Source: Nodularia sp. (in: cyanobacteria) (GTDB taxonomy: Bacteria; Cyanobacteriota; Cyanobacteriia; Cyanobacteriales; Nostocaceae). From it: a stretch of DNA of 64,000 nt. Of the stretch, positions 1 to 64,000 are shown piece by piece. Positions within the stretch are counted from its first letter, which is position 1; each line of letters starts with the position of its first letter. The DNA is taken from NCBI GenBank assembly GCA_007692755.1, contig REBL01000164.1, positions 1 to 64,000 of the forward strand, in the 5' to 3' direction. The notes below the pieces were generated by a model that saw nothing but the letters and a program-made list of their open reading frames with translations, was not told the origin of the DNA and made no database searches. Both the position numbers and the translations under genes were made by a program.

Positions 1-91
1 GCTAATTTTTTTGCAGACTAATGACTACATTGGCCAAAGTATGTCACGATGACAGAAGTAAAAAGCATCTTTTAAACTTGGATATTTGAGT

Positions 92-1009
92 GTGCCGAAA
101 GCAGGCATTATTTACAATGACATTAAACCGATAGCGGGTCGCATCGCTATCGAACTGAAAGACAGTCTCACCGCAGCCGGTTGGGATGTAGTTGTCACCA
201 CAAGTATTGGTGGCATATTGGGCTACTCTAACCCAGAGAGTCCTGTGTGCCACACACCCATTGAAGGACTGACTCCTCCTGGTTTTGACTCAGAAATGAA
301 GTTTGCTGTAGTCTTAGGGGGAGATGGCACTGTTTTAGCAGCTTCGCGTCAAGTCGCTCCGGCTGGTATTCCCCTGTTAACGGTGAATACTGGTCACATG
401 GGATTTTTGACGGAAACTTATGTGAATCAACTGCCTCAAGCCCTAGAGCAGGCGATGGCGGGTGAGTTTGAAATCGAAGAACAATCCATGCTCACGGTGA
501 AAGTGTTTCGCGGTGAGTCTGTGCTGTGGGAAGCTTTGTGCTTAAACGAAATGGTTTTGCATCGAGAACCATTAACTTCGATGTGCCATTTTGAAATTGC
601 CGTAGGGCGACACGCACCAGTGGATATTGCTGCCGATGGTGTGATAGTTTCTACTCCCACAGGTTCCACAGCTTATTCTTTAAGCGCTGGTGGTCCGGTG
701 ATCACTCCGGGTGTACCTGTGTTGCAGTTAGTCCCCATTTGTCCCCACTCCCTAGCTTCCAGAGCGTTGGTATTTCCAGATACGGAAATAGTCAACATTT
801 ACGCAGTTAATGTTCCTAGACTGGTGATGGTAGTAGATGGTAATGGGGGATGTTATATTTTCCCAGAGGATCGGGTAAATTTAGAGCGATCGCCCTACAA
901 AGTCGGATTCATTCGCCTACAACCACCGGAATTTTTCCGCATTTTGCGCGAAAAGCTCGGTTGGGGTCTACCACATATCGCTAAACCGACATCAGTAGAG
1001 TTACCCTAG
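92..1009 (+). CDS. nadK: NAD kinase
   Basis: ATP-dependent phosphorylation of NAD to NADP in the cytoplasm; about 305 aa, normal for the cyanobacterial family. Visible are the GGDGT nucleotide-binding motif (residues 76-80), the NE pair in LNEMVLHRE near residue 150, and the glycine-rich [20 protein letters not shown] segment near 185-205, all diagnostic of the NAD kinase fold. An in-frame TTG lies two codons upstream at 86, but the GTG at 92, giving [10 protein letters not shown], matches the family N-terminus better. It is followed by a 290-base gap and then nblR on the same strand. Identification is secure; the exact start is less so. Confidence 0.95.
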
Positions 1010-1033
1010 TACCGCAGGCCTATTGTAGGACGG

Positions 1034-1052
1034 AAGTCAAAAGTCAAAAGTC
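1034..1052. repeat. STRR array, AAGTCAA heptamer
   Basis: Two full AAGTCAA units and a partial third lie directly downstream of nadK. The same heptamer family appears in the petB-petD gap and inside anmK. Confidence 0.7.
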
Positions 1053-1216
1053 TTGATTTTAGAACTTTTAAATTTTTGAAAGACTTATTTACGCCTTGCT
1101 GTAATAGTACGCTTGCTCTCTACGTACACAATCAAATTCTCAAACGCCATAACTCAATGGCTGATACTTGTATATGCTAAAACATTCAGTATCTCCATCA
1201 AACCCTTGTAGTGTCG

Positions 1217-1300
1217 GAATTACGAATTACGAATTACGAATTACGAATTACGAATTACGAATTACGAATTATGAATTATGAATTATGAATTATGAATTAT
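1217..1300. repeat. STRR array of 12 heptamers touching the nblR start
   Basis: Seven exact GAATTAC units are followed by five exact GAATTAT units with no interruption. The last unit runs into the first possible start codon of nblR (ATG 1299; the likelier ATG is 1302), so no Shine-Dalgarno sequence can precede it. The reverse complement of the same family recurs at 13465 and 61131. Confidence 0.95.
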
Positions 1301-1301
1301 G

Positions 1302-1988
1302 ATGACAATTGCTCACAGTCCCTGTGTTCTGGTGATTGAAACCGATGAAAGTTTAGCAAATCAGCTGTCTTTTGATTTGCGAGAAGCCGGTTATGAAGCG
1401 ATTGTGGCTCATGATGCGGCTAGCGGTTTACAATACTCCCGCGATCGCCAACCGGCTTTAATTGTTGTAGACCGGATGCTCTCAGGAGAATCAGGACTAT
1501 CGTTGTGTAAAAATCTCAGAAGTGCTGGGATGTGCGCCCCTGTTTTGGTACTCATGGCCAGAGATACAGTAGATGACCGGGTAGCTTGTTTAGAAGCTGG
1601 GGCTGATGATTACGTCCTCAAGCCTTATCGCCCAGAAGACTTTTTGAAGTTGATTCGCCTGTATTTAAAACCTGAAGTTGATACGAGCGAACAGTTACGC
1701 TTTGGAGATTTAATTTTAGATGTAGCCACCCGTCGCGCCATACATAACGGGCGGACAATTGACTTAACCATGAAAGAATTTGAACTATTAAAATTCTTAA
1801 TGGAACACCCCCGTGAGGTATTAACCCGTGAACAAATTTTGGAAAATGTCTGGGGTTACGACTTTATGGGTGAGTCGAATGTCATAGAAGTGTACATTCG
1901 CTATTTACGCCTCAAAATTGAAGATGAAAGTCACAAGCGCCTAATTCAAACAGTGCGCGGTGTGGGCTATGTTTTACGTGAGTCTTAA
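1302..1988 (+). CDS. nblR: NblR-type OmpR/PhoB response regulator
   Basis: DNA-binding response regulator of about 228 aa with a receiver (residues 8-120) and an OmpR-type winged helix (about 135-226, ending in TVRGVGYVL). The receiver reads like NblR, which drives phycobilisome degradation under nutrient and light stress. D57 (VVDRM) and K107 (LKPY) are present. The usual acidic pair reads E-T-D, and the conserved Thr/Ser after strand 4 is Met85 (VLMARD). That fits the view that NblR need not act through classical phosphorylation. The start is embedded at the end of a heptamer array. The DUF2237 gene follows 39 bases later. Calling it NblR rather than a paralogue is recognition from sequence, not a search. 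Confidence 0.8.
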   Translation: MTIAHSPCVLVIETDESLANQLSFDLREAGYEAIVAHDAASGLQYSRDRQPALIVVDRMLSGESGLSLCKNLRSAGMCAPVLVLMARDTVDDRVACLEAGADDYVLKPYRPEDFLKLIRLYLKPEVDTSEQLRFGDLILDVATRRAIHNGRTIDLTMKEFELLKFLMEHPREVLTREQILENVWGYDFMGESNVIEVYIRYLRLKIEDESHKRLIQTVRGVGYVLRES

Positions 1989-2027
1989 AGTTAAAATTAA
2001 AATTACTGGAAAAATTAGGAATTAAAT

Positions 2028-2393
2028 ATGGCAGATGCAAAAAACGTACTAGGGACAGACCTGGAGAGTTGCTGTACATCTCCCATGACTGGCTATTATC
2101 GCGACGGGTTTTGTAATACAGGTGGTCAAGATTTTGGGATGCACGTTGTTTGCGCCCAAGTCACAGCAGAATTTTTAGAGTATACCAAATTGCAGGGAAA
2201 TGACCTCAGCACACCAGTTCCCCAATTTAATTTTCCCGGATTACGGCCAGGCGATCGCTGGTGTTTATGTGCAGCACGTTGGCAAGAAGCCTTAGAAGCA
2301 GGTGTCGCGCCTCCGGTTGTCCTTGCAGCCACCCATGCTAGAGCCGTAGAAGCCTGTTCTTTAGAAGATTTGCAAAAACACGCCGTAAAATAG
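2028..2393 (+). CDS. DUF2237 family protein
   Basis: Small soluble protein of 121 aa, rich in conserved Cys, Gly and Trp: CCTSPMTGYYRDGFCNTG near residues 15-32, GMHVVCAQVTAEFL near 37-50, and GDRWCLCAARW near 75-85. These match the DUF2237 family, which has no established biochemical role. It follows nblR by 39 bases on the same strand, so co-transcription is plausible. No signal peptide or membrane segment is seen. The family call is fairly sure; the function is unknown. Confidence 0.85.
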   Translation: MADAKNVLGTDLESCCTSPMTGYYRDGFCNTGGQDFGMHVVCAQVTAEFLEYTKLQGNDLSTPVPQFNFPGLRPGDRWCLCAARWQEALEAGVAPPVVLAATHARAVEACSLEDLQKHAVK

Positions 2394-2420
2394 GTTTTGT
2401 CAAAAAATAATTGACGGATA

Positions 2421-2574
2421 TATAGGACTCCTATTTGATTTCTGAGCAAAATTAGGTATTGTAGGGTGTGTGAGAACGAAGTTCTTAACGCACCTTTATT
2501 AAGGGTTTGGTGCGTTACGGCTTACGCCTAACACACCCTACGTATCCGTTCAGAAATCAAACCGGATTGCTATA
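2421..2574. mobile_element. Foldback (MITE-like) element with nested palindrome
   Basis: The ends are imperfect 25-base inverted repeats (2421-2445 and 2550-2574), both beginning TATAG. The inner 12 bases are perfect (TTTGATTTCTGA against TCAGAAATCAAA). Nested inside is a perfect 11-bp inverted repeat, GTAGGGTGTGT (2461-2471) with ACACACCCTAC (2531-2541). It has no coding capacity. The TATA at both outer edges would fit insertion at a TA target, as for IS630/mariner-type MITEs; this is inference. Confidence 0.65.
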
Positions 2575-2583
2575 TTTTCTGTA

Positions 2584-2606
2584 GAGACGGCGATTTATCG
2601 CGTCTC
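2584..2606. repeat. Hairpin GAGACG...CGTCTC
   Basis: Outer 6-bp arms (2584-2589 and 2601-2606) and an inner CGAT/ATCG stem form a compact 10-bp hairpin with one bulge. It lies between the 3' ends of the convergent DUF2237 and Rieske genes. There is no clear T-run, so a terminator role is only possible. Confidence 0.5.
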
Positions 2607-2625
2607 TCCAACCAGGCATCGGGTA

Positions 2626-4023
2626 TCAATCCGGTAAATTACGTAGCGGTACAGTTCTCCCCTCGTAGAATTGCTTCTCAAGTTTACTTAATCCTAACCA
2701 TGCGGCTCCAAGGACCAGAGGTGTGATAGTCTCAAGGGCAACGGCTAACACTGACGTAGTATCGAAATATAACCCCAATATGGGAATACTTACTAAAGCC
2801 AATACTGCTATCACACCACACCAAAATTTTAGGCGTTTAATATTAGCGATCGCACCTCGACAACTGGCACAATGGACAGTATGAGAATGATACCTCTCTA
2901 GTAGCTGTTCTTTAGGTATTGCTGGCGGGAAACTTTCACCCGGAAAAGGTTCAGCCTTGTATTGGTTCACCCACTGACGCAACTCAAACACAAAACTATC
3001 AGCTTTAGTAGCGAGATAAAACGCTTTCGTAAAATTAGGGCTACCCCCCTTCGTTGCTAAATAACGTTCTTGATAGTGCAGAAAAATTTGGTCATCTTCT
3101 AAAACACCATTTTGCCCAATATGGACATACCAGCGTGGTCTGAGTTTAATCAATAACCCCGGTAGTTTAGAGGGAAACTTAAAGGGGAAACGAGCAAATA
3201 AACGACACTCTCCCTTACGCATAGGTGTAGCATAAACACTGGTGATAACTCTGCCACGCTCCGAGTTAATATCGTGCCACATCAAAGCCGGGGCGACGAA
3301 GGTTGTCGATAACTTTCCCGTTTGATTGGGTTTTAAACCTTGCTTCCAAATGCCCTTAAATCCTTGCTTTCCCGATTCGACTACCTCCAGTTCCAAAGGT
3401 GCTGCATTTTTCCTGTTACCCACTGTTTTATGATGTGTGAAAGATATATGACTGGGGTCGAGGATATTTTCTAGCAGTGTCAGGGCATCATAGGGGATAT
3501 CTCTAAATGTGTTAATTAGCACCCAACCCTCAGAAGATTCTTGCAGGGGTTCAATTGCCGGAATCTTAGTATTTATTGCATTTTCAGGTTTGCCGGCGAA
3601 CACAAATAATAGTCCCTGGAATTCCCTGCTAGGTAAAGATGTCGCACAAGCACGTTTAGAAGTTTCTGCTGTGCCACCTGCAACTTGTTGGGGAATGCGT
3701 TGACAATGACCATCTCCAGAGAAAGACCAACCGTGGTAAGGACACTCTAACAGCCCATCTTCGTTAATTCTACCTTCTGAAAGCGGTGCTAATCGGTGCG
3801 GACATTGGTCTAAAAAAGCTTGCCAAGATTGAGTTTCCCTATCCCACCAAATGACAATATCTTTGTCCAACAGAGTAAACGGTGTAGGTTTAGATTTATC
3901 TAAATCTTCGAGGTAGTGGACAGGATACCATGCTTCTTGCCAATCAAAGCAATCCGGATCATCACCACCGGGAAAGATTTCTTCTACAGAATTATTGCCT
4001 AAATTAGGTTTTATCTCTAGCAT
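2626..4023 (-). CDS. Rieske [2Fe-2S] oxygenase, pheophorbide a oxygenase-like
   Basis: A 465-aa Rieske non-heme iron oxygenase. The Rieske ligands are C74/H76 (CPHR) and C94/H97 (CPYHGW). The mononuclear iron site is DPSHISFTHH (D189, H192, H197). A CxxC pair (HCASCRGA, near 385) and two hydrophobic segments at about 400-450 close the protein. This layout matches the PaO/LLS1/PTC52/Tic55 family, whose plant members oxygenate chlorophyll breakdown products or protochlorophyllide and sit in plastid membranes. The cyanobacterial substrate is not established. It stands alone on the minus strand, next to redox-repair genes. Confidence 0.88.
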   Translation of the reverse strand: MLEIKPNLGNNSVEEIFPGGDDPDCFDWQEAWYPVHYLEDLDKSKPTPFTLLDKDIVIWWDRETQSWQAFLDQCPHRLAPLSEGRINEDGLLECPYHGWSFSGDGHCQRIPQQVAGGTAETSKRACATSLPSREFQGLLFVFAGKPENAINTKIPAIEPLQESSEGWVLINTFRDIPYDALTLLENILDPSHISFTHHKTVGNRKNAAPLELEVVESGKQGFKGIWKQGLKPNQTGKLSTTFVAPALMWHDINSERGRVITSVYATPMRKGECRLFARFPFKFPSKLPGLLIKLRPRWYVHIGQNGVLEDDQIFLHYQERYLATKGGSPNFTKAFYLATKADSFVFELRQWVNQYKAEPFPGESFPPAIPKEQLLERYHSHTVHCASCRGAIANIKRLKFWCGVIAVLALVSIPILGLYFDTTSVLAVALETITPLVLGAAWLGLSKLEKQFYEGRTVPLRNLPD

Positions 4024-4156
4024 TTTCTTAAATTAGAAATTTCAATTAAAAATAATAATAATAAAATCTATTTTTGCTGTTGGCTTTCTTTCCATCTGCA
4101 ACGCTGACGCTAACAATACAACCCACTTTAATTATAAGCCATAATAACCAACCCGC

Positions 4157-4267
4157 CGGAGGTTCAAACCTCCGTCTGATAGCGAAAGTCGTCTTTAGAC
4201 GACTGGGAAAAGATTTTAGTCCATTTTAATGGACTTTAGCTATGAGCGCGGAAATTGATTTCCGCGC
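4157..4267. repeat. Array of four consecutive hairpins
   Basis: Four perfect stems follow one another: 4157-4174 (8 bp, CGGAGGTT arm), 4187-4204 (8 bp, AGTCGTCT arm), 4218-4235 (8 bp, AGTCCATT arm) and 4246-4267 (10 bp, GCGCGGAAAT arm), each with a 2-base loop. A GGTTTTTG stretch follows. The stems are unrelated to one another, so this is one composite unit, not a tandem repeat. It resembles REP-like composite palindromes common in cyanobacterial genomes. It fills most of the gap between the Rieske gene and msrA. Confidence 0.8.
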
Positions 4268-4333
4268 GGTTTTTGTAGCTGATTTCAAATGGTGCAAGAT
4301 GTGAATTAATTCTTCTCCTACCTCAAAAGTCAA

Positions 4334-4792
4334 TTAACGTCGCCCCTTCTTCTCAAAATACTGCTGATGTTCTGCTGTGGCTAAATAATATTCACTCGCA
4401 GGTTTAATTTGTGTGACAATATTGTTATCAAATTTGCCCGAAATTTGAAGTTTAGCCTTTGACTGCTGCGCCATCTCTGACTGCTGCGGGTTGTGGCAAA
4501 ATATCACAGACCTGTATTGTTCTCCTTTATCTGCGCCTTGGCGGTTGAGAGTCGTCGGGTCATGGATATCCCAAAATACTCTTAGCAAATCATCATAACT
4601 TACAGATTTGGGGTCATACTCCACCTGCACGACTTCCGCATGACCTGTGATTCTCGATAAGACATCTAAATAACACGGGTTAGGAAAATGCCCACCCATG
4701 TAGCCAACTGAGGTTGATTTTACGCCTTCTACTTTGCGAAATGCTGCCTCCACTCCCCAAAAACAGCCCGCACCAAAGGTCGCTTTTTCCAT
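4334..4792 (-). CDS. msrA: Peptide-methionine (S)-S-oxide reductase
   Basis: Repairs oxidised methionine in proteins with thioredoxin-type reductant. The 152-aa protein starts MEKATFGAGCFWG, with catalytic Cys10 in the GCFWG motif, then GYMGGHFPNPCY, GHAEVVQVEYDP, and FWDIHDPTTLNRQGADKGEQYRSVIF, all standard MsrA blocks. A TTG four codons upstream (4804) keeps the frame, but the ATG at 4792 gives the family N-terminus. The C-terminal AEHQQYFEKKGRR is normal. It lies between two Rieske-type oxidoreductase genes on the same strand but is separated from both by repeat-filled gaps. Confidence 0.95.
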   Translation of the reverse strand: MEKATFGAGCFWGVEAAFRKVEGVKSTSVGYMGGHFPNPCYLDVLSRITGHAEVVQVEYDPKSVSYDDLLRVFWDIHDPTTLNRQGADKGEQYRSVIFCHNPQQSEMAQQSKAKLQISGKFDNNIVTQIKPASEYYLATAEHQQYFEKKGRR

Positions 4793-4837
4793 AACAGTTT
4801 GCAATATGAATTCTTTGAAAATACTAACGTGCTGGCT

Positions 4838-5000
4838 GAGGATGTTTTAAAAGTCCTCTTTTTAGTAGCAAAACGTTTTAGATCCCCCTAAATCCCCCTT
4901 AAAAAGGGGGACTTTGATTCTAGTTCCCCCCTTTTTAAGGGGGGCTAGGGGGGATCAACTCGTGCTTAACATTACAGCCAACTACTTTTAAAACATCCTC
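4838..5000. mobile_element. 163-bp MITE-like element with 17-bp inverted ends
   Basis: A perfect 17-bp inverted repeat, GAGGATGTTTTAAAAGT (4838-4854) and its complement (4984-5000), encloses a 76-base near-palindrome (4881-4956) made of GATCCCCC, CCCCCTTAAAAAGGGGG and mirror blocks. There is no ORF. The inner palindrome is of a type seen repeatedly in Nostoc-like genomes. No clear target-site duplication is visible, so mobility is inferred from shape only. Confidence 0.65.
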
Positions 5001-5014
5001 TGAAAATTAAATCT

Positions 5015-6562
5015 TCAGGTTTGCTTTTGATACACAGGTGCAAGCCCATCAATCGCCGGGCCATTAATTACCTTACCCTTCGCATCAAATCGCGAACCAT
5101 GACAAGGACAATCCCAGGTTTCTTCGGAAGAATTCCAAGCGACAATACATTTTAAGTGGCTACAGACTGCGGAATGCTCATGCAAAGTGCCGTTTTCGTC
5201 TCGGTAGGCGGCAATTTTATTTAAGCCCTGGCGCACCACTGCACCTGTACCGGCGGGAATCTTTTCTACAGAATCAACTTCCCCTGGTGTAATCCAATCT
5301 AAATACTGAGTAGCAATGTTAATATTCTCTGAGACAAAATCACCTGTTGCGCCAATTCTGGTTCTTAATGGGTCGTAAACTTCAGCCCAGGTATTTTTTC
5401 GCCCCAAAATCATATCATTCAGCAGCATTCCCGCAATTGTGCCGTGAGTCATGCCTAAACCTGTATCACCAGTGGCGATGTAGATATTATCCTCATCTAG
5501 GGGGTTTTTGCCAATGTAGGCAATGCCATCATCAGCGTTCATTACCTGACCCGACCAGCGAAATAACCTCTCTGTCGCCATTGGGAAACGTTCTCTTGTC
5601 CACACTTCTAGTCTGGCATATCGGGCATCAGCATCATTAGCTTGTCCGGTCTTGTGGTCTTCGCCACCCACAATCAAAAAATCAGATTGTTCATCGAGAT
5701 TTTGCAGGCGGATGTAGTGGTAGGGGTCGAGAGTATCCCAGTAAAGGGCTTTGGTAATTGAACCACGAGGAACTTTGATACCAATCACAAATGTCATGTA
5801 AGCCGCCTGCTTGAAGTGCATGGTAGCTACGTTACTAATGGGGGAATTGGTGGCTACAACGACAGCATCAGCTGTGACTACTTGACCATTGCTGGTTTCT
5901 ACACGGGCGGTTAGACCACCGGAAATTTTTTGTACGTGGGTTCCTGTATAAATTCTCCCACCACGCCGTTGAATTGCTTGCGCTAATCCAGCTAGGTATT
6001 TCAGGGGGTCAAATTGTCCTTGGTGGGGAAAGCGCAGACACATTCCTGTGTCAAAGCCATCTAGTGGTGCTTGTGGGACAAGTTCCACACTCGTTAGTCC
6101 GGCGCGGTGTGCTGCGGCTAATTCTCGTTCCATCTCATCCACAGATTCCAGGTCAGGGGGAAAGAGATAACCGTTGAGTCGCTCAAAGTCACAGTCGATT
6201 TGTTCACGAGATGCGATCGCCTGTATCATATCAATTGCTTTGGTATGACTTTGGGCAATCTGCTTTGTTCGTTCTTGACCGTGGATATCCTCAAGTTCAT
6301 AGTAGTAATGATACAAGACATTTGAGAGGTGTGCCGTTGTTCGGCAAGTTTGACCACCACCAATAGGGCCATCATCTAGCACCACTACTGATTTACCTTC
6401 ACGACTTAACATATAAGCAGTGGACATTCCCGCCATCCCTGCACCGACGACGCACACATCAGCATGAATGTTTTGGTCCAGTACAGATTGATCTGGTACA
6501 TCTGCTGTGGTCATCCAAATAGAAGTTGTTTTCCCAGAGTCGTTTTGCATATTTTTGTACAT
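5015..6562 (-). CDS. FAD-dependent oxidoreductase with C-terminal Rieske domain
   Basis: A 515-aa protein. The N-terminal DAO-type FAD domain begins VCVVGAGMAGMSTAYM (GxGxxG at residues 40-45) with LDDGPIGGGQTCRTTAHLS after it. The C-terminal Rieske domain carries CSHLKC and CPCHGSRFD (about 465-495), binding a [2Fe-2S] cluster by 2 Cys and 2 His. Such glycine-oxidase-like/Rieske fusions are widespread in cyanobacteria, but the substrate is unknown. Both ATG 6562 and ATG 6550 are possible starts. No signal peptide is seen, so it is probably cytoplasmic. Confidence 0.88.
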   Translation of the reverse strand: MYKNMQNDSGKTTSIWMTTADVPDQSVLDQNIHADVCVVGAGMAGMSTAYMLSREGKSVVVLDDGPIGGGQTCRTTAHLSNVLYHYYYELEDIHGQERTKQIAQSHTKAIDMIQAIASREQIDCDFERLNGYLFPPDLESVDEMERELAAAHRAGLTSVELVPQAPLDGFDTGMCLRFPHQGQFDPLKYLAGLAQAIQRRGGRIYTGTHVQKISGGLTARVETSNGQVVTADAVVVATNSPISNVATMHFKQAAYMTFVIGIKVPRGSITKALYWDTLDPYHYIRLQNLDEQSDFLIVGGEDHKTGQANDADARYARLEVWTRERFPMATERLFRWSGQVMNADDGIAYIGKNPLDEDNIYIATGDTGLGMTHGTIAGMLLNDMILGRKNTWAEVYDPLRTRIGATGDFVSENINIATQYLDWITPGEVDSVEKIPAGTGAVVRQGLNKIAAYRDENGTLHEHSAVCSHLKCIVAWNSSEETWDCPCHGSRFDAKGKVINGPAIDGLAPVYQKQT

Positions 6563-7068
6563 TTCCCAGTTGAAAGTAGCTTGCTGGTAGAATTTTTTTG
6601 TTTGAGAAACAATTGCCCCGACAGGTTATTTTCAAAATAAATTTACCTATGATTATAGTTTTAGTTATTAACTGATATATCTGCTTCACGATAGACTTGA
6701 AAAATATACTTTTCTGTAGAAGAAAAATTTAACTTTTACCTATATGCAACTGCTATTTAATTTCTAGAACACCTGCATAAATATTTATCGGTTTTTTTTG
6801 AAGTCTTATTATGTATCTCTTGCAGATAAGCAATTATGATTCCCCCAGGCAAGTTACCGGAAATAAAATTCAGTTAGGATGTATATAACAATATTTCTTG
6901 AGATACATATTTCTTTACTACTCATGAAAATTCACCTAAATGTTAATATTTTGCTATAAGGTTCGATTCGGCAAATAGCATATATCAAAAATTATTAATT
7001 TTAATTTGACTTAATTTAGATCAATAATTTCAAACTGCTGAATAACTCAATCTGATAGCAAAATCTTT
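6563..7068. other. AT-rich divergent intergenic region
   Basis: About 500 bases between the divergent oxidoreductase and glucosidase genes. It is very AT-rich and presumably carries both promoters. I see no convincing repeat, RNA gene or known operator in it. Confidence 0.4.
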
Positions 7069-7075
7069 GGGAGGA
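7069..7075 (+). promoter_or_regulatory. Shine-Dalgarno that fixes the GH31 start
   Basis: GGGAGGA lies 4-10 bases before ATG 7079, which decides against the upstream in-frame TTG at 7067. Confidence 0.75.
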
Positions 7076-7078
7076 TAT

Positions 7079-9406
7079 ATGCCGCAATATTTTGGAAAAT
7101 TACCTGTAACTCACCAGCCTTGGACAACTATGGGGACGGTGCAAGTTGTGAATAGAAACGAACGCACTATCAGTTTTGTCTGTGGTGATGCGCTGCTGAT
7201 AATCAGCGTACTTGCAGCTAATTTAGTCCGTGTGCGCCTGACACCAACGGGAAAGTTTATTCCCCGTCGTCCTTGGGCGATCGCATTAGATGATTCAGAA
7301 TGGGCGACAGTACCTTTTGAGGTCAGGGAAACTGAAACAACCGTAGAAATTATTACAGTCCAAATGCGCGTGTGTGTGCATAAGCAAAACTGCCAGATTA
7401 CTTGCTTTGATAAAGCCAATCGTCCATTTGCCCAAGATGCGGAAAGCAGTATGGGTTGGCGAATGGGTGCTGTTGCAGGATGGAAGAAAATTGCCCCCAA
7501 TGAACATTTTTATGGCTTTGGTGAACGTACAGGTTTTCTGGATAAAATCAGCCAAATTAAAACTAACTGGACAGTTGATGCCTTAGATTATGATGCCCTC
7601 ACTGACGCAATGTACCAGGCTATTCCGTTTTTTATGGCTTTGCGTCCTGATGTGGGTTACGGTATATTTTTGAATTCCACCTTCTGGAGTCAGTTTGATA
7701 TGGGGGTATCACAAACTGATATTTGGAAGATGGAAACTCATGGGGGTGAATTAGATTATTACATCATTTATGGCCCTGAACCAGCAAAGATTATGCGTAC
7801 ATACACGCAGTTAACGGGGAGGATGTCGTTACCGCCAAAATGGTCTTTGGGCTATCATCAATGTCGTTGGAGTTACGATTCCGAAAATGTAGTGCGGGAA
7901 CTGGCGCGAGAATTTCGCCAACGCCGCATTCCTTGCGATGTCATTCACCTCGATATTGACTATATGCATGGTTATCGGGTGTTTACCTGGAGTCCTCAAC
8001 GCTTCTCCAACCCAGAAAAATTAATTGCTGATTTGTCTGAAGATGGTTTTAAAACAGTCACAATTATTGACCCAGGTGTGAAGTATGAACCAGAAGCTAA
8101 CTATCACGTTTTTGACCAAGGAATAGACCAGGATTATTTTGTGCGTAAAGCTGATGGAGTCTTATTTCACGGCTATGTTTGGCCGGATAAGGCTGTATTT
8201 CCTGACTTTTTGCGGACTGATGTGGGTAACTGGTGGGGTGATTTACACAAAAGTTTGACAGATATTGGTGTGGCAGGAATTTGGAATGATATGAATGAAC
8301 CTGCTATAGATGATCGTCCTTTTGGGGATGGTGGTCAAAAAATCTGGTTTCCTTTGGATGCACCCCAAGGTATAAATTCAGATCATGAAGAGGTGCATAA
8401 TTTGTATGGTTTGATGATGGCGAAATCATCTCATCAAGGTTTGGCGCGTCATCGTCCCACCGAGCGCTCGTTTGTGTTAACGCGAGCGGGTTATGCTGGT
8501 GTGCAGCGTTGGTCTGCTGTGTGGATGGGAGATAACCATTCTTTGTGGGAGCATTTGGAAATGTCTTTGCCCATGCTGTGCAATATGGGACTTTCGGGTG
8601 TCGCTTTTGTGGGTTGTGATATTGGTGGGTTTGCAGGTAACGCTACACCGGAATTATTCGCCCGTTGGATGCAGGTAGGTATGCTTTATCCTTTAATGCG
8701 TGGTCATTCGGCTTTATCTACAGCGCGTCATGAACCTTGGGTATTTGGCGACTTGGTGGAAAATATCTGTAGAGAATATATTAATCTGCGTTACCAATTA
8801 TTACCATACATTTACAATCTTTTTTGGGAAGCCGCCACAACAGGCGCACCGATTATTAGGCCACTACTATATCATTTCCCTAATGATCCTCAAACCTACA
8901 GCCTCTACGATCAAGTTTTACTGGGTGCGTCGCTGATGGCTGCACCAATTTACCGCCCTGGAGTTGAGCATCGCTCTGTTTACTTACCTGAAGGTATTTG
9001 GTATGACTGGTGGTCTGGTGAACGTTACGTAGGAAAAACTCACATTCTGGCTCATGCACCATTAGAAAAAATGCCTCTTTATGTCCGTAGTGGTGCAATT
9101 ATCCCCATGCAACCTGTGAGCCAATATGTTGATGCCGAACCACTGAAATACATCCGTTTGCGAGTTTGGCCTGGGAATGGGAGATATACCTTTTTTGAAG
9201 ATGATGGACATACATTTGAGTATAAAAATCCAACTTTTTCCCTGAGAAATATCAATATATTTACACAAGGTAAGCAAACAATCGTGGAAATTGGTCACCG
9301 GGAAGGAAAATGGACTCCGACACCGCGTGAAATAATTGTAGAACTGGTTGGCGTTGGCGAGCAGCGCTTCCCAGATGATGGACAGGGACGTAGCCTAAAA
9401 TTTTGA
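7079..9406 (+). CDS. Alpha-glucosidase, glycoside hydrolase family 31
   Basis: Retaining alpha-glycosidase of 775 aa. The family signature WNDMNEP places the nucleophile at D404. The CDIGGF motif gives the likely acid/base D514. RGHSALSTARHEPW follows near 541. An N-terminal beta-sandwich (about 20-230) precedes the TIM barrel, and beta domains close the protein, the usual GH31 layout. The substrate is likely alpha-1,4/1,6 gluco-oligosaccharide, possibly from glycogen turnover, but sequence alone does not settle it. No signal peptide is seen, so it is probably cytoplasmic. It is monocistronic. Confidence 0.92.
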   Translation: MPQYFGKLPVTHQPWTTMGTVQVVNRNERTISFVCGDALLIISVLAANLVRVRLTPTGKFIPRRPWAIALDDSEWATVPFEVRETETTVEIITVQMRVCVHKQNCQITCFDKANRPFAQDAESSMGWRMGAVAGWKKIAPNEHFYGFGERTGFLDKISQIKTNWTVDALDYDALTDAMYQAIPFFMALRPDVGYGIFLNSTFWSQFDMGVSQTDIWKMETHGGELDYYIIYGPEPAKIMRTYTQLTGRMSLPPKWSLGYHQCRWSYDSENVVRELAREFRQRRIPCDVIHLDIDYMHGYRVFTWSPQRFSNPEKLIADLSEDGFKTVTIIDPGVKYEPEANYHVFDQGIDQDYFVRKADGVLFHGYVWPDKAVFPDFLRTDVGNWWGDLHKSLTDIGVAGIWNDMNEPAIDDRPFGDGGQKIWFPLDAPQGINSDHEEVHNLYGLMMAKSSHQGLARHRPTERSFVLTRAGYAGVQRWSAVWMGDNHSLWEHLEMSLPMLCNMGLSGVAFVGCDIGGFAGNATPELFARWMQVGMLYPLMRGHSALSTARHEPWVFGDLVENICREYINLRYQLLPYIYNLFWEAATTGAPIIRPLLYHFPNDPQTYSLYDQVLLGASLMAAPIYRPGVEHRSVYLPEGIWYDWWSGERYVGKTHILAHAPLEKMPLYVRSGAIIPMQPVSQYVDAEPLKYIRLRVWPGNGRYTFFEDDGHTFEYKNPTFSLRNINIFTQGKQTIVEIGHREGKWTPTPREIIVELVGVGEQRFPDDGQGRSLKF

Positions 9407-9597
9407 AATTATGTTTAGAGACAGATGATTTTGTCTCCATTATTCTCTAATCTAGACTCTAGAAGTCAAAAATATGTATATAGGTAGAGAAAAAATTGAT
9501 CAATAGCGGGTAGCCTAAATTACTTAGTTCTCTCAATTTTATTTTTTAAGCAGTATTACACATTACTACGCTAAATAGTTCGGTGGTAAAAACTTCA

Positions 9598-12500
9598 ATG
9601 TTCAACATCAACCGCTTGCAACTGCAAGATTTAAATAGATTACAAGTGGCGCAAGTTGCGAGTGCGATAGCGGTATTAGCCGGTGTTTTGGTGCTGTTGG
9701 GCTGGTTTTTTGACCTTGATTTTCTCAAGAGGTTCGGCGATACCAGTTTAGTGACAATGAAGCCTAATGCAGCTGTAGGCTTTGTACTATCTGGTGCATC
9801 GTTATGGATGTTGCAGGTTAGTCAAGTTCATCGGGACAGTTCCAAGGTTGTTTACTTACGTGGCGCGAGAATTTGTGCTATAATTGCTACCTTAATTGGT
9901 TTACTCACAATCAGTCAATATTTGTTCGACTGGAATTTGGGCATTGACGAGTTACTATTTCAGGATAAACCAAATGCTATATTTACATCCCATCCAGGGC
10001 GAATGGGGTTTAATACTGCTTTAAACTTTATCTTGGTAGGTATAGCTTTATTAATTTTGGCACATCCTAAAAATCGTCGTAATGATTGGTATGTGCAAAT
10101 TTTGTCCTTGATAGCAGCTTTGATTTCTTTACAGGTATTAATCAGCTATGCCTATAAAGTACAATTGTTCTCCCGCATTGCCATATATACAACATCAATG
10201 GCATTAAATACCGCCTTCACGTTCATTGTGCTTTGTGTCGGTATTCTATGGGCGCGTCCAGATAAGGGAGTTATGCAAGTAGTCATGAGTGATAACTATG
10301 GCGGCTTAATTGCTCGTCGTTTACTGCTGGCCGCGATCGCTATCCCATTAGTTTTAGGCTGGTTTATCCTCCAAGGTCAATTAGCCGGAAAATACGGTTC
10401 AGCTTTTGCTTTATCACTGTTTGCCATTATCTTAATTATAATTTTTACCATTTTTATTTGGCAAAGTTCAGCCGTAATTTCTCGCCTGTGTCGTCAACAT
10501 GATGAGGCGCAAAAAAAACTCCGGGCTTATGAAGAAAAACTCAGAAGTTTTGTAGATGCTAACATCATTGGGATTAAGTTTGGTGATGTGTATGGGGGTA
10601 TTCACCGAGCGAACGACGCATTTCTACAGATGATTGGCTATACGCGTGAGGATCTCTTAACAGGTCGGTTAAGTTGGCGAAAGATTACACCGCCAGAGCA
10701 TCTATACTTAGATAAACAAGGAATCGCTGAAGCCCAGGAAAATCCTAACGGTGCTTGCACACCCTATGAAAAAGAATACATTCACAAGGATGGTAGACGG
10801 ATTCCGGTTTTAGTGGGTTACGTGCTGGTAGGGGAAAATCGAGAAGAATCAGTGGTGTTTATTCTCGACTTAAGCGAACGCCAGCAAGCAAAACAACAAA
10901 TCATCCAACTAAATAAAGATTTACAGCGGCGCGTCGCTGAATTACAAACCTTATTTCAAGTTATCCCCATTGGTATTGGTATTGCTGAAGATGCGGAGTG
11001 CAAAACTATTAGAGCTAACCCCTGTTTGGCTCGACAATTGGGGGTTTCACAAGATAAGAATGCCTCCCTCAGCGCTCTGGGTGCAGAAAAACCGACAAAT
11101 TTTAAAGTGTACCGCGAGGGTAGAGAATTATTACCAGAAGAACTACCCATGCAGTACTCTGCTGCTCATGGCGTGGAAGTTCTCAATTTTGAACTGGATA
11201 TCGTCCATGAAAATGGCAAAGTTGTGAAGTTGCTCGAACACGTCGCCCCATTGTTTGATGAAGAGGGTAACAGCAGAGGTAGTATTGGCGCATTTTTGGA
11301 TATTACTGAGCGTAAGCAGGTAGAGGAAACCATCCAAAATCAGCAGAAATGGCTGGAAAATGTGTTACATAAAATGCCTCTACCATTACTGTTTATTGAA
11401 CCAGAAACGGGGCGGGTAACTTTTGCTAATCGAGCTGCTGACCAATTAGCTGGAGGTGAGTTTCCTAAAGATGTACCAGTGGAAGAGTATAACAACTTTT
11501 ACCACTGCACAGATGTGGACGGAAATCGCCTTTCTAACGAGCAAATGCCTGGGGTACGACTAGCCCGTGGGGAACGTTTAGATGGATTGGAGGTAGATTG
11601 GTATACGAATGGATCTGTGCGCTCGATTCTAGTATTTGCTGATACTTTACCCGCTATGCACGGTCATCCGGCTACTTGTGTATCAGCCTTCCAAGACATT
11701 ACCAATATCAAGGAAATAGAAAAAGCTAAGATATTAAACTACAAAAGGTTACAGCTGCTGTTTAGCATATCCAGTGATTTATTATCTAGTCAGCAGCCAG
11801 TAGCACTGATTCACAGTTTCTACCAAAAACTGGCCGAACAGATTGGTTTGGATGTTTACGTTAACTATTTAGTTGAAGAAAACTCTCAGGTAATGCGTCT
11901 AGCATCCTTTTCAGGCTTTGCTGAGGAGATCGCTCAAGAATATGAGTGGCTGAATTTTGGTCAATCAGTGTGCGGTACTGTAGCCCAAGAACGCCGTTGT
12001 ATTTATATAGAAAATGCTCAACAATCGACTGACCCAAAAACAGCATTACTTCGGGAATTAGGGATTACAGCTTGTTATAGTTACCCATTAATCGCATCGG
12101 AACGGCTGTTGGGTACTCTTTGTTTTGGTAGCCGTAGTTGCTCTAGTTTCACTGAAAATCAAAAAGGCATGATGCAAGCCGTTTGTGATCAAATTGCGAT
12201 CGCGATGGAAAGAACGAGCTTAATTGCTTCTTTGCAGCAGCAAACTGAGCAGTTGCGACAAGCCAACCGGATGAAGGATGAATTTCTGGCGATATTATCC
12301 CATGAGTTGCGATCGCCCCTGAATGCTATTCTCGGCTGGGCGCAACTGTTGCGATCGCGCAAACTCAGCGAAATTCAGATGGGGAAGGCTATAGAAACGA
12401 TTGAGCGCAATGCGAGGACGCAAACTCAGCTGGTAGAAGATTTACTCGATATCTCGCGGATGATTAGAGGTCAGTTGCATCTCAATGTTTGTACCTGCGA

Positions 12501-13482
12501 TTTGGTTCCCTTAATTGAGTCAGGAATTGAGACAGTCAACCTAGCCGCCCAAGCCAAAGAAATTAATTTGAGTTTTTCCCTCACCCCTTCCCCAGAAATA
12601 CAGTCGGATCATTCGAGATTTTTAGTAGCTGGTGATATTGAGCGTTTACAACAGGTCACCTGGAATTTATTGTCTAATGCAATTAAATTTACACCTATCG
12701 GCGGTAGGGTAGAAATTACACTTTCCCAGACAATTGATCATGGTGAAGAATTACTGAGTAATGGGCATCAAGGATTACCAATGACTAGCTATGCTCAAAT
12801 CCAAGTTAAGGATACAGGTATTGGTATCAAGCCGGAATTTCTACCTTATGTTTTTGACCGCTTTCGTCAAGCCGATAGTTCCAGTACGAGGACTTATGGC
12901 GGGTTAGGTTTAGGTTTAGCAATCGTACACCATTTAGTCGAATTGCATGGCGGCACTATCCATGTAGATAGTCCGGGTGAAGACCAAGGCGCAACCTTTA
13001 CCGTTAAGTTACCACTGTTATTAGAAAGTAAGGCAGTTATTTCTGATTCAGTCATTAGCAACAATGCAGATTTTGCTGATCCGTCCCAGGTTCCCTCTCT
13101 TTTAGGTGTGCGGGTGCTGGTGGTCGATGACGAAATGGACACTCGCGATTTTATCACTACGGTACTGCAACAGTGCCAAGCCGAAGTCAAAGCGGTAGAA
13201 TCGGTTTCAGAGGCATTACAAGTCATTAGAGACTGGAAACCAGATGTTTTAGTCAGTGATATTGCTATGCCGGAAGAAGATGGTTATTCCTTAATTCGCA
13301 AGGTGCGATCGCAATCACCAGAACAAGGCGGCAAAATTCCCGCCGCAGCATTAACAGCGTATGCTAGAGCAGAAGACCGCACAAGAGCTATTCAAGAAGG
13401 ATATCAGCTACACTTACCTAAACCCATTGAGCCGGCTGAGTTAGCTACAGTGGTAGCGAGTCTTGTAGTTCGTAGTTCGTAA
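9598..13482 (+). CDS. Hybrid sensor histidine kinase (7TM-PAS-PAS-PAS-GAF-HisKA-HATPase-REC)
   Basis: A protein of about 1294 aa. The N-terminal 300 residues hold around seven hydrophobic helices. Three PAS/PAC units (about 310-440, 450-570, 580-710) and a GAF domain (about 740-880) follow. The kinase core has H902 in the SHELRSPLNA motif, the N box LLSNAIKF, DTGIGI and GLGLGLAI. A C-terminal receiver (VVDDEMDTRDF, phospho-acceptor in SDIAMPEEDG) ends it. GTG 9583 is an alternative start; ATG 9598 has GGTGG upstream. The last five codons (VVRSS) and the stop lie inside an STRR array, so the C-terminus is repeat-derived. The signal sensed is unknown. Confidence 0.9.
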   Translation: MFNINRLQLQDLNRLQVAQVASAIAVLAGVLVLLGWFFDLDFLKRFGDTSLVTMKPNAAVGFVLSGASLWMLQVSQVHRDSSKVVYLRGARICAIIATLIGLLTISQYLFDWNLGIDELLFQDKPNAIFTSHPGRMGFNTALNFILVGIALLILAHPKNRRNDWYVQILSLIAALISLQVLISYAYKVQLFSRIAIYTTSMALNTAFTFIVLCVGILWARPDKGVMQVVMSDNYGGLIARRLLLAAIAIPLVLGWFILQGQLAGKYGSAFALSLFAIILIIIFTIFIWQSSAVISRLCRQHDEAQKKLRAYEEKLRSFVDANIIGIKFGDVYGGIHRANDAFLQMIGYTREDLLTGRLSWRKITPPEHLYLDKQGIAEAQENPNGACTPYEKEYIHKDGRRIPVLVGYVLVGENREESVVFILDLSERQQAKQQIIQLNKDLQRRVAELQTLFQVIPIGIGIAEDAECKTIRANPCLARQLGVSQDKNASLSALGAEKPTNFKVYREGRELLPEELPMQYSAAHGVEVLNFELDIVHENGKVVKLLEHVAPLFDEEGNSRGSIGAFLDITERKQVEETIQNQQKWLENVLHKMPLPLLFIEPETGRVTFANRAADQLAGGEFPKDVPVEEYNNFYHCTDVDGNRLSNEQMPGVRLARGERLDGLEVDWYTNGSVRSILVFADTLPAMHGHPATCVSAFQDITNIKEIEKAKILNYKRLQLLFSISSDLLSSQQPVALIHSFYQKLAEQIGLDVYVNYLVEENSQVMRLASFSGFAEEIAQEYEWLNFGQSVCGTVAQERRCIYIENAQQSTDPKTALLRELGITACYSYPLIASERLLGTLCFGSRSCSSFTENQKGMMQAVCDQIAIAMERTSLIASLQQQTEQLRQANRMKDEFLAILSHELRSPLNAILGWAQLLRSRKLSEIQMGKAIETIERNARTQTQLVEDLLDISRMIRGQLHLNVCTCDLVPLIESGIETVNLAAQAKEINLSFSLTPSPEIQSDHSRFLVAGDIERLQQVTWNLLSNAIKFTPIGGRVEITLSQTIDHGEELLSNGHQGLPMTSYAQIQVKDTGIGIKPEFLPYVFDRFRQADSSSTRTYGGLGLGLAIVHHLVELHGGTIHVDSPGEDQGATFTVKLPLLLESKAVISDSVISNNADFADPSQVPSLLGVRVLVVDDEMDTRDFITTVLQQCQAEVKAVESVSEALQVIRDWKPDVLVSDIAMPEEDGYSLIRKVRSQSPEQGGKIPAAALTAYARAEDRTRAIQEGYQLHLPKPIEPAELATVVASLVVRSS

Positions 13483-13525
13483 TTCGTAGTTCGTAATTCG
13501 TAATTCGTAATTCGTAATTCGTAAT
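13465..13525. repeat. STRR array GTA(A/G)TTC, eight units, overlapping a gene end
   Basis: Eight heptamers (GTAGTTC and GTAATTC variants) plus a partial ninth. The hybrid-kinase stop codon (13480-13482) lies in the third unit. It is the reverse complement of the family before nblR. Confidence 0.93.
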
Positions 13526-13546
13526 CATAGCCTCCTCCTCGCTTGC

Positions 13547-13568
13547 GGGGTGGGGGTTGGGGGTGGGG
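13547..13568 (+). other. Putative G-quadruplex motif
   Basis: Four G-runs (4, 5, 5 and 4 G) are separated by T, TT and T, in the coding strand 70-90 bases upstream of dnaE. Very short loops make this a strong G4-forming pattern in an otherwise AT-rich region. Confidence 0.6.
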
Positions 13569-13638
13569 TTCTTATTCCCGACCAAACTAAAAAACGCTAT
13601 ATTGCAGTGCTATCAGCTTGTGCTTGGAGAAGTATTAT

Positions 13639-16278
13639 ATGTCGTTTGTGCCGTTACATATTCATAGTGATTACAGTTTACTCGATGGAGCCAGTCAGCT
13701 ACCGGAATTGGTAGATCATGCGATATCTTTGGGGATGAAGGCGATCGCACTCACCGATCACGGTGTCATGTATGGTGCGGTAGAATTGATTAAAATCTGC
13801 CGTAGTAAGAGTATTAAGCCAATTATTGGCAATGAAATGTATATTATTAACGGCGATTTCACGAAACAAGAACGCCGTCCTAAATATCATCAAGTCGTTT
13901 TAGCTAAAAATACCAAAGGTTATAAAAACTTAGTTAAGATTACCACAATTTCCCACCTCGAAGGTGTTCAAGGTAAAGGCATTTTTTCTCGTCCTTGTAT
14001 TAATAAAGATTTACTCAAACAATATCGAGAAGGTTTAATAGTCACCAGTGCTTGTTTAGGTGGAGAAATTCCCCAAGCTATCCTCAGTAATCGACCAGAT
14101 GCGGCGCGGAAAATTGCCAAATGGTATAAAGAAATATTTGGTGATGATTATTATTTAGAAATTCAAGACCACGGTTCCCAAGAAGACCGCATTGTTAATG
14201 TTGAAATCGTTAAAATTGCGCGAGAATTAAATATTAAATTTATTGCTACTAACGATTCTCATTTTATCTCTTGTTTTGATGTCGAAGCACACGACGCTTT
14301 ACTATGCATTCAAACTGGACAGCTAATTAGTGAAGATAAACGGATGCGTTATAGCGGCACAGAATATCTCAAATCTGCCGATGAGATGAAGCAGCTATTT
14401 CGTGACCATTTACCAGATGATATCATTGCCGAGGCGATCGCCACCACCGAAGAAGTAGCCGATAAAGTGGGCGTTTACGATATTATGGGTGATCCTCAGA
14501 TTCCCACACCACCCATTCCCTCTGGTCATACTGCTGACACTTACGCCGAAGAAGTAGCTTGGAACGGATTATTAGAAAGATTAAATCGCAAATCCCGCAG
14601 CGAAGTAGATCCAGTCTATAAAGACAGATTGGAATATGAATTAAAAATGCTGCAAACAATGGGTTTTTCCACCTACTTTTTAGTCGTGTGGGATTACATC
14701 AAATTTGCCAGAGATAATAATATTCCCGTGGGGCCTGGTCGTGGTTCTGCTGCTGGTTCTTTGGTTGCGTATGCGATGAAGATTACCAACATTGACCCAG
14801 TACATCATGGCTTACTATTCGAGCGATTCTTGAACCCAGAACGTAAATCAATGCCTGATATTGATACAGACTTCTGCATTGAAAAACGAGATAAAGTGAT
14901 TGAATATGTCACAGAAAAGTACGGTAAAGATAGAGTCGCTCAAATCATTACTTTCAACCGTTTAACTTCCAAAGCCGTGTTAAAAGATGTTGCCAGAGTA
15001 TTGAATATTCCTTATGGGGAATCAGACAAAATGGCGAAATTAATTCCAGTAGTGCGGGGGAAACCCACGAAACTGAAAGTGATGATTTCGGATAAAACCC
15101 CATCCCCGGAATTTAAAGAAAGATATGATAATAATCCCCATGTGCGCCATTGGCTTGATATGGCCATCCGCATTGAAGGAACCAATAAAACCTTTGGTGT
15201 CCACGCCGCAGGGGTTGTAATTTCTGCTGACCCTTTAGATGAGATTGTCCCCCTTCAGAAGAACAATGACGGCTCAGTAATTACCCAATATTTCATGGAA
15301 GACTTGGAATCAATGGGTTTGTTAAAAATGGATTTTCTAGGGTTACGTAACCTGACGTTAATTCAAAGGACAATTGATTTAATTGAAGAAACCAGCGGCT
15401 ATCGCATTGACCCAGATAATATTACAGGTGATGAAAGAAAATCCCAAAAAATCCTAGCGAAAGGTGAACATAATAACCTACCCAAAGATGTCAAAAAATC
15501 CTACGAACTTTTAGAAGCTGGGGATTTAGAAGGAATATTTCAATTAGAATCTTCGGGAATGCGTCAAATAGTCCGAGATTTAAAACCTTCTAATATTGAA
15601 GATATTTCTTCTATTTTGGCACTGTATCGACCAGGCCCCTTAGATGCGGGATTAATTCCCAAATTTATTAACCGCAAACACGGACGGGAAGCAATTGATT
15701 ATCAAAGTGCTATTTTAGAACCCATCCTGAATGAAACCTATGGAATTATGGTTTATCAAGAGCAAATTATGAAAATTGCTCAAGATATGGCTGGATATAC
15801 TTTAGGACAAGCCGACTTGTTGCGCCGCGCTATGGGTAAGAAAAAAGTTTCTGAGATGCAGAAACAGCGAGAAAAATTTGTCGATGGTGCGGCGAAGAAT
15901 GGAGTTAAAAAACAAGTAGCTGATGAATTATTTGAGCAAATGTTGAAGTTTGCCGAATATTGTTTAAGCTATGATACAGAGATTTTAACAGTAGAATATG
16001 GCTTGATGCCCATTGGCGAGATTGTCGAAAAATCCATTGAGTGTAGTGTATACAGCGTTGATAATAATGGTAATGTTTACACTCAACCCATTGCACAGTG
16101 GCACAATCGGGGGCTACAAGAAGTATTTGAATATACTTTAGAGGATGGTTCGATGATTCGCGCTACAAAAGACCATAAATTTATGACCAGTGACGGGCAA
16201 ATGTTGCCAATTGATGAAATATTTGCCCAGGAATTAGATTTGCTGCAAGTTCAAGGTTTACATAGTAATTATACTTAA
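13639..16278 (+). CDS. dnaE-N: DNA polymerase III alpha subunit, N-terminal half with split-intein N fragment
   Basis: Encodes the first part of the replicative polymerase plus an N-intein, to be trans-spliced to a separately encoded DnaE-C. Total 879 aa: extein 1-774 (PHP domain from [16 protein letters not shown]; polymerase motif [22 protein letters not shown]), then intein residues 775-879 starting CLSYDTEIL after the extein end KFAEY. Numbered from Cys1, the block B T69 and H72 (ATKDHKF) are present. ATG 13639 gives [13 protein letters not shown]; an upstream TTG (13618) is unlikely. The DnaE-C partner is not in this window, as expected for a split cyanobacterial gene. Confidence 0.97.
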
Positions 16279-16371
16279 AATTTTATTCAATTTTAGAGAA
16301 TTGCCAACGGGAAATTGGAATGAATGGTCTCGCGATTTCTCTCTCCCAAATAATGTAAATCTTGTGGGTGA

Positions 16372-16385
16372 GGGCAAAGATGCCC
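16372..16385. repeat. Small hairpin GGGCA-AAGA-TGCCC
   Basis: A 5-bp GC stem with flanking GTG and GCC bases lies between the convergent dnaE-N and zinc-ribbon genes. It resembles a common cyanobacterial dispersed motif. There is no T-run. Confidence 0.4.
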
Positions 16386-16420
16386 GCCCTTGTTTCAGTA
16401 GTTATACATATACACTCGGA

Positions 16421-16798
16421 TCAGTTTTTTTCTTCCAGTGTTTTGGCTGGTATTTCAATTGCTTTAATATCAATTGTACCGTCTGGTGTGAAGCGCTGAA
16501 AATGACCTTGTGTGACTGATAACTGCTCGCCACAATTAGGACACTGCAACTGAGTGTTATTTAAACCTGTAAATTCATAATTGCATACAGGACACTGATC
16601 ATTAACTAAATTGCGTTTTAGCCACCAGCGAAACCCTAAGAAGGCAACAACGGGTGTCAAGAACAGCAAACCAAAGATAATTAACAACGAATTCACCAAC
16701 CACCCTAAGCCTAATGATGCTAGCAACCAGAAAACTGCTAACACAGTGAGCCAAGGGCGGAGATTTTCAAGACTCAATTGCAAAGATTTAAGGCTCAT
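16421..16798 (-). CDS. Small membrane protein with zinc ribbon
   Basis: A 125-aa protein not recognised by name. The N-terminal half has two adjacent hydrophobic segments (about 16-36 and 38-57), followed by a basic WWLKR. A zinc-ribbon pattern comes next: CPVC and CPNC separated by 14 residues (about 71-91). The C-terminus is hydrophilic. Topology suggests a membrane anchor with a cytoplasmic zinc finger. It is convergent with dnaE-N; the next gene on the same strand begins well upstream. Function is unknown. Confidence 0.7.
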   Translation of the reverse strand: MSLKSLQLSLENLRPWLTVLAVFWLLASLGLGWLVNSLLIIFGLLFLTPVVAFLGFRWWLKRNLVNDQCPVCNYEFTGLNNTQLQCPNCGEQLSVTQGHFQRFTPDGTIDIKAIEIPAKTLEEKN

Positions 16799-16920
16799 TT
16801 TTTAAATTATTGTCTTGCTCTCCTTCTAGGATAGCGAGTTTAATTGAGAGTCAAAAGCCCACAGTCAACTACCAAAAGTCAAGAAATATTAATTGCGTCC
16901 TGAAACTATGGGACTACGAC

Positions 16921-18084
16921 TCATGACAAAAGTAGTTCTCGTAAACGCTGTTGAAAAGTTTCTATGCCGAAAAGAGCGATCGCTTGTTCTCTGAGCCATT
17001 CCCCATCACAACGCTGATCTTTACCTTGCAAAATTTCAATACAAGCTGTTGCTACCGCTTCTGGGTCGCGGTGTGGGACTCGCCATCCGAGTTTACCATC
17101 CTGCAAAGGGTCAGCCGAACCATCGTCATCACCGGATAGCACTGGTAAACCGCAAGTCATCGCTTCTAGATAAACAATCCCAAAACCTTCCTGAGAGGGC
17201 ATAATATAGGCATCAGCGAGGCGATAGTGGGCTATTAACTGTTCTGTAGGCACAAAACCCGCAAACACGACGCGATCGCTCACTCCTAAATCTTCTGCTA
17301 GTTGGGCTAATCGTGGTTGGTCATCGCCCCGACCAATGACCAAATATTTTATTTCTGGGAAAACTTCAGCGATTTGGGGTAGGGCGCGAATCGTCACATC
17401 TACACCTTTATAAATATCTCCTGACCACAGTCGCGCCACGGTCATTAATACTTTAGTACCACCTAAGCCATACTGCTCAATTAATTCTGGCTGTTTAGAA
17501 CCAGGAGTAAATTGATCGCCATCAATGGCACAAGGTAAAATTTTGATTTGATCAGGATTTAGACCATTGGCAGCACAAGCGCGATCGCGGCTATAGCGGC
17601 TAATTGTCCAAATGGCATTGGCTGAGGCTAGAGCCTTTCTTTGACTGTTTTTCAGAGGTTCCCAAACTTCCTTACCATAAGTGAGGACTGTATAAGGAAT
17701 GCCTAACGGCTGACATAAAGTTTTAATTAGTACAGCTAAATTAATATGACCACAATAAACGTGCCGGGGGCGTTTTTGCATCAAAAACTTCACCAAAGCC
17801 CCTGCCATTTTCAGCCTCCCCATTTGAGGCAATTTATTTTGAAAGTAATGAAATTTTAAACTATCAGACTCCCAAGGATTTGATTCGTCAAAACTATCTC
17901 GCAACAAAAAAACTTCTGCTCTACATTCAGGATGAAATCCGGCATAAGCACGAAAAACATCCTTGACATAGGATTGAATACCACCTTCGCGGGCAAAAAT
18001 CTCTAAAAATACAAAGACATGGTGAGCTGGTTTCTTAAGTTTCTGCTCTGGATTTTGCCTTTCTGGAACTGTATCAGCTTGCAT
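16921..18084 (-). CDS. Glycosyltransferase family 4 protein
   Basis: A 387-aa GT-B fold glycosyltransferase. The N-terminal acceptor domain includes the loop REGGIQSYVKDV. The C-terminal donor domain has LMTVARLW, KYLVIGRGDDQPRL, DRVVFAGFVP and the GT4 signature EGFGIVYLEAMTCGLPVL, with its two Glu residues spaced EX7E. A nucleotide-sugar donor and a polysaccharide or glycolipid product are likely; the precise sugar cannot be read. The N-terminus has no signal peptide. It starts 78 bases before the end of the upstream anti-sigma-like gene on the same strand. Confidence 0.9.
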   Translation of the reverse strand: MQADTVPERQNPEQKLKKPAHHVFVFLEIFAREGGIQSYVKDVFRAYAGFHPECRAEVFLLRDSFDESNPWESDSLKFHYFQNKLPQMGRLKMAGALVKFLMQKRPRHVYCGHINLAVLIKTLCQPLGIPYTVLTYGKEVWEPLKNSQRKALASANAIWTISRYSRDRACAANGLNPDQIKILPCAIDGDQFTPGSKQPELIEQYGLGGTKVLMTVARLWSGDIYKGVDVTIRALPQIAEVFPEIKYLVIGRGDDQPRLAQLAEDLGVSDRVVFAGFVPTEQLIAHYRLADAYIMPSQEGFGIVYLEAMTCGLPVLSGDDDGSADPLQDGKLGWRVPHRDPEAVATACIEILQGKDQRCDGEWLREQAIALFGIETFQQRLRELLLS

Positions 18085-18161
18085 TTAAACTTCACTAACA
18101 CTAAATTACGAGAAAAATCAAGTATTTTTAAGTTGACAATTTCTTGTCAACCCTGATGATT

Positions 18162-18599
18162 TTAATCTTCTCTAGCATATTTTAGTATCAGTAAACAATT
18201 TTTACCATCTGTACTGCGTTCGTAAACAACATGGTCAGCCAATCTTCGCAGAAGAAACCAGCCATATCCCCCGACTTGGAGAGTCCCTGGCTGTGGCTCT
18301 GCGATCGCATCGGGATTGAAGGGCTTTCCTTGATCCCAAATTCTCACCTCCAGTCTATCAATCCACAGACTAACTTCAATCTCTATGGTCGTTTCTGGTG
18401 GTAAAGCACCATGAGCGTGACGAACTGCGTTGGTAAAACCTTCAGCTAATGCTAAATTGAGGCGATAAAGTTGGCTTTCTGACCAGCCAAGTTGAGACAA
18501 ATATTTTAAACAGAATTGCTCAAACCATTGTTGTACGTTGTTTAGGAGCTTTAGTTCGCTCTTCACCGCCAGATGGTCGTGCTGCACTATGCTAAGCAT
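18162..18599 (-). CDS. Anti-sigma regulatory factor-like ATPase (RsbW/SpoIIAB type)
   Basis: A 145-aa stand-alone HATPase_c domain. The N box reads LALAEGFTNAVRHAHG (about 48-63), and the G1 box WDQGKPFNP and G2 region GGYGWFLLRRLAD follow. Proteins of this kind bind or phosphorylate anti-sigma antagonists in partner-switching pathways; in cyanobacteria the partners are often PP2C/STAS proteins. None is adjacent here (a PP2C gene is 35 kb away). It precedes the GT4 gene on the same strand, and co-transcription is possible. Confidence 0.85.
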   Translation of the reverse strand: MLSIVQHDHLAVKSELKLLNNVQQWFEQFCLKYLSQLGWSESQLYRLNLALAEGFTNAVRHAHGALPPETTIEIEVSLWIDRLEVRIWDQGKPFNPDAIAEPQPGTLQVGGYGWFLLRRLADHVVYERSTDGKNCLLILKYARED

Positions 18600-18901
18600 T
18601 GACCTTGACTTGAATATAAGTTTAGTGAAAAATGCCTGTATTTATGGCTTTTTAGTGAATTTCGAGTTTTGAATATAGTTTCTTTCCAAAACTAAAAATC
18701 TTAAATTCTACCTGGATTACTAAAATTGACACCTGTACGTTTCAAAATTACATCGGCCAAAAGTATGAGCAGCTTTCAAATCACACTTGAGTGGTGATTG
18801 CTTCAGCAGTTGTTAGCAAGTTAGCTTCTGCCATCAACTACTAAATTTGGGGGATGATTGATCTGAAAACGACAGGTGTCAAAGGCTATTCGCTGCCTAG
18901 T
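18600..18901. other. Intergenic region with a long-range inverted repeat
   Basis: About 300 bases upstream of the anti-sigma-like gene and downstream of petD. It contains TTGACACCTGT (18726-18736), matched by ACAGGTGTCAA (18872-18882), an 11-bp perfect inverted repeat whose similarity continues after a 1-base gap (CGTTTCA/CGTTTTCA). No ORF or RNA gene is seen. Confidence 0.5.
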
Positions 18902-19384
18902 TTAGAACAATCCCAATGTCAAGGATTTATCCAAAGGTAAAGCAGCACCAATACCTAGCCACAGGGTGACAAGTGTACCAAAAAGGAACACTGTAGTCGC
19001 AACTGGACGACGGAAAGGATTTTGGAACTTGTTCACGTTCTCAATAAAGGGAATGAGGATTAGTCCCAGAGGCACAGCCGCCATTGCTAACACTCCTAAG
19101 AGTTTGTTAGGAAGCGATCGCAACATCTGGAATACAGGATACAAGTACCACTCTGGTAAAATTTCCAAAGGTGTGGCAAAAGGATTTGCTGGTTCACCTG
19201 TCATTGCCGGATCTAGCACAGCTAGAGCCACAATACAAGCAAATGAACCCATGATCACAATGGGAAATACATACAGTAGGTCATTAGGCCAAGCGGGTTC
19301 ACCATAGTAGTTGTGACCCATGCCCTTGGCGAGTTTAGCTCTTAACTGAGGATCACTCAGATCGGGTTTTTTTTGCGTTGACAT
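18902..19384 (-). CDS. petD: Cytochrome b6f complex subunit IV
   Basis: A 160-aa thylakoid membrane protein that, with cytochrome b6, forms the plastoquinol-oxidising core of the b6f complex. Seen are the start [21 protein letters not shown], the Qo-site PEWY motif in [16 protein letters not shown], and three hydrophobic helices, exactly the family length. A longer frame begins eight codons upstream, but ATG 19384 gives the standard N-terminus. It lies downstream of petB on the same strand, separated by an unusually repeat-laden 325-base spacer. Confidence 0.98.
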
Positions 19385-19494
19385 ATTTTTATGCGCTCTC
19401 CTGCTCAAATTCAGTTAAAGCATTTGTGAAAGCCACAAGCTATGAGACCAACCCATTACAGTACGGCGTAAATAGCACAACCATCTCAAATCAT

Positions 19495-19546
19495 TTTTGA
19501 CTTTTGACCCCTCGACTTTGCTCAGGGTAGACTTTTGACTTTTGAC
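19495..19546. repeat. Split TTTTGAC heptamer array in the petB-petD spacer
   Basis: TTTTGAC units at 19495-19508 and 19532-19546 flank the insert CCCTCGACTTTGCTCAGGGTAGA. They are the complement of the AAGTCAA family seen at 1034 and 48967. Confidence 0.65.
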
Positions 19547-19565
19547 GAACGCCTGGTGGGGGTTT

Positions 19566-19678
19566 ACAGCTTTCAGCTTCAAATACAAGTCTTTGCTCTT
19601 ATTGTCGCTTATAAGATATTATTTTCTGATTTCTCATAAGTTTAAAACAAACATTTGCATCTGGAAACTGAAAGCTGT
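19566..19678. repeat. Inverted repeat in the petB-petD spacer
   Basis: ACAGCTTTCAG (19566-19576) pairs perfectly with CTGAAAGCTGT (19668-19678), and the match extends to 15 of 16 bases. The 91-base interior is AT-rich. It could be a foldback element, or could form an RNA stem in the petBD transcript. Confidence 0.55.
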
Positions 19679-19709
19679 GGCCTTTTTGCATTTTGGCTTA
19701 ATTATTAGA

Positions 19710-20357
19710 TTACAAAGGTCCAGAAATACCTTGCTTGCGGATCATCAAGAAGTGGAACAGCATGAACACCGCAATTAACCAAGGTAGTACAAAGGTGTGA
19801 GCGCTATAGTAGCGAGTCAGCGTTGCTTGACCAACACTAGAACCACCGCGTAACATATCAGAAATAAAAACGCCAACTACCGGAATTGCTTCTGGTACGC
19901 CGCTGACGATTTTTACAGCCCAGTAACCAACTTGATCCCAAGGTAGGGAATAACCTGTAACACCAAAAGAAACGGTGATTACAGCTAGGATGACACCACT
20001 AACCCAAGTCAACTCGCGGGGCTTTTTGAAGCCACCTGTGAGGTATACCCGGAAAGTGTGCAAAATCATCATTAACACCATCATGCTGGCAGACCAGCGG
20101 TGAATGGAGCGAATCAGCCAGCCGAAGCTGACATCATTCATGATGTACTCTACCGAAGAGTAAGCTTCAGCCACTGTGGGCTTATAGTAGAACGTCATCG
20201 CAAATCCAGTGGCAAACTGAATTAGAAAGCAAACTAGGGTAATTCCGCCCAAGCAATAAAAAATATTGACATGGGGGGGGACATACTTGCTAGTTACGTC
20301 CTCAGCGAGCGCTTCAATCTCTAAGCGCTCCTCAAACCAGTCGTAAACGTTGGCCAT
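19710..20357 (-). CDS. petB: Cytochrome b6
   Basis: A 215-aa thylakoid cytochrome. All expected ligands are in place: heme bL/bH histidines H86, H100, H187 and H202, and C35 (FYCLGG) for the covalently held heme c-prime. Four hydrophobic helices are present. The N-terminus [20 protein letters not shown] is standard. It is followed on the same strand by petD and divergent from ctpA across a 379-base region, so the three photosynthesis genes may share control signals. Confidence 0.98.
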
Positions 20358-20736
20358 ACAATCTCAAGTTCCTAAAAATCGGTTGCGGTTGATCAATCTC
20401 CCAATTAACAAGTTTGGGATTTTCACAAAGGGGAGTTTGTTCTTTTGCTTTTCAGCCTTCAGAATGATAAGACTTTTCAGAAACTTAACACTCTGTAAAT
20501 ATGGAATATATTGCGTTGTCTTGGCAAGCCAACACCGAAAATGCTGGTTCCAGGTGGATCTTATCGTTTGCTGAGTGGAATCCACCTCATCAGTTTTGTC
20601 AACAAGTTGATGAGAGGAATGCACCACTTCTATAAAAAAAGTAACATAGTTGAGATATAGATTTCATCAACGACGAGTTAACTAGGCATTTTTCGGCAGT
20701 GTTTCTCGGCAATTTGGGATCAGGTGGAATTTGGAA
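20358..20736. other. petB/ctpA divergent promoter region
   Basis: About 380 bases between divergent petB and ctpA. Two overlapping stems are visible: AGGTGGAT (20552-20559) with ATCCACCT (20580-20587), and CTCATCA (20586-20592) with TGATGAG (20608-20614). These share bases and so are mutually exclusive. They lie about 200 bases upstream of petB and could sit in its leader. No ORF is credible here. Confidence 0.45.
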
Positions 20737-21990
20737 ATGGGGTTCATGCAAAAACAGGTTTTTCGGCTAGGATTTTCACTGCTATTGGCGTTTTGGTTAG
20801 CTTTGGGCGCTCTCATCCAACCAGCAGTAGCTTTAACGGATGAGCAAAAACTAGTTTCAGAAGTTTGGCGAATTGTCAATCGGACTTATCTAGATGAGAC
20901 CTTTAATGATCAAAATTGGTCGCAGGCGAGGCAAAAGGCGCTGGAGAAGCCGCTAAAAGATCATGAAGCCGCTTATGCCGCCATTCAGAAAATGCTCAAA
21001 ACTCTGGGTGATCCGTTTACCCGCTTTTTAGACCCGGAACAGTACCGCAGTTTGCAAGTGAATACTTCTGGTGAACTGACTGGGGTGGGGTTACAAATTG
21101 CTCTCAACCCAGAGACAGGAAAGCTGGAAGTAGTGACTCCCATTGTGGATTCACCAGCAGATATAGCCGGGATTCAACCTCGCGATCGCATTCTCAAAAT
21201 TGAAGGACTGCTCACAGATAATTTGACTCTTGACGAAGCCGCGACCAGAATGCGGGGGCCTGTTGGTAGTACCGTCACACTCTTGATTGAACGAGATGGC
21301 ATCGGAGAAAAAGAAGTCAGAATAGTGCGCGATCGCATTGAGCTTAATCCTGTGGTAGCAGACCTGCGTCTTTCTCCTCAAGGCACGCCCATTGGCTACC
21401 TGCGCCTGACTCAATTCAACGCTAACGCCTCAATGGAATTAGCACACGCTATTTCTAGTTTAGAGAAAAAAGGCGCGGCTGCCTATGTTTTAGATTTGCG
21501 AAATAATCCTGGTGGGTTATTACAATCAGGAATTGAAATTGCCCGTCAGTGGTTAAATTCCGGTACCATCGTTTACACGGTAAATCGCCAAGGTATTCAA
21601 GGCAGTTTTGAATCATTTGGCCCAGCCTTGACAGATGATCCTCTGGTGATTTTAGTCAATAAAGGAACCGCTAGCGCCAGTGAGATTCTCGCCGGAGCGC
21701 TGCAAGATAACGGTCGTGCGAAGTTGGTCGGGGAAACTACCTTTGGTAAAGGCTTAATTCAGTCCTTGTTTGAATTATCCGATGGTTCTGGCTTGGCAGT
21801 CACAATTGCTAAGTATGAAACACCTAAGCACCAAGATATTAACAAATTAGGAATTAAGCCAGATACAGTGATTTCCCAAGAATCCATCACCCGCGCCCAG
21901 ATTGCCACAGAAGCAGACTTGCAATATCAAGCAGCCCTGGAATTATTAAAGACAAATTCCGTGTTGGCGGGAGTGGGAAGTGGGGAGTAA
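20737..21990 (+). CDS. ctpA: Carboxyl-terminal processing protease (D1-type), S41A
   Basis: Periplasmic/lumenal serine protease that trims the C-terminus of photosystem II D1 or related substrates. About 417 aa with an N-terminal signal peptide (hydrophobic stretch about 12-27, then AVALTDEQK). A PDZ domain (about 105-180, PADIAGIQPRDRIL) and the S41 core follow. The Ser/Lys dyad is S313 (KGTASASE) and K338 (TFGKGLIQ), 25 residues apart as in characterised D1 proteases. Several in-frame starts exist (TTG 20731, ATG 20737, ATG 20746); 20737 or 20746 is likely. Divergent from petB. Confidence 0.93.
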   Translation: MGFMQKQVFRLGFSLLLAFWLALGALIQPAVALTDEQKLVSEVWRIVNRTYLDETFNDQNWSQARQKALEKPLKDHEAAYAAIQKMLKTLGDPFTRFLDPEQYRSLQVNTSGELTGVGLQIALNPETGKLEVVTPIVDSPADIAGIQPRDRILKIEGLLTDNLTLDEAATRMRGPVGSTVTLLIERDGIGEKEVRIVRDRIELNPVVADLRLSPQGTPIGYLRLTQFNANASMELAHAISSLEKKGAAAYVLDLRNNPGGLLQSGIEIARQWLNSGTIVYTVNRQGIQGSFESFGPALTDDPLVILVNKGTASASEILAGALQDNGRAKLVGETTFGKGLIQSLFELSDGSGLAVTIAKYETPKHQDINKLGIKPDTVISQESITRAQIATEADLQYQAALELLKTNSVLAGVGSGE

Positions 21991-22002
21991 GAAGAGGCAG
22001 GG

Positions 22003-22030
22003 GAGCAGGGAGCAGGGAGCAGGGTGCAGG
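22003..22030. repeat. STRR array GAGCAGG, four units
   Basis: Three exact GAGCAGG heptamers and one GTGCAGG, directly downstream of ctpA and followed by a G-run. Confidence 0.75.
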
Positions 22031-22051
22031 GGGGAGAAGATGGTAACTTCC

Positions 22052-22142
22052 TAATGACTAATGACCAATGACCAATGACTAATGACCAATGACCAATGAC
22101 TAATGACTAATGACTAATAACCAATGACTAATGACTAATGAC
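22052..22142. repeat. STRR array (C/T)AATGAC, thirteen units, overlapping a gene end
   Basis: Thirteen heptamers, CAATGAC or TAATGAC with one TAATAAC. The 3' end of the minus-strand MBL gene, including its TAG stop (22128-22130), lies in the last units, so its terminal VISH residues are repeat-encoded. Confidence 0.92.
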
Positions 22143-22781
22143 AAGACGCTGGTAAGCATTATCTATGAGACGCTTCCCTCTGAGAAAACCTGTGTTAGCA
22201 CCGGGACAAATGTACTGGAGTGTTTCTGGTGTGAAACGTTCTAGTATGAATTGAAGACTTTTAATTTGTCTCGGCCAGTGAAAGGTTTTGGCTGTGCGAA
22301 ACGTTACTGGTTCGCCTTCCGCGTTGGGAACCAAATGGCGGCCAGAAAATAGCACACCTCCCAAATTACTGTAGTAAAGACAAGATGAACCGGGCGAATG
22401 GCCAGGTGTCCAAATTACCCCAGATGTGGAATTGAGTGTGAATTCCTGGGTAAAGCTGGTGACGGTTAATCCAGGTAATAAATAAGCTTCTTGCTCTTGA
22501 ATTAGGACTTCACAGCCAAAGGTTTGCTGAATTTCGACTGTTTTACCAATAGCATCTCGATGAGTGAGAAATAACCACCGCACTCCACCATGCGATCGCA
22601 AAAAATCTTGATTTGTTTGGTCGTTAGCAGGAGAATCGATCAGGATATTGCCTTCGTTTCCTACAATAAGGTAAGAGGTTCCCCCTAATGTGTCCCGATT
22701 TGGTGGAAAAGCAAAGACGCTATCTAGCACCGGACGAGGTTGCTTCGCTGTCTGACTTGGCTGTTGAGATAAGGGGCGCAT
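22128..22781 (-). CDS. MBL-fold metallo-hydrolase-like protein with altered metal motif
   Basis: About 217 aa from ATG 22781; a TTG at 22886 would add 35 unlikely residues. Fold markers are GGTSYLIVGNEGNILIDSP, WLFLTHRDAIGK, WTPGHSPGSSCLY and GVLFSGRHLV. The canonical HxHxDH motif is replaced by H-R-D-A-I-G, so the first zinc site is incomplete, as in a subset of MBL proteins with an HRD motif. Catalytic activity and substrate are therefore uncertain. The last codons come from a heptamer array. It is convergent with ctpA and divergent from the M50 protease. Confidence 0.8.
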   Translation of the reverse strand: MRPLSQQPSQTAKQPRPVLDSVFAFPPNRDTLGGTSYLIVGNEGNILIDSPANDQTNQDFLRSHGGVRWLFLTHRDAIGKTVEIQQTFGCEVLIQEQEAYLLPGLTVTSFTQEFTLNSTSGVIWTPGHSPGSSCLYYSNLGGVLFSGRHLVPNAEGEPVTFRTAKTFHWPRQIKSLQFILERFTPETLQYICPGANTGFLRGKRLIDNAYQRLVISH

Positions 22782-22970
22782 GAGCAAAAACCGCAGATGA
22801 GGAGTGGTAAAAATTGGTTGACACAGTAGAAGTTCTGAAGAATTAATACTTGAGAATTCATAACTGCTGTTAACGGTTATAGACAAATTGGGGTTTCGAG
22901 TTCATCTGGTAGTGAAGGTTGTGGTACCGACACACCAGTGAGACATTTTTTCCAAACTACTAAAGATCAC

Positions 22971-24443
22971 ATGACATTTTGGTTTCTCCTCCTACTGGGA
23001 CTAGCTACTTATCTAATAGTGCAGCGCAGCGTTGCTCAAATCACCCGCACGCCAGTTTGGTTGCTGTGGCTGGTGTTAATGACTCCAGCTTTGATATTGA
23101 GCGGATGGACAATAATCTACGGGGCGCAACCACCTCCGCCATCAGCACTGGTGATTTGGCCATCAATTATCTGCCTTCTGTTATACTGGCTGTTGTTTCA
23201 ATGGGGTCGGAGAACGCCAAGAGATCCGCAAACTCAAGTCCAGGCTCTTGAATCACAATCGGCTATCCATCCTACCGCAGAACCAGTACCAGTGCGTCCC
23301 ATTGAACCAACGGAAGAAACCCAACTGAGAAATTGTTTTCCCTGGTCTGTGTACTACATCCACAACATTGAGTACAGACCCCAAGCTGTGATCTGTCGGG
23401 GTCAGATCAGAACCACACCGACTCAGGCTTATCAACAGATTAAGGCCAATATTGAAGCGCAATTTGGCGATCGCTTTCTGCTGATTTTTCAAGAAGGTTT
23501 CAATGGCAAACCTTTCTTTGTACTTGTCCCTAATACTCAAGCAGCTAAAAATACTAGCAAGCCTGAACAGATCACACGTCCCAGATTAGCTTTATTTTTA
23601 GTATTAGCTACTTTGGCTACTACTACTTTGGTGGGTGCGAACTTAGCCGGGGCTGATCCTCAACAACTAGCATCAGACCCAAGTGTTTTGTTACAAGGAT
23701 TACCCTATGCTTTAGGGCTAATGACTATTTTGGGTATCCACGAACTTGGTCATTATTTGACAGCGCGATACTACAAAATTCGGGCAACACTGCCTTATTT
23801 TATTCCTCTGCCCTTCTTTTTAGGCACTTTTGGCGCATTTATTCAAATGCGTAGTCCCATTCCTAACCGCAAAGCTTTATTTGACGTGAGCATTGCTGGC
23901 CCACTGGCGGGTTTTGTGGTGACTTTACCCTTACTCATTTGGGGTTTGGTGAATTCGGAATTGGTTCCTATGACTGACCAAACGGGACTTTTAAACCCGG
24001 AAGCTCTTAACCCCAAGTCTTCAATTTTATTAGCATTGCTCTCCAAGCTAGCATTAGGCAGCGCGTTAACCCCAACATCAGCGATTAACCTTCATCCTAT
24101 AGCGATCGCTGGTTTTCTGGGGCTAATCGTCACAGCTTTGAATTTGATGCCTGTAGGACAACTCGATGGCGGTCACATTGTCCATGCCATGTTCGGGCAG
24201 AAAACCGCAATCATCATTGGTCAAATTTCCCGCTTATTACTACTACTACTTTCTTTAGTGCAGCAAGGATTTTTGGTATGGGCAATTATCTTGTTATTCA
24301 TCCCCTTGATTGATGAACCTGCCTTGAATGATGTCACGGAACTGGATAATAAACGTGACATTTTAGGATTGATGGCAATGGCATTATTGATCATCATTGT
24401 GCTGCCATTACCGGAGGCGATCGCGAACTTGTTGCAAATATAA
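22971..24443 (+). CDS. Site-2-type zinc metalloprotease, M50 family (EGY-like)
   Basis: A multi-helix intramembrane protease of about 490 aa. The zinc motif HELGH begins at H257, and the third ligand block NLMPVGQLDGGH lies about 130 residues later. A cytosolic domain of about 170 residues lies between the N-terminal pair of membrane helices (about 1-55) and the catalytic bundle. FFLGTFGAFIQMRSPIPNR after HELGH is typical of the chloroplast EGY/cyanobacterial S2P branch. Its substrates may be membrane anti-sigma factors; this is inference. GTG 22938 is an alternative start, but ATG 22971 opens directly on a membrane helix. Confidence 0.9.
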   Translation: MTFWFLLLLGLATYLIVQRSVAQITRTPVWLLWLVLMTPALILSGWTIIYGAQPPPPSALVIWPSIICLLLYWLLFQWGRRTPRDPQTQVQALESQSAIHPTAEPVPVRPIEPTEETQLRNCFPWSVYYIHNIEYRPQAVICRGQIRTTPTQAYQQIKANIEAQFGDRFLLIFQEGFNGKPFFVLVPNTQAAKNTSKPEQITRPRLALFLVLATLATTTLVGANLAGADPQQLASDPSVLLQGLPYALGLMTILGIHELGHYLTARYYKIRATLPYFIPLPFFLGTFGAFIQMRSPIPNRKALFDVSIAGPLAGFVVTLPLLIWGLVNSELVPMTDQTGLLNPEALNPKSSILLALLSKLALGSALTPTSAINLHPIAIAGFLGLIVTALNLMPVGQLDGGHIVHAMFGQKTAIIIGQISRLLLLLLSLVQQGFLVWAIILLFIPLIDEPALNDVTELDNKRDILGLMAMALLIIIVLPLPEAIANLLQI

Positions 24444-24600
24444 TCAGTGAGCAGTTAACAGTTACCAGTTAACAGTCAAGAGACATACAGCGGATTGCAG
24501 GTTGATGAGTTACACCAAGAAATAATCAACCACAGATAAACTACATAAATGAAAACTGCTGTACTTGGGTTTAAGTCCCTCTCCTTATGCCTAGATAACT

Positions 24601-24621
24601 GTTCACTGTTCACTGTTCACT
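24601..24621. repeat. STRR array GTTCACT, three units
   Basis: Three exact GTTCACT heptamers just downstream of the phycobilin lyase stop codon (minus strand). Confidence 0.75.
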
Positions 24622-24629
24622 GATTTAAA

Positions 24630-25196
24630 CTAACTGGAGGTGGAATCAGCTGTTTCAGATGCTTTAGCAGCTGCTGAAGTAACACCCATGCGGATTTCCG
24701 AAGTAAAGGAAGCCATACTAAAGCCACCAAACCGCTTGAGGATACTCACCCGCATCCGTAAATTGGGACTAGCAAACCACAAGCGTTCTTCAGAAGACAT
24801 GGTTTCGTACTCTGTAATTAGAGTCAAAGCGCCATCGCTACCCATCTTATAGCTGCCAGCAACGGGGGCTTTCTCTGCATAACCCATTTCTCGCAGTAAC
24901 TTACCTTCATCGGGATTGTCCGCATCGGGTATGGTAGCTAACACAGTAGAGCCAGTATGTTTTTCTTCATCCCATTCCATCGTGCCATTCCAGGTGACTC
25001 TAGCGCCACAGGAGGCGGCACTGGGAGCAATTTCGTATTGTTCACACAGCTTGATCACCTCTGGATGATCTGCGGGTAGACTCTCAATTACTAGGTCTGA
25101 TTTGCCGTCCTCAGATTGTTTAAAAGCCAAATGGTGACTAGTCCGATGGGAAAACCATTTACCAGCACTCAACTCAAAAAATTCTTCAATATTCAT
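24630..25196 (-). CDS. CpcS/CpeS-family phycobiliprotein lyase
   Basis: About 188 aa, from ATG 25196 ([21 protein letters not shown]); a 20-residue extension to 25256 is Cys/Phe-rich and unlikely. Family marks are the [12 protein letters not shown] start, [16 protein letters not shown], and [15 protein letters not shown] followed by FTSEIRMG. This is the calycin-like CpcS/CpeS lyase that attaches phycocyanobilin to Cys-82-type sites of phycobiliproteins. The NblB/CpcE-like HEAT protein lies 71 bases upstream on the same strand, so the two probably act in phycobilin handling together. The exact subclass is not determined. Confidence 0.9.
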
Positions 25197-25267
25197 GAAT
25201 AAAACTACCCTGAAACAAAATGTTAAACATTCTACTTTTGAGCAAAAAGTAGGCAAAGCTATGGAGA

Positions 25268-25948
25268 CTAAGCTTGATTAGCCTTCTCTTCCAGCCTTCC
25301 CAGAGAAATCCTCGCTGCTTCGGCAACGTTGAAATGCTGGTCTTTTTCTAAATATTTTAGAGCTGAAACACTCTTAGTAGTCGGAAGATTTCCCAAGGCT
25401 TCTGCCAAACGTTGCCGCACTAACCAATCCTCTGACTGAGCAAAGCGCAGGATACTATCTACAGACTCAATATCTTGGATTTCCCCCAGTGCGGAAATTG
25501 CCGCTTCTTGTAAGACTGTTTCGCTGCTATCCAATGCTTGAATTAAAACATCATGGGCGCGTGGATCTTTAATATTACCCAGGGAAACTGCTGCACTAAA
25601 GCGCACTAGCCAATCAGTATCTTCATAAAATGTCCGTGCCAGTACCTCAAAGGCTCTAGCATCACCTAAATAGCCTAAAGCTCCCGCAGCATCGGCACGA
25701 ATGCCATAATCTGGGTCATTTTCAAGAATTTTTACTAAAAGTGGATAAGATTCGGCTGTGGGCTTCACTCCCAGGGCAAATATAGCCATTGATCGCAGTT
25801 GCAACGATTCATCATCCAATACCTTTTTAATTAAAGGTACTGCGTCCTCAGCTGATAGATTACGCAAACTGGCCAGAGCTACCATGCGATCGCGCAAATT
25901 CGGACTTTCTAACTGAACAGAGATTTCCTCAAAGGGTACAGCAGCCAT
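25268..25948 (-). CDS. HEAT-repeat protein, NblB/CpcE-like
   Basis: A 226-aa all-helical protein made of about six HEAT/PBS-lyase repeats ([81 protein letters not shown]). Proteins of this type include the CpcE/F bilin lyase subunits and NblB, a chlorophyll/phycobilisome degradation factor. Size and single-subunit form favour the NblB-like group. Its position immediately upstream of a CpcS-type lyase on the same strand supports a phycobilisome role. Confidence 0.8.
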
Positions 25949-26060
25949 TTAATTCCCAGCGCTTTCTTTACTTATCTTTACTTTAACTGATTCCCTTGTG
26001 AGGCTGTGGGCATCACCACTGAGGAGTTTGGTACTTTTGAAATGTCAATCATAGCCCTTG

Positions 26061-26095
26061 ACTGATAACTGATAACTGATAACTGATAACTGATA
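26061..26095. repeat. STRR array ACTGATA, five units
   Basis: Five exact ACTGATA heptamers between the HEAT protein gene and the TolC gene. Confidence 0.9.
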
Positions 26096-26153
26096 AAGCC
26101 CCACGGATAAATCCGGGGGCTGGCAAAGAAGATGCACACGTTGTTTGACGAAT

Positions 26154-28403
26154 TTACTCAGCTAAGGCCCTAGAGGTGACGGCTCGTTGTAACTGAGCCA
26201 AAGCGCGATTGTAATCTAAGATAGCTGTGATGCGATTACCTTCAGACCTTGTTAAGTCATTTTCGGAATTAATTACATCAGTTTGAGTACCTACGCCAGC
26301 TTGGAATCTTAACCGAGCCAAACGTAGAGCTTCTCTAGCCTGTTCTAGAGCAGCATCGGCAGTTTGAACATTTTCCAAATTAGCTACTTGGGTAGAAAAA
26401 GCTTGTTCTACCTGAAAGCGGATTTGGTTGCGCTGTTCACTAAATTGAGTTTCGGCGATCGCTATATTAGATTTTGCCTGAGCCGCTATAGATCGAGCTG
26501 CTCCACCATCGTACAAATTCAAAGTAGCCCTGACTCCCACAGAGTAGCCATCGGTCAAACTCGCACCATCATCGAACTGATCTAAGAGGTTGTAGCTGGC
26601 AACAAAGCTAACTTGAGGCCCCAAGGCTGAAAGTGCTTCTCGTCGCTGCTGTTCATTGATGTTACGCTGCGCCAATTGCTGTTGTAACTCTGGACGATTT
26701 TGAAACGCTAAAACAATGCTACTTTCTAGGTCTTGGTTCCATAACCCGGCTAATCGCACAGGGTCTGCCGCACTAATATTTATGGATTGTGGCACACTTA
26801 AGCGAGTTGCTAAACGGCGACGGGCAATTTGCTGTTGGGAGCGAGCATTAGTGAGTTCTTGCTGAGAATTAGCCAAATTTACTTGCGATTGTAAAACATC
26901 AAATCGCGTCCCCACTCCAGCCCTTTCTAAAGCTTGTGCATCTCGTAAACTAGCCTGGGCATTCTCCACAGCCGACTGGGCAATGCGGACTCGCTCATCA
27001 GCTTGTTGCAGGTCGTAGTATTCCGTGGACACACTTAGGCGAATTTCTTCAGATTGGCTCTCTACAGCCAACTCACGGAATCGTACCTGTTCTTCAGCCT
27101 GACTGATGTTAGCTCGCCGTCTGCCAGAAGTAAAAATGTCATAAGTCAGTTGAGCTTGTCCACTAAAAGTTGTAGTAGCTTCTACTCCTGGCGCAGGTTG
27201 AGGTGACGGTTGTGCTAATTGATTCACCTGTAGCTGTTCTGCGGCAGAGCGACTGCGAGTGATATCAGCACTCAGACCAATATTAGGTAATAAAGCCGCT
27301 TGCGCCTGACGTAGTGCAGCTTGAGCGCGTTCTAACTCCAATAAAGACACTTGTAAATCTCGATTGTTCAGCTTTGCCAGTTCTAGGGACTCTGCCAAAG
27401 TAATCGGCTGATTGCCTTCAAGTGTCACCTCCTCTGGTTTGGTAGGAAATTGCAGAGGATTGGCACTAGGAATCAGGTTATCAGGAATTTGCCTAGCACC
27501 AGTAGGCGCAAATTCCACTTGGGATTGCAGAGGCATTTGACCAGTATTAGCAGGTGCAAATTCCACTTCGGATTGTCGAGGAATTTGACCAGTGTTCGCA
27601 GGTGCAACATACTCAGTTTCTGGTTGCGAAGGAGTTAAATCCCAACCAGTATTTTCCAACGCTAAGGTTGTGTTCCGAGTAGACGGATAACTCTGAGCCA
27701 AATTTCCAGTCAATTTTTGAGGTCGGCAGGTATTGGTCGCTGACAACAAAGAAATCAATCTCCGGTTTGTTTCCTCTATCTGTGAACAACTCTGCACCGA
27801 CGGCAATTTTGCTGTGGTTCTAAGCTGTTGTGCAATTGGTAAAACAGTCGATAACTGAGTTTCCGGTTTTTTGGCAGACGCTGCTGGTTGCTGTAAAGCA
27901 GACAGGGAAAAACCGGCTGGCTGGGCAGAAGTTGGTTTAGAGGTGACAGTAGGAAAAACTGTTTTCTCTAATTGCTGCTCAGTAATAGCAATGTGGCTCT
28001 GTTTTTGGTTGCTTTTAAAATGGTGCGGCTCGGAATTTTGGTCAGCATTTAATGAATGCGCGACACTCGAAGATTTATCTTCGTCTTTTTGAGAGTTTTT
28101 TTCTATGGGTATACCAGTATTTTCTGTCAAAACAACTGGGTTACTCTTACTACTTAAAGACTGCAAATCAAGTGTAGTTAACTCTGATTCAGGTACTATA
28201 TCTGAAAACAACTGTGTCTTAGTATTAGTCCGTGGGGTATTAATATTGTCTCCAATCCAGGTTCGACTATCAGTAGAAATCAAGACACTAGGAGAAGACG
28301 CAATTTGTATACCACTTACTGTCCCTGCCAAAGCTGGCTGGGTGGTTAATACTGCTGCTGTGACACCAGGTAAGAAACTATAGAATAAGTATTGTCCTTT
28401 CAC
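26154..28403 (-). CDS. hgdD: TolC-family outer membrane efflux protein (HgdD-like)
   Basis: A 749-aa outer membrane channel. The signal peptide is about residues 1-26 (ending ALAG). A long low-complexity, Ser/Gln/Pro-rich N-terminal region of about 300 residues follows, with a 16-residue tandem repeat of the form VEFAPANTGQ(I/M)P(R/L)QS (three copies). Two OEP domains come next (about 330-740). Anabaena HgdD, needed for heterocyst glycolipid export, lies next to kaiC in the same way, which supports orthology. The start is GTG 28403 with GAGGGG upstream. Confidence 0.85.
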   Translation of the reverse strand: MKGQYLFYSFLPGVTAAVLTTQPALAGTVSGIQIASSPSVLISTDSRTWIGDNINTPRTNTKTQLFSDIVPESELTTLDLQSLSSKSNPVVLTENTGIPIEKNSQKDEDKSSSVAHSLNADQNSEPHHFKSNQKQSHIAITEQQLEKTVFPTVTSKPTSAQPAGFSLSALQQPAASAKKPETQLSTVLPIAQQLRTTAKLPSVQSCSQIEETNRRLISLLSATNTCRPQKLTGNLAQSYPSTRNTTLALENTGWDLTPSQPETEYVAPANTGQIPRQSEVEFAPANTGQMPLQSQVEFAPTGARQIPDNLIPSANPLQFPTKPEEVTLEGNQPITLAESLELAKLNNRDLQVSLLELERAQAALRQAQAALLPNIGLSADITRSRSAAEQLQVNQLAQPSPQPAPGVEATTTFSGQAQLTYDIFTSGRRRANISQAEEQVRFRELAVESQSEEIRLSVSTEYYDLQQADERVRIAQSAVENAQASLRDAQALERAGVGTRFDVLQSQVNLANSQQELTNARSQQQIARRRLATRLSVPQSINISAADPVRLAGLWNQDLESSIVLAFQNRPELQQQLAQRNINEQQRREALSALGPQVSFVASYNLLDQFDDGASLTDGYSVGVRATLNLYDGGAARSIAAQAKSNIAIAETQFSEQRNQIRFQVEQAFSTQVANLENVQTADAALEQAREALRLARLRFQAGVGTQTDVINSENDLTRSEGNRITAILDYNRALAQLQRAVTSRALAE

Positions 28404-28508
28404 CGCATCCCCTCACACGAAAATCAATACTAGCGGCAGAAAACCCTTCTTCTCCACAGAATATAGCACGATCCTAAATGTAGCTATGAATATACCATGA
28501 CACTAAAT

Positions 28509-30068
28509 TTAGGAATCGGAACTCGGTTTCTTTTCAAAACGTTGAACTATGCGAGATAGTTCCGCCTTTTCATCGATACTAACGCGGCTGGGCGCACCAC
28601 TAATAATTCGTTCGTAATTACGGAAAGAATCTTTAATTTCAGGGCCGTCACCAGTAATATTGTACTCACGGATACCTTTGTCGTGCCACGAACCGCGCAT
28701 TTTAAATACATTAATTGCCCGTGACATTTCGCCTCGAATTTCCACGTACTGCAACATTAAAATTGTGTCGGTAATTGTGGAAATATGGGAGTCAGTAATG
28801 GAATGTGACCCCATAAATTGGTCAGTTGTATTGGTAAAAAAACCAGTTATTTCTTCTTGCTTGGCATAACCAGTTACACCGATGACAAATTGGCGAAAGG
28901 CATTATTGCTAACTCCTCTAGCTAGTGCGGAAAGGGAGTCAATAGCAATGCGAGATGGCTTAAAGAGGGCAATTTCTGATTTAATAATTTGCAAGTGGTC
29001 TTCTAAACCAGTTGATTCAGGATAAGTGCAAATTATTTTGAGTAAACCTTGACGTTCTAATTCTTCAAAATCAATTCCCCAAGAATAGGCATTGCGAGAC
29101 AGTTGCGCGCGTGATTCTTCATAAGCAAATAAAATTGCTTGTTCACCCTTCATGCAGCCATCTTGCAGAAATTTACTGACCAATAAAGTTTTACCAGTAC
29201 CAGTAGCTCCTGTGGTCAAAATAATAGAATCTTTAAAGAAACCACCCCCGCACATTTCATCCAGGGTTTTGACTCCAGATGATACCCTGACATTAGAAGA
29301 GCGTTGTGTTAAGCGCATTGCACCCAAGGGGAAAATGTTGACTCCTTCATTGGTAATTGTGAAAGGATACTCGCCTTTCATGTGAGTTGTACCACGCAAT
29401 TTAAGAATTTCAATTGTGCGGCGGCGACGTTCTCCCTCTAAAACATTACGCACAATTACCACGTTATCCGAAACAAATTCTTCTACTCCGAAAGAAGCAA
29501 CAGAACCGTATTCTTCACTACGTTCTGTGGTAATGATCGTTGTGACGTACAGTTGCTTGAGACGGGCGACAAGGCGAAATATCTCCCGCCGGACGACTCC
29601 CATCGCTTCATACTGCTGAAAGACGGCTGTGATGGAGTCAATAGATACTCTTTGGGCTTTATATTTGCGAATTGCATATTGCAAACGCTCAATGAGTGCC
29701 GAAAGGTCAAAGTTACCAACAATATCTTGACCTTCAGGATCAGGTGAAGCATCAAGAATAAATAATTTACCTTCTTCAATTAGACGTTGTAAATTCCACC
29801 CAAAAATCTGGGCATTTTTAATAATGTCATGGGGAGATTCTTCAAAAGTAACAAATACACCCGGTTCATCAAAGCGGGTAATACCGTTATAGAGAAATTG
29901 CAGTGATAGTAAAGTTTTGCCTGTACCAGATGTACCACTAACTAAGGTAGTTCTACCAGTAGGCAAACCTCCGTGGCTAATATCATCAAAGCCTTCTATC
30001 ATCGTGCGAATTTTTTCTACACCAGCAATCGGGGTGTTGTTTGGTGCTGCTTGGTCTTTTTCGCTCAT
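28509..30068 (-). CDS. kaiC: Circadian clock ATPase/kinase KaiC
   Basis: A 519-aa double-RecA clock protein. CI Walker A is GTSGTGKT (45-52) with catalytic E76/E77 (FEES). CII Walker A is GATGTGKT, with the catalytic pair in YEESRAQ. The autophosphorylation residues S430/T431 are intact in SHISTITDTI. The C-terminal A-loop and tail (ISGAPSRVSIDEKAELSRIV) are present for KaiA binding. All motifs needed for autokinase, autophosphatase and ATPase cycling are there. It is third in the kaiA-kaiB-kaiC order, 87 bases after kaiB, and is followed by hgdD. Confidence 0.98.
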   Translation of the reverse strand: MSEKDQAAPNNTPIAGVEKIRTMIEGFDDISHGGLPTGRTTLVSGTSGTGKTLLSLQFLYNGITRFDEPGVFVTFEESPHDIIKNAQIFGWNLQRLIEEGKLFILDASPDPEGQDIVGNFDLSALIERLQYAIRKYKAQRVSIDSITAVFQQYEAMGVVRREIFRLVARLKQLYVTTIITTERSEEYGSVASFGVEEFVSDNVVIVRNVLEGERRRRTIEILKLRGTTHMKGEYPFTITNEGVNIFPLGAMRLTQRSSNVRVSSGVKTLDEMCGGGFFKDSIILTTGATGTGKTLLVSKFLQDGCMKGEQAILFAYEESRAQLSRNAYSWGIDFEELERQGLLKIICTYPESTGLEDHLQIIKSEIALFKPSRIAIDSLSALARGVSNNAFRQFVIGVTGYAKQEEITGFFTNTTDQFMGSHSITDSHISTITDTILMLQYVEIRGEMSRAINVFKMRGSWHDKGIREYNITGDGPEIKDSFRNYERIISGAPSRVSIDEKAELSRIVQRFEKKPSSDS

Positions 30069-30155
30069 TGCTTAATAAGGAATGGGTATTAAACCCGGTT
30101 TTTATATGACTAAAGTTGCTATTTTGTTATCAATTTTGTCCGATTAAAAGTTTTT

Positions 30156-30470
30156 TTACTCTTGCCAATATTCTTCACTCAGTTCTTCATAAAGTAAGTC
30201 TAATCCAATTAACACTCTTTCTCTGTCTGATAGGTCACCAATTATTTTGCGGACGGGTGGAGGCAAAATTTTAGATAATGTTGGTGTGGCTAATATTTTA
30301 TCTTCTTCGGCTAATTGGGGATTTTTTAACACGTCAATTACTTTCAAAGCATAGACACCTTGAAATTCTTGTTCTAAAATGTTTTTCAGGATCTTTAAGG
30401 CTCGGACTGAGTTAGGTGTGTTCCCCGCTACGTAAAGCTTGAGAACATAGGTTTTTCTGGCTTTATTCAT
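30156..30470 (-). CDS. kaiB: Circadian clock protein KaiB
   Basis: A 104-aa metamorphic thioredoxin-like clock protein that binds the KaiC CI ring and sequesters KaiA. The start [21 protein letters not shown] and the core [28 protein letters not shown] are canonical. The C-terminus [13 protein letters not shown] is acidic, as usual. It sits 15 bases after kaiA and 87 bases before kaiC, so the three genes form one likely transcription unit. Confidence 0.98.
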
Positions 30471-30485
30471 GAAAATGAACTTAAT

Positions 30486-30791
30486 CTATGGAGAAATCGA
30501 ACACCTATAATGTTCGCAGAGGTGAGCGAGGATATCTATGAGTGCTAGGCGATAATCAAGTAATGCTTCATCGCTCCTGCCTTCTAATCTTAGCTGGATG
30601 GAAAAATCTTCAATTAGTTCCATGTGAAATTCTATAATTTGAGGCACAGGAATATTAGCACGAAATACAGCATTGATAAATTTATCAATTTCTTCTTTCA
30701 GAGTTTTATCTGTAGTAAAGTAATTTATAAGAATCCGGCGATAATCTGATTTGAGTTGTTGTAACAATACTTGCCGATCAACTTGAGTCAT
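30486..30791 (-). CDS. kaiA: Circadian clock protein KaiA, short form
   Basis: A 101-aa protein starting MTQVDRQVLLQQLKSDYRRILINYF. It consists only of the C-terminal four-helix domain that binds KaiC and stimulates its phosphorylation. The N-terminal pseudo-receiver found in Synechococcus KaiA (about 284 aa) is absent, as is typical of Nostocales. The frame opens 16 codons earlier at 30839, but those residues (MCLHARSKHHSS...) are not family-like, and ATG 30791 fits. First gene of the kai cluster. Confidence 0.96.
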   Translation of the reverse strand: MTQVDRQVLLQQLKSDYRRILINYFTTDKTLKEEIDKFINAVFRANIPVPQIIEFHMELIEDFSIQLRLEGRSDEALLDYRLALIDILAHLCEHYRCSISP

Positions 30792-31101
30792 CTGCAATAA
30801 AGAACTGCTGTGGTGTTTGCTTCTGGCATGGAGACACATAAAAGTATTTATTAATGAAATTTTTATTAAGATATTGTTGCCATCACTTCAGTAGGTAGTA
30901 AATTTTAGCAGTGGTAGTATTGATTATAATCGAGAAGCACAACTGGTCGGTAGTGTACTCGCCCAAACGCCACATCTGTCCGCTCAATCTGAGTTTGGTG
31001 GATAGTTTAGCCGGATTACCTAAATTTTGAGGAACCTTGGGGGGGAATATCAATAAAAGTAATAACATCTGTATAGTTGTATATATTAATTAATCACCCT
31101 A

Positions 31102-31113
31102 ACCAATATTGGT
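31102..31113. promoter_or_regulatory. Perfect 12-bp palindrome upstream of kaiA
   Basis: ACCAATATTGGT lies about 310 bases upstream of the kaiA start, in the divergent control region. Symmetry suggests a dimeric regulator site, but none is known to me with this sequence. Confidence 0.3.
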
Positions 31114-31361
31114 AGACTATCTAGATGAGATGTGGATAGCATTTCTAAGGTTATGTGTAGTTGTGGATTAAAGTTTCCAGTTCTTTTGAACATATAGTTT
31201 ATATCAGGTTGTTCAACAACTAGATACAGTTTCATTCAGAGTGCTAGGACTTGGTTGGTTGTTGATGAAGCGTCTGTTGTCAATGAAGATACGTTACTTA
31301 ATGGATAATTCACTTATGGATATTTCTCCAGACAGAGATTCTTTGATTTCCATTCCTTGAT

Positions 31362-31380
31362 AAGTTACTTTAAGTAACTT
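31362..31380. promoter_or_regulatory. Interrupted palindrome AAGTTACTT-T-AAGTAACTT
   Basis: A perfect 9-bp inverted repeat with a one-base centre, between kaiA and the divergent hybrid kinase. Candidate operator; the regulator is unknown. Confidence 0.35.
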
Positions 31381-31750
31381 AAAGTATCATCACATTCTAA
31401 ATCATTATAATTCCTCAAGGTTCTAAAGCGAATCTTTGACCCCATAATTGTTTTAGTTGTCACTATGGTCGAGGAGTTTCAACACCAGTAGGAGACTGAC
31501 AAGGATATTCCCAGAACATTCCCAGTGCCAAAGGCAACAAGTAAATGCCAGAAGTTTTGGCTCTGAAGAATCTCGCCGTGAGCGCAGTTGAACGGCAAAC
31601 TCGTTGTCTCAATGGCGTTGCAGTTGTAACAAGAATCGCTTAAATGAGTCTTCTGAATGAATATTGCTGCCGGCACGAATATTATTTGCCCAAAGTGCTG
31701 ATGGTGAAGCCGCAAGCTTCCACAAAGAAGAATGACCCCTAAGGTTCCTT

Positions 31751-34700
31751 ATGTCAATGCTACAGTACCCGCTTTATGACTTTCTAGCAACCGTACCCAA
31801 CTGCGTAGAGACAAGTACTCTGGCTATTGTGCTGGAGATTTTTGAGCAAGAGCAGTGCGATCGCTTAGTAGTAGTAAATCAGCAACAATGCCCCTTAGGA
31901 TTGGTGCAATCTGCCCGCTTCATCCCCAAATTATTAGCAGCATCTGGTGACAAGCAACTTTTGGACTTGCAGCAGCCGTTGTCAACCTGGGATTCCATAA
32001 TCGAACCACTCAATACTTTACCCGCAACATATTGTGTAGAGCAATTTGAGCTACTTTTGCATGACCAAATGGAATTGAGTGTAGCCGGAATCCAGACCCA
32101 AAGCGACTCAAAATTGAGACTTGATTGGGCATTGATTGATGGAGAGGGCAAATTTCTAGGGTTGCTGAATAGCGCCAGTCTGTTAAGAGCATTGGCTAAG
32201 GAAAAATTGGCAATCAATACTACGAGGAGCGAATCCTCACCTGATGCCAAGATCACCTCTAAAAATATTTCCCCAGACCATGCTCATCCCTCCAGCAAAA
32301 GAGCAAAAACTCGCTGGCGTGATAAGTCAGGGCTGACACGATCGCGGAGAATCAATCAACGTCAACCAGCACCCAAATCGCTGGTGCAGCTATTAGAATT
32401 ATTGCCTTGGCCTTTAATGCTGCAAACTGGAACAGGTGAAGTAGTAGCAAAAAATCCGGCTTGGTGGCAGCAATTGGGAGCATTGAAAGATCCCGAAGGA
32501 ATTCGCCAACAAGTTGAAGCAATACTAGCCCCACCCCAGACCAAAACGGCTACGGAATATGCTAGCCAACAAGCAACTAAATTTCATCCTCATAGTAGGA
32601 AGAATGAGCATAACGGCGAGGGACAATCCATAGCTCGGCAATCCCATTCAGGAGAACATACTTTTCTGTCACCGCAGGTCGCCCCGCCCCTAGCGTCATC
32701 TTCCCCACCAGCGGCACACAACCGTTCGGACTTCGGCGTGAGCGCTCAGTCGAACGCGGATGCTCATGGTGGAACCCTGCATGAGCAGTCAGTAGCTACA
32801 ACGACTACATCCAATCGCTGCTTTTTGGATAGCCCGAAAGGTACTTGTACCTGTGTTGTGGAAGTGCAGAATGGTCAGGAGCGAATTTGGCAGTTTGCCA
32901 AAATTCCTTTAGATAGTTCTAAGTCAGAACTACTATTCCGGGAAATGTTAGCCGGAGAATTTACCTTTGAGCAAACTGCGGCGAATCGCAGAACTGAACG
33001 GGGTCATGACCTCTGCTTAATCTTAGCCACTGATGTCACCGAACAGCAGCAGATATGTAAGGAACTAGCAGCGAAAAATGCTGACCTGATTCAACTAAAT
33101 CGATTAAAGGATGAATTTTTAGCTTGTATTAGTCATGAACTGAAAACCCCCCTCACTGCCGTTTTGGGACTATCACGGTTGCTTGTAGATCAGCAGTTGG
33201 GTGAACTCAACGAGCGCCAAGCTCGTTATGCGGGACTGATTCATCAAAGTGGCAGGCATTTGATGAGTGTGGTCAATGATATTTTAGATTTGACTCGCAT
33301 GGAAACGGGACAGATGGATTTAGCCCTTGTACCCGTAAAAATTAGTGTAGTGTGCGATCGCGCCCTCACAGAAGCAAAAGCCATCCATACTCAAACTACC
33401 AAGGCTAGTAACACCGAAACCCCCATCGCCAATCCCATTCCTGAATTTGCCATTTCAATTGAACCAGGCTTAGACCAGATAGTAGCCGATGAATTGCGCT
33501 TGCGTCAAATGTTGGTACACCTACTTTCAAACGCCTTTAAGTTTACAGAAAACTCTGGCGAAATTGGTTTGCGGGTCAGTCGTTGGGAAGGCTGGGTTGC
33601 CTTTACAATCTGGGATACAGGTATTGGTATTCCCGAACATCAACAACATTTAATCTTCCAAAAATTCCAACAATTGGAAAATCCCCTCACTCGCCAATTT
33701 GAAGGTACTGGTCTGGGGTTGGTTTTAACTAGGGCTTTGGCTCGTCTCCACGGAGGTGATGTCAGCTTTTTATCTCGTGAAGGCAAAGGCAGCCAATTTA
33801 CATTATTATTACCACCCAGTCCGCCAACCACAGGCTTAACGGCTCCAGAGATGGGAATCAGAGAAGATGGTAAAATCCCCATTCCGGAAATACGAGAAGT
33901 CACAAACTCAGCCCGTGGGCGCGTGGCGACAACTGCCCAACATCAACCCACTAGCTCACAAAGGTTAGTGCTAGTAGTGGAAGCAGTAGCCCGATATATC
34001 GAAGATTTGACCGATCAGCTTAAGGGTTTAGGTTATCGCGTGGTGATTGCTCGTTCCGGAACCGAAGCCGTAGAAAAAGCCCGTCGTTTGCAACCGAAAG
34101 CTATCTTCTTAAATCCTTTATTACCCTTACTTTCCGGTTGGGATGTGCTGACTTTATTGAAATCTGACCCGGCCACGAGACACATTCAGGTGATGGTGAC
34201 AGCCACGGGAGCAGAAAAAGAACAAGCATTTGCTAATCGCGCTGATGGTTTCCTCAATTTGCCAGTCCAGCATCAGGCTTTAGTCCCACTCTTAGAAAAC
34301 TTAGTTGCTCAACCAGCAATTGAGCAGTCAGGGTTAGACAATCGCAAAATCACCCCAACTACAAATCCATTGAGAATTTTGAGGTTGGTCGAACAAAGTT
34401 TAGAATCAATTAACCCCCACCCTTCACTGCGCGAACATCGGGTGATCGAGGTAGATGACCTAGATCAGGCAGAACTCTTAGCGCGGGTTTGGGAATTCGA
34501 TGTGATTTTACTAGATGCAAGAGGTTCTATTGCACAAACCTACTTACAACAATTAGCTCAACATCCCATATTGGCTGAAATTCCATTGGTGACTTGCGAT
34601 GTTGCAACTACTCTAGCCGCTTCTAAAATACCTGAGTTGTCAGTATTTCCTTACTTGACACCGTTTTCGAGAGATAACGAAAACCATTGCGATCCGACAA

Positions 34701-35347
34701 ATCCTTTATTATCTGTACTGCAAATTGCATCTGGTATCTGCTGTCCACCTAGTCTTCTGGTTGTCGATTTGACGATGCTGGATGACTTACCACAGATGAA
34801 GCGCAAACAGGTAAAGGAAGTTAAAAAATCTTCACTCAATAACGACAGTACCGAACGGGGGTCTGAGTGGTTCCAAGCTTTAATTCAATATTTACAAACT
34901 GCTGGCTTGAAAGCCGCAATGGGGCGTTGTTGGGCAGAAGTTCTCCAACAAATTCGCCACCAAAGTGTTGATTTACTGCTGATTTGCTTGGGTGATTCCT
35001 CTGTTCATCAAGAGGTGTTAAAGGAGCTAAAAGCTTTGGCTGATTTACCTTTTGACTTGCCACCGATTTTGATTATCGACCAGCGCTTAAATCACACAAC
35101 GCCTTCTCTGGCTGAAAATCCTCCAGCAGAAAGTAAGCCCAGCCACAGCCAATTGGATGTAGAAGAAAATCTGATGAGTGAGTTGGCGCAGCTTGTGGTT
35201 CGCATCGCGTCTCGTTCACGCAGCGTCTCGTTCCAGGGCAGAGACGACATCGCCGCCCAGATTTTGCCTCGTTCCATATCAATGGAGGACTTGTTAACCC
35301 AGATTAATCAAGCTTTAGGTTTAACAAGAACAGAGGAAACATCATAA
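31751..35347 (+). CDS. Hybrid histidine kinase with degenerate receiver modules
   Basis: A 1198-aa soluble kinase. The N-terminal CBS-like sensory segment (about 15-155) is followed by a low-complexity linker and a PAS-like region (about 200-420). HisKA has H462 in SHELKTPLTA, and HATPase has DTGIGI and GTGLGLVLTRAL. A receiver-like domain follows (about 740-850) in which the phospho-Asp is Asn788 (FLNPLLP) and the switch Lys is lost. Further receiver-like strands (VILLDARG, LLVVDLTM, LLLICLGD) reach the C-terminus. It is divergent from kaiABC across about 960 bases. The linker and C-terminus carry repeat-derived stretches (about 32723-32756 and 35207-35233). A clock-linked role is inference from position. 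Confidence 0.85.
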   Translation: MSMLQYPLYDFLATVPNCVETSTLAIVLEIFEQEQCDRLVVVNQQQCPLGLVQSARFIPKLLAASGDKQLLDLQQPLSTWDSIIEPLNTLPATYCVEQFELLLHDQMELSVAGIQTQSDSKLRLDWALIDGEGKFLGLLNSASLLRALAKEKLAINTTRSESSPDAKITSKNISPDHAHPSSKRAKTRWRDKSGLTRSRRINQRQPAPKSLVQLLELLPWPLMLQTGTGEVVAKNPAWWQQLGALKDPEGIRQQVEAILAPPQTKTATEYASQQATKFHPHSRKNEHNGEGQSIARQSHSGEHTFLSPQVAPPLASSSPPAAHNRSDFGVSAQSNADAHGGTLHEQSVATTTTSNRCFLDSPKGTCTCVVEVQNGQERIWQFAKIPLDSSKSELLFREMLAGEFTFEQTAANRRTERGHDLCLILATDVTEQQQICKELAAKNADLIQLNRLKDEFLACISHELKTPLTAVLGLSRLLVDQQLGELNERQARYAGLIHQSGRHLMSVVNDILDLTRMETGQMDLALVPVKISVVCDRALTEAKAIHTQTTKASNTETPIANPIPEFAISIEPGLDQIVADELRLRQMLVHLLSNAFKFTENSGEIGLRVSRWEGWVAFTIWDTGIGIPEHQQHLIFQKFQQLENPLTRQFEGTGLGLVLTRALARLHGGDVSFLSREGKGSQFTLLLPPSPPTTGLTAPEMGIREDGKIPIPEIREVTNSARGRVATTAQHQPTSSQRLVLVVEAVARYIEDLTDQLKGLGYRVVIARSGTEAVEKARRLQPKAIFLNPLLPLLSGWDVLTLLKSDPATRHIQVMVTATGAEKEQAFANRADGFLNLPVQHQALVPLLENLVAQPAIEQSGLDNRKITPTTNPLRILRLVEQSLESINPHPSLREHRVIEVDDLDQAELLARVWEFDVILLDARGSIAQTYLQQLAQHPILAEIPLVTCDVATTLAASKIPELSVFPYLTPFSRDNENHCDPTNPLLSVLQIASGICCPPSLLVVDLTMLDDLPQMKRKQVKEVKKSSLNNDSTERGSEWFQALIQYLQTAGLKAAMGRCWAEVLQQIRHQSVDLLLICLGDSSVHQEVLKELKALADLPFDLPPILIIDQRLNHTTPSLAENPPAESKPSHSQLDVEENLMSELAQLVVRIASRSRSVSFQGRDDIAAQILPRSISMEDLLTQINQALGLTRTEETS
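32723..32756. repeat. Dispersed palindromic repeat inside a kinase gene
   Basis: CGTTCG (32723-32728) and CGAACG (32751-32756) close a stem around CTTCGGCGTGAGCGCTCAG. A diverged copy lies outside the gene at about 31573-31594. It is translated in frame within the low-complexity linker. Confidence 0.5.
35207..35233. repeat. Direct repeat GCGTCTCGTTC in the kinase 3' end
   Basis: Two copies of GCGTCTCGTTC (35207-35217 and 35223-35233) encode the Arg/Ser-rich stretch IASRSRSVSF near the kinase C-terminus. It looks like a repeat inserted in frame. Confidence 0.55.
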
Positions 35348-35362
35348 AAATGAGTAACTTGA

Positions 35363-37192
35363 TCAAGATATTTTGAGTGATTCTTGGTTCGTCTTTCTCA
35401 AAGAAACTCGAATTAACTGATAAGTGTCCCTGGTATCTAAAATATCGTAACTACCCGGTTGCAAGTCCATTTTAACAAAGGCTTTCGGTTCAGCTATCAC
35501 TAGCAACGAAGACTGCTGTGCTAGCTGAGAAGTTTGATTTTTAATATGCTCTACGGCATCCTTTGTCAGTTGAATATAATTAACGGATTTTTGTGTGTAA
35601 AAGGCTACGCTTGGTTTCTTGAAGCCAACCATAAGTAATTCCTCATCTGGCTGTTTTGCTTCCACAACAAAGGCAGATAAGTCTCTTAAAGGTTGCTGTC
35701 GCTGCTGATCCATTAAAAACAAAGCTGGCATTAAGACAATCATCAAAAATACCGTAAATAATAGTAAATTTACGTTAATGATATTGTGCCAAAGGCGACT
35801 AACTATTAAAGCAGCAATGATCAGCGCTCCCAAAAACCAAATGAATCCTCCTAATGATGGTAAACCTGCGTTTTGAATCAATCGTGGGAAACCAGGTGCA
35901 ACTGAATTATTATTGATTAAATGAGTGATGTTAAACACTGCTACTGCTAGGATTGTGGAAAAGATCACATTTATCCAAGCACTGACTTTGAGCGCAGAGG
36001 AGGCAGAGGCCATATTTTGGCTGTTTTCGGGAAAAAAATCACTCCATAACAGCGCTACTAAAATAGCCACGGCTGGCATTAAGGGCAACACATAGCTGGG
36101 AAGTTTTGTGACTGCAATACTAAAAAAGCCAAAGATACTAATAAACCAGATACAGGCAAATAAACCCAGTTGTTGAGAGCGTTCTTGAGTTAGCCAGTGC
36201 GATCGCTGCCAAAACCTGAGTTTAGCCATTGCTACGGGTAAATACACAGAGTATGGTGCAAAGCCAAGGAGTACGACTAGAAAATAGAAGTACCAAGGGG
36301 CTGAGTGACCATTAACGACTTCTGTGAAACGTTCTATGTTGTGATAACCAAAAAACGACTCCACATAATCCCAACCATTACGCCAAGTGACGAGGAGATA
36401 CCAGGGGGCTGATAATGCGAAAATAATCAGCATACCCATGAAGGGACGCATTTCTGTGTATACTTCTCGGATTTTGCCCACATAAATTACAAAGGCCGCA
36501 ATAATCAGTCCAGGTAGAACGATTCCTACTGGGCCTTTGCTCAAAATTGCTCCAGCAATTAGTACGTAACAAGCCAAATACCATTTGTTTGGGAATAGAG
36601 ATGAGGCAGATTTTGGTTGATTTTCTTCTTTGGTTGCGTACCCTAGAAAAAAACATAACAAGGCTGATGCCATGCACCCAGTCAGCATCATATCGGAAAC
36701 ACCGGTTCTTCCCCAGACAATCATCTCAGGACTAAGTGCCAGCATGGCTGCGGCGATTAAAGCTGTTAAGTTGCGCCGAGTAGGACGTGAAACCTGCTCT
36801 AATTCGTCTTTTTTCGAGAAATACCACTGTACAGTGTAAAAGGTGAAAGCAATGACTCCCACAGCCGCGATCGCTGAAGGTAGCCGCACCGACCACTCAT
36901 TTACGCCGATAATTGCATAAGCGATCGCTTGACACCAGTAAATTAAAGATGGTTTATCAAAACGAGTTTCGCCATTAAAAATGGGAGTGATCCAATCACC
37001 TGTAATCAACATTTGACGGGAAGCTTCGGCAAATAATGGCTCGGTTTCATCAATCAAGCCGATACTGCCCAAATTCCACCCATAAGCCAGCCAACTAACC
37101 AGAATGAGTATAGTTACCGCAAAAACTGGACTTTTGGCTAAATTGTTGCACCACTCGTTAACATTACCCGGAACACTAAGTTTTATCCTCAT
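35363..37192 (-). CDS. ArnT/PMT-type membrane glycosyltransferase (GT-C fold)
   Basis: A 609-aa integral membrane protein with about 11-12 hydrophobic helices in the first 520 residues, then a soluble C-terminal part. The first lumenal loop holds the conserved acidic pair IDETEPLFAEASRQM, followed by ITPIFNGETRFDKPSLIYW, the signature of the PMT_2/ArnT dolichyl- or undecaprenyl-phosphate sugar transferases. The acceptor (lipid A, protein or other) cannot be told from sequence. It is convergent with the hybrid kinase, with only 15 bases between stop codons. Confidence 0.88.
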   Translation of the reverse strand: MRIKLSVPGNVNEWCNNLAKSPVFAVTILILVSWLAYGWNLGSIGLIDETEPLFAEASRQMLITGDWITPIFNGETRFDKPSLIYWCQAIAYAIIGVNEWSVRLPSAIAAVGVIAFTFYTVQWYFSKKDELEQVSRPTRRNLTALIAAAMLALSPEMIVWGRTGVSDMMLTGCMASALLCFFLGYATKEENQPKSASSLFPNKWYLACYVLIAGAILSKGPVGIVLPGLIIAAFVIYVGKIREVYTEMRPFMGMLIIFALSAPWYLLVTWRNGWDYVESFFGYHNIERFTEVVNGHSAPWYFYFLVVLLGFAPYSVYLPVAMAKLRFWQRSHWLTQERSQQLGLFACIWFISIFGFFSIAVTKLPSYVLPLMPAVAILVALLWSDFFPENSQNMASASSALKVSAWINVIFSTILAVAVFNITHLINNNSVAPGFPRLIQNAGLPSLGGFIWFLGALIIAALIVSRLWHNIINVNLLLFTVFLMIVLMPALFLMDQQRQQPLRDLSAFVVEAKQPDEELLMVGFKKPSVAFYTQKSVNYIQLTKDAVEHIKNQTSQLAQQSSLLVIAEPKAFVKMDLQPGSYDILDTRDTYQLIRVSLRKTNQESLKIS

Positions 37193-37322
37193 ATTTATTA
37201 ATCAATAATCAACACTTCAACATAACTAGTCAATAGTCGTTGACTAGCTAGATTTTGTTCTTGCATAGAGGATACTAATGGGGAATCACAGACGCGAGCA
37301 ATCGCATCTCTACGTATTTACC

Positions 37323-37925
37323 TTAAGGTTTTAGTACCAGTAACCATTCTCTATTTTGAGTATTCCATTGAGGCACAGAAGTTTGTCCCACAACATAGGG
37401 ACCCCAGTAACGACGAGAACCATCTTGTGCAAAGGCAACTATAATATCTCCCGTTTCCAACTTGAGGTTCCCATTCGGCAGGGATAAAATCAACCCCTTG
37501 GCACTACCTTCTTGGGGGTCAAAATCCCAATGAGCCGGAACATCAAAGTTTGTGTGTTGATTACCAGAGGCTTTCACCTGGGGCTGTCGTGCCAGTAACG
37601 CTAGGCGCACAGGCTGGTCTGTTTGATTGCTCATGCGTAAAGTCCCTTGACTCTTGGTATCAGCAGTGGAATGTTGTCTATCTGCCAAGATGTGAGTCTC
37701 TTGGAGTCCAATTTTATTAGTTTGGGTAGTTTCTGGAACTAAAGTAGTAGGACTCACTGTTTGATCTGGGACATCCGGCTCTGATGTCTCTGAAGATACG
37801 AGTGAGGATGTATCGGAATCTGTTGATTCAAAAGAAACACTGATTTCCCAGCATCCTACCATAAACCCAAGCAGCCCCAAAGCACAAACTGCAATAGCCG
37901 CGTTACGATATACTGAAAATTTCAT
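37323..37925 (-). CDS. Putative lipoprotein, conserved hypothetical
   Basis: A 200-aa protein, not recognised. It begins with a basic residue and a hydrophobic helix (about 9-24) ending FMVGC, a lipobox-like site with Cys25, or an uncleaved signal anchor. A Ser/Thr/Asp-rich linker (about 32-95) leads to a C-terminal domain with WDFDPQEGSAKGLILSLPNG and RRYWGPYVVG. Export to the periplasm is likely. It lies 130 bases upstream of the membrane glycosyltransferase on the same strand; the functional link is unknown. Confidence 0.7.
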   Translation of the reverse strand: MKFSVYRNAAIAVCALGLLGFMVGCWEISVSFESTDSDTSSLVSSETSEPDVPDQTVSPTTLVPETTQTNKIGLQETHILADRQHSTADTKSQGTLRMSNQTDQPVRLALLARQPQVKASGNQHTNFDVPAHWDFDPQEGSAKGLILSLPNGNLKLETGDIIVAFAQDGSRRYWGPYVVGQTSVPQWNTQNREWLLVLKP

Positions 37926-38410
37926 ATTGATAATGGTTAGTAATAATATTTTGTTTAGGCTTGACCAAATACTAGCCTATTATTGGAAGCGGTAATTCTG
38001 GATATTTGCCTATTAGCTGACTTTAGCTTCTGCTATGAACCGGATATGCCATGTATCGAAAACATCATTTTTAACAGAAAAGTTTGGCATAAATAATTAC
38101 ATTAGTTCTCAATTTAAAAACGTGAGCAAGCCTGACTATTCGTAACATTATTGTTGATAAACGCAAAAAAGAGGCAAAATATGATACAGAAATTTTTGAT
38201 TTCTGGGCAGAAACATAAAAAGCAGCTGTTCAGAACTACTGAGTGTGAGTAACAAGGTATATAGCGGGCAATTTTCAGAATTAACTGGGGAAAATTCTTT
38301 ATATATCTTAATATTTCTGATTGAAGTTACGGCTTTGTGATCAAACCTAGACTTGTTACGATCAAAGTCGGGAAAATGTTACTGTTTCGCACCCAGTCCC
38401 CACCTAATTC
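37926..38410. other. Divergent intergenic region
   Basis: About 485 AT-rich bases between the divergent lipoprotein and ycf20 genes, presumably with both promoters. I see no repeat array, RNA gene or known site. Confidence 0.35.
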
Positions 38411-38743
38411 ATGCAAAACACTCGTCTCACTAATTTAGTCGATTCCATTGCTAGTCGTTTGGGAGAATGGTTTTTAAATCCTTGGCGACGTTTATCGTTA
38501 CTGTTGATTAATTTCTTTTTTGGTTTTTTTCTGGGAACAGCAATTTCTACTATAGCTGGTCAAAGAGGTGTATTGGATATTGTGATCGCCGGTTTTCTGG
38601 TGGTGCTAACAGAGGTGACTAGCAGAATATTTTATAGTAGTAGCTTTTTGGCCAAGCGATCGCTCTTGGTCGAATCATTAAACGTTCTCAAAGTTGGTTT
38701 TATTTATAGTATGTTTGTCGAATCCTTTAAATTGGGTTCGTAA
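38411..38743 (+). CDS. ycf20: Ycf20-like protein (DUF565)
   Basis: A 110-aa membrane protein: N-terminal amphipathic segment, then WRRLSLLLINFFFGFFLGTAISTIAGQRG and two hydrophobic helices, ending FIYSMFVESFKLGS. This is the DUF565/Ycf20 family shared by cyanobacteria and plastids; an Arabidopsis/Chlamydomonas homologue affects non-photochemical quenching. The glycerate kinase begins 2 bases after its stop, so the pair is almost surely one operon. Confidence 0.88.
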   Translation: MQNTRLTNLVDSIASRLGEWFLNPWRRLSLLLINFFFGFFLGTAISTIAGQRGVLDIVIAGFLVVLTEVTSRIFYSSSFLAKRSLLVESLNVLKVGFIYSMFVESFKLGS

Positions 38744-38745
38744 TC

Positions 38746-39690
38746 ATGGATTCTTGGGCTAGTGATGCAGATACAACTGAGGCACAGCAAGCAAAAACAG
38801 ATTTACTCAATGCTGTCATGCCAAGTTTTAGCCAGTTCTGCCAAACTAAGCTGCATAAATCACCAGAGGAAATGTTGGCGGTGTTGTGGGACTTATGGCT
38901 ACCACTGAGTATCAAACTAGCATCGCATCGCCAAGGATTGGGACGACCCCTAATTCAGGGAATTTTAGGTGGACAGGGTACAGGAAAAACGACAATGTGC
39001 CAAGTTCTGAGCTTAGTTCTCCAGCAGTTAGGATATCGGACTCTGAGTTTATCCTTAGATGATTTGTATAAAAGTTATAGCGATCGCCTAATTTTAACTC
39101 AGCAAGATCCCCGGTTGATTTGGCGAGGTCCACCGGGAACCCATGATCTAGATTTAGGTTTAAAGGTGCTAGATCAAATTCGCCAGGGTGAAAGTTCAGT
39201 CAGCGTTCCGCGCTTTGATAAATCTGCATATAATGGTGCAGGCGATCGCACTACTCCAGAAATTGTCCAAGACATTGATATTGTCTTATTTGAAGGTTGG
39301 TTTGTAGGTGTAAAACCAATTGACCCCGATGTATTTAATCATGCCCCGCCACCCATTTGTACAGACCAGGATCGGGTATTTGCGCGTGATATGAATCGGC
39401 AACTGAGTGATTATCTGCCACTGTGGGAACGATTAGACAGTTTAATCATCCTCTATCCCACTGATTACCGTTGTTCAATGGCATGGCGCAAACAAGCCGA
39501 ACAACAAATGATTGCGGCTGGTAAATTGGGAATGTCCGATGCACAAATCGAAGATTTTGTCAACTATTTTTGGCGATCGCTGCACCCGGAATTATTCATT
39601 ACGCCGTTGGTGCAATCGTCTGTAGGAGTTGATTTAGTGATTTCCATTCATCCTGATCACAGTATGGGAAAAGTTTATGCAAAATCATAA
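38746..39690 (+). CDS. glyK: D-glycerate 3-kinase
   Basis: Last enzyme of the photorespiratory C2 cycle, making 3-phosphoglycerate from glycerate with ATP. The 314-aa protein has a P-loop, GGQGTGKT (75-82), LSLDDLYKS, RGPPGTHDLDLG, PRFDKSAYNGAGDR and VLFEGWFVG, all typical of the plant/cyanobacterial GLYK group and unlike bacterial GarK. It is tightly coupled to ycf20. Its last six bases overlap the end of the convergent diguanylate cyclase gene. Confidence 0.93.
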   Translation: MDSWASDADTTEAQQAKTDLLNAVMPSFSQFCQTKLHKSPEEMLAVLWDLWLPLSIKLASHRQGLGRPLIQGILGGQGTGKTTMCQVLSLVLQQLGYRTLSLSLDDLYKSYSDRLILTQQDPRLIWRGPPGTHDLDLGLKVLDQIRQGESSVSVPRFDKSAYNGAGDRTTPEIVQDIDIVLFEGWFVGVKPIDPDVFNHAPPPICTDQDRVFARDMNRQLSDYLPLWERLDSLIILYPTDYRCSMAWRKQAEQQMIAAGKLGMSDAQIEDFVNYFWRSLHPELFITPLVQSSVGVDLVISIHPDHSMGKVYAKS

Positions 39691-40644
39691 TTCACTGTTG
39701 CCGACTGGTATATATTTCACGCGATCGCGACCGGCTGTTTTTGCTTGATACAATGCTTTATCAGCCAGAACAATCAATTTTTGCCAGTCAGAACTAGGTG
39801 TGGGGATAAGCGTAGCTACTCCCGCACTAATAGTCACATAAGGACCTACAGGGGAATTACAATGCGGGATAGCCAGTTTTCTGACAACAGAGCAAATGCT
39901 CCGACCCAGGATAATTGAGCCTTCAAACTCCGTATTAGGTAAAATTACCGCAAATTCTTCACCGCCATAACGAGCAACTAAATCAGCCGGACGTTTAATA
40001 GTATTTTTAATAGATTGAGCCACCTGTTGCAGACAGCGATCGCCTAGCTGATGGCCATAGGTATCGTTATATTTTTTAAAAAAATCGACATCGCCGATAA
40101 TCAGAGAAATAGGCAGTTTTTCCCGTGCCATACGTTGCCACTCTTGGTTTAAATATTCTTCAAACCGGCGGCGGTTAGCGACTTGAGTTAATTGATCGAT
40201 AGTCACCAATCTCTGCAATTCTTGGTTAGCAGACTGCAACAGTTTCTGAAGTTGGGATTGCGAAATCAAGCGTTTTACCCGTTGACGCAAAACTGGCCAG
40301 TGAATCGGTTTGGTCACAAAATCAATTGCGCCCACTTCAAATGCTTTGTCTACTGACTCTTGATCATCCAGCCCTGTAATCATTAAAACAGGAATATCCT
40401 GACTAAACTCAAGAGACTGCAATTGAGTACAGCACTCGAATCCATCCATATCGGGCATAATTGCGTCCAAGAGAATGATATCGGGGTGTAATTGCTGACA
40501 CAGACTTAAAGCCTCTCTACCATTTTGAGCTTCCGCTATTTGATATCCTTCCCGTTTGAGAGCCAGTCGCAGCTGCATACGGATAAATTCTTCGTCATCA
40601 ACAATGAGAATTAGAAATGGGTTTTCTACAAATGTAGTTTTCAA
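39685..40644 (-). CDS. Response regulator diguanylate cyclase (REC-GGDEF)
   Basis: A 319-aa protein: receiver (residues 10-125; VDDEEF acidic pair, phospho-Asp in LLDAIMPDMDG, TKP) followed by a GGDEF domain with an intact active site, GGEEF, and an RxxD inhibitory site (RPAD) five residues before it. It should make cyclic di-GMP and be subject to product inhibition. The start is TTG 40644, supported by GGAGAAG at 40654-40660. It begins 6 bases after the stop of the large hybrid kinase upstream, the likely phosphodonor. Confidence 0.93.
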   Translation of the reverse strand: MKTTFVENPFLILIVDDEEFIRMQLRLALKREGYQIAEAQNGREALSLCQQLHPDIILLDAIMPDMDGFECCTQLQSLEFSQDIPVLMITGLDDQESVDKAFEVGAIDFVTKPIHWPVLRQRVKRLISQSQLQKLLQSANQELQRLVTIDQLTQVANRRRFEEYLNQEWQRMAREKLPISLIIGDVDFFKKYNDTYGHQLGDRCLQQVAQSIKNTIKRPADLVARYGGEEFAVILPNTEFEGSIILGRSICSVVRKLAIPHCNSPVGPYVTISAGVATLIPTPSSDWQKLIVLADKALYQAKTAGRDRVKYIPVGNSEL

Positions 40645-40650
40645 TGATGC

Positions 40651-43600
40651 TCACTTCTCCAGTTCTATTTGCAAAGCCTTTTTCACTAACTCATATTCCT
40701 GGTAGAGTTGTGAGCAGATTTCTTGACTACTTTTTAAATCACCACTTCGTCCTTTTGCTTCTAGATGCTTGCAGATTTGTGCTAAATTGATAGCCCCAAC
40801 AGAGGCACTGCTGGACTTAAGAGTGTGGGCTGTTTTCCATAAAGCTTGAATATCTTTATTTGCGTGTGATGCTTTAATATTTTGTATACATTTGGGAGCT
40901 TCTGCCAAATAACAATTGAGTAATTGCTTAAATTCCGTCTCATCTCCTGACATCATATCTCGTAAAGAACTGAGAATTTTAGTATCAATTATATTCGGCG
41001 TGAGAATTGGCTCTTCTGTGGGGATGTGAGCAAAAGTCGTTGTGGCAGAAGTAAATTCATAACTGTTTCGGGGTTGGCATTTACTCAGAGCTAAAGCTAA
41101 CTCTCCAATTCGCACAGGTTTGCTAATGTAGTCATCCATACCAGCTGCCAAACAGACTTCGCGATCGCCTTGCATAGCATTGGCAGTCATGGCAATAATA
41201 TGAGGACGAGAACTAGCTCGATATTCCTGACAAATTCTTTGACTGGCTTCTAGCCCATCCATTTCGGGCATCTGCACATCCATCAACACGACATCATAGG
41301 AACTGAGTTGCAAAGCCTTGAGGACTTCTAGTCCATTAGCAGCTACATCTGCCCGATAACCAATATGTTGTAGCATCAGGAGGGCAACTTTTTGATTCAC
41401 CACGGTATCTTCTGCGAGCAGAATTCGCAATGAATTTTGCTTTGCCATAGACAAATCAGTCCGTGGAGTGTGGTGTTCAGATATCCTCGCTTTAATCAGT
41501 TGATTACCAAAAATACCAGTTAGGACATTGTAGAGTTGAGATTGTTTGACAGGTTTAGGCAAAAACGTCACAAACGGCACATCACTAAATTCTTGGCAAG
41601 TTGACCATTGACTCAAGGAAGTGAGAATCACCAAAGGCATCTGCTCATAGCCATTTTGTTGGTGAATGAGATTTGCTAAGGTGAGCATATCCATATTAGA
41701 TATTTGCATATCCAAAATTGCCATGTCGAACCGCTTTCCCTGGCTCAGTTCCACTAAAGCTTCTCGACTGGAATTAACTGTATAAGTTTGCATTTTCCAA
41801 TATTCTGCTTTTAACTGGAGAATTTTGTGGTTGCGGGGATTTTCATCCACAATTAATAACCGCTTTCCCTCCAGATTAACGAGTGAAGTAGAATATTCAT
41901 CTAAATTGGAATTGGCAGGTACTTGGGTCGTAATGGTGAAGTAAAAGGTGGAACCTACAGAAGAGCGAGTTGATGAAACTAACTTGCTACTTTTCCATCC
42001 AGAACGGGGATCACCACCGACACAACCCTGGCTTTCCACCCAAAGAGTGCCACCCATGATTTCGCTTAATCGCTTGCTAATTACCAGCCCCAAACCTGTA
42101 CCACCATATCTTCGATTCATGGAAGCATCTGCTTGAGCAAAAGGTTGAAATAAGCGTTTCATGTTCTCTGGAGCGATGCCAATGCCTGTGTCTTGGATGG
42201 AAAATAGAATTTTGTAAACGTTTTGAGTTTTCTTGGTTGTCAGTTGTTGGACTTCAACGCAGAGGATCACTTCTCCCTCGTTGGTAAACTTAATGGCATT
42301 ATTCAGGAGATTCATCAAGACTTGGCTCAGACGAGTTAAATCGCCGTTAATTTGCACAGGAATTCCCGGCTTGATGATGTAAGCTAATTCAATATTTTTT
42401 TCGGCTGCTTTCAGAGCTAAAAAGTCGATAACTTTCTCAATACAAGCTCTCAAATCAAAAGGCTGTTCTTCTAGTTCCAGCTTACCTGATTCAATTTTCG
42501 AGAAATCTAGAATATCGTTGATGATGGTGAGTAGAGCGTCTCCGCTACTGCGTATTGTCTCTACAAAGTCCTGCTGTTGGGAAGTCAGTTGAGTAGATAG
42601 CAGCAGCCCTGTCATCCCGATCACAGCGTTCATCGGAGTCCGAATTTCATGGCTCATCATGGCTAAAAATTCACTTTTAGCCCGATTTGCCGCTTCTGCT
42701 TGACGTTTTGCTTGCTCCAAAGCAAAGTTTTTGACGGTGAGTTCTTGACGTTGGCGGATTTCTTGTTCGAGCAAGTAAGCCTGTACCAACGCAATGCCCA
42801 ATTGAGCTGCAACAGCCTCAAATAATTCAATTTCGTCTGGACTCCACTGGCGAAAGTTGCTGCACTGATGTAAGTTAATTGCTCCATTCGGTTCTCCTTG
42901 ATAGGAAGTCCGAACTGTCAGCATCGACTTTAACCCAAATTCTCGACAGATCAGTTCAGATGATTGGAGTAAAGGATCAAGGTAGACATTTGGAGAGGCG
43001 ATCGCTTGATCCTGCTTGATCATTTGCTCTGCATGGGGATTACCAATAATAGAAATTTCCCTGTTGAACATCGAGGGGTAATCGGGGACTACATACTCGG
43101 CGACTAGGGGAATTTGGGGTATGGGGTCGCTACTATAAGAGTGAATTAAACAGCGATGAACTCCAAAAGCTTTGCCAATTTGGATAGCCGCCGTTTCAAA
43201 TATGCTTTTGCTGTCAAGACTTTCCCGAATTTTATGTGTAATTTGTCCTAGTAGCAACGTCCGGTTAAATTGGCGTTTTAGTGCTTCTTGTGCTTCCACT
43301 CGTTCGCTAATATCATTGAGAATGCCCACGAAGTGAGTTAACTGTCCGTTTTCATTATGGATAGGTGAAATACTCAATTCATTCCAAAAACTAGAACCAT
43401 CTTGACGATAATTAAGGAGAATAACTTTACAACTCTTTCCCGATTTGATCGATACTCGAACTTGATTAAGTGCAGCTTGGTCGGTATCTTTTCCTTGCAA
43501 TACTCTACAGTTATTCCCGATCAAGTCCGTCGCATTGTAGCCTGTGATTTGCTCAAAAGCTGCATTGGCATAAATCACAGGATTATTAGGAAGTCTGGCA

Positions 43601-44970
43601 TCAGCAATAATAATTCCGTTACTGGTAGCAGCAAGCGCTCGTTCTCTCAATCTCAAGGTTTCTTCAACCAGTTTGAGATCAGTAATATCAAACATGAACC
43701 CCCGCAACATCCCTGAAGCTCCGGATTCGGTGCTGACATTGACAATTTCTCGTAGCCAAACAACTCGCCCATCGGCGGCTAACATCCGATATTCAAATTC
43801 GTAATTCTCAGATTTGGTGATTGATTCAGAGCAAAAACGCACAGTTTTTTCTTGGTCTTGCGGATATATATGTCTAATCCAAAAATCTTCCTGATACCAT
43901 TCATCAATGGGATAGTCTAGTAAGGTTTCTGCTTGCGGTCCGACATAGGTAAATCGCCAAGTCTGCAAGTCTAATTCACAGGGGATAACTTTAACTGTTT
44001 CTAATAACTGCCGTAAATGATTTTCCCTTTTTATCAGGTCAATTTCTATCTGTTTTTGCTGACAAATCCGATCAGCTAGCTCTTGATTTTTTGCTGCTAT
44101 TTGATAACTGTTGAATTTAGCAGCCTGGATAAAATAGATGGAAAAGGCCAGCATCCAGGCAAGTAATAAGCCTGCCAGTAATACGATAATTGCTAGAGAT
44201 GAATGTAAATCTGTAAATAACTCTGGAGTCGGGTAAACTTGCACTCGCCAGTTGATTTCATATAAATCTATGTTCACCTCTTGCTGGTAAGGTGACTGCC
44301 CTAAAATCTGTGAATTGTGCTGGTAAATTAGATCCTGACCATCCAAGACTCTAATGTTGTAACCTTGTGGTATTTGAAAAACTGAATCCAGCAGGGATTG
44401 AATTTGAAAAACTCCTAATATAAATCCATCGAACTGATTTTCTCTAAACAGGGGAACAGATACTAAAAATCCTTTGCCACCCTGAACAAGATTGAATGTG
44501 GGGCTGACAGTAGTTTGAAGGCGATCGCGCGCTGCTGTGGTGCTTTGTTGTGATTTATGGGCTAAATCAAGTTTTTTTGCAGTTACATTCTCTGACTCAG
44601 GTACAATCGAGCGCAGCTGAAATGATGAATCAACCCAGTGAATGGCATAATATCCCTCAAAGTCTTGGACTTGGTTGGCTGCATCTGCTTCCCATTCTAG
44701 GCGAGGCATACCACCGCGCATTGCAGAGCGTTTTGCCATACGTTCCAATGCCAAAATGCGAGTTTTGAGTTCGCTAGTCAATTCAGTTTTGAGAGCGATC
44801 GCCTGCTGTTGTACAATTTTTTCAATGTGGCTCTGCTCTTGCATTAGGAGTTTTTGCCATAATATGCATACTGCAATTGAAACCATAGTTCCCAGCAATA
44901 GTGGCAGCAAGACTCGTTTGCTGACAAATTTCACAGATTTAAAAAAATCATATCTGTGATGCCTACCCAC
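40651..44970 (-). CDS. CHASE-PAS-PAS-GAF hybrid histidine kinase with two receivers and HPt
   Basis: A 1439-aa membrane kinase. TM helix at about 18-36, extracytoplasmic CHASE-like domain (about 40-255), TM at about 262-285. PAS/PAC domains (about 320-440 and 450-565), GAF (about 590-735). HisKA has H774 ([10 protein letters not shown]), HATPase has DTGIGI and GTGLGL. Two receivers ([11 protein letters not shown] with [20 protein letters not shown] with [11 protein letters not shown]) precede a C-terminal HPt with H1382 (AHTLKSSS). The complete phosphorelay probably feeds the adjacent REC-GGDEF protein. GTG start, with GGAGG at 44979-44983. Confidence 0.92.
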
Positions 44971-44978
44971 TTATTTTT

Positions 44979-44983
44979 CCTCC
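44979..44983 (-). promoter_or_regulatory. Shine-Dalgarno for the GTG-started hybrid kinase
   Basis: GGAGG on the minus strand lies 8 bases before GTG 44970 and supports that non-ATG start. Confidence 0.65.
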
Positions 44984-45262
44984 AGCGCTTGTAGCACAAA
45001 TTTTTACTTGAAATTTGTTCAAGTCTAAATATTAACGAAACAATAATTTTTTTACACAAGAGAGAGTTCTAGTTTAAACTATTAATTCTTTTATTTTTCT
45101 GGATAATTAATCCTGATAAAAGTTGACAAAGTATGTTATCAGCCAGCTAATTAAATAGCCATCACAAAAGCGATATCGCTATCAAACTGCTGTATCTCTT
45201 AAGCTGGATAAACAAAGCTGCATAGGCTGTGTATCTTAAGATCAGATATATCAGTTTTGCCT

Positions 45263-46975
45263 ATGCGTTACTTTGTATTAGCCACTGACTACGATGGCAC
45301 ACTAGCTGCTAATGGTCGTGTACATAATGATACATTAACAGCATTAGAACGTCTGCGAACTTCCGGTCGCAAACTGATTTTAGTCACAGGTAGGCAGCTA
45401 GATGATTTGCGGCAAGTTTTTGAACAAATCGATTTGTTTGATTATGTGGTGGCAGAAAATGGGGCTTTGTTGTATTGTCCAGCTTCCCGTCAGGAAAAGT
45501 CATTAGGTTTACAGCCACCAGTAGAGTTTATTGAAGCATTACGCGATCGCCAAGTTAGCCCGCTCTCCGTTGGTCGTGTAATTGTCGCTACTTGGCATCC
45601 CCACGAAATGACAGTCTTACAAACTATCCGTGATTTAGGACTAGAATTACAAGTCATCTTTAATAAAGGTGCTGTCATGGTGCTACCTTCGGGTATCAAC
45701 AAAGCTACCGGACTAATGGCGGCCTTAACTGAAATGAAGTTTTCGCCCCACAACGTTGTGGGAGTGGGAGACGCAGAAAACGATCATGCTTTTCTGAATC
45801 TATGTGAATGTTCTGTAGCAGTTGCGAATGCTTTGCCGATGCTGATGGAAAGAGTAGATTTCGTCACTAATGATCAACGAGGGGATGGTGTGATTGAACT
45901 GACGGATTTGTTACTAAGTTCAGATTTATCCCCAATAGACCAGCAGTTACAACGACACAAAATTTTGTTGGGTACGAGAGAAAATGGTGCTGAAGTAAAT
46001 ATACAGCCTTATGGCTCTAGCATTTTACTAGCTGGTACTTCTGGAGGTGGTAAATCTACCTTAGCCTCAGCATTACTTGAACGTATAGCCGAACAAGGTT
46101 ATCAATTTTGCATTATTGATCCAGAGGGCGACTACGAAAACTTTGAACAGGGGGTAGTTGTAGGTGATGCAGAAGCTTCGCCCAGAATAGCAGAAGTGAT
46201 GGATTTACTCGAAAAACCCCATGAAAATGTTGTGATTAACTTGTTGGGTATCGCTTTACAAGACCGTCCAGCATTTTTTGCCGAACTACTACCAGCTTTG
46301 TTAGAATTGCGATCGCGAACCGGTCGTCCTCATTGGATAGTTATCGATGAAGCACATCATCTGATTCCTTCATCTTGGAATCTCGCCACCCTCACATTAC
46401 CTCAACAACTCAAAGGGATGATGCTGATTACAGTTCATCCAGCCCAGGTAGCACCTACAGGCTTGTCCTTGGTAGATACGATCCTCACCATAGGTAAATC
46501 TCCAGAACAGAACATCCAAGCATTTTGCGAAACTGTTGGTGATTTTCCCCCAAAACTCTCACCTCAAACCCTGAAAACCGGAGAAGCGCTGGCTTGGTTT
46601 CGTGACCAAGAAATTCCCCCATTTCGGTTTCGCATCGCCCCTGGCCATACTGAGAGACTGCGCCATGTCCGCAAATATGCAGAAGGTGAACTAGGAAAAG
46701 ATAGAAGTTTTTACTTTCGCGGGCCACAAAAAAAGTTGAATCTCCGCGCTCAAAATCTGACTTTATTTATCCAGATAGCGGAAGGTGTGGATGATGAAAC
46801 TTGGTTGTATCACCTGCACCGGGGAGATTATTCGCAGTGGTTCCGAGAAGCCATTAAGGATGAAAATTTGGCAGAGTCAGCTGAAGCAGTTGAGCAATTA
46901 ACTCATACATCAGCTAGCCAAAGTCTTAGTGCCATTAAAACAGCTATTGAAAAGCGCTATACTCTTCAAGCCTGA
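45263..46975 (+). CDS. HAD-IIB phosphatase fused to HerA-like ATPase
   Basis: A 570-aa two-domain protein. Residues 1-215 are a Cof/SPP-type HAD phosphatase: motif I DYDGTLA (D9, D11), VTGRQLDDL, a cap domain, and GVGDAENDHAFL. Residues 225-450 are a P-loop ATPase with Walker A GTSGGGKST (K264), DPEGDYE, and Walker B VIDEAHHLI (D362/E363), resembling DUF87/HerA/VirB4 ATPases. A C-terminal segment has WLYHLHRGDYSQWFREAIKD. The phosphatase substrate and the ATPase role are unknown. ATG 45263 is preferred to TTG 45257. No obvious operon partner. Confidence 0.88.
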   Translation: MRYFVLATDYDGTLAANGRVHNDTLTALERLRTSGRKLILVTGRQLDDLRQVFEQIDLFDYVVAENGALLYCPASRQEKSLGLQPPVEFIEALRDRQVSPLSVGRVIVATWHPHEMTVLQTIRDLGLELQVIFNKGAVMVLPSGINKATGLMAALTEMKFSPHNVVGVGDAENDHAFLNLCECSVAVANALPMLMERVDFVTNDQRGDGVIELTDLLLSSDLSPIDQQLQRHKILLGTRENGAEVNIQPYGSSILLAGTSGGGKSTLASALLERIAEQGYQFCIIDPEGDYENFEQGVVVGDAEASPRIAEVMDLLEKPHENVVINLLGIALQDRPAFFAELLPALLELRSRTGRPHWIVIDEAHHLIPSSWNLATLTLPQQLKGMMLITVHPAQVAPTGLSLVDTILTIGKSPEQNIQAFCETVGDFPPKLSPQTLKTGEALAWFRDQEIPPFRFRIAPGHTERLRHVRKYAEGELGKDRSFYFRGPQKKLNLRAQNLTLFIQIAEGVDDETWLYHLHRGDYSQWFREAIKDENLAESAEAVEQLTHTSASQSLSAIKTAIEKRYTLQA

Positions 46976-47013
46976 AGAAATAGGAAGTGGGACAATTAAA
47001 CGTGATTAATTGC

Positions 47014-48471
47014 CTAACTGTTTGATTGAATTTTTTTGACTAAATCATTAAAAGGTTGCCAATTATCTTCTTGGGCGATAGGTTCCCAAATCGACTCAAT
47101 CAGCGGTCTTAATAATGCTGTCCGGGGATTATTCTGAGTCAGAGTTTCGGCAATTACATCCATGTATTGAGGGTCAAGAGAATTGAGAATTTTATGATAT
47201 AGTATACGCCAATTATCAAAAATCTTTGCCGTTTCTGATGTGGGTATAACCTCGGCATCTTTCATTACCATTTCTGGATCGTCTCGCCATATATTCGTAA
47301 AAGTACGCGCCATTTCATAGAAAAAGTAGTGATAACCAACTTGGCTATCTTGCAAGAATTGAATAGTTAAATTTAACAGTTCATTTAATTCAGGCAACTC
47401 TAACTGTTCAAAGCCTAACTTTTTCAACATTAAAGAACGGTATTCAGCTTGATAATACTGATTAAATTTTGCCAGTCCTGATTCCATTTCGGCTTTGTCA
47501 ATAATTGCCTTTAATGGTTCTTGAAGCATTTCTAAATTCAACTGACAAATACTTGGTTGATGGCTATAACAGTAGCGTCTATAGTAGTCGAAATATGCCG
47601 CCGTAAAATATGGGTCATAAGTCGGAATGAACGCATAAGGGCCATAATCAAAGCTTTCCCCTGTAATTGACATATTGTCAGTATTCAGAACTGCATGACA
47701 AAAGCCAGCCGCCATCCACTGCGCGGCTAGTTCTGCTACCCGTTTGACTAATTCTGCATAAAATAAAACATATTGATTTTTTTCCTCAATTAAATGAGGG
47801 TAATAATACTGAATTACGTGGTCTAAGAGTTTCTTGCTTAAATCTGGTCGTTGCAAATAATGCAAGCGTTCAAAAGTGCCAAAACGGATATGTGAACTAT
47901 TCACCCTGACCATCACAGATGAGCGAGTTGGTGAAGGTTCATCACCTCGCCACAAAGATAAACCTGTTTCAATCATGGTTAAACAGCGAGATGTGCGTAC
48001 CCCTAATTGGTGTAATGCTTCTGCTGCTAGAACTTCTCTGATTCCGCCTTTAAGTGTAAGCATCCCATCACCACCACGAGAGTAGGGTGTTTTACCAGAA
48101 CCTTTTGTGCCAAAGTCGTACAATTCGCCATCAGTAGCGCGGACTTGTCCGTAGAGAAAGCCTCTACCATCACCCAAGTTAGGATTATATGTACCAAACT
48201 GATAGCCGTGGTAACGCAATGCTAATAATGGTTTGCGTTCTTGAAATTTACCAAAAGCGTTGCTAAAGTCTTCGTCTGTAACTGCTTGGGGGTTTAGTCC
48301 CAAAAGAGGTAGCAGTGCATCATTGCGCCAGCGTAAAATATGTTGAGGAAAATCCTCTGCACTTACCTCGTCGTAGTAATCATCACCCAAAGATTCTAAT
48401 GCTGGTTCGTAGTTGAGGGTGAGAAAAGGATTGTGAGAATTTTCGTCGTTGGAAGTTTCAGCCAGATTCAT
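47014..48471 (-). CDS. selO: Protein adenylyltransferase SelO (YdiU/UPF0061)
   Basis: A 485-aa pseudokinase-fold enzyme that transfers AMP to Ser/Thr/Tyr of proteins in redox homeostasis, as shown for E. coli and human SelO. Typical blocks are [50 protein letters not shown], and the metal-binding [30 protein letters not shown] 48471 gives [10 protein letters not shown]; a TTG upstream (48480) is weaker. Bacterial rather than selenocysteine-containing form. It ends 38 bases from the convergent HAD-HerA gene. Confidence 0.93.
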
Positions 48472-48622
48472 TACGAGCAAAGGTAATTGATTCTACCTTT
48501 TATCCTACCGCCGACAGCAGACAGTGTGAAGTGAATTACCGAACAGCCCGCAGCCAAGATGAGGCTAGAGAATGTAGCATAAGTTAAATACACCTTTGCA
48601 ATCTACAAAAGAATCTCTGCCA

Positions 48623-49831
48623 ATGCATCCTCAAAAAGTTACCGGATCTATTCGCGTTATCGGTTTAATTAGCGGCACTTCTGTAGATGGTATAGATGCT
48701 GCTTTGGTAGAGGTTTCTGGTAGTGATTTGGACTTAAAAATTGAGTTGCTAGCAGGGGAAACATATCCTTACGCCGCCGAATTAAGAGAGAAAATTTTAG
48801 CCGTTGGCGCTGGCGCTGCTATTTCAATGGCAGAATTAGCAGAAATAGATGATGCGATCGCCTTTGCCTTTGCCCAAGCGGCGCAAAATATCCAAATCGG
48901 TCACCAGCCAGCAACTTTGATTGGTTCCCACGGTCAAACTGTCTACCATCGACCGCCCCAGGGGGGAAGTCAAAAGTTAAAAGTCAAAAGTCAAAAATCC
49001 AACTGCTTGGGTTATAGCTTGCAATTAGGTCGCGGTGCTGTGATTGCCCATCTGACGGGAATTACCACTGTGAGTAATTTTCGCTTGGCGGATATCAATA
49101 TTGGTGGTCATGGTGCGCCCCTTGTGCCGAGAGTAGATGCTTTTTTGCTCAGTGATTCAGTACAAGGACGTTGCATTCAAAATATTGGCGGAATTGGCAA
49201 TGTAGCTTACATTCCGCCTCGTGGTGGTGACTGGCTCTCAAAAATTCGCGGTTGGGATACCGGCCCCGGCAATAGTTTATTAGATTTGGCAGTGCAGCAT
49301 TTAACTGATGGTGCTAAGTCCTATGATCAAAACGGCGATTGGGCAGCCAGTGGTATTCCTTGCGATTCATTAGTAGAACAATGGCTCCAGCAAGATTACT
49401 TTCATCTACCCCCGCCGAAATCTACAGGTCGGGAGTTATTTGGTGTGGCTTACCTGCATCAGTGTTTAAAAGATGCCGAACCGTACCAACTTAACCCTGC
49501 TGACTTACTAGCGACACTCACAGAACTAACTGTGGCGACAATTGCTCACAGTTATCAGACCTTTTTACCCCAAATGCCGCAGCAGGTGTTATTGTGCGGT
49601 GGTGGTAGTCGTAATTTGTATTTAAAACAAAGGTTACAGTTATTGTTGCCATCAGTGCCAGTCTTGACGACAGATGAAGTAGGCTTGGATGCAGATTTTA
49701 AAGAAGCGATCGCCTTTGCTGTTTTAGCCTACTGGCGACAATTGGGGCTGAGTGGAAATTTACCTGCTGCCACTGGCGCACCTTATGAAGTACTTTTGGG
49801 AGAAATTCATTCAGAAGTAGGGATGATCTGA
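48623..49831 (+). CDS. anmK: Anhydro-N-acetylmuramic acid kinase with a repeat insertion
   Basis: A 402-aa ASKHA-fold kinase that opens and phosphorylates 1,6-anhydroMurNAc during cell-wall recycling. Blocks seen are [53 protein letters not shown] and [12 protein letters not shown]. Between HRPPQ and [10 protein letters not shown] lies a basic stretch of about 15 residues, encoded by four AAGTCAA heptamers (48967-48994) and their edge, which the family does not normally have. The frame is kept, so the protein is probably functional. ATG 48623 is the likely start. Confidence 0.93.
48967..48994. repeat. STRR array AAGT(C/T)AA, four units, inside anmK
   Basis: Three AAGTCAA units and one AAGTTAA within the coding region, translated as a Lys/Ser/Gln-rich loop after residue 114 of AnmK. 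Same family as the arrays at 1034 and 19495. Confidence 0.88.
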
Positions 49832-49902
49832 ATGTGCTTGTGGTGCATCCATACTTCGTGATTTCAACTCTGGAATTCCGACCAAAAAAAGTGGGGTTGG
49901 GC

Positions 49903-49976
49903 GTTCGCTTCACTATAAAACGCGAATCCCGTAAAGGGAGGAGAAGCCCGCACTCTCATCTTTGATTGAGTGTCGG
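49903..49976. other. Stack of three hairpins, possible insertion-sequence end remnant
   Basis: TTCGC/GCGAA (49904-49908 with 49922-49926), TCCC/GGGA (49927-49930 with 49936-49939) and CCGCACTC/GAGTG-T-CGG (49948-49955 with 49968-49976) follow one another. The arrangement, ending in GAAGCCCGCACTC, resembles the structured right ends of IS200/IS605-type elements in cyanobacteria. No transposase or TnpB gene is nearby, so this is at best a remnant. Confidence 0.3.
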
Positions 49977-50065
49977 AGTACGCCAAAAATAGCATCTATC
50001 CACAGGGGAGCAAAACAAACCAACCATTATCAACTCATTCAGCTTGAGCGCAAATCAGTATTGTC

Positions 50066-50605
50066 ATGGTATTTCTATTTACGTCATGCTGTACTAGGGG
50101 TATTGGAACAAGACAAGGAACATACAAAGTGGCTCACACTTTTATATTGGAACCAGGGTGCTGGACAATGGAAGGCAATTGGCTGGAGCGTCATGGTATG
50201 CCCATCAGCGTTAAAGGTATGACCTTAGTCGCTTGGAATCGGGATAACTGGTTCACTATGGCCACAAAACTGATATTTCCAGGTAGCGATCGCTCGGAAA
50301 TATCTTTGCAATATAAGGGGCGATTGGACAAGGGAGAGCGCCAATATACTTTTTTACTGCAACACAGTCTTTTAGGACACATTGAAGGTGAAGGCTGGAT
50401 TGGTGTAGATACTATTGTGCAGCGTTACTGGGTACTAGGCGATCGGCAACGCCGGAGTGGTTTTGAAACCATGCATCGCATCTCAGAAGAAACATATTAT
50501 CTCAGCAGTGGCGTGATGGCAGGTCATGTCTTAACTAATACAATGGAAGCTAGCTTAGAGCGTCAGTCAACATCGACTCAAGGGCTTCCAAGTAAAAAAA
50601 GCTGA
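50066..50605 (+). CDS. Conserved hypothetical protein
   Basis: Up to 179 aa. The recognisable part begins around residue 19 (TYKVAHTFILEPGCWTMEGNWLERHG); the Cys/Thr-rich start before it may be non-coding, so the true start (perhaps GTG/TTG near 50100-50130) is uncertain. The body is beta-rich: GMTLVAWNRDNWFTMATKLIFPG, LQYKGRLDKGERQYTFLLQHS, IEGEGWIGVDTIVQRYWVLGD, and GFETMHRISEETYYLSSGVMAGH. A protein of this pattern is common in filamentous cyanobacteria, but I know no function. It is followed 180 bases later by a Ser/Thr kinase on the same strand. Confidence 0.7.
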   Translation: MVFLFTSCCTRGIGTRQGTYKVAHTFILEPGCWTMEGNWLERHGMPISVKGMTLVAWNRDNWFTMATKLIFPGSDRSEISLQYKGRLDKGERQYTFLLQHSLLGHIEGEGWIGVDTIVQRYWVLGDRQRRSGFETMHRISEETYYLSSGVMAGHVLTNTMEASLERQSTSTQGLPSKKS

Positions 50606-50786
50606 GATCACTCTTAGACAAGGGGGATAAAAAAACCAGGATCAAGGAGATATATACTGAGCCAAAATTGGGAAAGCTAAAACTAGATCAATTTCAAACT
50701 GCGGAATATCATAAAACATCAGGATAAATCTACCACCTACTCATAGGTGTTCATCATGTTCAATGAACATTGGAGTCGAATTTTCT

Positions 50787-52352
50787 ATGTCAGACCCCAA
50801 CATTGGTCGCTTACTCGGCAAACGCTACCAGCTTCAAGAGTTAATTGGTACTGGAGCTATGGGTCGGGTTTATCGTGCTAAGGATATTTTGTTGGGCGGC
50901 GTACCGGTTGCCGTCAAGTTTCTGGCTTTGTCCCTACACAATAAGAAAATGCGGTTGCAAGACCGCTTTGAACGAGAAGCGAAAACCTGTGCCTTACTAG
51001 GGCAAAAAAGCATTCACATTGTCCGAGTCATGGATTACGGTGTAGACGAAAACAACACGCCGTTCTATGTGATGGAATACCTGCAAGGACAGAGCCTCAC
51101 CCAGATTATCCGCCAACAAAATCAAAGTCTATCTTTCCCCAGATTTTTGAGTATGGCGCGTCAAATCTGTTTGGGGTTGAAGTGCGCTCATGATGGTATT
51201 CCAGTTGATGGCAACGTCTACCCCATTATTCATCGTGATATCAAGCCTAGCAATATGCTGGTGATTCAAGACCCTAGCTTTGGGGAATTGGTCAAGGTGC
51301 TAGATTTTGGAATTGCTAAGTTACTACAAGCTGATAGCGACCAGACAAAATACTATTTAGGCACAATGGCTTATTCCTCTCCCGAACAAATGGAGGGTAA
51401 GGAGTTAGATAATCGCGCCGATATTTATAGTTTGGGCGTGATGATGTTCGAGATGCTCACAGGCAAAATGCCCCTAGTCGCACCAAGTCACTCTTTTGGT
51501 TCGTGGTATAAAACACATCATACGGAAGAACCACGTACCTTTGCCAAGGTTGCTCCCACCTTGCAAATTCCCCAGTCAGCAAAAAATTTAGTTATGAGTT
51601 GTCTGGCTAAAGCCGCAAGCGATCGCCCCCAAAGCATCGGTGATATTCTCCAGGCTATAGAATCTATAGAACAGGATTATCGCCAGCAGACAACTTCACC
51701 GACTGATCATACAACTACCCACGCCCTGACTATTAGGGATGAACTGCAACCGAAAAAAACAGCTAATTTACAGGTATCTTCATCCAAAGATGAATTTGAT
51801 CCTATTCGCTCTGCTTCCTGGCCGGCCAATAAACCAATTGCCGATATTGTTTTCCCGAAATCTATCCAGTCTCATGGAGAGATGCTACCAGCCCTATGGG
51901 TGATGCTACCGCAGCAAGAAATCATCAAACGCTTACACTGTAATATTTATAATCAGTTTTTGTTTATTAATACTCCCCACCCGATGTTGCTCTGGATTAC
52001 TGTAATCTACAATCGCCAACATGGTGCGAAGTGTTTACCTTATTATCTGGATATGAAAACTAGTCTGGGTCAAGAAATCGTCTGCTTACTGGCACAGATG
52101 GGTTCCTATCGTTTGTTGTTATTTGCACGGGAAACACCAAATCGCTGTTCTCATGTTTTACTATCGAATATTGATCCAGCCCAACCCCAACGGCTGCAAC
52201 AGTGGATAGCAATGAGTAAAACCTTTACGTCATCTGCCAATTCCCATCTGAGTAAAAGTCTACTCAAAAGCGAGTATGAAAAAATTAAGCCCAAAATTTT
52301 GGCAAAGTTGGAAACAGTGTCCACAAATTTGTCTGTCAATATTTCTAGCTAG
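50787..52352 (+). CDS. Serine/threonine protein kinase (Hanks type)
   Basis: A 521-aa kinase. P-loop GTGAMGRVY, VAVKFL lysine, HRDIKPSN catalytic loop, LDFGIAKLL and APE-like SPEQM are all intact in residues 1-290. The C-terminal 230 residues hold no TM helix but a separate soluble domain (LPALWVMLPQQEIIKRLHCNIYNQFLFINTPHP...) of unknown role, probably regulatory or substrate-binding. ATG 50787 (MSDPNIGRLLGKRYQL) is chosen because GGAG lies 12 bases upstream; ATG 50763 is an alternative. No partner gene is immediately adjacent. Confidence 0.92.
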   Translation: MSDPNIGRLLGKRYQLQELIGTGAMGRVYRAKDILLGGVPVAVKFLALSLHNKKMRLQDRFEREAKTCALLGQKSIHIVRVMDYGVDENNTPFYVMEYLQGQSLTQIIRQQNQSLSFPRFLSMARQICLGLKCAHDGIPVDGNVYPIIHRDIKPSNMLVIQDPSFGELVKVLDFGIAKLLQADSDQTKYYLGTMAYSSPEQMEGKELDNRADIYSLGVMMFEMLTGKMPLVAPSHSFGSWYKTHHTEEPRTFAKVAPTLQIPQSAKNLVMSCLAKAASDRPQSIGDILQAIESIEQDYRQQTTSPTDHTTTHALTIRDELQPKKTANLQVSSSKDEFDPIRSASWPANKPIADIVFPKSIQSHGEMLPALWVMLPQQEIIKRLHCNIYNQFLFINTPHPMLLWITVIYNRQHGAKCLPYYLDMKTSLGQEIVCLLAQMGSYRLLLFARETPNRCSHVLLSNIDPAQPQRLQQWIAMSKTFTSSANSHLSKSLLKSEYEKIKPKILAKLETVSTNLSVNISS

Positions 52353-53084
52353 TTTAACTAAGAGGCAGCAAAGAAGAAACTAGCGCAACGTGTGGGGTCG
52401 AATCTCCAACTGAATTATCCCCCTGGCTCCCCTTGTCTTCGAGACGCTACGCTTACCGCGTAGCTATGCCCGTTAGGGCTTTACGGTTAGGCTCAGGGCA
52501 AACCTGCTCCCTGGTCTCTTTTTCAAGGCTCAACGCTCTTCAAGACACCATCACATATCATAAATTTGATTTTTTTCACAATGTAAAACTTTGTTAAGAA
52601 AGACATATATCTGGTTGTAAGCTTTATTCATAAAAAATATAATGGCTATCAATGGCAGTTGCAAAACTGCGTTGATAAAAGTCCTAAACTCATTTAACGC
52701 ATGGGATAGAGGCTGATTATAACAGCCTAATTAGCGTCAAATGTTAAGGACTCGCTGCTTGTTTGCACACAAAAATCCATAAAATTTTATCCAAAATATT
52801 CTTTTGTCTATATTGAAATAAACAGATGAATGTGAATTGATGAAACGGTTAAGTTACCAAAGTTTCAATTGAATTTGGTCTAGCCTGATTTTTAGTGTAA
52901 CCCCAAAGCCACAGTAGATTAGTACGACCATAAAGAGCTTGTCATGTGGCTGAGTAAAGCTTTCGGTCTAAAATTATCAGCAGATAAGTTGTTTATTTGA
53001 GTTGACGCCCCAGCATCCCCAGCTCTTTTCCTCCGTGGAACTAAGCAAGAGAAGGAGGTCGCCCACTGCGACACACATACTAAC
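52353..53084. other. Intergenic region with dispersed palindromic repeat
   Basis: About 730 bases between the kinase and nblA 3' ends. The first part holds GCTACGC/GCGTAGC (52446-52452 with 52458-52464) and GCCC/GGGC (52468-52471 with 52476-52479), a palindromic dispersed element. The rest is AT-rich with no credible ORF; I see no RNA gene. Confidence 0.45.
52446..52479. repeat. Double hairpin GCTACGC/GCGTAGC and GCCC/GGGC
   Basis: Two adjacent stems with 5- and 4-base loops, in a GC-rich island inside AT-rich spacer DNA. The GCGTAGC motif type is common in dispersed Nostoc-like repeats. Confidence 0.55.
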
Positions 53085-53282
53085 CTATGCCATAGTGGAA
53101 CCGGAATCTAAGCCCCACTGGTGCTTGAGTAACTCCTGATAAGTAGCTTCGCGCACCATCATTTGCTCATAAAGCTTGACCAAAAAGTCTTTAGCTTGGT
53201 CGTTGCTCATGTGCTGTACTTGGCTAGCAAAGGATCGGATGCTAAATTGCTGTTCCAAAGATAGTTCGATGGGTTGGCTCAT
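53085..53282 (-). CDS. nblA: Phycobilisome degradation protein NblA
   Basis: A 65-aa adaptor that binds phycobiliproteins and delivers them to Clp protease during nutrient starvation. The sequence MSQPIELSLEQQFSIRSFASQVQ through KLYEQMMVREATYQELLKHQWG is almost the textbook NblA, two helices with the conserved LKHQW end. ATG 53282 has GGAG at 53289-53292. Seven further codons upstream in frame (to 53303) are not family-like. Transcription is probably controlled by NblR/NtcA-type signals, but I could not find a clean GTA-N8-TAC box. nblR itself is 51 kb away in this window. Confidence 0.97.
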   Translation of the reverse strand: MSQPIELSLEQQFSIRSFASQVQHMSNDQAKDFLVKLYEQMMVREATYQELLKHQWGLDSGSTMA

Positions 53283-53303
53283 AATAAACTCCGAGAAAAA
53301 CAA

Positions 53304-53903
53304 CGCGTAAAATTGATATTGATTACAGAAGTCACAATTGTATAAAAAGTGGGTCAGTAATGTTTATCCATTTGTACCTCTGTATTAAGAAAGATAACAA
53401 TTGTTTGACGAATTGCCCACATCCTTATGGGTAAGATTCCCTTTTTGATATCTTGCACCTCAGCCAACTGATGTATAACCAGGGTTTACCAAAGCTTATC
53501 TTGGGCTGAAAAAAGTTTTTGTATACCATCGGTTAGTTCGTTGGAGTAGTCTGATTTACTTCCCACTCATTTCAACGTCTCCTATCAAGAGCGCTGATTC
53601 AGGGTGAGAAAAAGGTATTCAGCGTAAATTATATTCGCTTTATATGATTAGGTGCAAAAAGTCAATTGACCAGGTTGGGCAATATCCGCCTCCAATAGGT
53701 AATTTTGGAGGTTAAAAGTATTTGTATCAAGTTGTAAATAGGAAAAATGCTCAGGCTGAACAAATTGCTGAGTATATTTACTAAAAAAATAATTTGTGAG
53801 CAATTTTGGATTTGAAATTCCTAGTTTTTGGTTGAAACCAATCCAAAATAAATTAGCCCTAGCCGCTTTTGAGTAGGGAAAATCCAAAATTGCACATTTT
53901 AAT
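53304..53903. other. nblA upstream region
   Basis: About 600 bases between the nblA start and the PP2C stop codon. It should contain the nblA promoter and leader. A 92-codon minus-strand frame (53648-53926) overlaps the PP2C end; I regard it as spurious. No canonical NtcA box was seen. Confidence 0.4.
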
Positions 53904-54644
53904 TTATGCTTGAGCTTTTTCTTCAAGTGAGACTATCACGATGGTGATGTTATCGTGTCCTCCCTGCTCTTTGGCGGCTTCAGTTAGGGAAAGGGTAGCT
54001 TTTTCTAATATGGCAGTGTTGCGGAGGTGATCAGCAATATTTTCATTGTTCAGTTCTTCGGTCAAACCATCACTGCATAGCAGCAGGCGATCGCCTAATT
54101 TCACATCTAGGGGTTGCACATCAACTTGATGCAAATCTTCCCTTCCCAAACACCGGGATAATATATGGCGGTAGGGGTGACTTCGAGCTTCCTCTACAGT
54201 AATATCACCTAGCTTGATTGCCCTAGCTATCCAAGTGTGATCTTCTGTGACCTGTTGTAATTGCGAGTCCCGAAACCGATATAACCTGGAATCACCAACG
54301 TGAGCGCACCAAGGCGAATCTGTGGAGCGAAAAATCACAGCGACAACTGTAGTCCCCATATCAGCGCGTTCGGGATGCTGTTTTTGATCCGCTATAATGG
54401 CTTGATTTGCTTGCCATAGGGCATTTTCTAGCAATTTGGGAGTCTGTTCAGCAGTATTCCAGTGGGACACCAAAAACGTTTGAATTTCCTGGGTGGCGAT
54501 GCGACTGGCTTGTTCACCCCCAGCATGACCACCCATACCATCAGCAACAATAAAAAATCGCCCATCAGGATCGATGTAGTAAGCATCCTGGTTACTAGAG
54601 CGAATAAGTCCCGGATCGCTGGAACCGGTGAAGTTTAGTTTCAT
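53904..54644 (-). CDS. PP2C-family protein phosphatase (PphA-like)
   Basis: A 246-aa Mn/Mg-dependent Ser/Thr phosphatase of the minimal bacterial type. Metal-binding blocks are SNQDAYYIDPDGRFFIVADGMGGHAGG, GTTVVAVIF, AHVGDSRLYRF, LLLCSDGLTEEL and GGHDNITIVIV. It starts 15 bases after the ABC1-kinase stop, so the two are probably co-transcribed. With two Hanks kinases within 6 kb it may reverse their phosphorylation or act on PII; which substrate cannot be told. Confidence 0.93.
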   Translation of the reverse strand: MKLNFTGSSDPGLIRSSNQDAYYIDPDGRFFIVADGMGGHAGGEQASRIATQEIQTFLVSHWNTAEQTPKLLENALWQANQAIIADQKQHPERADMGTTVVAVIFRSTDSPWCAHVGDSRLYRFRDSQLQQVTEDHTWIARAIKLGDITVEEARSHPYRHILSRCLGREDLHQVDVQPLDVKLGDRLLLCSDGLTEELNNENIADHLRNTAILEKATLSLTEAAKEQGGHDNITIVIVSLEEKAQA

Positions 54645-54659
54645 AATTTTTCAGCACAA

Positions 54660-56345
54660 TTAATATGTCCGGTCATAACGGTCAAGGCGTGATAGCAAGC
54701 GAATCAGGATGACTGAAATTGCTGCGGCAATTAAACCAGCTAGCACGGCCAGCCATATATAACGATTAACCAATAAAATTGTAGCTGAAAGAGTAAATCC
54801 ACTGATTATTAAAGCGTAAGTTGTGCCTAGTTGGATATTGCTCTGCCTGCGTAGTAGGCGCTCCGTTTCTATTGAACGGACACGCACACGCATATCACCG
54901 CGTTCTAATTTTTCTAGTGTATCCTCTAATCTCCGGGGCAGCCCGAATGCCGTGGTACTAACTTGAACTGCTTGGCGACTTAACTCATTGATAAAGCTAT
55001 TATTATCAGAACCATTCATATTTGTTATTAGTTGCATTGCATATGGTTGGGCAACTTCCATAAAGTTAAATTCTGGATCTAAGCCTTTACCTACCCCTTC
55101 TAGAGTAGAAAAAGCTCGCATCACAAAAGTGAAGGTTGCCGGAAATCTAAATGGCTGATTATAAGCTAATTCATACAAATCGTCACTGATTGCGGCCACA
55201 GACTGATTTTCAAAGGGCTGATCCATGAAATTGTCTAGCATATACTGGACAGAACGCCGCACAGGCCCCATATCATCTGTAGGTGCGATCGCCCCTAAAT
55301 CGATCAGAGATTGGACAACGCGATCGCCATCTTTTTGAGCGATCCCAAACAGCGTTTGCATCAGTCCTTCACGCACATTAGACTGAATCTGCCCCATCAT
55401 GCCGAAGTCGTAGAAAATTAAATCACCATTGGGACTAACAGCAATATTACCTGGGTGAGGGTCGGCATGGAAAAAGCCGTTATTTAGTAACTGCAACAAA
55501 TAAGCTTGAGCGCCTTGACGTGCTAACACCTTACGATCTAAACCCGCGGCTTCTAAAGCTTCATATTGGCTAATTTTAATTCCGGGGAGATATTCTAAAG
55601 TTAATATTTTGGGTGAAGCATAACGCCAATAAACTCTAGGGACTTTTACCCATTCATAGCCCCGAAAATTCCGACGAAAAGTATCAGCATTCCGACCTTC
55701 ATTGAGATAATCAATTTCTTCCCAAAGAATGCGGCAACACTCGTCGTAAATCCCTAGCCAATCTCTCCCCCGACCCCATTTTGGATGGTTTTGAAAGTAG
55801 CGGGTGATACCCTTGAGAATCTGTAAATCGATTTCAAAGAGCTGCTTTAGTCCAGGGCGCTGTACTTTCACCACAACTGATTCCCCGGTGTGCAGTACAG
55901 CTTTGTGTACTTGCCCTAAACTAGCAGCCGCCAGGGGAATAGGTTCAAAATTATGGAATAACTCCGGAATTTTCTTACCTAGTTCCTCCTCAATACTGGC
56001 TTCTACTTGCTCATAGCTAAAAGCAGGTACTTTGTCCTGTAACTTTGCCAATTCTTCGACATATTCACCGGGAAATATATCAGCACGGGTAGAAAATAAC
56101 TGCCCGACTTTAATAAAAGTTGGCCCTAAGTCCAACAGTGTATTACGAATCCACACCGCTTGGGCTTTGCGCCTAGCAACTTGCTTGGCTTCAGTCACAC
56201 CGCCAGCATAACTCCAAGATTTGTTGTAGCGCCAAAGCTTGAACATTAAGGTCAAGACAAAAGACCAAATATCCACAAAGCGCCGTCTGCTAGAGTAGTT
56301 TTCCCGATTCCAACGGTATGCCTGATCTGAATAACCTGTTTCCAT
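54660..56345 (-). CDS. ABC1/UbiB-family atypical kinase
   Basis: A 561-aa protein of the ABC1K family found in cyanobacteria and plastids, connected to prenylquinone metabolism and photoprotection. Signature blocks are LGPTFIKVGQLFSTRADIFPGEYVEELAKLQD (KxGQ motif), PLAAASLGQVHKAVL (Ala-rich loop), VVKVQRPG, NGFFHADPHPGNI and LIFYDFGMMGQI. Two C-terminal hydrophobic helices (about 505-550) anchor it to the membrane. It is upstream of the PP2C gene with a 15-base gap; the small DUF6825-like gene precedes it. Confidence 0.93.
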   Translation of the reverse strand: METGYSDQAYRWNRENYSSRRRFVDIWSFVLTLMFKLWRYNKSWSYAGGVTEAKQVARRKAQAVWIRNTLLDLGPTFIKVGQLFSTRADIFPGEYVEELAKLQDKVPAFSYEQVEASIEEELGKKIPELFHNFEPIPLAAASLGQVHKAVLHTGESVVVKVQRPGLKQLFEIDLQILKGITRYFQNHPKWGRGRDWLGIYDECCRILWEEIDYLNEGRNADTFRRNFRGYEWVKVPRVYWRYASPKILTLEYLPGIKISQYEALEAAGLDRKVLARQGAQAYLLQLLNNGFFHADPHPGNIAVSPNGDLIFYDFGMMGQIQSNVREGLMQTLFGIAQKDGDRVVQSLIDLGAIAPTDDMGPVRRSVQYMLDNFMDQPFENQSVAAISDDLYELAYNQPFRFPATFTFVMRAFSTLEGVGKGLDPEFNFMEVAQPYAMQLITNMNGSDNNSFINELSRQAVQVSTTAFGLPRRLEDTLEKLERGDMRVRVRSIETERLLRRQSNIQLGTTYALIISGFTLSATILLVNRYIWLAVLAGLIAAAISVILIRLLSRLDRYDRTY

Positions 56346-56460
56346 ATTTTTTGTTTACCGTTGGTTGTTAACCAAATGACTGAGATGAAAATAAACTCTG
56401 ATTTTTGAACTATTTACGAGCCAGTGTCATGTAATCATGACTAATAACTAATGACTCAAT

Positions 56461-56787
56461 CTATACAGAACTGCTGCGATAACGTTGCAATTCATTTCGC
56501 AACAGGGCGATTTCGGCTCTGAGTTCATCGATTGTTGCTTGTAAGTCCACAGAATCAGAACCAGAGTATCCACCGCCGGAGGTACTTTGGCCAGCATTAG
56601 CCGCCTCTGCTGCCCGATTTGCCCGTTCTACGACTTCATCTGTGAACTGGCGCATTTGCTCTCTAGCTTCGGCATCAAATTTGCCCAAATCGCTCAAAGC
56701 ATCGGTTACAGCGACTTCTAGACGCTCATTAATTACTTCTGCTACTGCTCTGCCTACGAAAAAGGCTTGTACAAGGGGGTTACTCAT
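56461..56787 (-). CDS. DUF6825-like small protein
   Basis: A 108-aa protein with MSNPLVQAFFVGRAVAEVINERLEVAVTDALSDLGKFDAEAREQMRQF (amphipathic helix region), a Gly/Ser linker (about 67-78), and a C-terminal coiled coil (DLQATIDELRAEIALLRNELQRYR). A protein of this pattern is conserved in cyanobacteria and plastids; I recall it as DUF6825, with no defined role. Same strand as the ABC1 kinase and PP2C genes downstream, separated by 115 bases. Confidence 0.75.
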   Translation of the reverse strand: MSNPLVQAFFVGRAVAEVINERLEVAVTDALSDLGKFDAEAREQMRQFTDEVVERANRAAEAANAGQSTSGGGYSGSDSVDLQATIDELRAEIALLRNELQRYRSSSV

Positions 56788-57416
56788 AAATTTTTGTTAC
56801 GTTGCTCCGCAAGAGAATTATAACTTGCCTGCCTGCTTTGCGGCTTCTGCTGGAGAGCTAAAAATTTGGCTCTGAAGAAACACAGGGAATGGGGAATGGG
56901 GAATGGGCAGTTAGTTATATGTGTTTTTTGAATACTAGAGGCAGGGGCTATGCATTACTATATGTTGAATATTATACTAAAGTTTATCTGCATAGACTTT
57001 GGTTTCGCTGGTGATTATGTGCAGACAAAAATGCCTCTAACTCAGAGTAACAGCTTAGTACTGCCGTGAAGTAAAAAGAGAGCCTACGGGATGCTAGGGC
57101 TTTACAAAAACATATTTAATCAGCTTTTTATTGGTTTCAAATGGTTGTGCTATTTAGAGGCGAATAGTAATAGGGATTCTGGAAACTTAACAGGCGATCG
57201 CTTACTTTTCTATTTTCTCAGTTTTTATTTTTATTTCTAAACATATAAATAACTATTATTTAAACATTGATTAAACTGAATTAGTTTTGGTATCATACAA
57301 GGCAAGGTGATAATCAACTCAAGCAGCTAAAACTAACTTATGTAAATCAAGCCAATTAAAAATAATCTGTGTTTTGTATTTCGTCTAGCTGCCTGTAAAA
57401 TATTGCATAAAACTGA
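56788..57416. other. Intergenic region before the putative peptidase
   Basis: About 630 AT-rich bases between the divergent DUF6825-like and HEXXH-protein genes. It contains a GGGAATG heptamer array (56885-56905) and a GC-rich patch near 57080. No RNA gene or ORF can be supported. Confidence 0.4.
56885..56905. repeat. STRR array GGGAATG, three units
   Basis: Three exact GGGAATG heptamers upstream of the DUF6825-like gene. Confidence 0.75.
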
Positions 57417-57417
57417 A

Positions 57418-57446
57418 TTGACTTCATTGATATCTGGCTGTATATA
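57418..57446 (+). promoter_or_regulatory. Sigma70-type promoter of the putative peptidase gene
   Basis: TTGACT (57418-57423), a 17-base spacer and TATATA (57441-57446), lying 34 bases before ATG 57481. The best-formed promoter I found in the window. Confidence 0.55.
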
Positions 57447-57480
57447 CTTGATTTAGTAGTTTAAATAATTGTTGAAAAAT

Positions 57481-58287
57481 ATGTTCTTTAATATTTTTAA
57501 TAAAAAACCACTACTTAATCCAGCAACAACAGAATGGCTATTTGAAACTTTTGCATGGGCAATTGAGAACTTTGGCACTTATACATTTTATCAAGATACC
57601 ATTTTGGTAACGCCAACTCATAAACATTTTCCACTTAAAATTGAGCAACTGCATGAATATGAGATTGCACTAAAAACCTTGGAAATGGTGAAGAAATATG
57701 CCATGATTCAAAACTGGCCATGCGAACTAGTGGTACAAGAACCTGATGTTGAACTTCAGCTAGCAGAAACTTTGATAATTGAGAGTCCTACAGCAGGAAC
57801 TGCGGGAACTTTTTCTCACAGTGAGGGTAAATATGTAATTACGTATAATCCCAAAATTCTGAAAAATTCTGAAAATATGGTAGCCACTTTTGCTCATGAA
57901 CTAGCTCATTATCTCAGCTATAATTCTCCACTCCCACCACTAGGGAGAGAATATCTCGAACATGCAACTGATTTATTAGCGGTATATATGGGCTTTGGAG
58001 TATTTCTAGCTAATACTGCTTTTTCATTCCAACAATATAATAATGTTTATTCTCAAGGTTGGACTGTCTGCAATCAAGGTTATTTGTCACAGTATGAATT
58101 GACATACGCTTTGGCTATATTTTGTACTTTAAAGGATATTTCTAATCCAGAGGTAGAAAAGCATCTGAAAAAATCTCTATGTTCTTTTTATAAAAAAGCA
58201 GTTAAAGAAATTTCAGATAAATCTGACATCGATAGACTGAAATCAATAAACAAAGGCATGAAAGATGTCAGGCTTTTAAGTCATTAA
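57481..58287 (+). CDS. Putative zinc metallopeptidase, uncharacterised
   Basis: A 268-aa soluble protein of no family I can name. The zinc motif HELAH begins at H139 (ATFAHELAHYLS). Candidate third ligands are E160, H161 and D164 in EYLEHATDLLAVYMGFG, spaced as in gluzincin-type peptidases. The C-terminal third is helical and Lys-rich. No signal peptide is seen, so it is probably intracellular. Base composition is AT-richer than neighbouring genes. ATG 57481 is preferred to TTG 57469. A Ser/Thr kinase follows 213 bases later on the same strand. Confidence 0.65.
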   Translation: MFFNIFNKKPLLNPATTEWLFETFAWAIENFGTYTFYQDTILVTPTHKHFPLKIEQLHEYEIALKTLEMVKKYAMIQNWPCELVVQEPDVELQLAETLIIESPTAGTAGTFSHSEGKYVITYNPKILKNSENMVATFAHELAHYLSYNSPLPPLGREYLEHATDLLAVYMGFGVFLANTAFSFQQYNNVYSQGWTVCNQGYLSQYELTYALAIFCTLKDISNPEVEKHLKKSLCSFYKKAVKEISDKSDIDRLKSINKGMKDVRLLSH

Positions 58288-58500
58288 CTCAGATATGGCA
58301 ATATTCTCAACAACACCTGATCAATCTATTACTTCAAGCAATAATTAAGAATTTCAGATTTATTTCTTCTCAAGAAGCCCGGTTTTTGTCCCAGGTGCAA
58401 ATTGTTAAAAAACATCAAGTAATTAAACTTTTTGGACTAATTTCAATGTATTTACGTTTTGTATAAATTTAGGGGAAACCTTACTGATTGCCTTTGAATT

Positions 58501-60282
58501 ATGAATTATCCATACCCAGATTTCAATGAACACGGCTATCAAGTGGTGCGAGAATTAGGACGCAATCGCGAAGGAGGAAGAATTACTTGGCTTGCATCAA
58601 ATGTTGGTAGAAGTGAACAGGTGGTATTAAAGCAGTTTTGTTTTGCTCAAGCCGCATCCAGTTGGTCTGGTTTTCAGACTCATCAACGGGAAATTGATAT
58701 CCTCAAAGGATTGAAGCATCCTGGTATTCCCAGTTACCTGAATTCCTTTGCGACATCTGATGGCTTTTGTCTGGTTCAAGAATATATCGACGCTCCATCT
58801 TTAGCACAAACGCGTAGCTTTGCACCAGAAGAAATTAAACAAATTGCTGTCAACGCCCTAGAAATTTTGGGATATTTGCAAAATCGCAATCCTTCCGTAA
58901 TTCATCGAGATATCAAACCGGAGAATATCTTGGTAGATGAAACACTCAATGTTTATTTAATTGACTTTGGTTTTGCTCGCATTGGGAGCCAGGAAGTTGC
59001 GGGGAGTAGTGTATTCAAAGGTACTCCGGGTTTTCTGCCACCAGAACAAATGTTTGAACCGACAAAGGCAACAGACCTATATGCTTTGGGTACAACTTTG
59101 ATTTGCTTGTTAACAGGAATTAAATCAATAAATATACGGCAATTGCAAGACCAAGATGATCCTTATTTAATTAAGTTTCGTCATCGTCTACCCCAGTTGA
59201 GTCTGCGGTTTCTAGGTTGGTTGGAAAACATGGTACAACCCCTACAAAAAAACCGCTTTCCTAATGCAAAAGTAGCTTTAGAAGCACTCAAACCACTTGA
59301 TGTTATCCGTGTGGCGGGAGTTGATTTTAGTGAAACAGTGCTGGAGTTCAAAGCCAAAAGCTTAGGAGAACAGTTAACCCAAAGTATCACAATTAAAAAC
59401 CCTATTTCAGATACTGTATTGACAGGGAGATGGGAAGTTGCACCCCATCCTCATGATCCACCGCATACACCAGATTTCCATGCTTGGATTTCAGTGAAAC
59501 CTGCTAAGTTTAAGGGTAATAATACTCAATGTCAGATTCAAGTGGACACGAGTAAATTGATGGCAGATAAGCAATACAAGCGTCAACTAATACTCCACTG
59601 TAATGCTTATCCAGAGACACACACTTTAACTGTGAAGGTGCAGACAGCTTCAATACCAATTCAAAAGCAAGAATTACCCTATGCTTGGCTTGCTGGAGTG
59701 TTATTAATTGGTGTGATAGCACCCATATTCTTAACATCATTGATGGCTGTTGCTGGTTTATTTTTAACTGTAGCTATAACTGGTTTATCTTTAGCTATGA
59801 TTTTGTTGATAGCTACCTTTGATGTATCGACAGTAATGAATGCTGTGGGTAAAGGATTGATGGGAGCATTTATTGGACTTATTGTGGGTTTTGGGATTGG
59901 TAGTTTTATTTTTATAATATTAGCAACATTATTTGATTTGTATTATAGATCTTTCAAGGAAATACTTAGAATTGGAATAATAAGTGGGGCTATTGTGGGT
60001 TTTGGTATTGGTGGTATTAGTGTTTTACATTTTCAGTATAATTATAATGTGAGTCTGCTGAGAAAATGGCATTTGTCTAGTGTCATCTTGTATTTACTCA
60101 CAGCAGGATTTGGAACCAGCTTAGGAATGACTTTTATAGTTGGAATTATCAATCCCTACATCCCATTTGCACTAACAGTAACAGGATTGCCATTGATAAG
60201 TATTGGAGTTTATTCACCTTTAAAACGACACAGATTAATTGCTAAATATCGTCAGTCTGAAAATTCTTTAATCAAGCCGTAA
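58501..60282 (+). CDS. Membrane-anchored serine/threonine protein kinase
   Basis: A 593-aa protein. The kinase domain (about 10-265) has VVLKQF, HRDIKPENILVD, LIDFGFAR and FLPPEQMFEP; the glycine loop is loose (ELGRNREGGRITWLA). A beta-sandwich segment of about 110 residues (270-385; VDFSETVLEFKAKSLGEQLTQSI) follows. Six or so Gly/Ile-rich hydrophobic helices (about 395-575) form a polytopic membrane domain, and a short basic tail ends it. The kinase should face the cytoplasm. The fusion of kinase and multi-helix domain suggests membrane-state sensing; this is inference. Confidence 0.88.
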   Translation: MNYPYPDFNEHGYQVVRELGRNREGGRITWLASNVGRSEQVVLKQFCFAQAASSWSGFQTHQREIDILKGLKHPGIPSYLNSFATSDGFCLVQEYIDAPSLAQTRSFAPEEIKQIAVNALEILGYLQNRNPSVIHRDIKPENILVDETLNVYLIDFGFARIGSQEVAGSSVFKGTPGFLPPEQMFEPTKATDLYALGTTLICLLTGIKSINIRQLQDQDDPYLIKFRHRLPQLSLRFLGWLENMVQPLQKNRFPNAKVALEALKPLDVIRVAGVDFSETVLEFKAKSLGEQLTQSITIKNPISDTVLTGRWEVAPHPHDPPHTPDFHAWISVKPAKFKGNNTQCQIQVDTSKLMADKQYKRQLILHCNAYPETHTLTVKVQTASIPIQKQELPYAWLAGVLLIGVIAPIFLTSLMAVAGLFLTVAITGLSLAMILLIATFDVSTVMNAVGKGLMGAFIGLIVGFGIGSFIFIILATLFDLYYRSFKEILRIGIISGAIVGFGIGGISVLHFQYNYNVSLLRKWHLSSVILYLLTAGFGTSLGMTFIVGIINPYIPFALTVTGLPLISIGVYSPLKRHRLIAKYRQSENSLIKP

Positions 60283-60451
60283 AAGAGTTATTTTAGATAA
60301 ACAAATTGCTGACATAGTTTAAAATTTCCCTGGCTAGCCCACAATGCGATTATCTACGGTAGGCTACGCGTTCACGCCATGTATTAGAGGCGATCGCACA
60401 CCATAAAACTGCTAAAATAAATCCATAACTACTTGATGCCGTATTTATTCT

Positions 60452-61132
60452 ATGACCATTGCTCAAGAATTAGCTCCCCAAGCAGGCATTGACCAAGATG
60501 TTATCTTTCCCCCTGGTGATTTATATAGTGATGAACCCCCCTTGGAAACAGAACTGCATCTACGGCAAATAATTCTACTTTTTAAATGTCTGGAATGGCT
60601 GTGGCGAGACAGAGATGATTTTTATGCAGCGGGAAACCTGACTATCTACTACAGTCCACACCAACGCAAATCACAAGACTTTCGCGGGCCAGATTTTTTT
60701 GTGGTGCTGGGAACGGAACGCAAAACCCGAAAAAGTTGGGTAGTTTGGGAAGAAGATGGCAAATATCCCCATGTGATTGTGGAAATTCTGTCTAATTCTA
60801 CAGCACAGACTGATAAAGAATTAAAGAAACAAATTTATCAAGATACTTTTCGCACCCATGATTATTTTTGGTTTGACCCCTACACATTAGAGTTTGCGGG
60901 ATTTCATTTAGTAGATGGAGAATATCAATTTCTAGAACCAAATGAAAAAGGACATTTGTGGAGTCATCAGTTAGGTTTATATTTGGGAGTTTATGAAGGT
61001 TTAGTGAGATTTTTTACAGAAGTTGGGGAATTAGTGCCGACTCCTGAAGAAACAGCAGAAAAAGCCGAACAAAAAGCTGAACGTTTGGCAGCAAAACTGC
61101 GAGAATTAAATATTGATCCTGATACAATTTAA
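60452..61132 (+). CDS. Uma2/DUF820 family protein
   Basis: A 226-aa PD-(D/E)XK-like protein of the family hugely expanded in cyanobacteria. Core motifs are GPDFFVVLGTER and HVIVEILSNSTAQTDKELKKQIYQD, with the acidic and polar residues of the nuclease-like fold. The C-terminus (EETAEKAEQKAERLAAKLRELN) is a short coiled coil common in these proteins. Actual nuclease activity is unproven. A heptamer array starts at its stop codon. Confidence 0.88.
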   Translation: MTIAQELAPQAGIDQDVIFPPGDLYSDEPPLETELHLRQIILLFKCLEWLWRDRDDFYAAGNLTIYYSPHQRKSQDFRGPDFFVVLGTERKTRKSWVVWEEDGKYPHVIVEILSNSTAQTDKELKKQIYQDTFRTHDYFWFDPYTLEFAGFHLVDGEYQFLEPNEKGHLWSHQLGLYLGVYEGLVRFFTEVGELVPTPEETAEKAEQKAERLAAKLRELNIDPDTI

Positions 61133-61163
61133 TTCGTAATTCGTAATTCGTAATTCGTAATTT
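61131..61163. repeat. STRR array GTAATTC, four units, at a stop codon
   Basis: AATTC followed by four GTAATT(C/T) heptamers. The array begins at the stop codon of the first Uma2 gene. Same family as at 1217 and 13465. Confidence 0.88.
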
Positions 61164-61345
61164 AAGAGCGTAGAAACCCCCAACATAATCTTTGATTTAG
61201 TTGTTATCACTGACTGGAATTATCAACTATAGTGATTGCCATTCAAGTTAGGTACAAGCAGTAATAATTAAACGCAGATGGACGCTGATAAACGCAGATA
61301 ATTTTGTACTTTATTAGATTGGGATGATGAAAGCTAATCTTATTC

Positions 61346-61921
61346 TCATTCAAAAATTATCCCTTCATAAATATCACTGAGAGAAATTTGAAAATCTATT
61401 GTTTGTAGTGATAATACTGCATCTTGGGTTTCATACTCTGTTAATACCCATTGACCATTATTATTTTTATGAAACTGCTCCACAAAATATTCATATTGGT
61501 CAATCATAATATATTCTTGAAATGTGGGCAGAGAACGATAATATCTAAATTTACTGGTTTTATCGTAAGTTTCCGTAGATTTAGATAATACTTCGGCAAT
61601 TATTAAAGGGTTAGTTACAGTCGTAGTCCCAGTTCCTTCATATATTGGTTCTCCTGGAATAATCATTACATCAGGATATGTGTAAATGCGATAACGGGGT
61701 ATCCACAACTTGACATCACCCATGTAAATTTTGTAATTTTTACCCCGCATTCTGAATTTGAAATTAGCATAAAAATTACCTGCTATTTCGTTGTGATTGG
61801 TAGTTCCACCAGCCATAGGGACAATTTCTCCATCTAGATATTCATTTTTATATTCTGATGTCTCTTCTAGTTGTAAATATTCTTCTGGGGTGTACTGGCG
61901 TTTTTGTGTTGAGATTTGCAT
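61346..61921 (-). CDS. Uma2/DUF820 family protein
   Basis: A 191-aa protein, the second Uma2 gene, convergent with the first. Motifs are YTPEEYLQLEETSEYKNEYLDGEIVPMAGGT, YPDVMIIPGEP, and NPLIIAEVLSKSTETYDKTSKFRYYRSLPTFQEYIMID. These are clearer and closer to the family consensus than in the neighbouring copy, so the two are diverged, not a recent tandem duplication. It starts 26 bases after the CCA-enzyme stop codon. Function is unknown. Confidence 0.9.
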   Translation of the reverse strand: MQISTQKRQYTPEEYLQLEETSEYKNEYLDGEIVPMAGGTTNHNEIAGNFYANFKFRMRGKNYKIYMGDVKLWIPRYRIYTYPDVMIIPGEPIYEGTGTTTVTNPLIIAEVLSKSTETYDKTSKFRYYRSLPTFQEYIMIDQYEYFVEQFHKNNNGQWVLTEYETQDAVLSLQTIDFQISLSDIYEGIIFE

Positions 61922-61946
61922 AAAACTTACCTCTGTGTAGGATAAT

Positions 61947-64000
61947 CTATTGAGGATAATGCTGGGCTAAAAACTCTTCAGCTTCTGTTCTATTTTTAAT
62001 CACTCCATCTAAAGTAGCAGTGAGTAAATCATCTAACATTTGGCGAAATTTCGGATTTGGTTTGTAGCCTAATTTTTTTAAATCATTGCCATTAATTATT
62101 GGCTGCACATTTGTCAAAACTGTTAAATAATGCCATATCTGCTTTCTGAGGATGCGCGGACTAGACAAAGCAATTAAAATCAGCATGGGTAAATCATACT
62201 GTCGTAGTAACTGCACTATTTCACTGGGACGCTGACAAGTTGGTAATAATTCCCTCACCTGGGTTTGGACTGTAGCTAAATTTTCTAAACGTTTAATCGC
62301 ATCCTCTGGTAAATGCAGATTTTTTGCTACTTTCTCCCGATACTGCGATTCTAAATGAGCAATTAACGCTTCTAAACGCATTTCCCAGTGGGTGAGGGTT
62401 TGTTGGGAGTCAAATCTTCGTAAACAGCGTTCTAATAATCGCAATTGCTGCAAAAGTGACTCATCTAGCTTCAGGGTAGGATGAATACACTGCAACGCCC
62501 CTAATTTATTCAGTAGTTGTAACGCTGATTTCCAATAGGGGGCTTGGAGGATGTATTTTAATTCGGCTTTGAGTCGAGTTTGTAAGGCTGGGGTTTTAAT
62601 ATTTGTTTGGGCGGTGCGATCGTAAACGCCGCTATTGATGGCATAGTGGATAAACTCTTCGGTTTGCGATTCTAACTCAAATCCAAAGCGCACAGCGAAC
62701 CGCACACCACGATAAATTCGGGTAGGGTCTTCAATAAAACTGTTGGGGTGTAAAACTCGAATTTGCTTGGCTTGTAAATCTATTAAACCTCCGAAGAAAT
62801 CGAGTAATTCCCCAGGACGAGGGGAAGTAAGGCGCAAGGCGAGGGCGTTAATGCTAAAGTCACGGCGATACAAGTCTTGACGAATAGAACTAGCTTCAAC
62901 TTCCGGGTTTGCGGCTGGATAAGGATAAAATTCTGTTCTAGCGGTCGCAATATCCATCCATAAAGAATCTAATTCTGGGTCTTTGTGCCACAATAAAGCC
63001 GCAGTTTGAAAAGCCCCATGAATTTCTAACCGCGCCCCTGGATAAATTTCTTGCAGTGCTTTTGCTAGTTCTACACCAGCACCAACGTCTGCGGCTTGGT
63101 GAAAGCCATCAACTACAAGGTCTATATCTGTAATCATTAATGAACCTGCGGCTGATTCAGCTAACAGCAAATCTCGCACCGCACCACCGACCAAATAAAG
63201 ATGCCAACCTCGTTTTTCTGCTGCTTGAGATGCTACGGTGAGTAATTGCCATAGTTGCGGCGCTAGGCGATTTTGTAACTCTGTATTCAGGGTAATTTTA
63301 ACTTTTTGCTCTCCATCTTCCCATCTTCCCATATCTTCATCGGCTTGATGTAATTGCCGTAAGACATCGGTACGGGTGACAATTCCCACTAATTGTTCGT
63401 TTTCTAATACTGGTAAGCGTCCAATATCATAAGTTACCATCAGTGATTCAATTTGTGGCAGGATGGTATCTGATGTAATTGTTTTGACTTTAGTAGCCAT
63501 GTAGCCTTTGACTGGCGCATGACTAAATCCGTGGTGTAAGGCAATATCTATATCCCGTCGCGAAATAATTCCTACCAGTTTTCCTTGGGTATCAAGTACA
63601 GATAAACCAGAATGTCCATAGCGTAATAAAATGCTTTGTGCTTGGGAAATTGTGGTTTCGGGGCGAATAGTGCGGACTGGGGAAGACATTAAGTCTCTGG
63701 CTGTGGGAGGATGAGGAATTGAGCTTTTGATGCCTTCTAGGAGTTGTTGTAGTGTTTCCTGTGTATTTACTTGGCGTGAACTTAAGGATGCGGCTTGAGA
63801 ATTTCCACCACCACCGAATATTTGAAATAGGATATTCAGATTTACACCGGGAATTTGGCTTCTCCCAATGATTGTTAACCGCGATTCATTTTCTTTGTGG
63901 TTATATTCGTTTGCCAGTAGTAAAGCATCAATTTCAGTTAATTCCAGCAATTGGGAAGCTAAACTTGATAACCCTGGCACAAATTCATCTGTTTTTAGAG
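61947..64000 (-). CDS. CCA-adding tRNA nucleotidyltransferase with CBS and DHHA1 parts, 5' end beyond the window
   Basis: The frame is open to the window edge, so the N-terminus is missing; about 680 residues are visible. From the edge: a DHHA1-like tail ([19 protein letters not shown]...[10 protein letters not shown]), a CBS pair (about 95-215 of the visible part), and a poly(A) polymerase/CCA head ([32 protein letters not shown]) with C-terminal RNA-binding helices. Full-length relatives are near 900 aa and begin with a DHH phosphoesterase domain, expected outside the window. The usual GGGGH reads GGGGN. Confidence 0.92.

Follow-up and report, generated by a model that had tools for sequence, protein, structure and literature searches.

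A three-domain fusion of a predicted HAD-IIB phosphatase, a HerA-like P-loop ATPase and an OrfY/DUF5752-like domain: a putative nucleotide-controlled small-molecule phosphatase

Introduction

The window analyzed here, a stretch of 64,000 nucleotides from Nodularia sp., contains a gene in which a predicted phosphatase of the HAD type is continuous with a P-loop ATPase of the HerA fold. This raises the question of whether such an ATPase core still serves DNA work when it is joined to a phosphatase, whether it controls the phosphatase, or whether the parts of the chain act independently of each other. A preliminary description of the locus, made from the sequence, had proposed that an intact phosphatase is joined to an intact ATPase in one protein and that the function of this fusion is not described. 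The latter statement agrees with our literature searches, which among the matches listed returned no paper on the fusion and no published function for it; the FtsK-HerA superfamily survey by Iyer and colleagues may mention it.

Results

The fusion is encoded by a single open reading frame and comprises three domains

The gene is a single unbroken open reading frame on the forward strand (45257–46975), which encodes 572 amino acids when counted from the TTG at 45257, the codon from which all residues of the fusion protein are numbered here. The start at 45263 given in the preliminary description falls on the same residue as the start of the annotated plasmid relatives, which corresponds to the ATG at this position. 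The phosphatase and the ATPase indeed lie in one reading frame and each scores above the cut-off of a family model, and the four motifs quoted for them (DYDGTLA, GDAENDH, GTSGGGKST and VIDEAHH) are all present. The description as a two-domain protein, however, overlooked a C-terminal domain of the OrfY/DUF5752 type (Table 1). The predicted structure of the fusion, built on 84 sequences, has a mean pLDDT of 89.8 and a pTM of 0.78. As full-length relatives with 42–85% identity are found in many phyla, the gene is not an assembly artefact and the phosphatase-ATPase fusion is confirmed as real. Annotated copies carry the names HAD-IIB family hydrolase, HAD hydrolase family protein or HAD family hydrolase.

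Table 1. Coordinates of the fusion gene and its domains and motifs within the window
Feature	Position	Strand	Remarks
Three-domain fusion CDS	45263–46975	+	570 aa from first ATG
HAD-IIB phosphatase domain (predicted)	45263–45922	+	residues 3–222; TIGR01484 and structure match
HAD motif I, D11-x-D13	45287–45295	+	D in 91/91 at both sites
HAD motif IV, GDAEND	45767–45784	+	residues 171–176; D172, N175 and D176 in 91/91
HerA-like RecA-fold P-loop ATPase core	45929–46690	+	about residues 225–478; PF01935 and fold match
Walker A, GTSGGGKST	46034–46060	+	residues 260–268; G260, G265 and K266 in 91/91
Walker B and catalytic glutamate, VIDEAHH	46340–46360	+	residues 362–368; E365 and H367 in 91/91, D364 in 90/91
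Equivalent of the HerA arginine-finger/sensor-1 Q segment	46361–46441	+	residues 369–395; no conserved Arg
C-terminal OrfY/DUF5752-like helical domain	46694–46972	+	residues 480–572; PF19027, fold and profile match

The N-terminal domain is a predicted small-metabolite phosphatase

Residues 8–189 match the HAD-IIB model TIGR01484 with 83.7 bits against a cut-off of 41.8, and the HAD part reaches 98.5 bits with PF08282 against a cut-off of 20.9; TIGR01484 is also matched at 1e-5 by 84/84 relatives. Narrower models are not reached at their curated thresholds, with 92.4 bits for the Cof subfamily (TIGR00099, cut-off 137) and 88.4 bits for the archaeal phosphoglycolate phosphatases (TIGR01487, cut-off 122.75). 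The earlier label of a Cof-type phosphatase is hence approximate, in that the HAD-IIB class holds and the Cof subfamily does not. Sugar-phosphatase and phosphoglycolate-phosphatase models are matched at 1e-5 by all 84 members, with the window protein scoring under their cut-offs. The catalytic residues D11, D13, K149, D172, N175 and D176 are invariant in 91 aligned proteins, an alignment that holds five copies, the window's own included, from the 11 cyanobacterial genomes with the fusion, and position 44 is occupied by threonine in 87 of them and by serine in four. D11 and D13 of motif I presumably act as nucleophile and acid/base.

The best fold match for model residues 4–226 is 1wr8 (Z 27.2, rmsd 2.5, 221 aligned residues), which bears the PDB name phosphoglycolate phosphatase. 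This protein, PH1421, has the HAD fold and the catalytic residues in common with the fusion at 27% identity over 221 residues, whereas the window HAD domain lies below the TIGR01487 cut-off and is fused to two further domains. In C2-capped HAD enzymes the active site is shielded from polymers, which suits small molecules, and we take the HAD-IIB class of the fusion phosphatase to be of this capped kind. At the level of the class, the prediction that the HAD part is a small-metabolite phosphatase is near certain.

All three domains are retained across nine phyla

At least 338 relatives were found in genome_contigs, and the best 80 of these, a set biased towards full-length copies, all span residues 5–568 or more. 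The architecture that the preliminary description proposed to search for, phosphatase plus ATPase, is thus found together with the third domain in the best 80 of at least 338 relatives and in nine phyla. Assigned by record titles and the taxonomy shown with the tree, they belong to the Cyanobacteriota with Melainabacteria (21), Planctomycetota (15), Pseudomonadota (12), Chloroflexota (9), Acidobacteriota (8), Nitrospirota (7), Myxococcota (4), Actinomycetota (2) and Fibrobacterota (1), with one left without phylum. Many of the 80 are metagenome-assembled genomes, and isolates in several phyla carry the gene as well (Nitrosomonas, Paludisphaera, Lacipirellula, Thermosporothrix, Planobispora, Mesorhizobium and Calothrix). 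Matches are present in 14 plasmid records, with a coverage of at least 80% in 11 of them. A phage origin was considered and rejected: none of 50,697 phage records has a match covering 80%, and they yield two weak HAD-only matches.

Among 145 cyanobacterial genomes the fusion occurs in 11, the window's own included, and a stand-alone HAD relative in 16. None of the seven other genomes of the window's own taxonomic family in this sample has the fusion, so that its distribution is patchy. The stand-alone relatives are 46–67% identical and form one open frame in 15 of the 16 genomes; a Nostoc plasmid carries a further one with 76% identity. The tree of the HAD domain comprises 107 rows (91 fusions and 16 stand-alone proteins), is midpoint-rooted without an outgroup and has a bootstrap that had not settled; the fusions form one group in it with a support of 99/96. 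Nested within this group, at two positions, are three stand-alone rows (L038; L013 with L014), and the remaining 13 fall outside. Not included are L017, a HAD-only row that is broken, and L096, a fusion containing unknown residues. The simplest reading of this topology would be a single fusion onto a stand-alone phosphatase, followed by two events in which the added part was lost. The stand-alone relatives imply that the phosphatase can work alone, and from the tree the rest of the protein looks like an add-on. At L207:8596-8814 (G037:C41:160595-160813), a piece of the C-terminal domain alone, with an internal stop, was observed, which is probably the relic of a lost fusion gene.

This distribution bears on the possibility that the domains are functionally independent and were joined only for co-expression or stability. 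The existence of stand-alone HAD relatives, and the two cyanobacterial lineages from which the ATPase and the C-terminal part have apparently disappeared, would agree with such an arrangement. However, a separate intact C-terminal part occurs in 0/145 cyanobacterial genomes, which contain the 11 fusions and two fragments, one broken (G037) and one a short second piece (G117); 15 carrier genomes give one strong match each, always of fusion length; and all parts are retained in the best 80 relatives, which span nine phyla. The presence of invariant residues throughout the chain argues that all three domains are under selection. We regard functional independence of the domains as unlikely; the fusion and its conservation suggest that the domains may be coupled.

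The fusion gene lacks a recurrent partner

In the window, the fusion is preceded on the other strand by what is presumably a large hybrid histidine kinase gene and followed by selO (47014–48480, opposite strand, convergent), which encodes a protein adenylyltransferase, and anmK (48596–49831). An open reading frame of 485 aa with the size and orientation of SelO lies at the same place in Anabaenopsis (L041). Further along the window (53904–56345), a PP2C phosphatase gene adjoins an ABC1-type atypical kinase gene on the same strand at a distance of 15 bases.

The neighbors, which the preliminary description had likewise marked for comparison, did not reveal a recurrent partner gene or conserved operon. 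Any Pfam family is common to at most 5/134 adjacent genes and, further out, to at most 7/140 genes (response regulators), as judged from simple gene calls that missed some neighbors. These counts cover 134 of 164 immediate and 140 of 185 more distant neighbors; genes were dropped when they were shorter than 90 or longer than 700 aa, lay too far away or out of frame, or contained unknown residues, and a random draw removed 45 of the 185. Immediate neighbors on the same strand within 150 bp amount to 34/164. The lack of a conserved partner together with the low number of same-strand neighbors fits a function exerted by one gene. Genes of the stress type (Dps, hemerythrin, BON, PRC-barrel) are found near several copies, with ferritin-like proteins at 4/134 and PRC at 3/134 of the adjacent genes. 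A defence island was rejected as the genomic context, since no PADLOC family occurs in more than 2/134 adjacent genes at 1e-20. Beside a stand-alone HAD gene in G073 (L212:8600-13600), frames are filled with the recurring peptides APKPLNPLQGLK and FNPCKGFNGFGA, which is suggestive of a translated CRISPR array.

The ATPase core has the HerA fold without the marks of the DNA pump

The ATPase part matches PF01935 over residues 255–334 with 34.1 bits against a cut-off of 23.2. Model residues 232–468 superimpose on HerA 9x1m with a Z-score of 20.8 (rmsd 2.8, 224 aligned residues), and further HerA-fold matches are 8xau (Z 20.1), 4d2i (19.9) and the SIR2/HerA protein 8wof (19.2), in a list of fold matches that consists mostly of HAD chains and hardly compares the ATPase part with non-HerA families. 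The RecA-like core with Walker A and Walker B is common to all of them (Z about 19–21 over 220–231 residues), and the Walker residues G260, G265, K266 and E365 are invariant in the 91 proteins, with aspartate at D364 in 90. A loss of catalytic residues in most homologues, which the preliminary description had named as evidence against its reading, is thus not seen in either enzymatic domain; apart from D364 and the T/S exchange at position 44, they are kept in 91/91.

HerA differs from the fusion by an N-terminal HAS barrel, a large insertion before Walker B, an arginine finger before strand 4 and a sensor-1 glutamine, all of which the fusion lacks; the HAD domain sits in the place of the HAS barrel. 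According to a study of these ATPases (PMC10853773), sensor-1 of HerA/FtsK proteins is a glutamine at the end of core strand 4 and the arginine finger lies just upstream. At the sensor-1 position the 91 fusion proteins have histidine in 81 cases and glutamine in none. For the arginine finger, no alignment column between residues 359 and 413 exceeds 30% Arg/Lys and none up to 457 exceeds 60%. By comparison, the motif GRK...TQ.P is present in 25/25 cyanobacterial HerA proteins. When these 25 are aligned to the fusion profile with hhalign (probability 90.9), EGRKFG...LITQRP falls on LKG...LITVHP, such that the GRK of HerA meets a gap and unlike residues and the fusion reads TVHP where HerA has ITQRP. 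R337 (91/91), R469 (90/91) and H367 (91/91) are conserved, and R337 or R469 may serve as a substitute arginine finger, in which case ring formation would be possible. Nevertheless, the missing HAS barrel, arginine finger and sensor-1 glutamine make an ordinary hexameric DNA pump unlikely. Of the earlier assignment as a HerA-type ATPase, the fold is therefore retained, while a hexameric DNA ATPase is less to be expected.

The window genome encodes a separate HerA-like ATPase on contig C12 that keeps the sensor-1 glutamine (DQRP). Its single NurA match lies on contig C229, another contig than that of the fusion, in line with the earlier statement that no NurA-type gene is nearby. In Mesorhizobium temperatum (L151), a second HerA-like ATPase, the nearest relative of the ATPase part within that genome, keeps the pump marks DPEGDF, GRKRG and ATQ.

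Alternative functions of the ATPase core

If the core had remained a DNA translocase, it might deliver the HAD domain as an effector to DNA in repair or defence, in the manner of HerA/FtsK capture systems. Besides the fold, this is favored by the PADLOC model mad8 (MADS_8), which is the best defence-library match of the ATPase part in 84/84 members, and by the HerA model, matched in 63/84 members at 0.001; some Nitrospira loci moreover carry what we take to be Ku-like and LigD-like genes near the fusion. The likeness to mad8, however, is best over about the first 80 ATPase residues in the window protein, and the MADS gene set was not recognized among the adjacent genes. The loss of the HAS barrel, arginine finger and sensor-1 glutamine speaks against translocation, as do the scarcity of defence families among adjacent genes, the absence of covering matches from phage records and a capped HAD domain that suits small molecules. 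A nuclease partner is likewise missing beside the fusion, including NurA, so that the HerA-NurA pairing is not found there. We consider delivery to DNA quite improbable.

Alternatively, the P-loop domain could phosphorylate the same small molecule that the HAD domain dephosphorylates. In 6-phosphofructo-2-kinase/fructose-2,6-bisphosphatase, such opposed activities act on the same small molecule. The preservation of both active sites in 91 proteins, the lost ring marks of HerA and the invariant R337 and H367 are compatible with a kinase, and weak matches to APS kinase were obtained. These matches are nonetheless limited to the first 40–100 residues from the P-loop, the fold match of the ATPase part is to HerA with no kinase among the matches listed, and no acceptor site is known, which makes a bifunctional antagonist very unlikely in our view. 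An end-repair enzyme like polynucleotide kinase/phosphatase, which the joining of HAD and P-loop domains in one chain, as in Pnkp, resembles and with which the occasional neighbors that are presumably Ku- or LigD-like would agree, is highly improbable given the capped class IIB of the HAD domain, the HerA-like P-loop domain and the lack of a recurrent repair neighbor.

The C-terminal domain resembles OrfY and offers a hint at carbohydrate metabolism

In isolation, the C-terminal domain reaches 23.4 bits with PF19027 against a cut-off of 23 (15.9 bits for the whole protein), and 12/13 members match at E ≤ 1. Its fold is matched by OrfY of Thermoproteus tenax (4cso) with a Z-score of 9.9 (rmsd 2.2, 87/93 aligned; next row 4.9). 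Helical bundles can reach Z-scores of up to about 13 by chance, and the Foldseek E-value is 0.32. The sequence profile of the domain also finds 4cso with an E-value of 0.001, and a DUF5752 protein does so at 8.6e-18. In OrfY, the DUF5752 protein finds two matching stretches, whereas the fusion has one copy joined to enzyme domains. The designed repeat protein 7rdr, which outranks OrfY by whole-sequence E-value, was rejected as a chance match composed of eight stretches, each with an i-Evalue above 1000. F485, F487, N500, W516, H519 and W528 of the C-terminal domain are invariant in the 91 proteins.

OrfY is, as we presume, part of the T. tenax trehalose operon. A term search of the paper on this operon (PMC3634074) does not find the word, and literature searches for a function of OrfY turned up nothing. 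In one cyanobacterium (G057, L202:6431-11262), treY and a treT-like gene flank a stand-alone DUF5752/OrfY gene, which overlaps the treT-like gene by a few bases; this gene order links the third domain, and not the fusion itself, to trehalose.

Around the fusion, GH13 genes (treZ, glgB, glgX and one unnamed GH13) were found within 8 kb in 7/87 loci, a minimum obtained with a biased HMM probe, as six of the seven genes recovered had served to construct it. With NCBIfam models, run on six of them, TreZ at L117, GlgX at L110 and two GlgB exceed the cut-offs, TreZ at L119 is just under its cut-off and the gene at L113 exceeds none. In 4/30 carrier genomes (G145, G147, G156 and G173), PF00128 (1e-10) is matched no further than 8 kb from the fusion, compared with a chance expectation of at most 0.53 (nominal Poisson p 0.002). 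This excess stems from three lineages and concerns a family picked after viewing the loci; the GlgB genes near L099 and L102 have no PF00128 match at 1e-10. Since most loci have no such neighbor, the alpha-glucan genes are only a hint. The Nitrospira loci L117, L119 and L092 share a neighborhood with a treZ-type gene near the fusion and presumably also amylo-1,6-glucosidase-like and Ku-like genes.

On two Aminobacter plasmids, a trehalose-6-phosphate synthase gene lies three genes from the fusion, and GT4 and amylo-1,6-glucosidase genes are also found there. Together with the OrfY-like C-terminal domain, this proximity once made a trehalose-6-phosphate phosphatase attractive. As a general substrate, trehalose-6-phosphate nevertheless appears unlikely from gene content, since 22/37 carriers, the window's own genome included, give no Glyco_transf_20 match at 1e-20, with some of the 37 genomes being incomplete. 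A separate trehalose phosphatase is present in 13/37 carriers.

Discussion

Our tentative answer to the question raised by this locus, to which we give somewhat less than an even chance, is that the fusion is a putative self-contained, nucleotide-controlled small-molecule phosphatase of carbohydrate or stress metabolism. The protein would act as a cytosolic enzyme on its own. As the class of the HAD-IIB domain suggests, the metabolite that it would hydrolyze is small and phosphorylated, probably the phosphate of a sugar or of a short acid. The P-loop domain would bind ATP and perhaps hydrolyze it slowly, and its nucleotide state might switch the phosphatase on or off. Such control of the phosphatase by the P-loop domain is suggested by the co-conservation of the parts, the loss of the pump marks and the lack of other partners. 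The gating or multimerization of the phosphatase by the ATPase that the preliminary description put forward is likewise a putative role. The OrfY/DUF5752 domain, in turn, may serve as the sensor of a ligand or partner belonging to carbohydrate or trehalose metabolism, or may hold the assembly together.

A bolder form of this proposal, which we rate as doubtful, is that the core of a DNA pump lost the marks by which it forms rings and drives DNA and was reused as an ATP-sensing or phosphorylating controller, with the OrfY domain as metabolite sensor, in a one-gene switch that would have arisen once and now be present in at least nine phyla.

If nucleotide control of the phosphatase holds true, a HerA/FtsK-type core has moved from DNA work into metabolism, and the fusion family would provide a compact and testable case in which an ATPase regulates a phosphatase that lies in the same polypeptide. 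A first functional clue to the DUF5752/OrfY domain would also be gained, and the annotated copies could be named more sharply than as 'HAD-IIB family hydrolase'.
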